Shown: positions 1 through 44,368 of the stretch, piece after piece
How positions within the stretch are numbered: the first letter of the stretch is position 1
Layout: the number at the start of each line of letters is the position of its first letter
From: Pseudomonadota bacterium
Lineage (GTDB): Bacteria; Pseudomonadota; Gammaproteobacteria; Burkholderiales; Burkholderiaceae_C
DNA: 44,368 nucleotides
NCBI GenBank assembly: GCA_021815805.1
Contig: JAKAZQ010000028.1
Coordinates: forward strand, 1-44,368
Reading direction: 5' to 3'
Notes under the pieces: model-generated
Database searches by the model: none
Seen by the model: the letters and a program-made list of their open reading frames with translations, nothing else
Told to the model about the DNA's origin: nothing
Made by a program: the position numbers and the translations under genes

Positions 1-145
1 TCAGCAGCGTGAGCTCGAAGCCGAAGGGCTCGCCCAGGGCCTCGCTGCCGTGCATGTCGAGCACCTCGAAGGTGTCGGCCGCGAAGGCGTCGCAGCCGAA
101 GCTCACGTGGCCCGCCGCGGATGCTTGCGCCGGCTGGTGCGACAT
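1..145 (-). CDS. vgrG: VgrG (TssI) T6SS spike protein, N-terminal fragment
   Basis: This is the first 48 codons of a gene that continues past the left edge. The fragment contains FEVLDMHGSEALGEPFGFEL, which fits the start of VgrG proteins, where an early strand is followed by a 'L..P..FEL.L' segment of the first gp27-like domain. VgrG trimers cap the Hcp tube and carry effectors out of the cell. The ATG shares one base with the tssG stop (TGATG), so it is translationally linked to the T6SS operon, which also supports the call. Whether it carries a C-terminal effector extension cannot be seen. A shorter phage-tail gp27-like protein is possible but less likely. Confidence 0.75.
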   Translation of the reverse strand, partial: MSHQPAQASAAGHVSFGCDAFAADTFEVLDMHGSEALGEPFGFELTLL

Positions 146-1167
146 CATGGCGTCGGCTCCGCCGCGGCGTGGGCCGGCCATTGCCCGGCACGTGCCAGCG
201 GCGCGTGGCCGGCCGGACGGTCGAGCCAGGCGTCGAGTCCGATGCGCGACCATTTGCGCGCTCCCAGGCGCAGCGCGGGGGGGCGTGCATCGGCGCGCAG
301 CTGGAGCTCCAGCTGCACATCCACGGAGTCGCGCAGGTACAGGCGCACCAGGCCCTGCATGCGCCGCCGCGCGGGGCGCCCGGGAAGCAGGCTCTGGAAG
401 GCCTCGGTGCCGAGGTTCTGCACCCGCACCGCGATGGTTCCGCTGGCGTCGTCGAGATGGTGGCCCAGCCGGACGTCGTGCCCCAGGCGGTTGCGGCATT
501 CACCGACGCGCGTCCACTGGCGTTCCGGTATCGACAGCAGCCTGCGGACATGCTCGATCACGCGCACCGTGGCCGGGCGCAGTTCGAGCTCGAGCACCTG
601 CTGCAGTCCGCTGGCACTGCGCGGCCCCTGCTGCAGCAACGGCAGGTAGCGCAGCACGGCGACGGGTTCCTGTGCCCAGCGCCGGTATGCAGCCGTCTGG
701 GCCAGGCCGGCGAACGCGTGCAGGCAGCGCAGCGCCGAGACGTCGCCGGTTTCCGAGATGCGCTGCGCCAGCCGGTACTTCTCCCAAGCCGCGAACAGCA
801 GCGGGTACAGCGCGTGGTGCAGGATGTCGATGAGCCCGCGCGCCGCCGAGCGGCCGTCGCGCTGCTCGTCCAGCAGATCCTCGGTGTAGTACGTCGGTAG
901 CGGCGAACCGCTGCCGTACAGGCCGAAGCAACGCGCGGTGACCCGCCAGCGACCGCGCCCGAGGTGACGCACGGCCTGCACCTCGCCGCAGGCCATGCCG
1001 AGTTCGAGCGCGGCCCGGGTGCGCAGGTTCGGTTCGGCGGCGGCGCAAGCGATGTTCACGCCGACCAGACGCAGCAGGCGCAGCACCTGGAAATACTCGA
1101 AGTGCGTGCCGTGCTGCTGCAGATGCCGCATCAAAGCGTCGGCCGCGTTCCGTTGCGTGGGGCCCAT
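145..1167 (-). CDS. tssG: TssG, T6SS baseplate protein
   Basis: A 340-residue protein, the usual length for TssG (VasB/ImpH). It opens with a helix followed by FEYFQVLRLLRL, the conserved 'F.F.Q..RLL' entry of the family. TssG binds TssF in a TssE-TssF2-TssG wedge that builds the cytoplasmic baseplate under the membrane complex. The ATG lies inside the 3' end of tssF, overlapping it by 37 bp. I chose it because the family motif starts about 20 codons later and the longer open frame upstream is antisense-like Arg/Ala-rich sequence inside tssF. It ends in TGATG, shared with vgrG. The position between tssF and vgrG agrees with the assignment. Confidence 0.9.
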   Translation of the reverse strand: MGPTQRNAADALMRHLQQHGTHFEYFQVLRLLRLVGVNIACAAAEPNLRTRAALELGMACGEVQAVRHLGRGRWRVTARCFGLYGSGSPLPTYYTEDLLDEQRDGRSAARGLIDILHHALYPLLFAAWEKYRLAQRISETGDVSALRCLHAFAGLAQTAAYRRWAQEPVAVLRYLPLLQQGPRSASGLQQVLELELRPATVRVIEHVRRLLSIPERQWTRVGECRNRLGHDVRLGHHLDDASGTIAVRVQNLGTEAFQSLLPGRPARRRMQGLVRLYLRDSVDVQLELQLRADARPPALRLGARKWSRIGLDAWLDRPAGHAPLARAGQWPAHAAAEPTP

Positions 1168-2879
1168 GTGTAGATCCTTGAACTCTGCAGATCCTCGACC
1201 TCGAGTTGCACGAAGCTGTTGACCCCGGCGTAGTCGGCCAGGAAGACCTGCAGCACGCAGCCGAACAGGTACAGGTCGCCGAGCCCCGCGAAGTGGTCGG
1301 CCTGGCAGCTCACGCGCACGCGCTTGCCACGCAGCAGGCTGCAGGCGCCCACCACGGCGGTCTCGGCGTGGGCCTGCACCGACTCGATGCCGTCGATGCG
1401 CCGGCGGTTGGCGGCCTCGAGCGCGGCGCCTTCCGGACCGTCGCCGCGGGCATGCCCGCCGGCATACAGGCTCAGCATCGAGCGCAGCGCCGATGCGTCC
1501 GCGAGGGACAGAAAGTTGAGCGCCGCATGGGACTGCAGGCACCACATGGATTCGGCGTCCGCCCGCGCACTTCGTGCCGGGGCGGGCGGCTGCAGATTGT
1601 GGAAGCGGATGCGATCCGGGGTGTTCGACGTGGCATGGCAGATGTCGCCGCGCCCGAGGCTCTCCGGCAATGCTCCGTTGGTGCAGCGCAGGCGCACGCT
1701 GAGCACTTCCGGGCGTGGAACCTGGCCCGGCGGATAGTCGAGGCACAGCACGGTCTGCGGCGTGGCGTGCAGAGGATGCGGTCGCAGAACGCGCCGATAG
1801 CTGGGCACGGCGGCGGCGTCCGGCCCCGGATAGAGGTGGAAGGGATGCCAGGTGCGCGGCTGCTGGCGACCGTGTTCGAGTCCCTGCACGCGATGGATGT
1901 CGTGGATGCGGTAATGCGCAGGCCGCGGTACCTGCGGTACCAGCAGGTATTCACTACGGCGGTGGTCGAGTTCGATCGGCTCGGCATCCTGCTCGAACAG
2001 GTTGATGGCCGGAACCACGCCCAGCATGATGCTGCGGTCGCGCAGTTCGGGCATCCACGGCCAGACGCGGTCAAGTTCGAAGTCGAGCTGCACGGCGTGC
2101 GTTCCTGCGGGAAGCGGCGGGATCTCGTCGAGACGGACGAACAGGAATTTGGCCGGCTGCGCGAAATATTCCTGCAGCACGCGATAGCCCTTGAACGCGT
2201 GGGGCGGGTAGTCGAGCAGCGCATGATCGAAGCCGGCCGGCTGGACACACTCGGCGGGCAGCGTCAGTGCGCCGTCGCCGCCCGCGCCGGCCCCGGACCA
2301 GCTGACATGCACGCTGCGCACATGGCGTGTCAGCAGCAGCAGCAGATGACACGCCTCGGCATGGCTGCCCTCCAGGAACAGGCGCAGCCCCGAGAGCTGG
2401 ATCGGCTGCACGCCCGCATCATCGCGCAGGCGCAGACGCAGCGCCGACGGTTGGCCCGGCGCCCGTCGCAGCGAACACTCGACGATGCGCAGCGCCGGCA
2501 CGCTCAGGTCGTGGCAGGTGCGAAAGCGGCACGACGTGCCGTCGACCGGCACCGAGAGGACCTCCGTGCCCTGCGGAATCGACAGCGCCCGGCCTTCGTC
2601 GATGCGTGGCTCGAAGAGCATCATCGCCGAGCAGGGTACGGGCAGCAGGTAGTGCGGAAACAGCAGCCCGGTCAGGTCCTGGATGAATTCGGGGAACGCA
2701 TCCTCGAGCTTGTCGCGCAGCAGCGCGGTGAGGAAGGCCACGCCTTCGAGCAGGCGTTCCACGTCGGGATCCGCGCTGCTTCCCAGCAGCATCGGCGCGA
2801 GCGCCGGATTGTCGCGTGCGAACTCGCCGGCCAGCACCTTCAGGCGCCCGAGTTCGTCTTCGTAGTGGCGATTCAGCAT
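1131..2879 (-). CDS. tssF: TssF, T6SS baseplate protein
   Basis: A 582-residue protein of the TssF/VasA/ImpG family, normal in length. The N-terminus, MLNRHYEDELGRLKVLAGEF, is characteristic ('YY..EL..LR..A.EFA'), and residues about 60-95 contain the 'L.R..D.FPE......PHYL.P.PS' type segment (EDAFPEFIQDLTGLLFPHYL). TssF forms a dimer in each baseplate wedge together with TssG and TssE. I set the start at this ATG, 16 bp after the tssE stop; the open frame extends 19 codons further upstream into tssE but without family similarity. The 3' end overlaps tssG by 37 bp. Confidence 0.93.
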   Translation of the reverse strand: MLNRHYEDELGRLKVLAGEFARDNPALAPMLLGSSADPDVERLLEGVAFLTALLRDKLEDAFPEFIQDLTGLLFPHYLLPVPCSAMMLFEPRIDEGRALSIPQGTEVLSVPVDGTSCRFRTCHDLSVPALRIVECSLRRAPGQPSALRLRLRDDAGVQPIQLSGLRLFLEGSHAEACHLLLLLTRHVRSVHVSWSGAGAGGDGALTLPAECVQPAGFDHALLDYPPHAFKGYRVLQEYFAQPAKFLFVRLDEIPPLPAGTHAVQLDFELDRVWPWMPELRDRSIMLGVVPAINLFEQDAEPIELDHRRSEYLLVPQVPRPAHYRIHDIHRVQGLEHGRQQPRTWHPFHLYPGPDAAAVPSYRRVLRPHPLHATPQTVLCLDYPPGQVPRPEVLSVRLRCTNGALPESLGRGDICHATSNTPDRIRFHNLQPPAPARSARADAESMWCLQSHAALNFLSLADASALRSMLSLYAGGHARGDGPEGAALEAANRRRIDGIESVQAHAETAVVGACSLLRGKRVRVSCQADHFAGLGDLYLFGCVLQVFLADYAGVNSFVQLEVEDLQSSRIYTWAPRNGTRPTL

Positions 2880-2895
2880 GGCGCGTTGGCTCGCG

Positions 2896-3354
2896 TCAGG
2901 GTTGCGCCATGTGCACCAGTACCTGGCCGTGCGCATCGATGTGCGTGGCCAGGTGCAGCGTGTACTCGTCGGGCCCGGGCGCGATGGCGGCTTCGATGGT
3001 GAAACTCATGCCCAGGGCATCGCTGCGCTCGCGGCACACGCGCACGGTGGCGCGCAGCAGGCGCGGTTCGTAGCGCTCGATCATGGACTGCAACTGCTGC
3101 TCCACGTCGGATACCTCGCCATGGCTGGTTCCCCCGCCGAGATTGGTGAAGTCGCACACCCCGAACCGGTGGTCCAGCGGCACGAAGCCCTGACGCGTGT
3201 TGAGCAGGCGGCTGAGATGCTGCACCACCGAGCGCAGCAACTCGGACGTACCGGTCTCGCGACTGCGCGCGAGGGCCTCGGTGGGCACGGACAAGGTTTG
3301 CCGCGCAGGGCGTTCCCACTGGGACACGCGCTCGAGCAGACGCTTGCGATGCAT
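2896..3354 (-). CDS. tssE: TssE, gp25-like T6SS baseplate protein
   Basis: A 152-residue protein with the gp25/TssE lysozyme-like fold signature: a central 'HLSRLLNTRQG' segment (start of sheath-initiator helix), then 'FGVCDF' and 'YEPRL' blocks near residues 45-105. In T6SS this protein is the baseplate component that starts sheath polymerisation. The ATG at MHRKRLLERV has no clear Shine-Dalgarno sequence. The frame is open upstream back into hcp, but that part is Pro/Ala/Arg-rich and unlike the family. A gap of 152 bp separates it from hcp, and 16 bp separate it from tssF. Confidence 0.87.
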   Translation of the reverse strand: MHRKRLLERVSQWERPARQTLSVPTEALARSRETGTSELLRSVVQHLSRLLNTRQGFVPLDHRFGVCDFTNLGGGTSHGEVSDVEQQLQSMIERYEPRLLRATVRVCRERSDALGMSFTIEAAIAPGPDEYTLHLATHIDAHGQVLVHMAQP

Positions 3355-3506
3355 GGTGTGTTCGGGGCACAGCGCCGGAGGCCGGACGCCGGGACAGGGT
3401 GGCGAGGCGACGGCAGGCGGCGCCGGAGCAAGGAGGCCTGGGGAAGTCGCGGGGGAGCCGCGGGGGGGCGCGAGCAAGGCGCTGGGAAGGCGCGGGCAAT
3501 GGGCGT

Positions 3507-3995
3507 TCAGGCCTTCGGCGCCAGCCAGGAGTCCTCCGCCTCGATGCCATCGGGCTCGAAGGTCCAGGTCACCTTCTCGTAGGTGAAGGACACATCCTCC
3601 ATGTGGCCCATCTGCTGGTTCTCCTGCGCCAGGCAGATCGGCGTCCATGCGCGCACGTTGGTGATGATCGCGTTCTGCAGCTTGACCGTGTAGTAGGTCT
3701 CCTCGGTGCCCTTGGGCGAGATGCGCATGTACTGCAGCGTGACGTCCTTCATCTGCTCCCCGGAGGTCAGGGCCTGGAACAGCTTTGGCGAGGACTTGTC
3801 GATTTCCTTCGTGAGGGTCATCGGGCCGTGCACGCGCTTGCCGGTGGGCAGCCCGGTCTGCGGGCTTTTCGGGATCTCGATCGCGTGTTCGACGGCTTGC
3901 ACGAGGATCTTGCCCTCGTGTCCCTTGACCTTCGTGGAGCCCTCGATCTTTCCTTGGTTTTGTCCTTCGAGGACCAGATAGCACGGCATGGGCAT
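3507..3995 (-). CDS. hcp: Hcp (TssD), T6SS tube protein
   Basis: A 162-residue Hcp1-type protein. The start MPMPCYLVLEG, the internal KRVHGPMTLTKEIDKSSP ('H.P....K..D..SP.L'), the QYMRISPKGTEETYYTVKL block and the C-terminal FTYEKVTWTFEPDG are all classic for the hexameric tube ring. Hcp stacks inside the TssBC sheath and is expelled with VgrG. A good ribosome site (AGGAG, 6 nt before the ATG) fits high expression; a second in-frame ATG lies two codons later. The 155-bp spacer from tssC holds a tandem repeat. The gene is flanked by tssC and tssE as in many betaproteobacterial clusters. Confidence 0.96.
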   Translation of the reverse strand: MPMPCYLVLEGQNQGKIEGSTKVKGHEGKILVQAVEHAIEIPKSPQTGLPTGKRVHGPMTLTKEIDKSSPKLFQALTSGEQMKDVTLQYMRISPKGTEETYYTVKLQNAIITNVRAWTPICLAQENQQMGHMEDVSFTYEKVTWTFEPDGIEAEDSWLAPKA

Positions 3996-4037
3996 GATGA
4001 TCTCCTGGTGGTTGAATGCGCGCCGTTCCAGCGCGCA

Positions 4038-4091
4038 GGGGATTCGGGCTTCAACGGGGATTCGGGCTTCAACGGGGATTCGCGCTTCAAA
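4038..4091. repeat. 18-bp tandem repeat between tssC and hcp
   Basis: Two identical head-to-tail copies of GGGGATTCGGGCTTCAAC (4038-4055, 4056-4073) are followed by a third copy with two changes (4074-4091) and a degenerate partial copy to about 4109. It lies in the 155-bp spacer between the tssC stop and the hcp start, so it would be in the untranslated part of the operon mRNA. In the hcp direction each unit contains TTGAAG. No function is evident. Confidence 0.9.
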
Positions 4092-4150
4092 GGGGGTTCG
4101 GGGTTGTGAAGGGGCGTGCCGGCATCGGCGCCTCGCGGCGTGCAGCGTGC

Positions 4151-5680
4151 TCAGCGCTTTTCCAGCTTGCCGACCAGGGAAAGCGTGAACGAGGCACCCA
4201 TGTACTTGAAGTGGGGCCGCACGCGCAGGTCCACGCGGTACCAGCCCGGCTCTCCGTCGATGTCGGTGACCTGCACGGCGGCCTGGCGCAGCGGGCGCCT
4301 GCTGCGCACACCGGGGGCCGGGTTGTCCATGTCGGCCACGTACTGACGGATCCAGAGATTGAGCGCACCCTCCAGATCACCTCGTTCCTTCCAGGTCCCG
4401 ATGTTCTCGCGCTGAATGACCTTGATGTAGTGCGCCAGACGGCTGACGACGAACATATAGGGCAGTTGCGTGCTCAGGCGGTAGTTCAACTCGGCCTCGC
4501 GGCCCTCCGGGCTGGTGCCGAAGAACTTCGGCTTCTGTACCGAGTTGGCCGAGAAGAACGCCGCGCTGTCGGTGTTCTTGCGCATGGTCAGCGCAATGAA
4601 GCCCTGCTCGGCGAGCTCGAATTCCCGGCGTTCGGACACCAGCACTTCGGTCGGGATGCGATGCTCGAGGGTGCCCATGGCAGGGTAGGTGTAGATGGGC
4701 AGGCCCTTGACCTCGCCTCCGCCCTGCGGGCCGATGACGTTGGCGCACCAGCGGTAGTCGCCGAAGCTCTCGCACAGACGGCTGGCGAGCGCGAAGGCGG
4801 CATTGCCCCAGAGGAAGCCGGCGCCCAGCGTGCCGACGTTCTCGACGTGCTGGAAGCTGCGCACCGGCGCGGTGTCGGGTCCGTACGGCAGGCGCAACAG
4901 GAACCGCGGCAGCGCCAGCCCGAGATAGCGTGAGTCCTCGTTTTCGCGCAGTGCGTTCCAGGCGATGAACTGCGGACCCTCGAACAGCGAGCCGAGATCC
5001 TTCAGGGCCGGCAGCTGCTGCATGGAATCGAGTCCGAAGAACTGGGCCGACGCGCCGGCCAGGAACGGCGCGTGGGCCATCGCCGCGACCTTCGCGACGT
5101 CCTGCAGCAGGCGTACGTCGGGCGCCGACGGCCCGAATTCGTAGTCCGCCACGATGGCGCCATAGGGTTGCCCGCCGAACTGCCCGTATTCGGCCGTGTA
5201 GACCAGCTTGTACAGGCCGCTGCGCACCACCTCGGGCGCCTCCGCGAAATCGGCCATCAGGCGCTGCTTGCTCAGGCTGAGCACCTGGATGCGCGTGTTT
5301 TCGCGGAAATTGGTGCGGTCGACCAGGAACCTGAGCGAGCGCCACGCCGACTCCAGGCGCTGGAATCCGGGGTGGTGCAGGATGGCGTCGACCTGCTGCG
5401 ACAGCTTGCGGTCGATCTCGGCGATCATCGCGTCGACCATCGCCTGGTTGATGCCCGGGGACCCGCTCTGGCGGGGCGGCGGCAGGGCCGGCGCGTCGTC
5501 CTGCCGGCCCTCGGGTTCAGCCGGGTCGGGTTCGATCATGTGCTGCAGCAGGGCTTCGATGCCGTGCCGCGTGATGGCGTATGCCTCGTCCCCGGGATGT
5601 ACCCGCGCGCTGCCGGTGAGTTCATCGATCACCGGTGTGTCGCGTTGTTGCGCCTCCGCACTTCGTACGGGCGCGTTCAT
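4151..5680 (-). CDS. tssC: TssC (VipB), T6SS contractile sheath large subunit
   Basis: A 509-residue sheath protein of standard length. Recognisable blocks include HPGFQRLESAWRSLRFLVDR (about residues 105-125), then VYTAEYGQFGGQPYGAIVADYEF, and the C-terminal half with NYRLSTQLPYMFVVSRLAHY and REN.GT...R..LE..LN.WI.QYV.D. TssC pairs with TssB to build the cytoplasmic sheath whose contraction drives the Hcp tube. The start overlaps the tssB stop by 4 bp (ATGA), so the pair is translationally coupled. The N-terminal 60 residues are Pro/Asp-rich and variable, as usual in this family. Confidence 0.96.
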   Translation of the reverse strand: MNAPVRSAEAQQRDTPVIDELTGSARVHPGDEAYAITRHGIEALLQHMIEPDPAEPEGRQDDAPALPPPRQSGSPGINQAMVDAMIAEIDRKLSQQVDAILHHPGFQRLESAWRSLRFLVDRTNFRENTRIQVLSLSKQRLMADFAEAPEVVRSGLYKLVYTAEYGQFGGQPYGAIVADYEFGPSAPDVRLLQDVAKVAAMAHAPFLAGASAQFFGLDSMQQLPALKDLGSLFEGPQFIAWNALRENEDSRYLGLALPRFLLRLPYGPDTAPVRSFQHVENVGTLGAGFLWGNAAFALASRLCESFGDYRWCANVIGPQGGGEVKGLPIYTYPAMGTLEHRIPTEVLVSERREFELAEQGFIALTMRKNTDSAAFFSANSVQKPKFFGTSPEGREAELNYRLSTQLPYMFVVSRLAHYIKVIQRENIGTWKERGDLEGALNLWIRQYVADMDNPAPGVRSRRPLRQAAVQVTDIDGEPGWYRVDLRVRPHFKYMGASFTLSLVGKLEKR

Positions 5681-6276
5681 GGTGCGCTCCCGGGTTGCGC
5701 GGCCGGCGCAGGCGGCAGCGACACCGCATCGCCGGTTTCGCTGCCGTGCGCCCCCGCCGCGGGATCTGCCGCGGGCTCGGAAGCCGCGGTGGCACGCGCC
5801 GCGCGCAGTTCATCGATCAGGCGTTCGCGCAATTGCGGGTCGGACACGATGTCCTGCAGGCGTCGTCGGAACGACGGGATGTTGCTCAACGGGCCCTTGA
5901 GCGCCTTGAGTGCCTCGCGCAAGCGCAGCAGGGATTGCAGTTGCGGCACCTGGTCGACCAGCGCATCCGGTGCGAAATCGGCCAGGCTGCGAAAGCGCAG
6001 TTCCACCTGCAGGGTTGCGCCGCGCACGGGCTGCCGGAGATCCGGAACCTCCAGCGTGAGGCGCGGCGCCTGGGCCGCGAGCACGTCGTTGAAGGTGTCC
6101 TTGTCGATCGTGACGGGGCTGAGTTCGTCGATCGGGGTTTCATCGTCCCGAAGTGTGAAATCCCCGAGTACGAGAAGCTTCAGCGGCAGCTCGACCTCCT
6201 CCTGTGCGCCCTCGGTCGCAGGACGGTAGACAATGTTCACGCGCTCCTTGGGAGCGACGGAGCCTTGCGATGCCAT
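5677..6276 (-). CDS. tssB: TssB (VipA), T6SS contractile sheath small subunit
   Basis: A 199-residue protein of the TssB/VipA family. It carries ERVNIVYRPATEGAQEEVELPLKLLVLGDFT near the N-terminus, the LTLEVPDL block, FRSLADFAPDALVDQVPQL, and the helix with LLRLREALKALKGPLSN. It interlocks with TssC in the sheath. The chosen ATG has a good ribosome site (GGAGAAG, 5 nt upstream); the open frame reaches 16 codons further without family match. The last residues after about 165 form a Pro/Ala-rich tail. This is the first gene of the visible T6SS operon, so the promoter should lie in the spacer before cysS. Confidence 0.94.
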   Translation of the reverse strand: MASQGSVAPKERVNIVYRPATEGAQEEVELPLKLLVLGDFTLRDDETPIDELSPVTIDKDTFNDVLAAQAPRLTLEVPDLRQPVRGATLQVELRFRSLADFAPDALVDQVPQLQSLLRLREALKALKGPLSNIPSFRRRLQDIVSDPQLRERLIDELRAARATAASEPAADPAAGAHGSETGDAVSLPPAPAAQPGSAP

Positions 6277-6602
6277 GTTGCTTCTCCGCGCGAGTGGTTC
6301 GAGGCGCCCGGGTCGCGGGGCCATGACGCTATTGCACTCCGTTCACCGGCGGGGCGTGCGCGGATGAACCGATTCCCGCCCGATGCAAATTGAGTACGCT
6401 GTTCGAGGGAATTGCGTGCCATGGATTTCGGCTAGGGCGATCCTGCCGGCGGCGCGGCCGGCGACGGCGGAATGCCCCATCCATGTGCTAAGTTTTCGCC
6501 CCTGCGCCGCGCGCGCCCGGGGGTGCGCCTGCCATGCGGCGCGTCTCGTCGCGCGAGATGCCCGCCGCCGGCGGGTCACCCGGCCCTGTCGATGCCCCTC
6601 TC
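6277..6602. promoter_or_regulatory. Divergent spacer between tssB and cysS
   Basis: This 326-bp stretch has no convincing gene. It must hold the promoter of the T6SS operon (leftward) and of cysS (rightward). The only -10-like element I can point to for cysS is TGTGCTAAGT around 6484-6493, without a good -35. No clear sigma-54 site or operator was found. Confidence 0.4.
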
Positions 6603-7982
6603 ATGACCGTCCACATCTACAACACTCTTTCGCGCAGCAAGCAGCCGCTGGTACCGCTGGAGCCCGGCCACGTACGCATGTACGTCTGCGGCATGACGGT
6701 CTACGACTACTGCCACCTCGGGCATGCACGCATGATGGCGGTGTTCGACGTGGTCCAGCGCTGGCTGAAGGCGCGCGGCCTGCGCGTGACCTACGTGCGC
6801 AACATCACCGACGTGGACGACAAGATCATCCGGCGCGCCGTGGAGAGCGGGGTCAGCGTGCGTGAGCTCACCGATCGCTTCATCCAGGCCATGCACGAGG
6901 ACATCGATGCGCTGGGCATCGAACGGCCGGATCTGGAACCGCGCGCCACCGAGCACATCCAGCCGATGCAGCAGATGATCGCGCGCCTGCTCGAGCGCGG
7001 CCTCGCCTACCAGGACTCGGCCGGTGACGTGGACTACGCCGTGCGCCGCTTTGCGGGCTACGGACGGCTGTCCGGCAAGTCGCTGGACGAACTGCATGCC
7101 GGGGAGCGTGTGGAGGTCGATGCGGCCAAGCGCGATCCGCTGGATTTCGTGCTCTGGAAGCACGCCAAGCCCGAGGAGCCGGCCGAGGTGCGCTGGGCAT
7201 CGCCGTGGGGCGAGGGGCGCCCGGGCTGGCATATCGAATGCTCCGCGATGAGCTGCGAGTTGCTGGGCGAGCAGTTCGACATCCACGGCGGCGGCGCCGA
7301 CCTGCAGTTCCCGCATCACGAAAACGAGATCGCGCAGACCGAGGGCGTCACCGGAAAACCCTGGGTCAGCGCCTGGATGCACAACGGTTTCGTGCGCGTG
7401 GATGAGGAGAAGATGTCCAAGTCCCTCGGCAATTTCCTGACCATCCGGGAAGTGCTGAAGCACGTGGACCCCGAGACCCTGCGTTTTTTCATCATCCGCG
7501 CGCATTACCGCAGTCCGTTGAACTACAGCGACGAGGCCCTGCGCGACGCCCACAGCGCGCTCGAGCGCCTGTACATCGCGCTGCGCGAGCATGCCGGGGT
7601 GCGCGCGCAGGTCGACTGGCAACATCCGCTGGCGCAGCGTTTCGGCGCGGCGATGGACGACGACTTCAACACCGCGGAGGCGCTGGCCGTGCTGTTCGAG
7701 CTGGCCGGCGCGCTCAACCGTGGCGGCGATGAGACGCTGGCCGCCCTGCTGAAGGGGCTCGGTGCCACGCTGGGCCTGCTGCAGCAGGATCCCGCGGTCT
7801 TTCTGCAGGGCGCGGTGGACGCCTCGGACAAGGCCTGGATCGAGCAGCAGGTGGAGCTGCGCACGCAGGCGAAGCAGGCCCGCGACTTCCAGCGCGCCGA
7901 TGCGATCCGTGCCGCGCTGCTCGAGCGTGGCGTCCAGCTCGAGGACAAGCCCGGTGGGGTCACGCTGTGGCGTCACGTCTGA
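6603..7982 (+). CDS. cysS: Cysteinyl-tRNA synthetase
   Basis: A 459-residue class I synthetase that charges tRNA-Cys. The zinc cysteine and HIGH-type motif sit together in [19 protein letters not shown] (about residues 25-45), followed by [13 protein letters not shown]. The metal-binding mid-region ([26 protein letters not shown]) and the KMSKSLGNF loop are present. Length matches E. coli CysS (461). I start at the ATG before TVHIYNTL because family members begin there; the frame is open 23 codons upstream. There is no strong ribosome site. It is the first gene of a five-gene plus-strand block and overlaps the next gene by 16 bp if that gene uses its first GTG. Confidence 0.97.
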
Positions 7983-8653
7983 ACTCCGTCGTGGCCGGGC
8001 AGCAGGCCGCCGCGCCGCAGGACGACGCCGTCACGGCGTCGCCGCCGTATTGGGATCAGGCCTGTGGCGCGCTGATGCGCGCCGATCGCGTGATGCGCCG
8101 GCTCATTCCGGTCCACGGCCAGGCCCGGCTGCACAGCCGCGGCGATGCCTTCCAGACCCTGGCGCGCTCGATCGTCGGCCAGCAGATCTCGGTGACGGCC
8201 GCGCAATCGGTCTGGCAGCGGCTGTGCGCGGGCTGCGGCAGCATCGAACCCGCCACGCTGCTCGCGCAGTCTCCTGAAAGCCTGCGCGCGGCCGGGCTTT
8301 CGCAACGCAAGGTCGAGTATCTGCGCGATCTCGCCGGCCGCTTCGACCAGGGCCTGGTGCACCCGCCGCAGTGGCATGCGATGGCCGACGAGGAGATCAT
8401 CGCCGAGCTCGTGGCGATTCGCGGCATCGGCCGCTGGACCGCCGAGATGTTCCTGATGTTCCACCTGCTGCGACCCGACGTGCTGCCGCTGGACGACCTC
8501 GGCTTGCGCCGGGGCATCAGCCAGTGCTACTTTTCCGGCGAGGCGGTCAGCCGCAGCGAGCTGCGCGAGGTGGCTTCCGCCTGGGAGCCCTGGCGTTCGG
8601 TGGGTACTTGGTATATTTGGCGCAGCCTGGATCCGGTTCCGGTCGAATATTGA
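7967..8653 (+). CDS. DNA-3-methyladenine glycosylase II (HhH-GPD family)
   Basis: A 228-residue base-excision repair glycosylase, AlkA/MagIII-like but without the AlkA N-terminal domain. [11 protein letters not shown] (residues 66-75) is the family entry motif. The helix-hairpin-helix lies in [19 protein letters not shown] (147-165), and the catalytic aspartate is one of the pair in LPLDDLG (176-177). It removes alkylated purines such as 3-methyladenine. The start is uncertain: GTG at 7967 overlaps cysS by 16 bp, and another GTG follows at 7991. The conserved domain begins near residue 28, so either works. The position between cysS and accA is typical of Burkholderiales. Confidence 0.9.
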
Positions 8654-8721
8654 GGCCCCGCGGGGCCGTTCCGAGCCTGGCCCGCCGCTGCGCGGGAGGC
8701 TGCGCTCGAACTCACGACACC

Positions 8722-9696
8722 ATGAGCAAGAAAGTCTTTCTGGATTTCGAACAGCCGGTCGCCGAACTCGAAGCCAAGATCGAGGAGCTGCGCTTCGTGC
8801 AGGACGAATCGGCGGTCGACATCTCGGAGGAGATCGCGCGCCTGCAGAAGAAAAGCCAGCAACTGACCAAGGATCTCTACAGCAAGCTGAGCCCGTGGCA
8901 GGTCACGCAGATCGCACGCCATCCGCAGCGCCCGTACACGCTGGACTACGTCGCCGGGCTGTTCACCGACTTTCACGAATTGCACGGTGACCGGCATTTC
9001 GCCGACGACCTGTCGATCGTCGGCGGCATGGCCCGTTTCAACGGGCAGGCCTGCATGGTGCTCGGTCACCAGAAGGGGCGCGACACGAAGGAGCGCGCCA
9101 TGCGCAACTTCGGCATGAGCAAGCCCGAGGGGTATCGCAAGGCGCTGCGCCTGATGAAGCTGGCGGAGAAGTTCCGCCTGCCGGTGTTCACCTTCGTCGA
9201 CACACCGGGCGCCTACCCCGGCATCGACGCCGAGGAGCGCAACCAGTCCGAGGCGATCGGCCGCAACATCCTCGAGATGGCACAGCTGCAGGTGCCGATC
9301 GTGTCGACCATCATCGGCGAGGGCGGCTCGGGTGGCGCGCTGGCGATCGCCGTGGCGGACCAGGTGCTGATGCTGCAGTTCGCGGTGTACTCGGTCATCT
9401 CCCCGGAAGGTTGCGCATCGATTCTCTGGAAAAGCGCGGAGCGGGCCGCCGATGCGGCGGAAGCCCTGGGGCTCACCGCGCACCGCCTGAAGGCGCTCGG
9501 GCTGATCGACAAGATCGTCAGCGAGCCGGTCGGCGGGGCGCACCGTGATCCGCCCGCGATGCAGGCCTCGCTCAAGCGGGCGCTGGCCGAGAGCGTGCGC
9601 CAGTTCCAGGGCGTCAAGCCGGCCGAGCTGGTGCGTCAGCGCTACGAACGGCTGTGCGCGTTCGGTCGTTTCCAGGACACCAAGTCGGCGCGCTGA
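8722..9696 (+). CDS. accA: Acetyl-CoA carboxylase carboxyltransferase subunit alpha
   Basis: A 324-residue protein of normal AccA length. It forms the carboxyltransferase half of acetyl-CoA carboxylase with AccD, making malonyl-CoA for fatty acid synthesis. The N-terminus, [19 protein letters not shown], is the usual helical start. The catalytic core contains [11 protein letters not shown], the oxyanion-type [11 protein letters not shown] and [14 protein letters not shown]. The ATG is preceded by only a weak ribosome site. The 3' end overlaps the probable tilS start by 43 bp, which suggests coupled translation. Confidence 0.97.
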
Positions 9697-10721
9697 AGCC
9701 GCCGGCGCCGGCGGCCGCCACGCGCAGCGCCGCCAGCGCGCTGCGGCGCTTCGCACGCGCCCAGGCCGACGCCGAGTGGCCGCTGCACGGATCGGCGCCG
9801 CTGGCCGTGGGTTTCAGCGGCGGCGCCGATTCGACCGCGCTGCTGCTGGCGGCACGCCGCCTGTGGCCGGGCCGGGCGCTGCTCGCGCTGCATGTGCACC
9901 ATGGGCTGCAGCCCGCCGCGGATGCGTTCGCCGAGCATGCGCTGCGCCAGTGCGCGCACTGGCAGGTGGAGTGCCGGATTCTCCCGGCGAGCGTGCGCGT
10001 CGGGCGCGGCGACAGCCTGGAGGAGCAGGCGCGGCGCGCGCGACACGCGTGCCTGCAGGCAGCCGCCCGCCGACTCGGCTGCGCGTGGCTGCTGCTGGGC
10101 CAGCACGCCGACGACCAGGCCGAGACCCTGCTCCTGGCGCTGCTGCGCGGGGCCGGTCCGGCGGGCCTGGCGGCGATGCCCGCGGTGGCGCGACGCGGCG
10201 GCGTGTGCGTGGGGCGCCCCTTGCTCGGCTGCGATGCCACGCGCCTGCGTGCCGAGCTCGACGCCGCCGGCGTGCCGTATGTACGGGATCCGATGAACGA
10301 GGATGCGTCCTTGCGACGGGTGCGCATCCGTCGCGAACTGCTTCCGGCGCTCGACGCGCTCGAGCCGGCCTGGCGTCGCACGCTGGGGCGCAGCGCGGCG
10401 CTGTGCGCGCGCGCGGCGCACGGGCTGCGGCAGCGCGCGGCCGACGATCTGCAGGCGTGTCGCGGCGCGCCGGGGTTGCGCCTGCAGGCGCTGCGCGCCC
10501 TCGATGCGGAGCGGCGCGCCGAGGTGCTGCGCGCATGGCTGCTGGAAGCGGGCTTGCGCACCAGCGCGGCGCACATCGACAACCTGTGCCGCCAGCTCGA
10601 CGCGCCGGCGCAGCGCCAGGTGCTGGTGCGCGTCGGCGCGGCGCGGCTGTGGCGGGAGCACGGATGGCTGCGCTGCAGCGCCGCGACGCCGACGACCGAC
10701 GCCACGGTGCCCAGCCTATAA
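9654..10721 (+). CDS. tilS: tRNA(Ile)-lysidine synthase
   Basis: A 355-residue N-type ATP pyrophosphatase that modifies C34 of the tRNA-Ile2 anticodon to lysidine. The PP-loop FSGGADST is at residues 54-61. [11 protein letters not shown], the [22 protein letters not shown] block and the [18 protein letters not shown] segment (a TilS hallmark) follow; a short C-terminal domain ends the protein. The only plausible start in frame is GTG 9654, inside accA, giving a 50-residue Ala-rich leader; a non-standard later start cannot be excluded. The stop codon overlaps the -10 element of the lysC promoter. Confidence 0.93.
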
Positions 10722-10722
10722 T
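10717..10722 (+). promoter_or_regulatory. Candidate -10 box for lysC
   Basis: A perfect TATAAT sits across the tilS stop codon, 77 bp before the lysC ATG. The -35 region at the right distance is poor (GACCGA). If used, lysC has its own promoter and a leader of about 70 nt. Confidence 0.5.
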
Positions 10723-10798
10723 CTGCGCCTTTTGCGCGGCCGCGCGCGCCATGGCCTGGGCATGCGCGGGTTGCGGCGCAAGTTCCCCATTTTTCATC

Positions 10799-12061
10799 AT
10801 GGCGCTCATCGTCCAGAAATACGGCGGTACCTCGGTCGGCTCCGTCGAACGCATCAAGAACGTCGCACGGCGTGTGATCAAGTGGGCCGATGCCGGAAAC
10901 CAGGTGGTGGTGGTGGTGTCGGCCATGTCGGGTGAGACCAACCGGCTGCTCGCGCTGGCGCGCGAGATCCAGCCGGAGCCCGATCCGCGCGAACTCGATG
11001 TCGTGGCCGCGACCGGCGAGCAGGTGACCATCGGGTTGCTGGCGATGGCGCTCAAGGCCCTCGGGCGCGACGCGCGCAGCTACACCGGCTTCCAGGTCGG
11101 CGTGCACACCGACAGTGCGTTCACCAAGGCGCGCATCGAGTCCATCGACCAGCAGCGCTTGCGCGAGGACCTGGCGCGTGGACGCATCGTCGTCGTCGCC
11201 GGCTTCCAGGGCGTGGACGCGCAGGGCAACGTGACCACGCTGGGGCGTGGCGGCTCGGACACCTCCGGGGTCGCGCTGGCGGCCGCGCTGGGCGCCGACG
11301 AGTGCCAGATCTACACCGACGTGGACGGCGTCTACACCACCGATCCGCGGGTCGTGCCCGAGGCGTCGAAGCTGCCGTCGATCACCTTCGAGGAAATGCT
11401 CGAGATGGCGAGTCTCGGCTCGAAGGTTCTGCAGATCCGTTCCGTGGAGTTCGCCGGCAAGTACCGCGTGCGCCTGCGCGTGCTGTCGAGCCTGACGCCG
11501 TGGGACATTCCGCTGGAGCAGGAGATGCACAGCGGCACCGTGATCACTTTCGAAGAGGACCAGAAGAACATGGAACGCGCCGTGGTGTCGGGCATCGCCT
11601 TTGCCCGCGATGAGGCCAAGATCACCGTGGTCGGCGTGCCCGACCGCCCGGGGATCGCCTACCAGATCCTGAGCGCGGTCGGCCAGGCGAACATCGAAGT
11701 CGACATGATCGTGCAGAACCAGAGTGTCGACGGATTCACCGACTTTTCGTTCACCGTCGGACGCAACGATTACGCGCGCGCCCTGTCCATCCTGAAGACC
11801 GAGGTCCAGGCGCACATCGGCGCGAAGGACGTCCTCGGCGATCCGAAGGCGTGCAAGGTGTCGATCGTCGGCGTAGGCATGCGCTCCCACGCTGGCGTGG
11901 CCAGCACGATGTTCCGCACGTTGTCGGAGGAAGGCATCAACATCCAGATGATCTCGACCTCGGAGATCAAGGTCTCCGTGCTCATCGACGAGAAGTACCT
12001 GGAACTGGCCGTGCGCGCGTTGCACCGCGTGTTCGATCTCGACGCGCCGGCCGCCGACTGA
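10799..12061 (+). CDS. lysC: Aspartate kinase
   Basis: A 420-residue aspartokinase catalysing the first step from aspartate to lysine, threonine, methionine and diaminopimelate. The start ALIVQKYGGTSVGSVERIKN is diagnostic. Other blocks are VVVVSAMSGETNRL, ATGEQVTIGLLA, TLGRGGSDTSGVALAAAL and the DVDGVYTTDPR segment. Two ACT domains follow (from about residue 265), with GIAYQILSAVGQANIEVDMI and MRSHAGVASTMFRTLSEEGINIQMISTSEIKVS, so feedback control is expected. The length is that of the monofunctional class. The chosen ATG begins directly at the family N-terminus. In many Burkholderiales a serine tRNA follows; here the next gene is a convergent sensor kinase. Confidence 0.97.
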   Translation: MALIVQKYGGTSVGSVERIKNVARRVIKWADAGNQVVVVVSAMSGETNRLLALAREIQPEPDPRELDVVAATGEQVTIGLLAMALKALGRDARSYTGFQVGVHTDSAFTKARIESIDQQRLREDLARGRIVVVAGFQGVDAQGNVTTLGRGGSDTSGVALAAALGADECQIYTDVDGVYTTDPRVVPEASKLPSITFEEMLEMASLGSKVLQIRSVEFAGKYRVRLRVLSSLTPWDIPLEQEMHSGTVITFEEDQKNMERAVVSGIAFARDEAKITVVGVPDRPGIAYQILSAVGQANIEVDMIVQNQSVDGFTDFSFTVGRNDYARALSILKTEVQAHIGAKDVLGDPKACKVSIVGVGMRSHAGVASTMFRTLSEEGINIQMISTSEIKVSVLIDEKYLELAVRALHRVFDLDAPAAD

Positions 12062-12094
12062 GCCTGCGCGATCCGGCAGGCGCGTCGGCAGGCC

Positions 12095-13414
12095 TCATCC
12101 TGCGGGCGTCGCCGCAGCGCGCGGGAAGCGCACGCGCACGCGCAGGCCGCCGAGCGGGGAATCCAGCAGTTCCACCTGCGCGGCGCTGCGCTCGGCGACA
12201 CTGCGCACGATCGCCAGACCGAGCCCGCTGCCGCCCGGCGGCGCGTCGGCGCGCCGGTAGAAGCGGTCGAACACGCGCGGGCGCTCGGACGCCGGGATGC
12301 CGGGGCCGGAGTCGTCCACCTCCAGGATGGCATGGGCGCCCTCCGCACGCACGCGCACGTCGACGCGCGCATCGCGAGGACAGTAGCGCACCGCGTTGTC
12401 GAGCAGGTTGCGCGCCAGCATGCGCAGGCCGTTGGGCGGCGCCGTCACCAGCAGTTCCTCGGCCTGCTCGAGGCCGGCGTCGATGCCGCGCGATTGCGCC
12501 AGTTCCACGGTGTCGTTCAGGGCCTGGCGCGCGGCATCGGTGAGCGACGTGGCGGCCGCCGGCTCGCGCCCGCCGGAGTCGGCGCGCGCCAGCGCCAGCA
12601 GTTGCTCCACGAGATGCGTGGCGCGGTCGATGCCGGCGTCCAGCCGATGCGCTGCGAGGCGGCGGGCCGTGTCGTCCGGGGCCCGTGCCAGCATCTGCAA
12701 CTGCAGTTTCAGGGCCGCCAGCGGCGAGCGCAGTTCGTGCGCGGCATCGGCGACGAACATCTGCTGCGCGTCGAATGCCTGGCGGGTGCGCGCGAACAGG
12801 CCGTTCATGGCACGCACCACCGGTTGCATCTCCAGCATCACGGCGCGCGGGTCGAGCGGGTCGAAGGAGGTCGCGGCACGGTTCTCGAGTTCGGTGGACA
12901 GCGCGCGCAGCGGTCCGAGCGAACGCCGCACCACCCAGGCCACGACCAGCAGCAGCAGGGGCGCGATCAGCAGCATCGGCCAGACCGAGTTGAGGGCGAA
13001 GGTCAGGGCCAGCGCGCGCCGGCTGCGCAGCGGCTGCGCCACCTGGATGGTGCGCCCGCCGGCCTGCATCGAGAACACGCGCCAGCGCTGATGGTTCACG
13101 TCGGCATTCGCGTAGCCCAGCACGGCCTGGTCGGGAAGTTCCACGCGCGGGCGCGACACGTAGATGCGCTGTCCGTCCGGAGCCCAGACCTGGAACACGT
13201 AGTCCAGGTTGTCGCGAGGATGCCCGCGCGGGCCGAAGCCGGGAAGTCCGAGCTCGCCGGTGGCCAGCGACAGTGCGATCTGCTGCAGGTGATAGTCGAA
13301 CACCGCGTCGGCTTCGTGCATGGCGTTGCGGAACACCGCGGTCGCCTGCACCAGCGCCGCCGTCAGCACGGCCGCGGTGAGCAGGACCAGAAGCTTCGTG
13401 CGCAGCGACTTCAC
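12095..13414 (-). CDS. Sensor histidine kinase, QseC-like
   Basis: A 439-residue membrane kinase. TM1 is at residues 8-27. A periplasmic domain spans about 28-137, TM2 is at about 138-162, and a HAMP-like linker follows. The phosphoacceptor is H226 in AAHELRSPLAALK. The N-box is NLLDNAVRYCP, with ATP-lid motifs DDSGPGIP and GGSGLGLAIV. It probably phosphorylates the regulator encoded just upstream. It begins at a GTG that overlaps the regulator stop by 4 bp (GTGA), which decides the start. The architecture resembles QseC/PmrB kinases; the signal sensed cannot be told. It is convergent with lysC, with 33 bp between the stops. Confidence 0.92.
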   Translation of the reverse strand: MKSLRTKLLVLLTAAVLTAALVQATAVFRNAMHEADAVFDYHLQQIALSLATGELGLPGFGPRGHPRDNLDYVFQVWAPDGQRIYVSRPRVELPDQAVLGYANADVNHQRWRVFSMQAGGRTIQVAQPLRSRRALALTFALNSVWPMLLIAPLLLLVVAWVVRRSLGPLRALSTELENRAATSFDPLDPRAVMLEMQPVVRAMNGLFARTRQAFDAQQMFVADAAHELRSPLAALKLQLQMLARAPDDTARRLAAHRLDAGIDRATHLVEQLLALARADSGGREPAAATSLTDAARQALNDTVELAQSRGIDAGLEQAEELLVTAPPNGLRMLARNLLDNAVRYCPRDARVDVRVRAEGAHAILEVDDSGPGIPASERPRVFDRFYRRADAPPGGSGLGLAIVRSVAERSAAQVELLDSPLGGLRVRVRFPRAAATPAG

Positions 13415-14085
13415 GCGTCTTCCTCCTCCTCGCGCGCCAGCACGTAGCCCATGCCGCGGATATTGCGTATGAACTCGGCGCCGAGCTTCTTGCGCAGGCT
13501 GTGCACGTACACCTCGACGGCATTGCTGGAGATCTCGTCCTTCCACCCGTACAGCTTCTCCTCCAGCTGGGCACGCGACAGGATCACGCCCGGGCGGCGC
13601 ATCAGGGCCTCGAGCACCGCCCACTCGCGCTGCGAGAGGGTCAGCGGCCTGCCGTCGAGCGTAGCCTCGTGGGTGGCCGGGTTCAGGCGCACGCCGCGGT
13701 GCTGCAGCGCGGGCTCCGCGCGCCCCGCGGCGCGGCGCAACAGGGCGCGGATGCGCGCCTGCAGTTCGCTCAGGTCGTACGGCTTGAGAAGATAGTCGTC
13801 GGCGCCGGCGTCGAGTCCGCGGATGCGCTCGTCGACGGCGTCGCGGGCGGTGACGATGAGCACCGGCGTGCGGTCGTGGCGCTCGCGCGCCGCCTTCAGC
13901 ACCTGCAGGCCGTCGCGCGACGGCAGGCCGAGGTCGAGCAGCACGAGGTCGTACTGCTCGGCGCTCCAGGCGGTGTCGGCGGCGCGTCCGTCGCGCACCC
14001 AGTCCACGGCATAGCCCTCGGCGCGCAAGGCGTCGAGCACGCTCTCGCCGATCATCGGGTCGTCCTCCACCAGGAGCAGTCGCAT
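13411..14085 (-). CDS. OmpR/PhoB-family response regulator, QseB-like
   Basis: A 224-residue two-domain regulator. The receiver domain has the acidic pocket VEDDP and phosphoacceptor D51 in LLDLGLP, with the switch Lys in LLKPYDL. The C-terminal winged helix includes LTLSQREWAVLEALMRRPG and SSNAVEVYVHSLRKKLG...IRGMGYVL, typical of the OmpR family and close to the QseB/PmrA type. It is the first gene of the pair with the kinase, with which it overlaps. A purine-rich site (GAGGAAACG) precedes the ATG. It is divergent from the quinone oxidoreductase gene; the 157-bp spacer holds palindromes and a direct repeat that could be its own binding sites. Confidence 0.93.
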   Translation of the reverse strand: MRLLLVEDDPMIGESVLDALRAEGYAVDWVRDGRAADTAWSAEQYDLVLLDLGLPSRDGLQVLKAARERHDRTPVLIVTARDAVDERIRGLDAGADDYLLKPYDLSELQARIRALLRRAAGRAEPALQHRGVRLNPATHEATLDGRPLTLSQREWAVLEALMRRPGVILSRAQLEEKLYGWKDEISSNAVEVYVHSLRKKLGAEFIRNIRGMGYVLAREEEEDA

Positions 14086-14152
14086 CGGGTCGTTTCCTCG
14101 CTTCAGGCCGCGCCGCCGCGGGCACCGGCGCGGCTGCAGCGCGCCGCTGGAA

Positions 14153-14225
14153 TGTGCACAATTGTCGCCTGTCGCGCGTGCGACCTGGCGTCGTACGCTT
14201 TCACGTTCAAGTTTTCACGTTCAAG
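14153..14225. promoter_or_regulatory. Palindromes and 13-bp direct repeat in divergent spacer
   Basis: Two overlapping palindromes, TGTGCACA (14153-14160) and ACAATTGT (14158-14165), are followed by two copies of TTTCACGTTCAAG (14199-14211 and 14213-14225) spaced by a single base. They lie between the response regulator and qor starts. Direct repeats of roughly this spacing are typical OmpR-family binding sites, so autoregulation or control of qor is a reasonable inference, not shown. Confidence 0.5.
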
Positions 14226-14242
14226 AAACCTGGAGATTCCCG

Positions 14243-15217
14243 ATGACACACGCCATCCGCATCGAACGCACGGGGGGACCGGAGGTGCTGCAGTGGCAGC
14301 AGGTCGCTGTCGGTGATCCCGGTCCGGGCGAGGTGCGCGTGCGCAACGTCGCGGTGGGCGTCAATTTCATCGACGTGTACCACCGTACCGGACTGTATCC
14401 GCTGTCCCTGCCCGCCGGCATCGGGCTGGAGGGCGCCGGCGTGATCGAGGCGCTGGGCGACGACGTGCGGGAATTCCGTGTCGGTGACCGCGTGGCGTAC
14501 TGCCACGGGCCCACCGGCGCCTATGCCGAGGCGCGTGTCATGCCGGCACGCGTGCTCGTGAAGCTGCCCGAGTCGATCGCCTTCGAGATTGCGGCGGCGA
14601 TGATGCTCAAGGGCCTGACGGTGCAGTTCCTGCTGCGCCGCACGCGGCGTCTGCAGGCCGGCGACGTGGCGCTGTTCCACGCCGCCGCCGGCGGCGTCGG
14701 TCTGCTCGCCGGGCAGTGGGCGCGCGCGCTGGGCGTGCAACTCATCGGCACCGCCGGCAGCGACGACAAGTGCCGCCTGGCGCTCGAGCACGGATATGCC
14801 CATTGCATCAACTATCGCACCGAGGATCTGGTCTCCAGGGTCAGGGAAATCACCGGCGGCAAGGGCGTGTCGGTGGTCTACGACTCGGTCGGGCGCGATA
14901 CCTGGGAGCGCTCGCTCGGCTGCCTGCAGCCTTTCGGCCTGATGGTCAGTTTCGGCAACGCTTCGGGCCCGGTGCCGCCGGTCACGCTGGGCGATCTCGC
15001 GGCGCGCGGCTCGCTGTACGTCACGCGCCCGACCCTGATGACCCACCTGGCGCAGCGCGACACGCAACTCGAGATGGCCGCCGAGCTGTTCGATGTCGTC
15101 GGCTCGGGCCAGGTGTCGCCCGTCATCGGCCAGCGTTTCGCGTTGCGCGAGGCCGCCGACGCACACCGCGCGCTGGAGTCCCGCTCGACCACCGGAAGCA
15201 TCGTGCTGCAACCCTGA
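14243..15217 (+). CDS. NADPH:quinone oxidoreductase (zeta-crystallin type)
   Basis: A 324-residue zinc-independent MDR-family enzyme, the length of E. coli QorA. MTHAIRIERTGGPEVL starts the protein, GVNFIDVYHRTGLYP forms the quinone-site region, and LFHAAAGGVGLLAGQWARALG (about 135-155) is the NADPH Rossmann motif with an AAxGGVG signature. It reduces quinones by one electron or acts on related enones. The start is set by a ribosome site (GGAG, 7 nt upstream). It is divergent from the two-component genes and 225 bp upstream of the autotransporter. The family also contains alkenal reductases, so the substrate is not certain. Confidence 0.9.
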   Translation: MTHAIRIERTGGPEVLQWQQVAVGDPGPGEVRVRNVAVGVNFIDVYHRTGLYPLSLPAGIGLEGAGVIEALGDDVREFRVGDRVAYCHGPTGAYAEARVMPARVLVKLPESIAFEIAAAMMLKGLTVQFLLRRTRRLQAGDVALFHAAAGGVGLLAGQWARALGVQLIGTAGSDDKCRLALEHGYAHCINYRTEDLVSRVREITGGKGVSVVYDSVGRDTWERSLGCLQPFGLMVSFGNASGPVPPVTLGDLAARGSLYVTRPTLMTHLAQRDTQLEMAAELFDVVGSGQVSPVIGQRFALREAADAHRALESRSTTGSIVLQP

Positions 15218-15442
15218 GCCTGGCGCCGGCGCGGCAGGCATCCCCGCAACCGCAGCGCCGCCAACCGCATCGCCGTGAACCGGATCGTCTTGGCATTCCC
15301 GGCTTCGCGGGCAAATTGCGCGCCGCGCGACAGCGCAGGGCGCACGCCCTAAGCTGATCCGACGGGTGCAGGACGTGCGGGTTTCGATGGCACGGCAACT
15401 GGCACGGCGTCTGGCGCGGCGTTTCGCAGCGGTTCCTGCGGC

Positions 15443-18400
15443 ATGTCGGCACCCTTCGGGCATGCCGCCCGCCAGATGCACAGACGGGCGACGGTCATGG
15501 GGCAAGCAGACGGTGTGGGGCGCGGCTGTGTGGGGCGTGGCGTGGCGCGGCGGCGTTGGCGCGGGGCGGTGGTCGTGGCCTCGATGGCCGGCTTGTCCGG
15601 AGCGCCCGAGGCGGGAGCCGTAGACGCGAGAGCCGTAGAGGCGCCAGAGGCGCGAGCAGCCGAGGCGGTCGCCGCAGGTGTGGTGGCGCAAGGCGCCGAC
15701 GGCGCGCGCGGGCAGGATTTCGTGCAGTGCCTGTCGCGCCCGGGCCAGGCGGGTTGCAAGGTCCCCCCCTACGCGGTGGAGGCCACGGTTCCCGGAGTGG
15801 TTCCGGTGTCCGCCAGCATCTTCGGCGCCTCCGGCGGCGAGGGCTACGTCGCTCACGCGAACCAGATCATCGACACCGTGCGCGGTGGCAACGGAGGTCG
15901 CGCGGGCGACAATCTGGGCTTGCCCGACGCCTCGGTGCGCTACATCGCGCCGCAGTCCTTCGAGGGGGCGCCGGGAGGCGATGGAGGGCTCGGCCTGCGC
16001 GCCTGTGCAGGCGCCGTGATCGCCAACAAGGGCAGCATCCGCGGCGGGTCCGGCGGCGACGGCGGAGCCGCCGGATCCTTCGCCGGCCACTCCGGCGTCG
16101 GCGGAAACGGCGGCGCCGGCGCTCCGGCGCTGCGCGGTTCGGGCTTCGTGCTCGACAATGAAGGCGTGATCCGCGGCGGTGCCGGCGGCGCCGCCGGGGC
16201 CACGCCGGCGGGCGGCATCGTCGGCTACATCAATCCGGCCGATTTCGACTATACCGGGCGCCTTCCGCCGCTGGCCCAGGGGCGGGGCGGCGCCGCGGCA
16301 CCGGCGATCGTCGCCGGCGGCGGCGCGACCATCGTCAACCACGGCACCATCTCCAGCGGCGGGCCGGGGGCCGGCGCCATCGAGTTCGTCGACGCTGGCA
16401 ACATCCTGGCCGTGACGCCGGGCTCCGAGATCCACGGCGAGATTCGCGGCTCCGCCGGCAACCTCCTGCGACTCACCGGCCGCGGCGCCGCGGCGCTGGA
16501 TCTGTCCTCCGGCGCGCAGTACGCCGGCTTTGCCGGCGTCGACGTCGTCGGTGCGACCTGGACCCTGCAAGGCGCGAGCCACGACGACATCCCGTGGTCG
16601 CTGCGCGGTGGCGTGCTGCAACTCGCGTCGAGCGCACCACTGGGCGGTGCCGCCTTGCGCATCGATGGCGGCACGTTGCGCGCGCTGGGCGACCTGCAGA
16701 TCCGCCAGGCGCTGCAGCTCGACGGCCGCGCGCATATCGACAACGGCGGCCATGCGCTGCGGCTCGACGGGCCGTCACGCGGCAACGGCGAGCTGGTGCT
16801 GCGCGGCGGCGGCGTGACCACGCTGGCCAACGTCGCCAACCGCCATGCCGGAGGCACGACGGTGCTGGGCGGAAGCACGCTGCGCGTGGTCTCCGAGGCC
16901 GCGCTCGGACCCGGTCCGCTGCGCCTGCAGGCGAGCGCCGACCAGCCGGCCGGGCTGCTCGTCGCAGCGCCTGCGCGCCCGCGCGCGGCCCGCAGCTTCG
17001 TCCGTGACATCGAACTCGTCGGCGGGCGCGGCCTGGTCGACAACGACGGACAGGCCTTGCGCCTCGACGGGGCAATGCACGGTGCCGGCACGCTGGAACT
17101 CGCGGGAGGCGGTGTGACGGAGCTGACCAATGCGGCCAACGATCACCGCGGTGGCACCCGCATCGCGGCCGGCAGCACGGCGCGCCTGCTGGCGCGCGAG
17201 CCGCTCGGCGGCGGCAGGCTGACGCTGGCCGGCACGCCGGCGGCGCCCGCGGTGCTGCGGGTCGACGCCGATGTGCATCTGACGCAGCCGCTGCGCCTGG
17301 CCGGCGACGGCGGCGTGCTGCACAACGACGGGCATGTCGTGCGCGTGGCCGGAGCGCTCGACGGTCGTGGCGCGCTCGTGCTGAGCGGCAACGGCCTGAC
17401 CTGTCTCGACGCCGCCGCCAGCACCCACCGCGGCGGTACGCAGGTCGGACCCGGCGCCACGCTGCAGATCGCATCCGGCAGGGTGCTGGGCCGCGGCGCC
17501 CTGCGCCTGCACGGTGTGCCTCAGCGCGCCACGCTGCGCTCGTCCGCCGACACCACGCTGGCGGTTCCGGTGCATCTCGCCGGCGATGCGCGCGTCACGG
17601 TCGCGCCGGCAACCACACTGGCCATGACCGGGGGGCTGTTCGACGCAGGATCCGACGCCACGGCACTTGTCGTCGACGGCGGCGGCACGCTGCGCCTGGA
17701 CGCGCCCAGCGGCTACCGCGGCGCCACGACCGTGCAGCCCGGCACCTGGCTCGCGCTCGGGCCGCACGGCAGCGTCGCGAGCTTCTCGACGCTGCGCAAC
17801 CAGGGCGTGCTGGACCTGCGCGCAGCGGGCGCTGCGCCGACGCTGCAGGGATCGCTGCTGCAGGATGCATCGGCCGCGCTGCTGCTGCCGTTGCGCCCAG
17901 GCCAGGGCCCGGGCCTGGACATCGCCGGCGCGGCGCGCGTTGACGGCCTGCTGGTGCTGCTGCCGCAGGCTGGCAGCTACCGGCCCGGGCGCGTCGTAGT
18001 GCTGCGCGCGCAGCAGGGCCTGGAGGCAAACCTGCGTTCCTGCGCGGTGCCCGGCCTGAGCGCCTTCACGCCGTTGCGGCCGGCCTTTTCCCGGGACGCG
18101 TACGCGCTGTATCTCGATCTCAGCGCGGACGGCCTGATCGACGAGGCGCTGGCCGGCAGCCTGCCGGCGCTGCGCGCGGTGTTGCGCGGCAGTGCATCCG
18201 GACTCGCCGGGCTGGCACGCCGCGACTGTCCGGTGTTCGACGCGCACGGCCTGTGCGTGGCGGTCGGAGGCGGTCAGACCGTACTGGGCGCAAACGGTCC
18301 GCGCACCGACTTCACGCTGCTCGAGGCGGGCTGGCGCGTCGCCCCGAGCCTGCATCTGTCGGCCTGGCTGCAGCAACCGCTGAACCAGCGCATCGGCAGC

Positions 18401-19078
18401 GAAGGGGTCGCGCGCTATACCAGCGCGCGCCCGGCCGGCGGCGTGCAGGCGTACTGGCAACAGCGACCCGACGTCGGCGGCTGGATCGGCCGGCTGGCCG
18501 CCGCATATTCCGATCAGGAGCTGGAATGGCGGCGCGGCAGCTCGCCCGCGCTGGGCGCGGGGTGGGGGCGTACCGACGCGGTCGCGCGCGCCTGGCATGC
18601 CGAGCTGGGCCTGCGTCACGCGGTCGGCGAGGCCTTGCAGCTGACGCCCTGGCTCGGTGGTACGGCCGCATCGGCGCTGGTGCGCGGCTTCACCGAGGCA
18701 CCCGGCGGCGCGGCGCCGGCGGTGGAGGGCCTGCCGGCGCGCTGGAGCTACCGTGACGCGTACCAGCATTCGGTCACCGTCGATGCCGGGCTGCGCATGC
18801 GCGCGCGACGCGGCGAGCGCACGGAACTGGAACTCGAGCTGTGGCTGCAGCGGGTTCTGCGCCAGGTCGGTGCCAGCTGGGGTCTGAGCCATTCCCCGGA
18901 CAGCGCGAGTCTGTCGGTGGACGGCCCGTCGCGTCGCTACCTGGCGGGCCTGGCGCTGCAACTGCGCCATCACATCACGCCGAGCCAGGACATCGTGTTC
19001 AGTCTGTCGGGGCAGCAGCAGCCCTATGCTTCGGCGCTGATCGTCGATTCCCGTCTCGGCTGGCAGGTCGGCTTCTAG
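15443..19078 (+). CDS. Autotransporter (type Va) with beta-strand repeats
   Basis: An outer-membrane autotransporter of up to 1,211 residues. A basic segment followed by AVVVASMAGLSG (about 41-52) is the probable signal peptide; starts at 15443, 15476 or 15497 are all possible and none has a good ribosome site. Residues about 125-320 form a Gly-rich region. At least three copies of the autotransporter-associated beta-strand repeat follow (about residues 450-700), each with the pattern 'G.G.L.L.G.G.T.L......H.GGT....G'. A fourth, weaker copy follows. The last ~270 residues form a beta-barrel ending in the aromatic residue F. No protease triad or pertactin motif was recognised, so an adhesin or surface fibre is likelier than an enzyme. 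No secretion partner is nearby or needed. Confidence 0.85.
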   Translation: MSAPFGHAARQMHRRATVMGQADGVGRGCVGRGVARRRWRGAVVVASMAGLSGAPEAGAVDARAVEAPEARAAEAVAAGVVAQGADGARGQDFVQCLSRPGQAGCKVPPYAVEATVPGVVPVSASIFGASGGEGYVAHANQIIDTVRGGNGGRAGDNLGLPDASVRYIAPQSFEGAPGGDGGLGLRACAGAVIANKGSIRGGSGGDGGAAGSFAGHSGVGGNGGAGAPALRGSGFVLDNEGVIRGGAGGAAGATPAGGIVGYINPADFDYTGRLPPLAQGRGGAAAPAIVAGGGATIVNHGTISSGGPGAGAIEFVDAGNILAVTPGSEIHGEIRGSAGNLLRLTGRGAAALDLSSGAQYAGFAGVDVVGATWTLQGASHDDIPWSLRGGVLQLASSAPLGGAALRIDGGTLRALGDLQIRQALQLDGRAHIDNGGHALRLDGPSRGNGELVLRGGGVTTLANVANRHAGGTTVLGGSTLRVVSEAALGPGPLRLQASADQPAGLLVAAPARPRAARSFVRDIELVGGRGLVDNDGQALRLDGAMHGAGTLELAGGGVTELTNAANDHRGGTRIAAGSTARLLAREPLGGGRLTLAGTPAAPAVLRVDADVHLTQPLRLAGDGGVLHNDGHVVRVAGALDGRGALVLSGNGLTCLDAAASTHRGGTQVGPGATLQIASGRVLGRGALRLHGVPQRATLRSSADTTLAVPVHLAGDARVTVAPATTLAMTGGLFDAGSDATALVVDGGGTLRLDAPSGYRGATTVQPGTWLALGPHGSVASFSTLRNQGVLDLRAAGAAPTLQGSLLQDASAALLLPLRPGQGPGLDIAGAARVDGLLVLLPQAGSYRPGRVVVLRAQQGLEANLRSCAVPGLSAFTPLRPAFSRDAYALYLDLSADGLIDEALAGSLPALRAVLRGSASGLAGLARRDCPVFDAHGLCVAVGGGQTVLGANGPRTDFTLLEAGWRVAPSLHLSAWLQQPLNQRIGSEGVARYTSARPAGGVQAYWQQRPDVGGWIGRLAAAYSDQELEWRRGSSPALGAGWGRTDAVARAWHAELGLRHAVGEALQLTPWLGGTAASALVRGFTEAPGGAAPAVEGLPARWSYRDAYQHSVTVDAGLRMRARRGERTELELELWLQRVLRQVGASWGLSHSPDSASLSVDGPSRRYLAGLALQLRHHITPSQDIVFSLSGQQQPYASALIVDSRLGWQVGF

Positions 19079-19136
19079 TCATCATGGTCGCCAACAGGCA
19101 GGTCGGCGGGGGTCGATCTCCTGCCGATGCGTAGGT

Positions 19137-19152
19137 TGCACGCAAGCGTGCA
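19137..19152. other. Small perfect inverted repeat between convergent genes
   Basis: TGCACGC and GCGTGCA are separated by two bases, in the 124-bp gap between the convergent autotransporter and DUF2189 genes. There is no T-tract, so terminator function is doubtful. Confidence 0.35.
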
Positions 19153-19202
19153 GAGCTACATGCTGTGAGCGTGTCATCAGCACCTGTTGAGGAGACCGAC
19201 TC

Positions 19203-19982
19203 CTAGGCCAGGATGCCCCGATAGGCATGCCAGCTGGCGTGCCCCAGCAGCGGGCCGACGAGCAGCAGTCCGAGCCCGGCCGGCAGCAGCGCCAACGCAC
19301 TCAGCAGGGTGAGCATGGCGCCCCAGGCGAACAGCACCCAGGGGTGCTCGAGGCACGCGCGCACGCTGGTCAGCGCAGCGGTGATGGCGTCCACCGGACG
19401 GTCGAGCAGCAGCGGCACGGCGATCACGCTGCAGGCGAAGGCGACGCCGGCGAACATCGCGCCGACCGCGGCATAGGCCGCGATGAACGGCAGGTTGGAG
19501 GGGTCGAGCAGCAGCTGCGTCGGGGTCTGCGCCGGCGCCATGCCGTCGGCGAACAGCGCGAACACGACCAGCGAACTGCGCGCCCACAGCAACTCGAGCA
19601 CCAGCAATAGTCCGATGAACAGCGACAGGCTGGATCGGCGCGGCAACCAGCACACCAGGCAGCCGCGCAGACGCGGGCGGGTGCCGCAGGCGCACAGGCG
19701 GCTGGCCTCGATCAGCCCCATCGCCAGCGCCGGCCCCAGCAGCATCATGCCGCTGCCCAGCAGCAGCGCATACTGCGGACTCTCGCGCAGCAACGCGCCG
19801 AGCATCCAGGCGACCGCCGTGAACAGCAGGCCGTAGCTGAGGCTGAGCACCGGACACCGCAGCACGTCGCGGGCGCCGTCCCGCAGCCAGCGCAGCGGAT
19901 CCCGCCAGCCCAGCATGGGCACGCTCACGCGCGTCGTGCGCTGGTCTGCCAGCGGATGGTTGCGGGCCTCCTCGGGAGTCAT
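19203..19982 (-). CDS. DUF2189-type integral membrane protein
   Basis: A 259-residue polytopic membrane protein with about six hydrophobic segments (near residues 45-65, 72-92, 118-140, 170-190, 205-220 and 225-250). The N-terminal part, ending in W..GW.D......LGYG-like sequence, and the paired 'GP.LA.GL.E.SR' segment (GPALAMGLIEASRL) match what I know of DUF2189. Its role is unknown; it is often found as an isolated inner-membrane protein. The ATG has a weak GAGG-type site upstream. It is followed by a convergent autotransporter and lies 83 bp downstream of lspA in the same direction. Confidence 0.75.
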   Translation of the reverse strand: MTPEEARNHPLADQRTTRVSVPMLGWRDPLRWLRDGARDVLRCPVLSLSYGLLFTAVAWMLGALLRESPQYALLLGSGMMLLGPALAMGLIEASRLCACGTRPRLRGCLVCWLPRRSSLSLFIGLLLVLELLWARSSLVVFALFADGMAPAQTPTQLLLDPSNLPFIAAYAAVGAMFAGVAFACSVIAVPLLLDRPVDAITAALTSVRACLEHPWVLFAWGAMLTLLSALALLPAGLGLLLVGPLLGHASWHAYRGILA

Positions 19983-20065
19983 GTCTCGACGGGTTCGGTC
20001 ATTCCTGGATACACATGGGGCGGCCCGCAGCTTATACCCGGCCCAGTTTCGTGACAAGGCAGGGT

Positions 20066-20608
20066 CTACCCGCGTCCGGCGTCGCCCGCGGTGGAGCGCT
20101 GGCGGCGCCGGGACTGGCGCTGTTCGTCGAGCAGCAGCGCGACCGCGCCGACGGTGATCGCGCTGTCGGCCAGGTTGAAGGCCGGCCAGTGCCATGCGCC
20201 CGACGCCGTGCGCAGGTAGAAATCGAGAAAGTCCGTGACATGGCCCCACAGCACGCGATCCGCCACGTTGCCGAGGGCCCCGCCCAGGATCAGGCCCAGC
20301 GCCAGGCCCATCAGCACGCGTTGCCGGCGGCGCAGCAGGACGACCGCGATCAGCAGCGAGACCGCGCTGCCCAGCCCGGTGAACAGCCAGCGTTGCCAGC
20401 CCGGCTCGGCGGCCAGGAACGAGAAGGCGGCGCCCGGGTTCTCGACATGCACCAGGTTGAAGAAACCCGTGATCGGCATCGACGCGCCCAGCGGCAGGTC
20501 GTGCGCGATCAGCCACTTGCTGGCCTGATCCAGTGCGAGCACCGCCAGCGCCAGCAGCAGCCAGATCCACGACGGCGGCAGATCCTCCGGCACGGCAGCG
20601 TCAGACAT
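20066..20608 (-). CDS. lspA: Lipoprotein signal peptidase II
   Basis: A 180-residue inner-membrane aspartyl peptidase that cleaves signal peptides of diacylated prolipoproteins. Four transmembrane segments are visible. The catalytic aspartates are in [10 protein letters not shown] and FNLADSAI, both in family context; the substrate-facing block [16 protein letters not shown] is also present. The start overlaps the ileS stop by 8 bp, and ileS-lspA is a very common pair, often with ribF upstream as here. The C-terminal 20 residues are Arg-rich and poorly conserved. Confidence 0.97.
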
Positions 20609-23453
20609 GGCGTCGCACCTCGCCGTCGCCGTGCAGGTTGCTCACGCAGCGCGCGCACAGGCCGGCATGCGCGGTGTCCGCGCCGACGTCTTCGACCCAG
20701 TGCCAGCAACGTTCGCACTTGGCCGCGGCGGCTGGTTCGGCGCGCACCTCCACGGCCTCGGCCGTGTACGGGCGCAGGCGCGACACGATGAAGGCGAAAC
20801 GCGCCTCGTCGCCGAGTTCCCGCAGCAGGTCGAGCTCGGCCGCCGGCAGGCCGAGGTCCACCCAGGCCTGCAGCGACGAGCCCAGCCGGCCCTCGGCGCG
20901 CACGTCCTCGACCGCGCGGTTGACGCGGTCGCGCAGCATCCGCATGCGCGACCAGCGCGTCAGCAGTTCGGCCGCGTCGGCGGGCTGCGGCAGCGTGTGA
21001 TAGGTCTGCACGAAGATGGTGCCGTCGGCGCGCGCGCGGGCAGGCTCGAAATGCTCCCACGCCTCCTCCGCGGTGAAACTCAGGAAGGGGGCGATCCAGC
21101 GCAGCATGGCGCTGGCCAGATGCCACAGCGCGGTCTGCGCGCTGCGCCGGGCGTGGCTGTCGGCCTGCGTCGTGTACAGCCGGTCCTTCAGCACATCGAG
21201 GTAGAAGCCCCCGAGGTCCTCGGAACAGAACACCAGCAGGCGTGCCACCACCGGGTGGAATTCGTAGGCGGCGTAGTGCGCCAGGATGTCGCGCTGCAGC
21301 GCGCCGGCATGCGCCAGCATCCAGCGGTCGATGTCGAGCATCGCGTCCACCGGCACGGACTGCGTGGCGGCATCGAAATCCGACACGTTGGCCAGCAGGA
21401 AGCGCAGCGTGTTGCGCACCCGGCGATAGTTCTCGACCACCTGTTTGAGGATCGCATCGGAGATCGCGAGATCCCCGGAGTAGTCGGTCGATGCCACCCA
21501 GAGGCGGATGATCTCGGCGCCGAGCTTGTCGCTGACGGCCTGCGGCGCGATCACGTTGCCCACCGACTTGCTCATCTTGCGGCCTTGCCCGTCGACCGTG
21601 AAGCCATGGGTGAGCAGCGCCTTGTAGGGTGCGCGGCCGTCGATCGCGCAGCCGGTCAGCAGCGACGAGTGGAACCAGCCGCGGTGCTGGTCATGCCCCT
21701 CCAGGTACAGGTCGGCGGGCCACGCCAGTTGCTCGCGATGACTGCCGCGCAGCACGTGCCAGTGGGTGGTGCCGGAGTCGAACCAGACCTCGATGATGTC
21801 CTGGGACTTCTCGTAGTCGTCGGCCTGTTCGCCCAGCCAGTCGCGCAGGTCCAGGCGCGACCACGCCTCCACACCCTCGCGCTGCACCAGGTCGGCGGCG
21901 CGGTCGAGCAGTTCCAGCGTGCGCGGGTGCAATTCCCCGGTGGCCTTGTGCAGCAGGAAGGGCAGCGGAACGCCCCACGCGCGCTGGCGCGAGATGCACC
22001 AGTCCGGGCGTCCCGCGATCATGTCGCGCAGACGCGCCTTGCCGCCGGCCGGGTAGAAGGCGGTCTGCTCGACCGCGTCCAGCGCCAGTTCGCGCAGCGT
22101 GCGCGGCGCCTTGTCGGTGGTGCAGACGCCTTCGCCCTGGTCCATGCGCACGAACCACTGGCTTGCCGCGCGATAGATCACCGGTGTCTTGTGGCGCCAG
22201 CAATGCGGATAGCTGTGGCGGATGTCCTCGGTCGCGAGCAGGCGGCCGGCGGCTCGCAGCGCCTCGACCACGGCCGGCGCGGCGCGCCAGATCTGCTGGC
22301 CGCCGAACAGCGGCAGCTCGGCCGCGTACACGCCGTCGCCCTGCACCGGGTTGAGCACCTGGTCGGTGGTCATGCCGTGGGCGATGCAGGAGTTGAAGTC
22401 GTCCACGCCGTAGGCCGGCGAGGAATGCACGATGCCGGTGCCGTCGTCCGCCGTGGCGTAGCTGGCCAGGTAGACGGGGCTGGCGCGGTCGTAGCCGCGA
22501 TCCACCTGCGCCAGCGGGTGGCGAAAGCGCAGGCCGCCGAGGGCTTCGCCACGCGCTGTCGCGAGCACGCGTCCCTGCAGGCCGTAGCGCTCCAGGCAGG
22601 GCGCGACGCGGGCGCTCGCCAGCAGCAGCACGCCGCGCTCCGTGTCGACCAGGCTGTACTCGAGTTCGGGGTTGAGGTTCAACGCCTGGTTGGCCGGGAT
22701 GGTCCACGCCGTGGTCGTCCAGATGACGGCGAACGCCGGGCCGGGAAGGCCGTCCAGCCCGAAGGCCGCGGCCAGGCGTTCGGGCTCGTCGCACGCAAAC
22801 GCCACGTCCAGCGTGTGGGACGTCTTGTCGGCGTACTCGATCTCGAACTCGGCCAGCGAGGAGCCGCAATCGAAACACCAATGCACCGGCTTGAGTCCGC
22901 GGTAGACGAAGCCGCGCTCGACCACGCGCTTGAGGGCGCGGATCTCGTCGGCCTCGTTGCCGAAATCCATCGTGCGGTACGGGTGCTCCCAGTCCCCGAG
23001 CACGCCCAGGCGCTGGAAGTCGGCCATCTGGCCGGCGATCTGCTCGGCGGCGTAGGCACGGCTGAGCGCCTGGATGCGGTCGCGCCCGAGTTTGCGCCCG
23101 TGCAGTTTCTCGATCTGGTTCTCGATGGGCAGGCCGTGGCAGTCCCAGCCTGGCACGTACACCGCATCGAAGCCCTCGAGCTGGCGCGCCTTCACGATCA
23201 TGTCCTTGAGCACCTTGTTCACGGCGTGCCCGATATGGATCTGGCCGTTGGCGTAAGGCGGGCCGTCGTGCAGCACGAAGCGCGGCCGTCCGGCGCGAGC
23301 CGCGCGCAGGCGCCGGTACACCCCTTCGTCCTGCCAGCGCCTGACCCATTGCGGCTCACGACGCGGCAGGTCGCCGCGCATCGGGAACGTGGTGTCCGGA
23401 AGATTCAGCGTGGAGCGGTAATCGGGTTTGGCGGGCGCGTCGGAGGCGGTCAT
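20601..23453 (-). CDS. ileS: Isoleucyl-tRNA synthetase
   Basis: A 950-residue class I synthetase charging tRNA-Ile, close in length to E. coli IleS. The HIGH motif is in [12 protein letters not shown] (residues 73-76 for HIGH) and is followed by [13 protein letters not shown]. The CP1 editing domain contains [14 protein letters not shown]. The KMSKSVGN loop is present. The C-terminal zinc knuckle CERCW...CARC fits the eubacterial type. The start at [19 protein letters not shown] is the family start; 26 open codons upstream are not similar. The gene overlaps lspA by 8 bp and lies 99 bp downstream of ribF, as a likely operon. Confidence 0.97.
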
Positions 23454-23552
23454 GGCATGCGGTGGCGCCGGGCGGGCGGCGCGGACGTTTTCGGGGTGGG
23501 GTGAGCGGGCGGCGCGGTCGTGCCCATGCACATGCAGCGCCGGCCGTCCGGA

Positions 23553-24512
23553 TCAGGAGGCACGGGGCACCGCGCGGGCGAGCCAGGCGCGAGCTGCGCG
23601 CACGTCGGCGTCGATCGCCGCGGCGAGAGCCTGCAGGCCGTCGTAACGGGCTTCGTCGCGCAGCTTGTGCAGCAATTCCACGCGCACGAGTTTACCGTAG
23701 GCGTCTCCGCTCCAATCCAGCACGTAGGCTTCGAGCAGCACGCGCCCGGAGTCGTCGACGCTGGGTCGGCGCCCGAGGCTGGCCACGGCCTGCAGCGGCT
23801 GGGGCGCCAGGCCGTGCACGCGGGCGACGAAAATGCCTTGCGCCGCAGGGTGCGCATGCCCGAAGCGCAGATTCAGCGTGGGAAAGCCGAGCTGGCGTCC
23901 GAGCTTGGCGCCGTGTTGCACGTGCCCGGAGATCGCGTAGGGACGATCCAGCAGATTGGCGGCCAGCGGCATGTCTCCGCCCGCGAGGGCCTGGCGCACC
24001 GCCGAACTCGACACGCGCCGGGCATGCAGCTCGTAGGCGTTCATGCGTGCGACCTCGAATCCCTGGCGCAGGCCGCAGGCATCGAGCAGGGCGTAGTCGC
24101 CGGCGCGCCGCGCGCCGAAGCGGAAATCGTCGCCCACCAGCACGTAGCGCGCCTGCAGTCCCTGTACCAGCACACGCTGGATGAACGCCTCGGGGGACAG
24201 CGCCGCAAGCGCAGCATCGAAGCGCAGAATAACGGCACGATCGACGCCGCATTGCGCCAGACCGTCGAGTTTGTCGCGTAGGCTCGACACACGTGTCGGC
24301 GCAAGATCCGGGCGCTGCTGGGTCTTCGCGAAATAATCCCGTGGGTGGGGTTCGAAGGTCAGTGCGCAGGCGCTCAGCCCACGCTGCCGAGCTTCGTGCA
24401 CGAGCAGCGCGAGCATGGCCTGGTGGCCACGATGCACGCCGTCGAAATTGCCGATGCTGATCGCGCTGGGCACGCCCAGTGCGCTGTGCTGAATACCTCT
24501 GAATACCTGCAT
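23553..24512 (-). CDS. ribF: Bifunctional riboflavin kinase / FAD synthetase
   Basis: A 319-residue two-domain enzyme converting riboflavin to FMN and then FAD. The N-terminal nucleotidyltransferase has AISIGNFDGVHRGHQAML (HxGH-like motif) and VLVGDDFRFG, with SSSAVRQAL. The C-terminal kinase domain starts with GHVQHGAKLGRQLGFPTLNL and includes the Y/E segment LLEAYVLDW. The length is normal. The start is at MQVFRGIQ. It is the probable first gene of a ribF-ileS-lspA operon. Confidence 0.96.
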   Translation of the reverse strand: MQVFRGIQHSALGVPSAISIGNFDGVHRGHQAMLALLVHEARQRGLSACALTFEPHPRDYFAKTQQRPDLAPTRVSSLRDKLDGLAQCGVDRAVILRFDAALAALSPEAFIQRVLVQGLQARYVLVGDDFRFGARRAGDYALLDACGLRQGFEVARMNAYELHARRVSSSAVRQALAGGDMPLAANLLDRPYAISGHVQHGAKLGRQLGFPTLNLRFGHAHPAAQGIFVARVHGLAPQPLQAVASLGRRPSVDDSGRVLLEAYVLDWSGDAYGKLVRVELLHKLRDEARYDGLQALAAAIDADVRAARAWLARAVPRAS

Positions 24513-24525
24513 GGGAACCTGCGGG

Positions 24526-24531
24526 ATTATG
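24526..24531 (-). promoter_or_regulatory. Candidate -10 box for ribF
   Basis: CATAAT on the minus strand, 13 bp upstream of the ribF ATG, with GCAGG between. If used, the leader would be very short (about 7 nt). No convincing -35 was found. Confidence 0.3.
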
Positions 24532-24697
24532 CGTCGACGGGCGGTTGCCGGCGGGCCGCGCCGGACGGCACGGCCGGGGCCGGGGCCGCTTGCGGTGCTG
24601 CCTCGCAGGAGCCGGTGGGCCGGCCAGCCCTGTGGTCAGGCGGCAACGCCAGGGGCGGTCGCGTCGAACGATTTTCGGGTGGGCGGGCGCGGAGTGC

Positions 24698-24724
24698 TTG
24701 CAAAAGCTCCATTCGGTGTATAGT
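24698..24724 (+). promoter_or_regulatory. Candidate promoter for cold-shock gene
   Basis: TTGCAA (24698-24703) and TATAGT (24719-24724), separated by only 15 bp, lie upstream of the cold-shock gene in the 339-bp ribF-csp divergent spacer. The region changes from GC-rich to AT-richer here. The short spacing lowers confidence in the -35. Confidence 0.5.
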
Positions 24725-24730
24725 AAGCCC

Positions 24731-24851
24731 TGCAGTCGCTTCAAGACGGGCGCCCTGGCGCGCACAGTTTGGGTTCGTAGTCACTCGATAAACCGGCTGG
24801 GCTTGTTGAAGATTTGCATTTCATTGATACACAGGACTTGAAAGGAAGATC
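24731..24851 (+). promoter_or_regulatory. Long 5' leader of cold-shock mRNA
   Basis: About 120 nt between the candidate start site and the ATG, notably AT-richer than the surroundings and ending in AAAGGAAG before ATG. Long leaders that fold according to temperature are a known trait of cspA-type mRNAs; that this one does so is inference. Confidence 0.45.
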
Positions 24852-25055
24852 ATGCCCACCGGCATCGTCAAATGGTTTAACGAAAGCAAAGGCTTCGGGT
24901 TCATCAAGCCGGACGAGGGCGGCGAGGATCTGTTCGCCCACTTCAGCGAGATCCAGGCCAAGGGCTTCCGCACCCTGCAGGAGAACCAGCGTGTCGAATT
25001 CACTGTGAAGGCCGGCCCGAAGGGTCCGCAGGCCTCGCAGATCCGCGTGCTGTAA
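24852..25055 (+). CDS. Cold-shock protein, CspA family
   Basis: A 67-residue single cold-shock domain that binds single-stranded nucleic acid and acts as an RNA chaperone. [15 protein letters not shown] (residues 4-18) contains RNP1 (KGFGFI), and LFAHF (27-31) is RNP2, with Ala where Val is commoner. The length is normal. A strong ribosome site (AAGGAAG) supports the ATG. It is monocistronic: two hairpin terminators follow before the DedA gene. Whether it is cold-induced or constitutive cannot be told from the protein. Confidence 0.97.
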
Positions 25056-25079
25056 GCCAGCAACGCGAACTCGGCATCG

Positions 25080-25111
25080 AACGCCCGGCCCTGCCGGGCG
25101 TTTTGCTTTTT
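25080..25111 (+). terminator. Intrinsic terminator after cold-shock gene
   Basis: A perfect 10-bp stem, AACGCCCGGC / GCCGGGCGTT (25080-25089 and 25093-25102), with loop CCT, is followed by TTGCTTTTT. It lies 25 bp after the csp stop. Confidence 0.92.
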
Positions 25112-25144
25112 GGGCCCGCGCGGGCGCTGCGCGGCAAGCCCGTG

Positions 25145-25171
25145 AAGCCGGCCCCTGCGGCCGGCTTTTTC
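25145..25171 (+). terminator. Second intrinsic terminator, tandem
   Basis: A perfect 9-bp stem, AAGCCGGCC / GGCCGGCTT (25145-25153 and 25159-25167), with loop CCTGC, is followed by TTTTC counting the stem end. It comes 34 bp after the first terminator, insulating the DedA gene from the highly expressed cold-shock gene. Confidence 0.8.
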
Positions 25172-25251
25172 GCATGCGTCGGCGGCGGGTGCAGCAGAGT
25201 CGGGCATGATCCGGGTGGGCGAGGTCGCTGCGGACCGCGCGGGAGAGGGGC

Positions 25252-25839
25252 TTGCTGGATCAATTCGTCCGGGAATGGGGGTACCTCGCGGTCGCCGTCG
25301 GTGCCTTCGCCGAAGGGGAAACCGTGCTTCTTGCGGCCGGCTATGCCGCGCGAGCCGGCTGGCTGGACCTTTGGCGCGTGGTGCTTGTCGCCGTGGTCGC
25401 GGCAAGCGCGGGCGACCAGTTCTTCTTCCTGCTCGGGCGCCTCTACGGGCCGGCGCTGCTGCGGCGCCTGCCGCGGCTGCGCGCGCAGGTCGAACGCGTG
25501 GCGGTGCTACTGCGCAGGCGCCCGGGCGGAGCGGTGGTGGCCGTGCGCTTCCTGTACGGGCTGCGCATCGCCGGGCCGATCCTGATCGGAGCGGCGCAGG
25601 TTCCGCCGTCGCGGTTCATCGTCTTCAACCTGCTCGGCGCGCTGCTCTGGGCTCCGCTGGTGGCAGGGCTCGGCTGGGGCTTCGGGCACGCCTGGGAGCA
25701 TGTCTCGCAGCGCCTTCCGGGGTTCGAGGCCGGCCTGCTGGCGCTGCTGGTGCTCGTGCTGCTCGGTTCCTGGGCGCTGCGGCGCGCGGTTGCCGCGCTG
25801 CTGCGGCGCCGCCGCGCGCGCCGCGCCGGGCCCGGGTAG
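25252..25839 (+). CDS. DedA-family inner-membrane protein
   Basis: A 195-residue DedA/VTT-domain membrane protein. The family signature is visible: ...GAFAEGETVLLAAGYAA near residues 17-33, GDQFFFLLGRLYG (54-66), RFLYGLRIAGPILIGAAQ (98-115, with the conserved R..P..AG pattern in modified form) and FNLLGALLWAPLVAGLGWGFG. DedA proteins include undecaprenyl-phosphate and phospholipid flippases; which one is meant here is unknown. The start is TTG 25252, chosen because GGAGAGGGG directly precedes it and no ATG lies upstream in frame. The C-terminus is an Arg-rich cytoplasmic tail. Confidence 0.88.
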   Translation: MLDQFVREWGYLAVAVGAFAEGETVLLAAGYAARAGWLDLWRVVLVAVVAASAGDQFFFLLGRLYGPALLRRLPRLRAQVERVAVLLRRRPGGAVVAVRFLYGLRIAGPILIGAAQVPPSRFIVFNLLGALLWAPLVAGLGWGFGHAWEHVSQRLPGFEAGLLALLVLVLLGSWALRRAVAALLRRRRARRAGPG

Positions 25840-25885
25840 CGCGGGCGGCACAGGCCGTGCGCTGAAACGGCCCGCCGGACTCCGC

Positions 25886-25909
25886 GCGGGCCGCGCCGAC
25901 GCGGCCCGC
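25886..25909. terminator. GC hairpin between convergent dedA and trpS
   Basis: A perfect 10-bp stem, GCGGGCCGCG / CGCGGCCCGC, with loop CCGA, lies in the 163-bp gap between two convergent stops. There is no T-tract on either side, so termination would be non-canonical. Confidence 0.45.
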
Positions 25910-26002
25910 TGCGGCATGTCGACAGCCTGCCAGCGCTCGGGCTCCGCGCCCGGAGGTCTCGCGCGCGATCGCGAATTTCCGCTCTGCTGTGGCCGCGCGG
26001 CC

Positions 26003-27235
26003 TCAGGCGCCGCGCAGGCCCATCGCGTCGCGCACCATCTGCATGGTCTCGCGTGCCGCGGCCTGCGCGCGCTGCGTCCCCGCATCCAGGATGTCGCGCA
26101 CCAGCCCTGGCTGATCGAGGTAGGGCTGCGCGCGTTCGAGCATCGGTTGCTGCTCGCGCAGCACCGCGTCGATCACCGGTTGCTTGCACTCCAGGCAGCC
26201 GATGCCCGCGCTGGTGCAGCCGCGGCGCACCCATTCGCGGCAGGCTTCATCGGTGTAAGCCTGATGGAACTCCCACACCGGGCACTTTTCCGGGTTGCCG
26301 GGATCGCTGCGACGAACACGCGCCGGATCGGTGGGCATGCGCCGGATTTTGTGCTCGACGACCGCGCGTTCCTCGCGAATCGCAATGGAGTTGCCATAGC
26401 TCTTGGACATCTTGCGCCCGTCAAGCCCTGGCAGCTTGGATTCGGGGGTCAACAGCGCCTCCGGTTCGCGCAGGATGCTGCGCCGCCCGCCGTCGATCTG
26501 CGCCCGCAGTGCGTCCTTGTCGACACGCGAAAGCCGGCTTGCGGCGACCAGCGCGTGAGCCTGTTCGCGCAGTTCGACCTGGCCTTCCTGGTCGGCCGCG
26601 CGACGCAGCGCCTGCAACTGCTGGCGCTGCTCGTCGGGCAGACGCGACGCAGCGTCGCGCGCCTTCGCCTCGATGTCCGGATCCTTGCCGTACAGCGTGT
26701 TGAAGCGCCGCGCGATCTCGCGGCTCATCTCGATGTGCGGGATCTGATCCGCGCCCACCGGAACCCAGCGCGCCTGATAGATCAGGATGTCCGCGGCCTG
26801 CAGCAGCGGATAGCCGAGAAAGCCGTAGGTCAGAAGGTCCTTGTCCTTCAGGTTGGCGATCTGTTCCTTGTAGGTCGGCACGCGCTCCAGCCACGCCAGC
26901 GGCGTTCCCATGCCCAGCAGCAGGAACAGTTCGGCGTGCTCGGGCACGCGACTCTGCACGAACAGCGTGGCGTGCTGCGGGTCCACGCCGGCAGCCAGCC
27001 AGTCCACCACCATGTCGTGGGTGTGGCTGGCGATGACCTCGGGGGACTCGTAATGCGTGGTCAGCGCGTGCCAGTCGGCGACAAAGAAGAAGCAGGCGTT
27101 GTCGTGCTGCAGTTGCGCCCAGTTCTTCAGCGCGCCGTGGTAGTGCCCCAGATGCAGCGCACCGGTCGGACGCATGCCGGAGAGCACGCGCTCGCCGCCG
27201 GCCGCGGCGCGGGGGTTCGGTTCAACGTAGTTCAT
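26003..27235 (-). CDS. trpS: Tryptophanyl-tRNA synthetase
   Basis: A 410-residue class I synthetase for tRNA-Trp. It belongs to the long bacterial form (E. coli TrpS has 334 residues). The HIGH-type motif is in MRPTGALHLGHYHGAL, and DWHALTTHY follows. ILIYQARWVPVGADQIPHIEM binds tryptophan and ATP, and GRKMSKSYGN is the KMSKS loop. The extra length is a helical insert (about residues 185-255) before KMSKS, and a Cys-containing CTSAGIGCLECK near the C-terminus, both known in long TrpS proteins. The first 14 bp overlap the end of the PagL-like gene. Confidence 0.96.
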   Translation of the reverse strand: MNYVEPNPRAAAGGERVLSGMRPTGALHLGHYHGALKNWAQLQHDNACFFFVADWHALTTHYESPEVIASHTHDMVVDWLAAGVDPQHATLFVQSRVPEHAELFLLLGMGTPLAWLERVPTYKEQIANLKDKDLLTYGFLGYPLLQAADILIYQARWVPVGADQIPHIEMSREIARRFNTLYGKDPDIEAKARDAASRLPDEQRQQLQALRRAADQEGQVELREQAHALVAASRLSRVDKDALRAQIDGGRRSILREPEALLTPESKLPGLDGRKMSKSYGNSIAIREERAVVEHKIRRMPTDPARVRRSDPGNPEKCPVWEFHQAYTDEACREWVRRGCTSAGIGCLECKQPVIDAVLREQQPMLERAQPYLDQPGLVRDILDAGTQRAQAAARETMQMVRDAMGLRGA

Positions 27236-27806
27236 AGCTCAGGCGCAGTTGCAGATAGTTCTGGCCCGGATTCGGGCGCTTGATATCGGCGTTCGAATAA
27301 TGCGTGAAGCGCACGCCGATACCCCACGGCGTGTGCGCGAGGCGATGGTACAGGCCGATCGAGTCGCCGAACTGATAGGCGGTGGAGATCGACTTGGATC
27401 CGATGTGCACCCCGGAGAACAGGTTCGCCCCGATGCCTGCCTCCAGCGCGGTGCCGGGCTGGAACCACCAGTCCACGAAAGGGGTCAGGCCGATGTGCCA
27501 CAGCGGCGCTCCGGGCTGCCCCGCCGGTCCGAACGCCCGGCCCGCCGAGGCCTCGACGCGCAGATCCACGTGGCCGGTGTCCAGCGCATGCGTCCACAGC
27601 GCATCGCTCTGCCAGGCCGCGGTCAGGTTGTGGTAGCCGTCGTAGTAGCCGGCGAGCAGCGAGACCGTGGCGGCCTGCGCCGGTACCTGCGCCAGGCCGA
27701 GCCCGCAGGCGACGAAGGCGAGCAGGCGGAACAGCTGGCGCAGCGATCGCCGCGAAGTGGCGCGGCCGCGCCCGGGGTCGGCAGGGGGAACGTGCAAAGG
27801 CAGCAT
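27222..27806 (-). CDS. PagL-like lipid A 3-O-deacylase
   Basis: A 194-residue outer-membrane protein with a signal peptide (hydrophobic LLAFVACGLGLAQV, cleavage after AQA near residue 44) and an 8-strand barrel-sized remainder. HYSNADIKRPNPGQN (169-183) matches the active-site loop of PagL enzymes, which remove the 3-position acyl chain of lipid A. The His and Ser of the triad are H169 and S171. From my memory of P. aeruginosa PagL (H126, S128, E140), the Glu should align with N183 here; the nearest acidic residue is E192. Activity is therefore in question. The ATG choice rests on the signal peptide; the ribosome site is weak. It overlaps trpS by 14 bp. Confidence 0.83.
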   Translation of the reverse strand: MLPLHVPPADPGRGRATSRRSLRQLFRLLAFVACGLGLAQVPAQAATVSLLAGYYDGYHNLTAAWQSDALWTHALDTGHVDLRVEASAGRAFGPAGQPGAPLWHIGLTPFVDWWFQPGTALEAGIGANLFSGVHIGSKSISTAYQFGDSIGLYHRLAHTPWGIGVRFTHYSNADIKRPNPGQNYLQLRLSYELR

Positions 27807-27882
27807 GATCGATTCTTGTGAAGGAAAGGCAAATCCGGCAGGCGCGGCGCAAGCCGCGCCCACGCCGTACGCCGCACGCCTG

Positions 27883-28545
27883 CTAGAGCATCAGGCGGAA
27901 CGGCGTCAGCAGCAGGCCGAGCAGGCCCTGGCTGATGCTCATCAGGGGATTCAGCCAGATCGAGTTGGCGATGCCGCTGAGTGCCAGCGCCATGACGATG
28001 AAAAATCCGTAGGGTTCGATGCGTGAAAGCGCCAGCGCCTGGCGCAAAGGCAGCAGCCCGAGCAGCACGCGGCCCCCGTCCAGCGGAGGAATCGGAAACA
28101 GGTTGAACACGAACAGCAGCAGGTTGACCTGAATGCCGGCGCGCGCCACGTCCAGCAGGAAGTCTTCCTGCACGCCGAAGCGGCGCATCAGCAGGTAGGC
28201 GAGGCCGAACAGGAAGGCCTGCACGAAATTGGACGCGGGCCCCGCCAGCGCGACCCAGATCATGTCGCGCTTGGGGTTGCGCAGCGCGCCGAAGTTCACG
28301 GGCACCGGCTTGGCGTAGCCGATCAGGAACGGGCTGCCCAGCACCAGCAGCAGCACGGGAATGAGAATCGTGCCCACAGGGTCGATGTGCCGCGCCGGAT
28401 TCAGCGAGATGCGCCCCATCATGTAGGCGGTGTTGTCGCCGAAGTGGCGCGCGGCGTAGCCGTGCGCGGCCTCGTGCAGGGTGATCGCGAACAGCAGCGG
28501 CAGCGCGTAGACGGTGAGTTGCTGGATTTGTTCGTTCAGGTTCAT
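27883..28545 (-). CDS. Site-2 protease family (M50) membrane metalloprotease
   Basis: A 220-residue polytopic protein of the short M50 family without a PDZ domain. The zinc motif HEAAH is at residues 24-28 in the first membrane helix, and the third ligand region NLFPIPPLDGGRVL lies in the third. GPASNFVQAFLFGL is another family mark. Such proteins cut membrane substrates within the bilayer; no substrate is known for this subgroup. The start is at MNLNEQIQQL, the family start. It is 22 bp downstream of yciO, in the same direction as trpS, a usual betaproteobacterial arrangement. Confidence 0.93.
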   Translation of the reverse strand: MNLNEQIQQLTVYALPLLFAITLHEAAHGYAARHFGDNTAYMMGRISLNPARHIDPVGTILIPVLLLVLGSPFLIGYAKPVPVNFGALRNPKRDMIWVALAGPASNFVQAFLFGLAYLLMRRFGVQEDFLLDVARAGIQVNLLLFVFNLFPIPPLDGGRVLLGLLPLRQALALSRIEPYGFFIVMALALSGIANSIWLNPLMSISQGLLGLLLTPFRLML

Positions 28546-28567
28546 GGGTCGGCGTGCTCCATCCCGG

Positions 28568-29203
28568 TCAGGTCTCGTGTTGCAGTCCGAGCGCGGACAG
28601 GTCGCCGCGCCCCTGGCGCAAGACCTCGGGGACAGGCCCGCTGAGATCGATGACACTGGTCGGTTGCAGCGGACAAGGGCCGGCGTCGAGCACCAGGTCG
28701 AGTTGCTTTTCCAGACGCGCGCGGATCTCCGAGGCTTCGTTCAGCGGCTCCACGTCGCCCGGCAGGATCAGCGTGGTTGCGAGCAGCGGCTGGCCGAGTT
28801 CCACGAGCAGTGCGTGCGTCACCGCATGCGCCGGCACGCGCACGCCGATGGTCTTGCGCGACGGGTGCGACAGGCGTCGCGGCACTTCGCGCGTGGCGCC
28901 CAGGATGAACGTGTAGGGGCCCGGGGTCGCCGCGCGCAGCATGCGGAACTGCCGATTATCGACCACCGCGTAGGTGCCGAGCTCGGACAGGTCGCTGCAC
29001 AGCAGCGTCAGGTGGTGCCGTGCGTCGACCTGGCGAATGCGCCGCAGGCGTTCGGCCGCCGCCTTGTCGTCGAGGTGGCATACCAGCGCGTAGGACGAGT
29101 CGGTGGGGATGGCCGCCACCCCGCCGGCATGCAGGATCGCGCAGGCTTGCTTGATCAGTCGGGGCTGGGGGTTGTCCGGATGCAGGGCGAAATACTGGGC
29201 CAT
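28568..29203 (-). CDS. yciO: YciO/Sua5-family (YrdC domain) protein
   Basis: A 211-residue YrdC-domain protein of the YciO subgroup. Visible marks are AAIPTDSSYALVCHLDDK (substrate entry), the GPYTFILGATREVPRRL segment and KTIGVRVPAH with LATTLILPG. Sua5/TsaC members make threonylcarbamoyl-AMP for tRNA t6A; YciO paralogues have weak or different activity, so the role stays open. It lies between the PHP phosphatase (21 bp away) and the M50 protease, all co-directional. Confidence 0.92.
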   Translation of the reverse strand: MAQYFALHPDNPQPRLIKQACAILHAGGVAAIPTDSSYALVCHLDDKAAAERLRRIRQVDARHHLTLLCSDLSELGTYAVVDNRQFRMLRAATPGPYTFILGATREVPRRLSHPSRKTIGVRVPAHAVTHALLVELGQPLLATTLILPGDVEPLNEASEIRARLEKQLDLVLDAGPCPLQPTSVIDLSGPVPEVLRQGRGDLSALGLQHET

Positions 29204-29224
29204 GAGGAGGTCGCTCGCGCCGCG

Positions 29225-30070
29225 TCAGTGCAGCAGGTCCCAGATCGGGGACAGTCCCTGCGGCAGCGCGGGCAGGCGACCGAGGTCGCAGCGGCTTTCA
29301 CGGGGCGAATGGAAGTCCGAGCCGCGCGACGCGCGCAGCCCGAACTCGCGCGCGATGCCGGCGTACTTGCGCCAGTCAGCGGCGCTGTGACTGCCGGTGA
29401 CGACCTCGATGCCGGCGCCGCCGAGGTCGCGGAAGCGACCCAGCAGCGCATGTTCCTGCGGCGGTGTGAAGCGATAGCGCCCGGGGTGCGCCAGCACGGC
29501 CACGCCGCCCGCGCCGTGGATCCATGCCACGGCCTGTTCCAGCGAGGCCCAGGCATGCTCGACGTAGCCCGGCTTGCCCGGCGTGAGATAGCGCGAGAAC
29601 ACTTCCGCCGTGCTGCCGCATACCCCGCGCTCGACCAGGTGGCGGGCGAAATGGGTGCGCGAGATCAGCGCCGGATTTCCGGCCAGGCGGCTGGCTCCGG
29701 CGTAGGCGTCGTCCACGCCGGTGTGCTCGCGCAGGGATTCGGCCATGCGCCGGGCGCGCGCGTCGCGGCCCGCGCTCAGAGCCCGCAATTCGCGCAGCAA
29801 GCCGGCATGTTCAGGGTCGATGCCGAGTCCGACCACATGCACCGTCTGCTCGCCGACGGACACCGAGATCTCGACGCCGGTGACGAAGCGCAGGCCGATG
29901 TCGGCGCAGGCGCTCGCCGCCTCCCGCAGCCCGCCGAGTTCGTCGTGGTCGGTCAGGGCCCACAGTTGCACGCCGTTGTCGCGCGCCCGCCGCGCCAGCG
30001 CGGCGGGAGCCAGGGTGCCGTCGGAAACCAGGGAGTGGCAGTGCAGATCCGCGTTGAGGGATTCGGGCAT
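29225..30070 (-). CDS. PHP-domain phosphoesterase (RNase AM / nucleoside bisphosphate phosphatase)
   Basis: A 281-residue PHP-family metal hydrolase. All metal-ligand motifs are present: [13 protein letters not shown] (8-20), [19 protein letters not shown] and GSDFHSP. The length and motif order match E. coli YciV (RnaM/TrpH), which trims 5' ends of 5S and other rRNAs and hydrolyses 3',5'-nucleoside bisphosphates. The pairing with yciO is conserved. It is divergent from plsY (65 bp). Confidence 0.93.
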
Positions 30071-30121
30071 GCCTGCATTTTAGGGCCGTCCCGGGGTATG
30101 CGCGCGCGGCCGGCCGCTCGC

Positions 30122-30127
30122 TAGAAT
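30122..30127 (+). promoter_or_regulatory. Candidate -10 box for plsY
   Basis: TAGAAT ends 8 bp before the plsY ATG. A start 6-7 bp downstream would leave a leader of one or two bases, i.e. a nearly leaderless mRNA. No Shine-Dalgarno sequence is visible before the ATG. Confidence 0.45.
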
Positions 30128-30135
30128 CCGGCCCG

Positions 30136-30798
30136 ATGCACATCCTGTCCCTTCCGATCGCGTTGTTCGGCGCGGCGCTAGCCTATCTTCTCGGCTCGGT
30201 GCCCTTCGCCGTCGTCGTCAGCCGCGTCATGGGCCTGTCGGATCCGCGCAGCTACGGCTCCGGCAATCCCGGCGCGACCAATGTCCTGCGCTCGGGCAAC
30301 AAGCTGGCGGCAGCGCTGACCCTGGTGCTCGACGCGCTCAAGGGCTGGCTCGCGGTATGGCTCGGCGCGCGCGCCGCGCAGGCCGGCTGGCTGGATGCTT
30401 CGGCCGTCGCGCTGCTCGCGGTGGCGGTGCTGTGCGGTCACCTGTGGCCGGCGTTCCTGCGCCTGCGTGGCGGCAAGGGCGTCGCCACCGCGGCCGGCGT
30501 GCTGCTGGCCGTGAACCCGTGGCTCGGCCTGGCATGCATCGCGACCTGGCTGATCGTGGCCGTGTTCTTCCGCTATTCGTCGCTGGCGGCGCTGGCGACG
30601 GCGGTGTTCGCGCCGTTCTACGCGCTGTTCGGCCAGGGCCTGGCATGGCGCCTGCGGCCGGCCATGCTGCTCGCGCTGGTGGTGATCTCGCTGCTCGTGA
30701 TCTGGCGCCACCAGGCGAACATCCGCAAGTTGCTGCGCGGCGAGGAAAGCCGCATCGGCGCCAAGTCCGGCGCGCCGCCGCGCCGCCCGCGGCGCTGA
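30136..30798 (+). CDS. plsY: Glycerol-3-phosphate acyltransferase PlsY
   Basis: A 220-residue five-helix membrane enzyme that transfers acyl from acyl-phosphate to glycerol-3-phosphate, opening phospholipid synthesis. The three conserved motifs are visible: [26 protein letters not shown] (42-56) and [20 protein letters not shown]. The C-terminal 20 residues are a basic tail. The ATG immediately follows a -10-like box. A 14-bp duplication crosses the stop codon. Confidence 0.95.
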
Positions 30799-30823
30799 GC
30801 GTGCGGCGCTGAGCGTGCGGCGC
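30789..30823. repeat. 14-bp tandem duplication over the plsY stop
   Basis: Two identical copies of GCGGCGCTGAGCGT (30789-30802, 30803-30816) plus a 7-bp partial copy. The first contains the plsY stop codon. It is probably replication slippage. Confidence 0.85.
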
Positions 30824-30834
30824 GGCGGCCGCGT

Positions 30835-31320
30835 TCAGTCGCGGAAGTTCTGGAACGACAGCGGCGTGTCGTCGATGGCCTTGCGCAGCAGCGCGATCGC
30901 GGCCTGAAGATCGTCGCGCTTGGATCCGTTGACGCGCACCGTTTCGCCCTGGATCGACGCTTGCAGTTTCATGCGCGATTCCTTGATCGCCGCCGTGATG
31001 CGCTTGGCCAGATCCTGGGGAATGCCCGAGCGGACGGTGATCGTCTGCTTGTATTTGTCGCCGCCCGCGGGCTGCGGCTTGCCATGCTCGAGAAAGCGCA
31101 CGTCGACGTCGCGCTTGGCCATTTTCGCGAGCAGCACGTCGCGCAGCTGCCCGAGCTGGAACTCGTTGTCCGCCCATGCGGTGATGGTCTTGTCGAGCAG
31201 TTCGATTTTTGCCGAACTCGCTTTGAAGTCGAAACGATTGGCGATTTCCTTGGCGGTCTGGTCCACGGCATTGCGGACTTCGATCAGATCGGGCTCGAGG
31301 ACGGTATCGAAAGAGGGCAT
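30835..31320 (-). CDS. yajQ: YajQ-family nucleotide-binding protein
   Basis: A 161-residue protein, exactly the family length. The start MPSFDTVLEPDLIEVRNAVDQ, the FKASSAKIELLDK block and the C-terminal DDLQAAIALLR....PLSFQNFRD are nearly invariant features of YajQ. Members bind nucleotides; in Xanthomonas and Pseudomonas the homologue is a cyclic-di-GMP effector. The physiological role here is not shown. It is divergent from murB with an 87-bp spacer. Confidence 0.96.
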   Translation of the reverse strand: MPSFDTVLEPDLIEVRNAVDQTAKEIANRFDFKASSAKIELLDKTITAWADNEFQLGQLRDVLLAKMAKRDVDVRFLEHGKPQPAGGDKYKQTITVRSGIPQDLAKRITAAIKESRMKLQASIQGETVRVNGSKRDDLQAAIALLRKAIDDTPLSFQNFRD

Positions 31321-31407
31321 GGTCGTGAGTCGGCGCGCGGCGCGCGTCGTGCAGGGAACGGGGAATAATCGATGTCTGGAGGGCCGCATGGCCCGTACGG
31401 GAATTGT

Positions 31408-32430
31408 ATGGAGCTGACGATCCAGCGGGATGTCGAACTGGGAGACCTGAACACGTTCAGGGTGCCGGCGCGCGCGCAGCGCCTGGTGCGCATCGAGCAT
31501 GCGGCGCAGGTTCGCGCAGTGGTGGATCACCCCGAACTCGGCCTGTTGCCCAAGCTCGTGCTGGGCGGCGGCAGCAACACCCTGCTTGCGCGCGATCCGC
31601 CCGGGGTGGTGCTGCGCATCGAGATCGGCGGCGTGCGCGTGCTGGACGACGACGTGCAGGCCACGCGCATCGAGGCCGGCGGCGGCGTCGGTTGGCACGA
31701 TCTGGTGTGCTGGAGCCTGCGCCAGGGCTTCGCCGGTCTCGAGAACCTGGCCCTGATCCCGGGGACCGTGGGGGCCGCGCCGGTGCAGAACATCGGCGCC
31801 TACGGCATGGAACTGGCGGAGCGCTTCGAATCCCTCGATGTCGTCGACCTGACCACCGGGCGCGCCGCCACGCTCGACCGCGCGGCCTGTCGCTTCGGGT
31901 ACCGCGACAGCCTGTTCAAGCGCGCGCTGGCCGGCAAATCCGTGATCACGCGCGTGCGCCTGCGCCTGCCCAAGCCGTGGCGCGCGCAACTCGGCTACGC
32001 GGAATTGCAGCGCCACCTGGAGCGCGCCGGCGTGCGCGATCCAGCGCCGCAGGAGGTGTTCGATGCCGTGTGCGCGATCCGCCGCGCCAAGCTGCCCGAC
32101 CCGGCGCGCCTGGGCAACGCCGGCAGCTTTTTCAAGAATCCGGTGGTCAATCGCACCATCCGCAACGAGATCCTCGCGGAGTTTCCCGAGATCGTGAGCT
32201 ATCCGCTGGAAGACGGGACCTACAAGCTGGCCGCGGCGTGGATGATCGACGCCTGCGGCTGCAAGGGGCGCAGCGTGGGCGCGGCGGCCGTCGACGAGCG
32301 CCATGCCCTGGTGCTGGTCAACCACGGCGGCGCCAGCGGCGCGGACATCCTGGAACTCGCCGCACAGGTGCGCGAGGCGGTGCGCGCGCGCTTCGGCATC
32401 GAGCTCGAGTACGAACCGGTGGTGGTCTGA
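31408..32430 (+). CDS. murB: UDP-N-acetylenolpyruvoylglucosamine reductase
   Basis: A 340-residue type I MurB, an FAD enzyme that makes UDP-MurNAc for peptidoglycan. FAD-binding blocks are LPKLVLGGGSNTLL and LALIPGTVGAAPVQNIGAYGME. The catalytic Ser is in GNAGSFFKNP and the proton-shuttle Glu is expected near the C-terminus (GIELEYEP). The length equals E. coli MurB (342). The start at MELTIQRDVEL is preferred over an ATG 12 codons upstream, which adds unrelated sequence. A hairpin just downstream terminates the opposite strand. Confidence 0.97.
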   Translation: MELTIQRDVELGDLNTFRVPARAQRLVRIEHAAQVRAVVDHPELGLLPKLVLGGGSNTLLARDPPGVVLRIEIGGVRVLDDDVQATRIEAGGGVGWHDLVCWSLRQGFAGLENLALIPGTVGAAPVQNIGAYGMELAERFESLDVVDLTTGRAATLDRAACRFGYRDSLFKRALAGKSVITRVRLRLPKPWRAQLGYAELQRHLERAGVRDPAPQEVFDAVCAIRRAKLPDPARLGNAGSFFKNPVVNRTIRNEILAEFPEIVSYPLEDGTYKLAAAWMIDACGCKGRSVGAAAVDERHALVLVNHGGASGADILELAAQVREAVRARFGIELEYEPVVV

Positions 32431-32441
32431 GCCGGGGCACG

Positions 32442-32466
32442 AAAAAAGGGGCGCCGCAGGCGCCCC
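32442..32466 (-). terminator. Intrinsic terminator of the rhodanese transcript
   Basis: A perfect 8-bp stem, GGGGCGCC / GGCGCCCC (32448-32455, 32459-32466), with loop GCA, is followed on the minus strand by six T residues. It lies 24 bp after the rhodanese stop and so ends the leftward sulfur-locus transcript. Confidence 0.92.
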
Positions 32467-32490
32467 TCGGAGTGGACTGCGGCGCCTCGA

Positions 32491-33477
32491 TCAGTCGGGC
32501 AGGCCGACGGTCGGGTTGCCCAGGTGGGTCCATTCCGTCATCGAGCCGGTGTACAGGCGTGTCTTGTGGTTGCCGAGGATCTCGTGGTCGACGAACCACG
32601 CGCCCGACGCCAGGTGACCGGTGTTGCAGTAGGTGATGGTCGAGGCGCCCTGCTGGATGTTGAACTCGGCGTAGATCTTGCGGTAGTCGGCCGCGCTCAT
32701 GAACTCGTGCGCGGCACCGACCGGCTTGACGATGGCGTCGGTCGGGAACGAGCGGGCGCCGGGCAGGTGGCCGCCGGCGGCGTCGACCGGGCGCTTCACG
32801 ACGATGCCCAGGAATTGCTGCGTCGGACGCGCGTCCACGAATTGATCGCCGCCGTGGCGCAGGCCGGCCTTGACCTGGTCGAGGGTGGCCAGCAGCTCGT
32901 TGTCGGCGCCGCTCGCCTTCCAGTCACCGCGCGACGCGCTGATCCTGGCGGTGCTCACCGGCAGTCCCTGCTGCAGCCAGGCGTTGACCCCGCCGTTCAG
33001 GATCGCCACCTGATTCGAGGGTTCGCCGAAGTAGCGCAGCTGGAAGTACAGGCGCGTGGCCATGTCCATCGAGTTCACGCTGTCGCCGGTCGGCACGATG
33101 ACGATGGGCTTGCCGCGGTTCAGGCCGGCGTCGTCCATGACCTTGGTGAAGTACTCGGCGCTGGGAAGCTGCGCCACGATCTTCTTGCCGTCGATGGTCT
33201 TGTTGACGCGGATCTTGCCGAAGTCGACCGCCACGGCGCCCTCCAGATGGCCGCCGGTCTGCACCAGCTTCTTCTCGCCGGTCTTTTTCGCGACCTCGAA
33301 TCGGGGCGCGCGCGTCAGCGACGCCGCGTCCTCGCGCACGTCGAGCACGGTGACTTCGCCGAGGTGCTGATGCAGCCACTGCGGCGTGACCAGCGGGCCG
33401 GGCAGCGAGGCGGCGGACGCGAACGGCGCGAATGCGCCGACGGCGCCTACAGCCAGCAGATACTTCAGGTGCTTCAT
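32491..33477 (-). CDS. Periplasmic two-domain rhodanese (thiosulfate sulfurtransferase)
   Basis: A 328-residue protein with a clear signal peptide (MKHLKYLLAVGAVGAFAPFASA, cleavage after residue 22). Two rhodanese domains follow. The first (about 30-175) has VLDVRED and the GHLEGAV block but no cysteine at the active loop. The second (about 190-328) has GGHLPGARSFP and the catalytic C284 in TYCNTGHLASG. It would move sulfane sulfur from thiosulfate or a persulfide to a thiophilic acceptor in the periplasm. A strong ribosome site (GGAGGAG) precedes the ATG. It is the last gene before a terminator, downstream of the DUF6969-like, NPCAP and YeeE genes. Confidence 0.94.
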   Translation of the reverse strand: MKHLKYLLAVGAVGAFAPFASAASLPGPLVTPQWLHQHLGEVTVLDVREDAASLTRAPRFEVAKKTGEKKLVQTGGHLEGAVAVDFGKIRVNKTIDGKKIVAQLPSAEYFTKVMDDAGLNRGKPIVIVPTGDSVNSMDMATRLYFQLRYFGEPSNQVAILNGGVNAWLQQGLPVSTARISASRGDWKASGADNELLATLDQVKAGLRHGGDQFVDARPTQQFLGIVVKRPVDAAGGHLPGARSFPTDAIVKPVGAAHEFMSAADYRKIYAEFNIQQGASTITYCNTGHLASGAWFVDHEILGNHKTRLYTGSMTEWTHLGNPTVGLPD

Positions 33478-33530
33478 GGTTCTCCTCCGGGTTGAACAAA
33501 AGCGGGCGGCATCCGAGGGCAGCGGCATGT

Positions 33531-34301
33531 TCAGGCCACGCCGGCGTCCTGCAGAAGGCGAAACTGCCAGCCCAGGTCGACCCGGCACTGGCTCACGATA
33601 TGGGTGCGGCGGTCTTCCAGCACGCGTGACGCGGGCTGGCGCAGCAGGCGTTGGTCGATGCGGCGGTCGCGCTGGCGTACCACCTCGCGGATCTGCGGGG
33701 CGAACAGGCAGGCCATGTGCTGCAGCCAGTCGGCGACGCGGCGCGGGCGTGCCTGCGCGAGATCCAGGCGCCGCAGTGCCTGCAGGATCCAGCGCGCGTT
33801 CTCCCAGTGTTCGGCGGTGACCCAGCGATTGGTCGTGAACACGCGCATCGGCCATCCCCGATCATCCACCGACAGCGCGAACAGGTGCGCGTGGCCGGCC
33901 TCGCCGGCGGCCGCGCGCGGGCGCGGCGCGAACACGTGAAAGTGGCCGTGCTCGCCCGCGGCGCGCTGCGACGCTGCATGCGCGTGGTAGTAGAAGCGAT
34001 AGCCGCTGCGTCCATCCCGCGCATCCCCGTGCGGGTAATGCTCCCACTCGCTGAAGGCGGTCTGCCTGCCCAGCACATCGGCCAGCAGTCCGCGCCCACC
34101 GCGCGCGCTGTGCTGCAGATGCCGCAGCGTGGCCTGCACGGAGTCGTCCAGTGCCTGGCGCGGCGATCGACGCAGATCCTCGAGCAACGCCGCGCGCGGG
34201 ATGCGAATCAGGGAGCTCAAGGTGGGGGCGTGCCAGGCGGAGGGAAAGGGTGCGCTGCGACGTGGCCACCGCGGTGCGCGCGCGCCGGGGCGGGCGCGCA
34301 C
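33531..34301 (-). CDS. His-rich protein resembling DUF6969 (function unknown)
   Basis: Up to 256 residues. The core has a striking His/Glu/Asp cluster: EWEHYPHGDARD (85-96), YYHAHAAS (104-111) and EHGHFHVF (117-124), then MRVFTTNRWVTAEHW (152-166). I recall this pattern from the uncharacterised DUF6969 family; no activity is known. The clustered His suggests metal binding (inference). There is no signal peptide, so it is probably cytoplasmic. The start is uncertain: GTG 34301 lies within a hairpin and gives an Arg/Pro-rich leader, while TTG 34220 would start near the conserved part. It lies between the NPCAP peptide gene and the rhodanese gene (53 bp). Confidence 0.68.
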   Translation of the reverse strand: MRARPGARAPRWPRRSAPFPSAWHAPTLSSLIRIPRAALLEDLRRSPRQALDDSVQATLRHLQHSARGGRGLLADVLGRQTAFSEWEHYPHGDARDGRSGYRFYYHAHAASQRAAGEHGHFHVFAPRPRAAAGEAGHAHLFALSVDDRGWPMRVFTTNRWVTAEHWENARWILQALRRLDLAQARPRRVADWLQHMACLFAPQIREVVRQRDRRIDQRLLRQPASRVLEDRRTHIVSQCRVDLGWQFRLLQDAGVA

Positions 34302-34304
34302 CGC
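34271..34304 (-). other. Stable hairpin just after the NPCAP gene
   Basis: An 11-bp perfect inverted repeat, GCGGTGCGCGC / GCGCGCACCGC (34271-34281, 34294-34304), with a 12-nt loop, begins 6 bp beyond the NPCAP stop. It has no T-tract. It could protect the peptide mRNA or reduce read-through to the DUF6969-like gene. It covers that gene's first possible GTG start. Confidence 0.6.
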
Positions 34305-34310
34305 GATGGC

Positions 34311-34571
34311 TCAGTTCGACGGCGCGCAGGGGTTGCTGGACTTCTTGTGCGATTCCTGGGACGCCGGAGCGCAGGGATTGCCCGCCTTTGCCTTGGACAC
34401 GCCGCTCGACGGCGCGCAGGGATTGCTCGGTGCGCAGGGGTTGCCGGCGGCGTGGGCGACGGCGATGCCCGACACGCTGCTCAGCGCCTGCGGCATCGGC
34501 GCCACGGCGGCGGCCGCCAGCGCCAGCACCGGCAGCGCCTGGGAAAGTTTGATGCGGGAAGACTTGGCCAT
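34311..34571 (-). CDS. Small secreted Cys-repeat (NPCAP) protein
   Basis: An 86-residue precursor. Residues 1-41 look like a Sec signal (basic start, LPVLALAAAAVAP core, AHA before the cut). The mature part of about 45 residues has four NPCAP motifs, with cysteines at 46, 52, 67 and 82, separated by Ser/Lys/Ala linkers, and one His. It has no aromatic residue and little bulk hydrophobic residue, so it is probably unfolded or organised by metal, disulfides or modification. The ATG is fixed by AAGGAG upstream. I know similar NPCA-rich predicted proteins in sulfur- and methane-oxidising bacteria, without assigned function. The next gene is the His-rich DUF6969-like protein. Confidence 0.85.
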   Translation of the reverse strand: MAKSSRIKLSQALPVLALAAAAVAPMPQALSSVSGIAVAHAAGNPCAPSNPCAPSSGVSKAKAGNPCAPASQESHKKSSNPCAPSN

Positions 34572-34796
34572 ACGGATCTCCTTCAATGGGTTGTGGCAGG
34601 ACGAGGCGGGGAATCGGGCGGACATCGGGGTCGACTGCACGCCGGCAACGGCGCGCGTCACGCTGGGGCCGCGGGGCGGATCAGGCGGCGATCCGGCGGC
34701 CGCGCCGCCCGTTCGCGACGCATCGTGTCGGCCATTTTCATGCTACCGGGGCCGCAGCTGCGCCGGGCTCGCGGCGCGGCTGCCGCTTGATGGCCG

Positions 34797-35375
34797 TCAA
34801 GTCGTGCTCCGACCCCGTGCCGCGGAGGCGCCGCGGGTCAGGAAGCCGACGACCAGCAGCGTGGCCAGCAGCAACCCCCAGACCAGCCAGGTCGGCAGGT
34901 GCAGGAACTGCTGCAGGGTCAGCGAATCGGGCCCGCTCTGCTTCCACGCCCAGGCCTTGATGGAGGCGAATCCGGCGTTGAACCCGAGCGTGCCCAGCAC
35001 GATGCCGACGAGGAACAGCAGGCCGTCCAGGCGGCCCGAGCAGACAGCCGCCATCGACGTGCCGGGACAGTATCCGCCGACCGCCATGCCGACGCCGATG
35101 AGCACGCCGCCCAGGCTGCTGCCCCACAGGAACACCGAGGGCACGAACAGATCCTTGGCCACGTTCACCATGCCCAGCGCCTGCATCAGGTACAGCCCGC
35201 CCGACGAGACGACGATGGCGGTGAACATGACCTTGAAAACCGCCCAATCCTGGAAGCGCAACTGCGCGGTCAGCTTGCACGCGCTGCCGAAACCGGCGTT
35301 TTCCAGGACGTAGCCGAACACCATACCCAGCACAATGCCGGACAGCGGGCCTGTATACCCCAGGGGAAAGCTCAT
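34797..35375 (-). CDS. YeeE/YedE-family transporter, second half
   Basis: A 192-residue membrane protein with about five helices. It is one half of the YeeE/YedE (TsuA-like) fold, in which conserved cysteines pass thiosulfate through the membrane. Cysteines C33 (GFGSACKL), C103 (GGYCPGTSMAA) and C112 (AAVCSGRLDG) lie in the expected contexts. The start overlaps the stop of the preceding half-transporter gene by 4 bp (ATGA), so both should be made together. Fused versions are about 350-400 residues, the sum of these two. Thiosulfate or other sulfur-compound uptake is likely from family and context. Confidence 0.87.
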   Translation of the reverse strand: MSFPLGYTGPLSGIVLGMVFGYVLENAGFGSACKLTAQLRFQDWAVFKVMFTAIVVSSGGLYLMQALGMVNVAKDLFVPSVFLWGSSLGGVLIGVGMAVGGYCPGTSMAAVCSGRLDGLLFLVGIVLGTLGFNAGFASIKAWAWKQSGPDSLTLQQFLHLPTWLVWGLLLATLLVVGFLTRGASAARGRSTT

Positions 35376-35878
35376 TTCCAGAGTCCTTTGGTGAGGGTTC
35401 CGAACACGACGCCGGCGACGAAGAATCCGACCAGGAACAGGAATCCGGCCGCCGCCAGCGTGGCCGCGCCGGACAGGCCGAGGCCGCTGGTGCAGCCCAG
35501 CGACAGGCGGGCGCCGAAACCGGAGGCCACGCCGCCGACCAGCGCCAGCAGCAGACGCAGGCCGCGTCCGGCGCGCGCCGGACCGTCGACCTGCCAGCGG
35601 AAGCGACCGGCGAGCACGCTGCCGGCGAGCGCGCCGATGGCCAGGCCGACCACCTCCCAGGTGATCCAGTGGTTCATGCCGGCGCGGAACAGGCTGTGCA
35701 GGTAGGTGCCCTCGGCCACCGTCGAGGCCGCCAGGTGCCCCGCGGCCGCCGCGGTGGCCAGCGTGGTGGCCCCGGTGACGCCGTAGCCGTTGCCGGTGAC
35801 GAGGAAGGTCGCCAGCAGGCCGAGGCCGAGCAGGACGCCCGCCACATACGGGTTCCAGAGTGGACGTGGGGTGCGCAT
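35372..35878 (-). CDS. YeeE/YedE-family transporter, first half
   Basis: A 168-residue membrane protein with four to five helices. RLSLGCTSGLGLSGAATLA (124-142) carries C129 in the 'GCTSG..LSG' signature of the YeeE/YedE family. It starts at MRTPRPLWNPYVAG, 11 nt after a GAGGAG site; upstream open codons are not hydrophobic. With the following gene it forms a split transporter, arranged like the PmpA/PmpB pairs of other bacteria. It is divergent from sqr, suggesting that imported or exported sulfur is handled together with sulfide oxidation. Confidence 0.87.
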   Translation of the reverse strand: MRTPRPLWNPYVAGVLLGLGLLATFLVTGNGYGVTGATTLATAAAAGHLAASTVAEGTYLHSLFRAGMNHWITWEVVGLAIGALAGSVLAGRFRWQVDGPARAGRGLRLLLALVGGVASGFGARLSLGCTSGLGLSGAATLAAAGFLFLVGFFVAGVVFGTLTKGLWK

Positions 35879-36214
35879 GGACGTTCGGGCTCCTCGAGGT
35901 TGTGGCGGCCGGGCGGCGCAGCACACGCCTTCCGGACATTCTGGGGTGAGTATAGGAAATAAATAAAGATGCAGGTGGGGGTATAAGGGTTAATCAGCCC
36001 CGGGGGAACACCAGTGCCGGGCGGTGGCGCGACACGGAAGTTGATGCGTGTCAAGCCGGCGGCGCGATGTGCGCGTTCGCCGGCGATCAGACGTGTGTCA
36101 ATCCGTATGCTTGGCGCTCGCGTGCAAGCCGGTCCTGTTTTGTCCCGACCGGTTCGAACCCGGGCGCACACCGGGACACACACCATCGGTTCCTGCGAGG
36201 AGAGCAAACAAGCC
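35879..36214. promoter_or_regulatory. Divergent control region between yeeE genes and sqr
   Basis: 336 bp without a gene. An AT-rich patch (35950-35995) stands out in this GC-rich genome and contains TATACT on the minus strand (35949-35954) and TATAAG on the plus strand (35982-35987), candidate -10 boxes for the two directions, both without good -35 boxes. An FNR-like palindrome lies at 36041-36054. Confidence 0.5.
36041..36054. promoter_or_regulatory. FNR/ANR-like palindrome
   Basis: TTGATGCGTGTCAA differs from the consensus TTGAT-N4-ATCAA by one base. It lies about midway between the yeeE start (163 bp) and the sqr start (160 bp). It could bind an FNR, ANR or other CRP/FNR-family regulator. 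Confidence 0.45.
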
Positions 36215-37534
36215 ATGGCACACATCGTCATCCTGGGCGCCGGAATCGGCGGCCTGCCCGCCGCCTACGAGGCGCGCGCCATACTCGGCGCGGAGCATCG
36301 CATCACGGTGATCAACAGCGCCGAATACTTCCAGTTCGTGCCGTCGAATCCCTGGGTCGCCGTGGGCTGGCGTTCGCGCGACCAGGTCGTGCTGCCGATC
36401 GCCCCCCACCTGCAGCGCAAGGGCATCGACTTCATCGGCCGCAGCGCGGTGTCGATCGACGCGGACGCCAACACCATCACGCTGCAGGGCGGGGATACGG
36501 TGCAGTACGACTTCCTGATCGTCACCACCGGTCCGAAGCTGGCCTTCGAGGAGATCGAGGGCGCCGGGCCGCACGGCGGCTATACGCAATCCATCTGCAC
36601 CATCGACCACGCCGAGAAGTGCTTCGAGGATTTCCAGCGCCTGTGCGAGCAGCCCGGGCCGGTGATCATCGGCGCGATGCCGGGCGCGAGCTGTTTCGGG
36701 CCGGCCTACGAATACACCATGATCCTCGATGCCGCGTTGCGCAAGAAGCGCCTGCGCAGCAAGGTGCCCATCACCTTCGTCACCGCGGAGCCGTACATCG
36801 GGCACCTCGGGCTGGATGGGGTCGGGGATTCCAAAGGCATCATGGAACACGAGTTCCGGGACCACGACATCCGCTGGATCACCAACGCCAGGACGACACG
36901 CGTCGAGGACGGCAAGATGTACGTCGACGAGCTCGACGGCCGCGGCGAGGTGTTCAAGAAGCACGAATTGCCGTTCCGGCATTCGATGATGCTGCCCGCG
37001 TTCAAGGGGGTCGACGCGGTGGCCGGCGTCGAGGGCCTGTGCAACCCGCGCGGCTTCGTCGTGGTCGACGAGCACCAGCGCAATCCGAAGTACCGCAACA
37101 TCTATTCGGCGGGCGTGTGCATCGCCATCCCGCCGGTGGGGCCGACACCGGTGCCGTGCGGCGTTCCCAAGACCGGGTTCATGATCGAGTCGATGGTCTC
37201 GGCGATCGTGCGCAACCTGGAGGAGGAACTGGCGGGCCAGCAGCCCACGCACAAGGGCACGTGGCAGGCCATCTGCCTGGCCGACTTCGGCACCACCGGT
37301 GCGGCGTTCGCGGCGATTCCGCAGATTCCGCCGCGCGACGTCAACTGGTTCGGCTCCGGGCGCTGGGTGCACCTGGCGAAGATCGCGTTCGAGAAGTACT
37401 TCATGCGCAAGATGCGCACCGGCAACTCGGAGCCGGTGTACGAGAAGTACGTGATGAAGCTGATCGGCTTCGAGCGCCTGCAGGAACGCGTGCTGCATCC
37501 GCGCCGCGCAGCGTCGTCGGGCGGCCCGCACTGA
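36215..37534 (+). CDS. sqr: Sulfide:quinone oxidoreductase
   Basis: A 439-residue membrane-associated flavoprotein oxidising sulfide to sulfane sulfur and passing electrons to quinone. The N-terminal FAD motif is HIVILGAGIGGLPAAYE, with FVPSNPWVAVGWR after it. The three redox cysteines are at C128 (TQSICTIDHAE), C160 (PGASCFGPAYEY) and C354 (QAICLADFG), very nearly the numbering I recall for Acidithiobacillus ferrooxidans SQR (128, 160, 356), so it is a type I-like enzyme. The C-terminal amphipathic part (WVHLAKIAFEKYFMRKM) fits membrane attachment. GAGGAGAG precedes the ATG. The frame is open further upstream, but without similarity. Confidence 0.95.
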   Translation: MAHIVILGAGIGGLPAAYEARAILGAEHRITVINSAEYFQFVPSNPWVAVGWRSRDQVVLPIAPHLQRKGIDFIGRSAVSIDADANTITLQGGDTVQYDFLIVTTGPKLAFEEIEGAGPHGGYTQSICTIDHAEKCFEDFQRLCEQPGPVIIGAMPGASCFGPAYEYTMILDAALRKKRLRSKVPITFVTAEPYIGHLGLDGVGDSKGIMEHEFRDHDIRWITNARTTRVEDGKMYVDELDGRGEVFKKHELPFRHSMMLPAFKGVDAVAGVEGLCNPRGFVVVDEHQRNPKYRNIYSAGVCIAIPPVGPTPVPCGVPKTGFMIESMVSAIVRNLEEELAGQQPTHKGTWQAICLADFGTTGAAFAAIPQIPPRDVNWFGSGRWVHLAKIAFEKYFMRKMRTGNSEPVYEKYVMKLIGFERLQERVLHPRRAASSGGPH

Positions 37535-37555
37535 CGCGAACGCACCGAGCCCTGC

Positions 37556-37586
37556 GGGCGACCCGGCGCGTCGCGCCTGGTCGCCC
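37556..37586. terminator. Long hairpin between convergent sqr and ppnP
   Basis: GGGCGACC pairs with GGTCGCCC (37556-37563, 37579-37586), and inside them GGCGC pairs with GCGCC around a 3-nt loop, with one mismatch between the two stems. It fills the 63-bp gap between convergent stops, so it is probably a bidirectional terminator despite lacking a T-tract. Confidence 0.6.
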
Positions 37587-37597
37587 GTGCGGCGGCT

Positions 37598-37918
37598 TCA
37601 GCCGTAGCGGCAGACGTAGTGGTAGGCGGCGTCGCCGGTGCGGATCTCGAAGCGGCTGTTGCCGGGGATCGAGAAGGTCTCGCCTTCGGCGCTGCGGCGC
37701 CATGCCTGCTCGCCGGGCATGCGCCATTCGCACCACCCTCCGGCGCCCAGCATGACTTCCGGCGCCTCGGTGCCGAACACGAGCTGGCTGCCGGCGAGGA
37801 TCACGCCGACGCTCTGGCGGCTGCCGTCGTCGAGCTGCACGGTGTGGCTGACGCAACGTCCGTCGAAATACACGTTGGCGCGCGCCACGACGGCGCCGCG
37901 GATCTGTAGCGGATGCAT
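37598..37918 (-). CDS. ppnP: Pyrimidine/purine nucleoside phosphorylase PpnP
   Basis: A 106-residue small cupin. NVYFDGRCVSHTVQLDDG, SVGVILAGSQLVFGTEAPEVM, FSIPGNSRFEI and the terminal YVCRYG match E. coli PpnP (YaiE, 94 residues), which splits many nucleosides with phosphate. The ATG at MHPLQIRG has GAGGATCG upstream. It lies 25 bp downstream of argG, so it is probably co-transcribed with it, with no obvious functional link. Confidence 0.93.
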   Translation of the reverse strand: MHPLQIRGAVVARANVYFDGRCVSHTVQLDDGSRQSVGVILAGSQLVFGTEAPEVMLGAGGWCEWRMPGEQAWRRSAEGETFSIPGNSRFEIRTGDAAYHYVCRYG

Positions 37919-37943
37919 GGATCGATCCTCGCCTGCCGGCTCG

Positions 37944-39257
<1,314 letters not shown>

Positions 39258-39304
39258 GATGGAAGGGCCGCGTCGGCGCGGCATGGGCATGTGCGAAAGC
39301 GGAA

Positions 39305-39310
39305 ATTGTA
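39305..39310 (-). promoter_or_regulatory. Candidate -10 box for argG
   Basis: TACAAT on the minus strand, 47 bp before the argG ATG, downstream of the hairpin that follows the Old Yellow Enzyme gene. No -35 consensus is present. An ARG-type operator was not recognised. Confidence 0.4.
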
Positions 39311-39318
39311 GGAGAAGG

Positions 39319-39339
39319 ACGGCGGCACGCCGCCGCCGT
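39319..39339 (-). terminator. Hairpin after the Old Yellow Enzyme gene
   Basis: A perfect 8-bp stem, ACGGCGGC / GCCGCCGT, with loop ACGCC, lies 13 bp after the stop of the Old Yellow Enzyme gene. On the minus strand it is followed by CCTTCTCC, a pyrimidine-rich but not T-only tract. It may separate that operon from argG. Confidence 0.45.
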
Positions 39340-39352
39340 GGCGCCAGCGGGT

Positions 39353-40465
39353 TCAGGCCGGCGCCTGCTCCAGCGTCGGGTAGTCGAGGTAGCCGTGCTC
39401 GGCGCCGCCGTAGAACGTCGACGGATCCGGCGTGTTGAGCCCGGCGCCCTCGCGCAGGCGGCGCACCAGATCCGGGTTGGCGATGAAGGCGCGCCCGTAG
39501 GCCACGGCGTCCGCCAGTCCCTGCTCGATGCGGGCCGCGCCGCGTGCGGCGTCGTAGCCGCCGCAGACGATGATGCGCCCCGAGTAGGCGCGTCGCAGCT
39601 CGGCATGGAAGGCGTCGCTCAGCGCGATGCCGCCCGACCATGCCGAGTCCACCGTGTGCACGTAGGCGACGCCGCGGCGCTCGAACTCGCCGGCGAGGTA
39701 CAGATGCATCTGCTCGGTCTGCTCGTCGGCGATGTCGTGGCGCGTGAAGTGCGGCGAGATGCGCACGCCCACGCGATCCGCGCCGGCCACGCCGATCAGC
39801 GCGTCCACGGCCTCCAGCACGATGCGCGCGCGGTTGTGCAGGCTGCCGCCGTAGCGGTCGCTGCGCAGGTTGCTGTTGGTGGCCAGGAACTGGTGCAGCA
39901 GATAGCCGTTGGCGCTGTGCAGTTCGAGCATGTCGAAGCCGGCGCGCAGCGCGCGCTCGGCCGCGTGCGCATAGTCGGCGATGATGCCGGGAATCTCCTC
40001 GGTGCGCAGTTCGCGCGGGGCGTCGCAGGGCACGCGGCGCGGCCCCTCGGGCAGCACGACGAAGGCTTCGCCATGCTCGGCGCGCAACGCCGACGGCGCC
40101 ACCGGGGGCTCGCCGTGCTGCTGCAGCAGGTGGTGCGAGATGCGTCCGACATGCCACAGCTGCGCCGCGATGCGCCCGCCGGCGGCATGCACGGCGTCGG
40201 TCACCAGGCGCCAGCCGCGTTCCTGCGCGTCGGTGTACATGCCGGGCGTGAAGGCGTAGCCCTGGCCCTGGCGACTGACCTGCGTGGCCTCGCTGACGAT
40301 CAGCCCGGCGGCGGCACGCTGCGCGTAGTAGCGCGCGTTCATCTCGCCCGGCACGTCGCCGGGCTGGGATGCGCGCGAACGGGTCAGCGGCGCCATGACG
40401 ATGCGATTGGGCAGTTCCAGGCGCCCCAGGCGCAGGGGGCGCAACAGCGCGGAAGTTCCGTGCAT
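39353..40465 (-). CDS. Alkene reductase, Old Yellow Enzyme family (NemA-like)
   Basis: A 370-residue FMN enzyme that reduces activated C=C bonds with NAD(P)H; the family also acts on nitrate esters and N-ethylmaleimide. [15 protein letters not shown] (FMN binding), [12 protein letters not shown], the substrate-binding pair in [19 protein letters not shown] (His...Asn), [17 protein letters not shown] and [15 protein letters not shown] are all present. The length matches E. coli NemA (365). A GGAG site supports the ATG. It follows the semialdehyde dehydrogenase gene by 17 bp in the same direction, so they form an operon, perhaps for detoxifying reactive carbonyls. Confidence 0.94.
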
Positions 40466-40482
40466 GGTGTGTGTTCTCCGGT

Positions 40483-41976
40483 TCAACCGACGATGCCGCC
40501 GATGCACAGGTACTTGAGTTCGAGGTATTCGTCGATGCCGTGGTGCGATCCCTCGCGCCCGAGTCCGGACTGCTTGACGCCGCCGAACGGCGCGACCTCG
40601 TTCGAGATCAGGCCGGTGTTGACGCCGACGATGCCGTACTCCAGCGCCTCGCCGACACGCGTCACGCGCGCCAGGTCGCGGCTGTAGAAGTACGCGGCCA
40701 GCCCGAATTCGGTGGCATTCGCAGCCGCCACCGCCTGCTCCTCGGTATCGAAGGCGAACACCGGAGCCACAGGGCCGAAGGTCTCTTCGCGCGCGCACAG
40801 CATGGAGGCATCGGCGTCGGCCAGCACGGTGGGCGCGAAATAGCGCCCGCCGCCCCGCTCGAGCACCTGTCCGCCGGTGAGCACGCGCGCGCCCCTGGCC
40901 ACGGCGTCGTCGACGTGGCGCCGCACCTTGTCCAGCCCCTGCTGGTCGATCAGCGGGCCGATCTGCACGCCCGGCTCGCTGCCCGGGCCGACCTTCAGCG
41001 CGGCCACGCGCTGCGCCAGCCGCGTGACGAAGGCCTCGTACACGCCGCGCTGCACGTACAGGCGGTTGGCGCACACGCAGGTCTGGCCGGCGTTGCGGTA
41101 CTTGCTCTGCATCGCGCCCTCGACCGCCGCCTCGATGTCGGCGTCGTCGAACACCAGGAAAGGCGCATTGCCGCCGAGTTCGAGCGAGAGCTTCTTCACG
41201 CTCGGCGCCGATTGCGCCATCAGGATGCGCCCGACCTCGGTGGAGCCGGTGAACGACAGGTGGCGCACCACGTCGCTGGCGCACAGCACCTTGCCGATGC
41301 TCACCGAGCCGGCGGCATCGCTGGTCAGCATGTTGAGCACGCCGGCCGGCATGCCCGCGCGCTGCGCCAGTTCGGCCGCCGCCAGCGCCGTCAGCGGCGT
41401 CTGCTCGGCCGGCTTGATGACCACCGGGCAACCCGCCGCGAGCGCCGGCGCGACCTTGCGCGTGATCATGGCCAGCGGGAAGTTCCACGGCGTGATGGCC
41501 GCGCACACGCCGATCGGCTGACGTTGCACGACCAGGCGCTTGCCCGGATCCGGGCTCGGGATGGTCTCGCCGTACACGCGCTTGGCTTCCTCGGCGAACC
41601 ATTCGACGAAGCTGGCGCCGTAGGCGATCTCGCCCTTCGCCTCGGCGAGCGGCTTGCCCTGTTCGGCGGTCATGATGCGCGCCAGGTCGTCGGCGTGCTG
41701 CAGCAGCAGTTCGAACCAGCGGCGCAGCACCGCCGAGCGCTGGCGCGCGGGCAGCCGGCGCCAGGCGTCCCAGGCCGCCGCGGCGGCCTCGATCGCACGC
41801 TCGGCGTCGGCGGCGCCGAGCCGCGGCACGCGCGCCAGCAACTGGCCGCTGGCGGGGTCGAGCACCTCCACGTGCTCGGCGGCGTCGACCCATGCGCCGT
41901 CGATCAGCGCCTGGGTCTTCAGCAGCGTCGGATCCTGCAACTGCGCGCGCAGGCTGGCGGGGGTGTTTTCGCTCAT
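40483..41976 (-). CDS. gabD: NAD(P)+-dependent succinate-semialdehyde dehydrogenase
   Basis: A 497-residue aldehyde dehydrogenase of the GabD/DavD subgroup. NAD(P) binding is in [17 protein letters not shown]. The catalytic Glu is in [18 protein letters not shown] and the nucleophilic Cys is the first Cys of [11 protein letters not shown]. The C-terminal [32 protein letters not shown] is typical of succinate- or glutarate-semialdehyde dehydrogenases. The start at [10 protein letters not shown] fits the family; 62 open codons upstream are Arg-rich and run into the alaS promoter. No GABA transaminase is next to it, so the in vivo substrate is open. It is divergent from alaS. Confidence 0.92.
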
Positions 41977-42087
41977 GGTCGTGGCGGGTTGTCGGAAGCA
42001 GGGCGGCGGCGCAACGCGCGCGCGGGATACCCTGTACTTTACTGTCCGCTGTCGCCGCGCGCGCGGGCGGCTCCCGGTGCGGGCCCG

Positions 42088-42093
42088 TAAAAT
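42088..42093 (+). promoter_or_regulatory. Candidate -10 box for alaS
   Basis: TAAAAT, 52 bp before the alaS ATG, in the 169-bp spacer divergent from gabD. There is no clear -35. It would give a leader of about 45 nt. Confidence 0.4.
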
Positions 42094-42145
42094 CGCGTAT
42101 CCGCCGGGCTTTCGCACGGACCGGCGGCCTCCTACAGGTGAGCGC

Positions 42146-44368
42146 ATGAACGTATCCGACATCCGCGAGAAGTTTCTCGCCTACTTCGCGTCCCAGGGCC
42201 ACACCCGCGTGGCCTCGTCGCCGCTGGTCCCCGGCAACGATCCGACGCTGCTGTTCACGAACTCCGGCATGGTGCAGTTCAAGGACGTGTTCCTCGGCCA
42301 GGACAAGCGCGCCTACAGCCGCGCCACCACGGCGCAGCGCTGCGTGCGTGCCGGGGGCAAGCACAACGACCTGGAGAACGTCGGCTACACGGCGCGCCAC
42401 CACACGTTTTTCGAAATGCTGGGCAATTTCAGCTTCGGCGACTATTTCAAGCGCGATGCCATCCGCTACGCCTGGAGCCTGCTCACCGAGGTCTACGGCC
42501 TGCCGCGCGAAAAGCTGTGGGTGACCGTCTACCAGGAGGATGACGAGGCCTATTCGATCTGGGCCGACGAGATCGGCGTGCCGCCGCAGCGCATCATCCG
42601 CATCGGCGACAACAAGGGCGCGCGCTACGCGTCCGACAACTTCTGGCAGATGGCCGACACCGGCCCCTGCGGCCCGTGCAGCGAGGTGTTCTACGACCAC
42701 GGGCCGGAGGTCTGGGGCGGCCCGCCCGGGTCGCCCGAGGAAGACGGCGATCGCTACATCGAGATCTGGAACCTCGTGTTCATGCAGTTCGAGCGCAGCA
42801 TCGCCGGCGAGCAGTCGTTCGCCAGCGAGGTCGAGGCCGTGGCGGCGAAGGCGGCCGTCGAGCGCGACGGCGGCATCGCCCAGGTGCAGCGCCAGGGCGA
42901 GGCCTGGAAGACCGTCAGCTACGCGCAAAAGCCGCTGCCGCGCCCCTGCGTGGACACCGGCATGGGCCTGGAGCGCATCGCCGCCGTGCTGCAGCACGTG
43001 CACAGCAACTACGAGATCGACCTGTTCCAGCGCCTGATCGCCGCCGCGGCGCGCGAGACCGGCTGCGCCGATCCGGGGCATGTCTCGCTGCGCGTGATCG
43101 CCGACCACATCCGGGCCTGCGCGTTTCTGGTCGTCGACGGGGTGATCCCGGGCAACGAGGGGCGCGGCTACGTGCTGCGACGCATCGCGCGCCGCGCGCT
43201 GCGCCACGGCTACAAGCTGGGCCGCCGCGAGCCGTTCTTTCACCGTCTGGTGGGCGACCTCGTCGCCGAGATGGGGCAGGCCTATCCGGAACTCGCCGCG
43301 GCGGCGCCGCGCATCGCCGAGGTGCTGGAGGCCGAGGAGCGCCGGTTCGGCGAGACCCTGGAAAACGGCATGCGCATCCTGGACGCCGAACTCGACGCGA
43401 TGCGCGAGCGCGGCGAGCAGGTGCTGGCCGGCGACGTGGCGTTCACGCTGTACGACACCTACGGTTTTCCGCTCGACCTGACGGCCGACGTCTGCCGCGA
43501 GCGCAGCGTGGCGGTGGACGAGGCCGGCTTCGAGCAGGCGATGCAGCGCCAGCGCGAGCAGGCGCGCGCCAGCGGGCGCTTCCGCATGGCCGAGGCGCTT
43601 GACTACAGCGGGCAGGCCACCAGCTTCGAGGGCTACGACCACCTGCGGGTGGCCGGCGCGCGCGTGCTCGGCCTGTTCCGCGACGGCAGCGCGGTGACGC
43701 GCCTGGCGGCGGGCGAGCGCGGCCTGGTCGTGCTCGACCGTACGCCGTTCTATGCCGAATCCGGGGGGCAGGTCGGCGACAGCGGGACCCTGCGCGGCGA
43801 TGCCGGGTCGTTGTTCCGCGTACTCGACACCCAGCGCATCCAGGCGGGTGTGTTCGGACATCACGGTCTGCTCGAGTCCGGCACGCTGGAGACCGGCCAG
43901 CAGCTGCTGGCCGAGGTCGACGGCGCGCGCCGGCTGGCGACCATGCGCAACCACAGCGCCACGCACCTGCTGCACAAGGCGCTGCGCCTGGTGCTCGGCG
44001 AGCACGTGCAGCAGAAGGGCTCGCTGGTCGACGCCGAGAAGACGCGTTTCGACTTCTCGCACGATGCGGTGATCAGCGACGAACAGATCCGCCGCATCGA
44101 GGAGTGGGTGAACGCGCAGGTGCTCGACAACACGCCGACCGTGGCGCGCGTGCTGCCGATCGACGAGGCGCGCAAGACCGGCGCGATGATGCTGTTCGGC
44201 GAGAAGTACGGCGACGAGGTGCGTGTGCTGGACATCGGCGAGAGCCGCGAGCTGTGCGGCGGCACCCATGTCGCGCGCACCGGCGACATCGGCAGCCTGC
44301 GCGTCATCGGGCAGTCCGCGGTGGCCGCCGGGGTGCGTCGCATCGAGGCGACCACCGGGCTCGGCGCG
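42146..44368 (+). CDS. alaS: Alanyl-tRNA synthetase, 3' end cut by window
   Basis: The first 741 codons of a class II synthetase that normally has about 875. The start [20 protein letters not shown] is standard. Catalytic-core motifs are [38 protein letters not shown] and [11 protein letters not shown]. The editing domain shows [11 protein letters not shown] (zinc His pair) and [10 protein letters not shown]. Between VFMQF (end about residue 215) and [16 protein letters not shown] (from 263) there are 47 residues, where E. coli has about 9. This Ala/Glu-rich insert looks in frame and unbroken. The C-Ala domain lies beyond the edge. Confidence 0.96.

Follow-up and report, generated by a model that had tools for sequence, protein, structure and literature searches.

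A DUF6969 protein as a candidate maturation enzyme for exported cysteine-repeat peptides

Results

Organization of the locus

The window analysed here, a complete 44-kb contig (44,368 nucleotides; G000:C68), belongs to a 3.1 Mb genome assembled in 71 contigs. Genes transcribed from its minus strand encode, in this order, the two halves of a YeeE/YedE transporter, an NPCAP precursor peptide, a DUF6969 protein and a two-domain rhodanese, and a divergent gene for a flavoprotein resembling sulfide:quinone reductase (SQR) opens at 36215 on the plus strand (Table 1). An earlier note on this DNA had claimed a precursor with four NPCAP motifs upstream of a His-rich protein, which translation bears out (34571..34311, minus strand); the motifs EWEHYPHGD, YYHAHA and EHGHFHVF that it had picked out are indeed found in the protein directly downstream of the peptide, on the same strand. 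The start of this second protein is uncertain, and could be either a GTG at 34301, which fits the span given in the earlier note and lies inside a strong hairpin, or a TTG at 34220.

Table 1. Positions of the features discussed, with the basis of each assignment.
Feature	Position	Strand	Basis
NPCAP precursor peptide, 86 aa plus stop	34311..34571	-	translation; no Pfam/NCBIfam match
Leader, residues 1-42, Sec-type signal by eye; core R-[IL]-K-L-S...MPQAL	34446..34571	-	core pN/pS
Mature part, four NPCAP motifs (Cys 46, 52, 67, 82)	34314..34445	-	motif vs spacer pN/pS
Strong RNA hairpin from the peptide stop codon, ahead of DUF6969	34263..34313	-	folding vs shuffles
DUF6969 protein, proposed maturation enzyme	33531..34220 (TTG start; GTG at 34301 possible)	-	PF22308, 1.2e-55
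His/Asp/Glu cluster of DUF6969 (EWEHYPHGD ... YYHAH ... EHGHFHVF), putative metal site	33933..34049	-	(nearly) invariant columns in alignments A1 and A3
Two-domain rhodanese, TYCNTGHLAS active-site loop, exported by eye	32491..33477	-	PF00581, 9.8e-20
YeeE/YedE half transporter, N-terminal half	34797..35375	-	PF04143 profile positions 3-147 of 310
YeeE/YedE half transporter, C-terminal half	35372..35878	-	PF04143 profile positions 177-309 of 310
SQR-like divergent flavoprotein (sulfide:quinone reductase-like)	36215..37534	+	PF07992, 2.8e-16
Terminator-like hairpin 3' of the rhodanese, weak	32446..32468	-	consensus match

This hairpin lies at the stop codon of the peptide and has no U-tract behind it. 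The 94 nt from 34313 to 34220 fold at -51.8 kcal/mol (z -4.34), a value that none of 200 shuffles reached, and the first 100 nt after the peptide stop at 30 loci give -20.7 to -65.3 kcal/mol (computed there without a shuffle control). No Rfam family matched between 32000 and 38000, and the terminator-like hairpins between 32300 and 36300 numbered two against 1.7 expected in shuffles. A structure in this position would fit the production of more peptide than enzyme.

An NPCAP peptide with a constrained motif and leader

The 86-residue peptide consists of a hydrophobic leader that ends near AHAA, followed by four NPCAP motifs with one cysteine each (Cys 46, 52, 67 and 82); its signal peptide, like the export of the neighbouring rhodanese, was assigned by eye. 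Searches of Pfam and NCBIfam gave it no match up to E = 1; the lack of a Pfam match means that it is not a DUF2282 precursor, and none of the phage families compared matches it either. Among the literature matches listed for NPCAP, NPCAAK, NPCNPC variants and related terms, none concerned these repeats; one Asn-Pro-Cys/repeat paper is reportedly about the Clostridioides difficile exosporium protein CdeC. The reading frame is not a chance one, since an NPC-repeat ORF adjoins DUF6969 at 25 of 27 same-genus DUF6969 loci (window included), the other two being the paralogs L029 and L030.

Comparison of 23 of the 25 same-genus peptides (L011 and L016 were left out), which carry three to five NPCAP motifs each, revealed a pN/pS of 0.007 for the NPCAP columns, 0.874 for the spacers and 0.412 for the leader; these are simple pairwise counts on related sequences and serve as a description rather than a test. 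Within the leader, the core that runs from R-[IL]-K-L-S to MPQAL has a pN/pS of 0.187 and the remainder 0.602 (14 genomes). The neighbouring rhodanese of the same 14 genomes has values of 0.498 for its signal peptide and 0.366 for its mature part. Because the leader core of the peptide is more constrained than the rhodanese signal peptide, its sequence suggests that it may be read by something besides Sec. For the enzymes of Buf1 bufferins, preliminary results mentioned in PMC12452194 include the signal peptide in the sequence that the enzymes recognize.

DUF6969 carries an invariant set of putative metal ligands

The earlier note had called the downstream protein 'DUF6969-like', a label that proves exact: it matches PF22308 over profile positions 7-201 of 201 with an E-value of 1.2e-55, scoring 188.7 bits where the cut-off is 27. 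Pfam gives no function for this family, and its name did not turn up in the literature searched, which comprised papers available without subscription. We aligned DUF6969 proteins in two sets, A3 with 58 rows and A1 with 28 more diverse rows. Residues H79, H81, E90, H93, H95 and H112 (window protein, A3 numbering; H54, H56, E65, H68, H70 and H102 in A1) are invariant in both; A3 also keeps H61 and D66 without exception, and at least 90% of A1 has them, and D69 is invariant in A3 but missing from the A1 list. In the confidently predicted structure of the window protein (pLDDT 85.5, pTM 0.83; for an alphaproteobacterial relative, 91.3 and 0.88), H79/H81, H93/H95 and H112 lie in or beside successive strands, an arrangement that suggests one shared metal site for the His/Asp/Glu residues, in which case DUF6969 would bind a metal. 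The protein is taken to be cytoplasmic, since the N-termini inspected by eye show no clear signal peptide.

By sequence, no solved relative of DUF6969 was found (best E 0.08, a tRNA ligase). Foldseek likewise returned no solved fold at E <= 0.001, with best values of 0.56 for the window model and 0.9 for the alphaproteobacterial one, and no viral predicted fold matched the window model (best E 0.094); the novelty of the fold is thus limited to the solved and viral structures that the comparison covered. Searches against phage families gave best E-values of 0.22 for DUF6969 and 0.39 for the rhodanese, and two DUF6969 proteins had no match among defence families. As a candidate relative, the bufferin enzyme family MNIO was set aside (hhalign against a five-sequence MNIO alignment, E 0.48, probability 0.1; no Pfam cross-match), and a comparison of DUF6969 with the rhodanese also found no relation.

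DUF6969 and Cys-repeat proteins co-occur and are often adjacent

Among 60 relatives (the source genome included), DUF6969 is present in 27 genomes and the NPC family in 28, with 32 having neither: NPC was detected in 27 of 27 DUF6969 genomes against 1 of 33 others (G003). The detection used a profile, A2, built from peptides mostly near DUF6969, so that its sensitivity may lean towards such loci, and G046 is counted as DUF6969-positive on a match to a 36-position fragment. The association extends to a sample of 398 genomes of the phylum (DUF6969 in 20, NPC in at least 62, both in at least 15), where NPC accompanies at least 15 of the 20 DUF6969 genomes against at least 47 of the 378 others (odds ratio 21, Fisher P 1.3e-9); counted by genus, the figures are at least 11 of 16 against at least 14 of 197 (P 1.8e-8). 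Neither test corrects for kinship, genomes or genera being entered as independent units, and the NPC counts are lower bounds with at most 12 candidates scored per genome. Outside one family, f57, 15 of the 20 NPC genomes in the phylum sample have DUF6969. Four of the five phylum genomes that scored for DUF6969 only possess a directly upstream Cys-bearing ORF recognizable by eye, which is NPC-like in G301, EGCCAA-type in G146, CAAGCA-type in G433 and weak in G449; no such ORF was seen upstream in the fifth, G221. In the order of G075 (61 genomes), DUF6969 occurs in 46 genomes, NPC in 35 and both in 34 (34/46 versus 1/15), leaving 12 of the 46 DUF6969 genomes with no NPC match.

Adjacency was assessed with a motif-neutral definition: within a stretch of 60 residues, an ORF had to repeat a single Cys-containing tripeptide four times or more. 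Such an ORF lies within 1.5 kb of DUF6969 at 73 of 127 loci, with none gained out to 4 kb, so that 54 loci have none within that distance; about 1.2 loci would be expected by chance, and the 793 kb of the same loci more than 4 kb from DUF6969 contain two. The 127 loci are not independent (26 come from the genus plus one close relative, and 79 are alphaproteobacterial or similar contigs); they include L080, which looks like a chance match, and the DUF6969 fragment of G046, and leave out L138 (DUF6969 missed by the pattern, NPC ORFs present) and L068 (a duplicate of L053). The earlier note had held that rare co-occurrence of the two families would count against a cassette, and the opposite was found, in 27 of 27 DUF6969-positive relatives, in at least 15 of the 20 DUF6969 genomes of the phylum sample and, as adjacency, at 73 of 127 loci. 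A functional partnership between peptide and DUF6969 is, in our judgement, highly probable.

Both partners meet MNIO operons

In the window's genus, 20 of the 22 genomes with MNIO were sampled (four of them picked for having an NPC match), and in 5 of the 20 operons an ORF with a related leader (PMPAAL or PMPEAL) precedes the MNIO operon; it is absent from the other 15. The ORF of G016 contains four NPCAP motifs and that of G015 four plus one KPCAP; G008 has a single NPCAP, G012 the altered form NSCAP, and the ORF of G005 lacks the motif altogether. In G016 and G015 (by Pfam) and in G008 and G005 (by sequence pattern), a DUF2282 precursor stands between the leader-related ORF and MNIO; the pattern detected no DUF2282 in G012, where the leader-related ORF directly precedes MNIO. 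DUF2063 follows downstream in G016 (Pfam) and in G015, G008 and G012 (tblastn). Since 15 of the 20 operons have no leader ORF and DUF2282 intervenes in four of the five that do, MNIO does not necessarily act on the NPC peptide.

A further locus (G419:C4, L063) has genes for MNIO, DUF2063 and DoxX, then a CGA-repeat peptide and then DUF6969. From this locus and the leader ORFs before MNIO it follows that the peptide family and DUF6969 are independently linked to the MNIO machinery, and the comparison with bufferins drawn in the earlier note thereby gains physical support, from 5 of 20 MNIO operons and one DUF6969–CGA peptide–MNIO locus. MNIO (PF05114) and DUF2063 are absent from the six window proteins scanned, and the one MNIO match of the source genome is on another contig (G000:C29:11649).

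Diversity of the repeats and limits of the pairing

The repeats beside DUF6969 are strikingly diverse: NPCAP, NPCAAK, NPCNPCAAK and NPCGPKK are joined by PCAAKK (G388), CGAAK (G419:C4), CAAGCA (G433) and EGCCAA (G146), as well as by CGACGA proteins (L094, L130). Some of the partners are small proteins and others are fused to cytochrome domains, either of the SoxA/TsdA-type cytochrome c (L037, L040, L067) or of cytochrome P460 (L111, L139), DUF6969 being the constant part. The CGA-repeat proteins of L094 and L130 look P460-like by appearance. Among other neighbours, an FGE-sulfatase-like protein occurs at 35 of 97 DUF6969 loci outside the genus, often as the gene just before DUF6969, and DUF2336 is also common in alphaproteobacterial loci (one member of each was scanned for the family identities), where transporter genes are presumably common as well.

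Repeats can exist without DUF6969, given that at least 47 of the at least 62 NPC-positive genomes in the phylum sample lack it; at least 42 of these NPC-only genomes belong to f57. There the NPC proteins, NPC-cytochromes included, adjoin a multihaem cytochrome in 15 fetched regions, and DUF6969 was found neither in the sampled f57 genomes nor in these regions. MNIO had no match near the NPC genes in the fetched regions, and so does not explain the f57 family there. Seven of the 15 regions have a DUF3641 radical SAM protein close by (one of these proteins was scanned), as does the G419:C4 locus; it could be another tailoring enzyme or a coincidence. Conversely, the last gene of a [NiFe]-hydrogenase operon in G021 (L051), next to HupH, is a DUF6969 paralog with no Cys-repeat ORF nearby, and another paralog with no such ORF nearby occurs in L052, apparently a similar locus. 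The paralog beside HupH may point to a wider role of DUF6969 in the maturation of cysteines or metal centres.

Covalent maturation of the peptide by DUF6969 is the likeliest mechanism, to which we give an even chance. Alternatively, the Cys-repeat proteins could stay unmodified and act in the periplasm like metallothioneins or as a thiol buffer. DUF6969 would then be a metal chaperone, or a factor that folds or holds these proteins, and would keep their cysteines reduced or supply metal ahead of export. The f57 genomes that dispense with DUF6969, the repeats carried by cytochrome domains, the paralog beside HupH (a hydrogenase expression protein) and the many histidines, which would suit a metal carrier, all fit such a chaperone; against it, the asparagine and proline of the motif are constrained along with the cysteine while the spacers drift, which exceeds what plain thiol metal binding needs, and the links to MNIO operons favour chemistry. 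On balance we consider the chaperone somewhat unlikely. As for the precursor/maturation cassette that the earlier note had proposed, co-occurrence, adjacency and the MNIO links speak for it, whereas the NPC proteins of f57, the 54 loci with no repeat within 4 kb and the hydrogenase-operon paralog speak against a strict form of it.

A conserved cassette with sulfur genes

In the window the pair is embedded among genes that suggest sulfur chemistry. The rhodanese matches PF00581 in two stretches and has the active-site Cys loop, and the two short YeeE/YedE proteins correspond to two halves of PF04143. The order YedE-YedE-NPC-DUF6969-rhodanese is found in the window, in 13 fetched same-genus loci (chosen from 24 other same-genus DUF6969 genomes) and in G029, another genus of the same family, where the cassette is kept at 36-48% identity with the surrounding synteny gone. 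The active-site cysteine of the rhodanese, in TYCNTGHLAS or TVTYCNTGHLAS, is kept in 14 of 14. In G301, from another class of the same phylum, an NPC-like peptide, DUF6969 and rhodanese are adjacent. Elsewhere these companions are scarce: among the loci searched, only g1, G029 and G301 have a match to the window rhodanese immediately next to DUF6969 (loci other than the window with a rhodanese next to DUF6969 include L239 and L065), while in L111 a rhodanese match lies about 4.7 kb from DUF6969, and L141 and L142 each have a YedE half-match at a distance of about 5 kb. Given this rarity, sulfur handling may be one local application of a system whose role is more general.

The SQR-like gene is retained in the 13 fetched same-genus loci; its product scores 2.7e-25 against NF049943 (SQR type III), far below that model's cut-off. 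We dropped the idea that the wider neighbourhood (SQR-like, PlsY, MurB, ArgG) belongs to the system, because the second genus keeps the five-gene cassette only and has a weak SQR-like match, at 26%, about 5 kb off. The sulfane-sulfur role suggested in the earlier note thus finds backing in the context (split YeeE/YedE, rhodanese, SQR-like gene, and the five-gene order in a second genus) and loses ground in that sulfur genes are not general neighbours of DUF6969.

That context would also suit a sulfur shuttle, in which persulfides on the peptide cysteines pass between the exported rhodanese and YeeE/YedE, and DUF6969, for example, primes or reduces the cysteines. The cassette of YeeE/YedE halves and rhodanese in two genera, the peptide–DUF6969–rhodanese arrangement in a third lineage, the SQR-like neighbour and the NPC repeats on SoxA/TsdA-type cytochromes agree with it, as does the sulfur import mediated by YeeE-family SoxT proteins (PMC11582611). 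On the other hand, few of the DUF6969 loci searched outside the genus carry the sulfur genes of the cassette, alphaproteobacterial DUF6969 genes are commonly accompanied by an FGE-like protein, DUF2336 and transporter genes, and for the short PmpAB type of YeeE/YedE the same paper found no evidence of a role in oxidative sulfur metabolism in its organism. The shuttle therefore appears improbable as an account of the pair, and is in any case compatible with maturation by DUF6969 rather than exclusive of it. A single stress regulon (copper, sulfide or redox) that holds both genes with no direct biochemical contact is highly improbable: the two are unlinked in some genomes (in G075, DUF6969 is at 1.16 Mb and NPC at 3.59 Mb) and their settings vary, but the closeness at 73 of 127 loci, with several different Cys repeats as neighbours, argues against it.

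Discussion

A working model of peptide maturation

Our preferred reading, to which we give a balanced, fifty-fifty standing, is that DUF6969 matures exported Cys-repeat peptides as an analogue of the bufferin enzymes, with NPCAP as the local one. We infer the enzymatic activity, its chemistry, the metal, the export and the periplasmic role as follows. The precursor would be made in excess over DUF6969, which the hairpin at the stop codon fits. With a His/Asp/Glu metal site on its beta-sheet, DUF6969 would recognize the conserved leader together with the N-P-C motifs and modify the cysteines, or their backbone, in the cytoplasm. The product would then be exported by Sec and, once in the periplasm, would bind soft metals or handle thiols or sulfane sulfur; in the window cassette its companions would be a sulfur transporter of the YeeE/YedE type and a rhodanese that is itself exported. 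That the system ultimately handles sulfur or copper is a tentative proposal.

In broader terms, and with a confidence that falls a little short of even, DUF6969 may represent a previously unrecognized family of peptide-modifying metalloenzymes with an unsolved fold, one that defines a widespread class of Sec-exported, modified Cys-repeat peptides and proteins (NPC, CGA, CAAGC, EGCC; some of them on cytochromes), independent of the MNIO/bufferin enzymes but overlapping with them in periplasmic metal and sulfur chemistry. If this is true, DUF6969 would acquire its first function, with likely substrates named in several proteobacterial lineages, and exported Cys-repeat peptides would have a second maturation route, whose enzyme shows no sequence relation to those of the MNIO family. 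As some of the repeats sit on cytochromes of the SoxA/TsdA and P460 types, the modification could concern respiratory proteins besides small peptides. The short gene pair and the repeated motif make the question directly testable.

Comparison with known systems

The YeeE/YedE proteins of the window resemble PmpA/PmpB, a short type likewise made of two half-length proteins that match the halves of the profile (PMC11582611). The two settings differ in that the available text on PmpA/PmpB describes neither a Cys-repeat peptide nor DUF6969 there, and the transport role in the window is a predicted one.

Bufferins offer the closest parallel. Their precursors comprise Buf1 (DUF2282), Buf2 and Buf_EGKCG/oxazolin, and their enzymes MNIO (PF05114) with a DUF2063 partner; the main text of that paper mentions neither 'NPC' nor 'DUF6969' (PMC12452194). 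DUF6969 differs in having no profile similarity to MNIO (E 0.48) and no match to a solved fold. The pair is best seen as resembling a bufferin cassette in its working while standing outside that class, because the scanned window proteins include neither MNIO nor DUF2063 and a relation between DUF6969 and MNIO was not found. What the two systems share is a small multi-Cys precursor with a signal peptide (a putative one, assigned by eye, in the window peptide), an order in which precursor precedes enzyme, the presence of some long precursors and, in this genus, MNIO operons physically linked to NPC-family ORFs and once to DUF6969 itself.

Cysteine-repeat proteins and DUF6969 outside the pair

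Among the regions of genome family f57 that carry proteins with the NPC cysteine-repeat motif (L207-L219, L223 and L224; n = 15), these proteins occur without DUF6969, the proposed maturation enzyme, and a multihaem cytochrome adjoins them in 15 of 15. Many are fused to SoxA/TsdA-type cytochromes (the type being assigned from a scan of one). Close to the NPC genes, seven f57 loci have a DUF3641 radical SAM protein, and seven have a methyltransferase. Such fusions were also observed with DUF6969 nearby: the cysteine repeats are joined to a SoxA/TsdA-type cytochrome c domain at loci L037, L040 and L067, and to a cytochrome P460 domain at L111 and L139.

DUF6969 paralogs lacking a cysteine-repeat neighbour were found in genomes G021 and G010 (loci L051 and L052). 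The L051 paralog comes after HupH as the last gene of a [NiFe]-hydrogenase operon; judged by its ORFs, L052 appears to be a similar locus. In genome G140, a DUF6969 match and an NPC match are both located no more than 1 kb from where a contig ends (the starts of C27 and C31), so the two genes may be neighbours separated by assembly.

An apparently secreted FGE-sulfatase-like protein (PF03781, from a scan of one member) is present in 35 of 97 loci (alphaproteobacterial), frequently immediately preceding DUF6969.

Coordinates of individual neighbourhood members
Feature	Locus	Position
DUF6969 paralog	L051	9630-10439
Apparently secreted FGE-sulfatase-like example	L136	8923-9810

Relation to MNIO operons

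Within the genus of the window genome, L241, L244 and similar loci hold further NPC paralogs with no DUF6969 beside them, and a secreted thioredoxin-like protein (PF13098, from a scan of the L241 member) lies near those of L241-L244. At L242, L243, L247, L251 and L256, an ORF with the NPC leader immediately precedes an operon of MNIO, the enzyme family of the copper-binding bufferins. These ORFs carry four, four and one NPCAP motifs (L242, L243 and L247), one altered motif, NSCAP (L251), and no NPCAP (L256), as if they were decaying copies of one gene.
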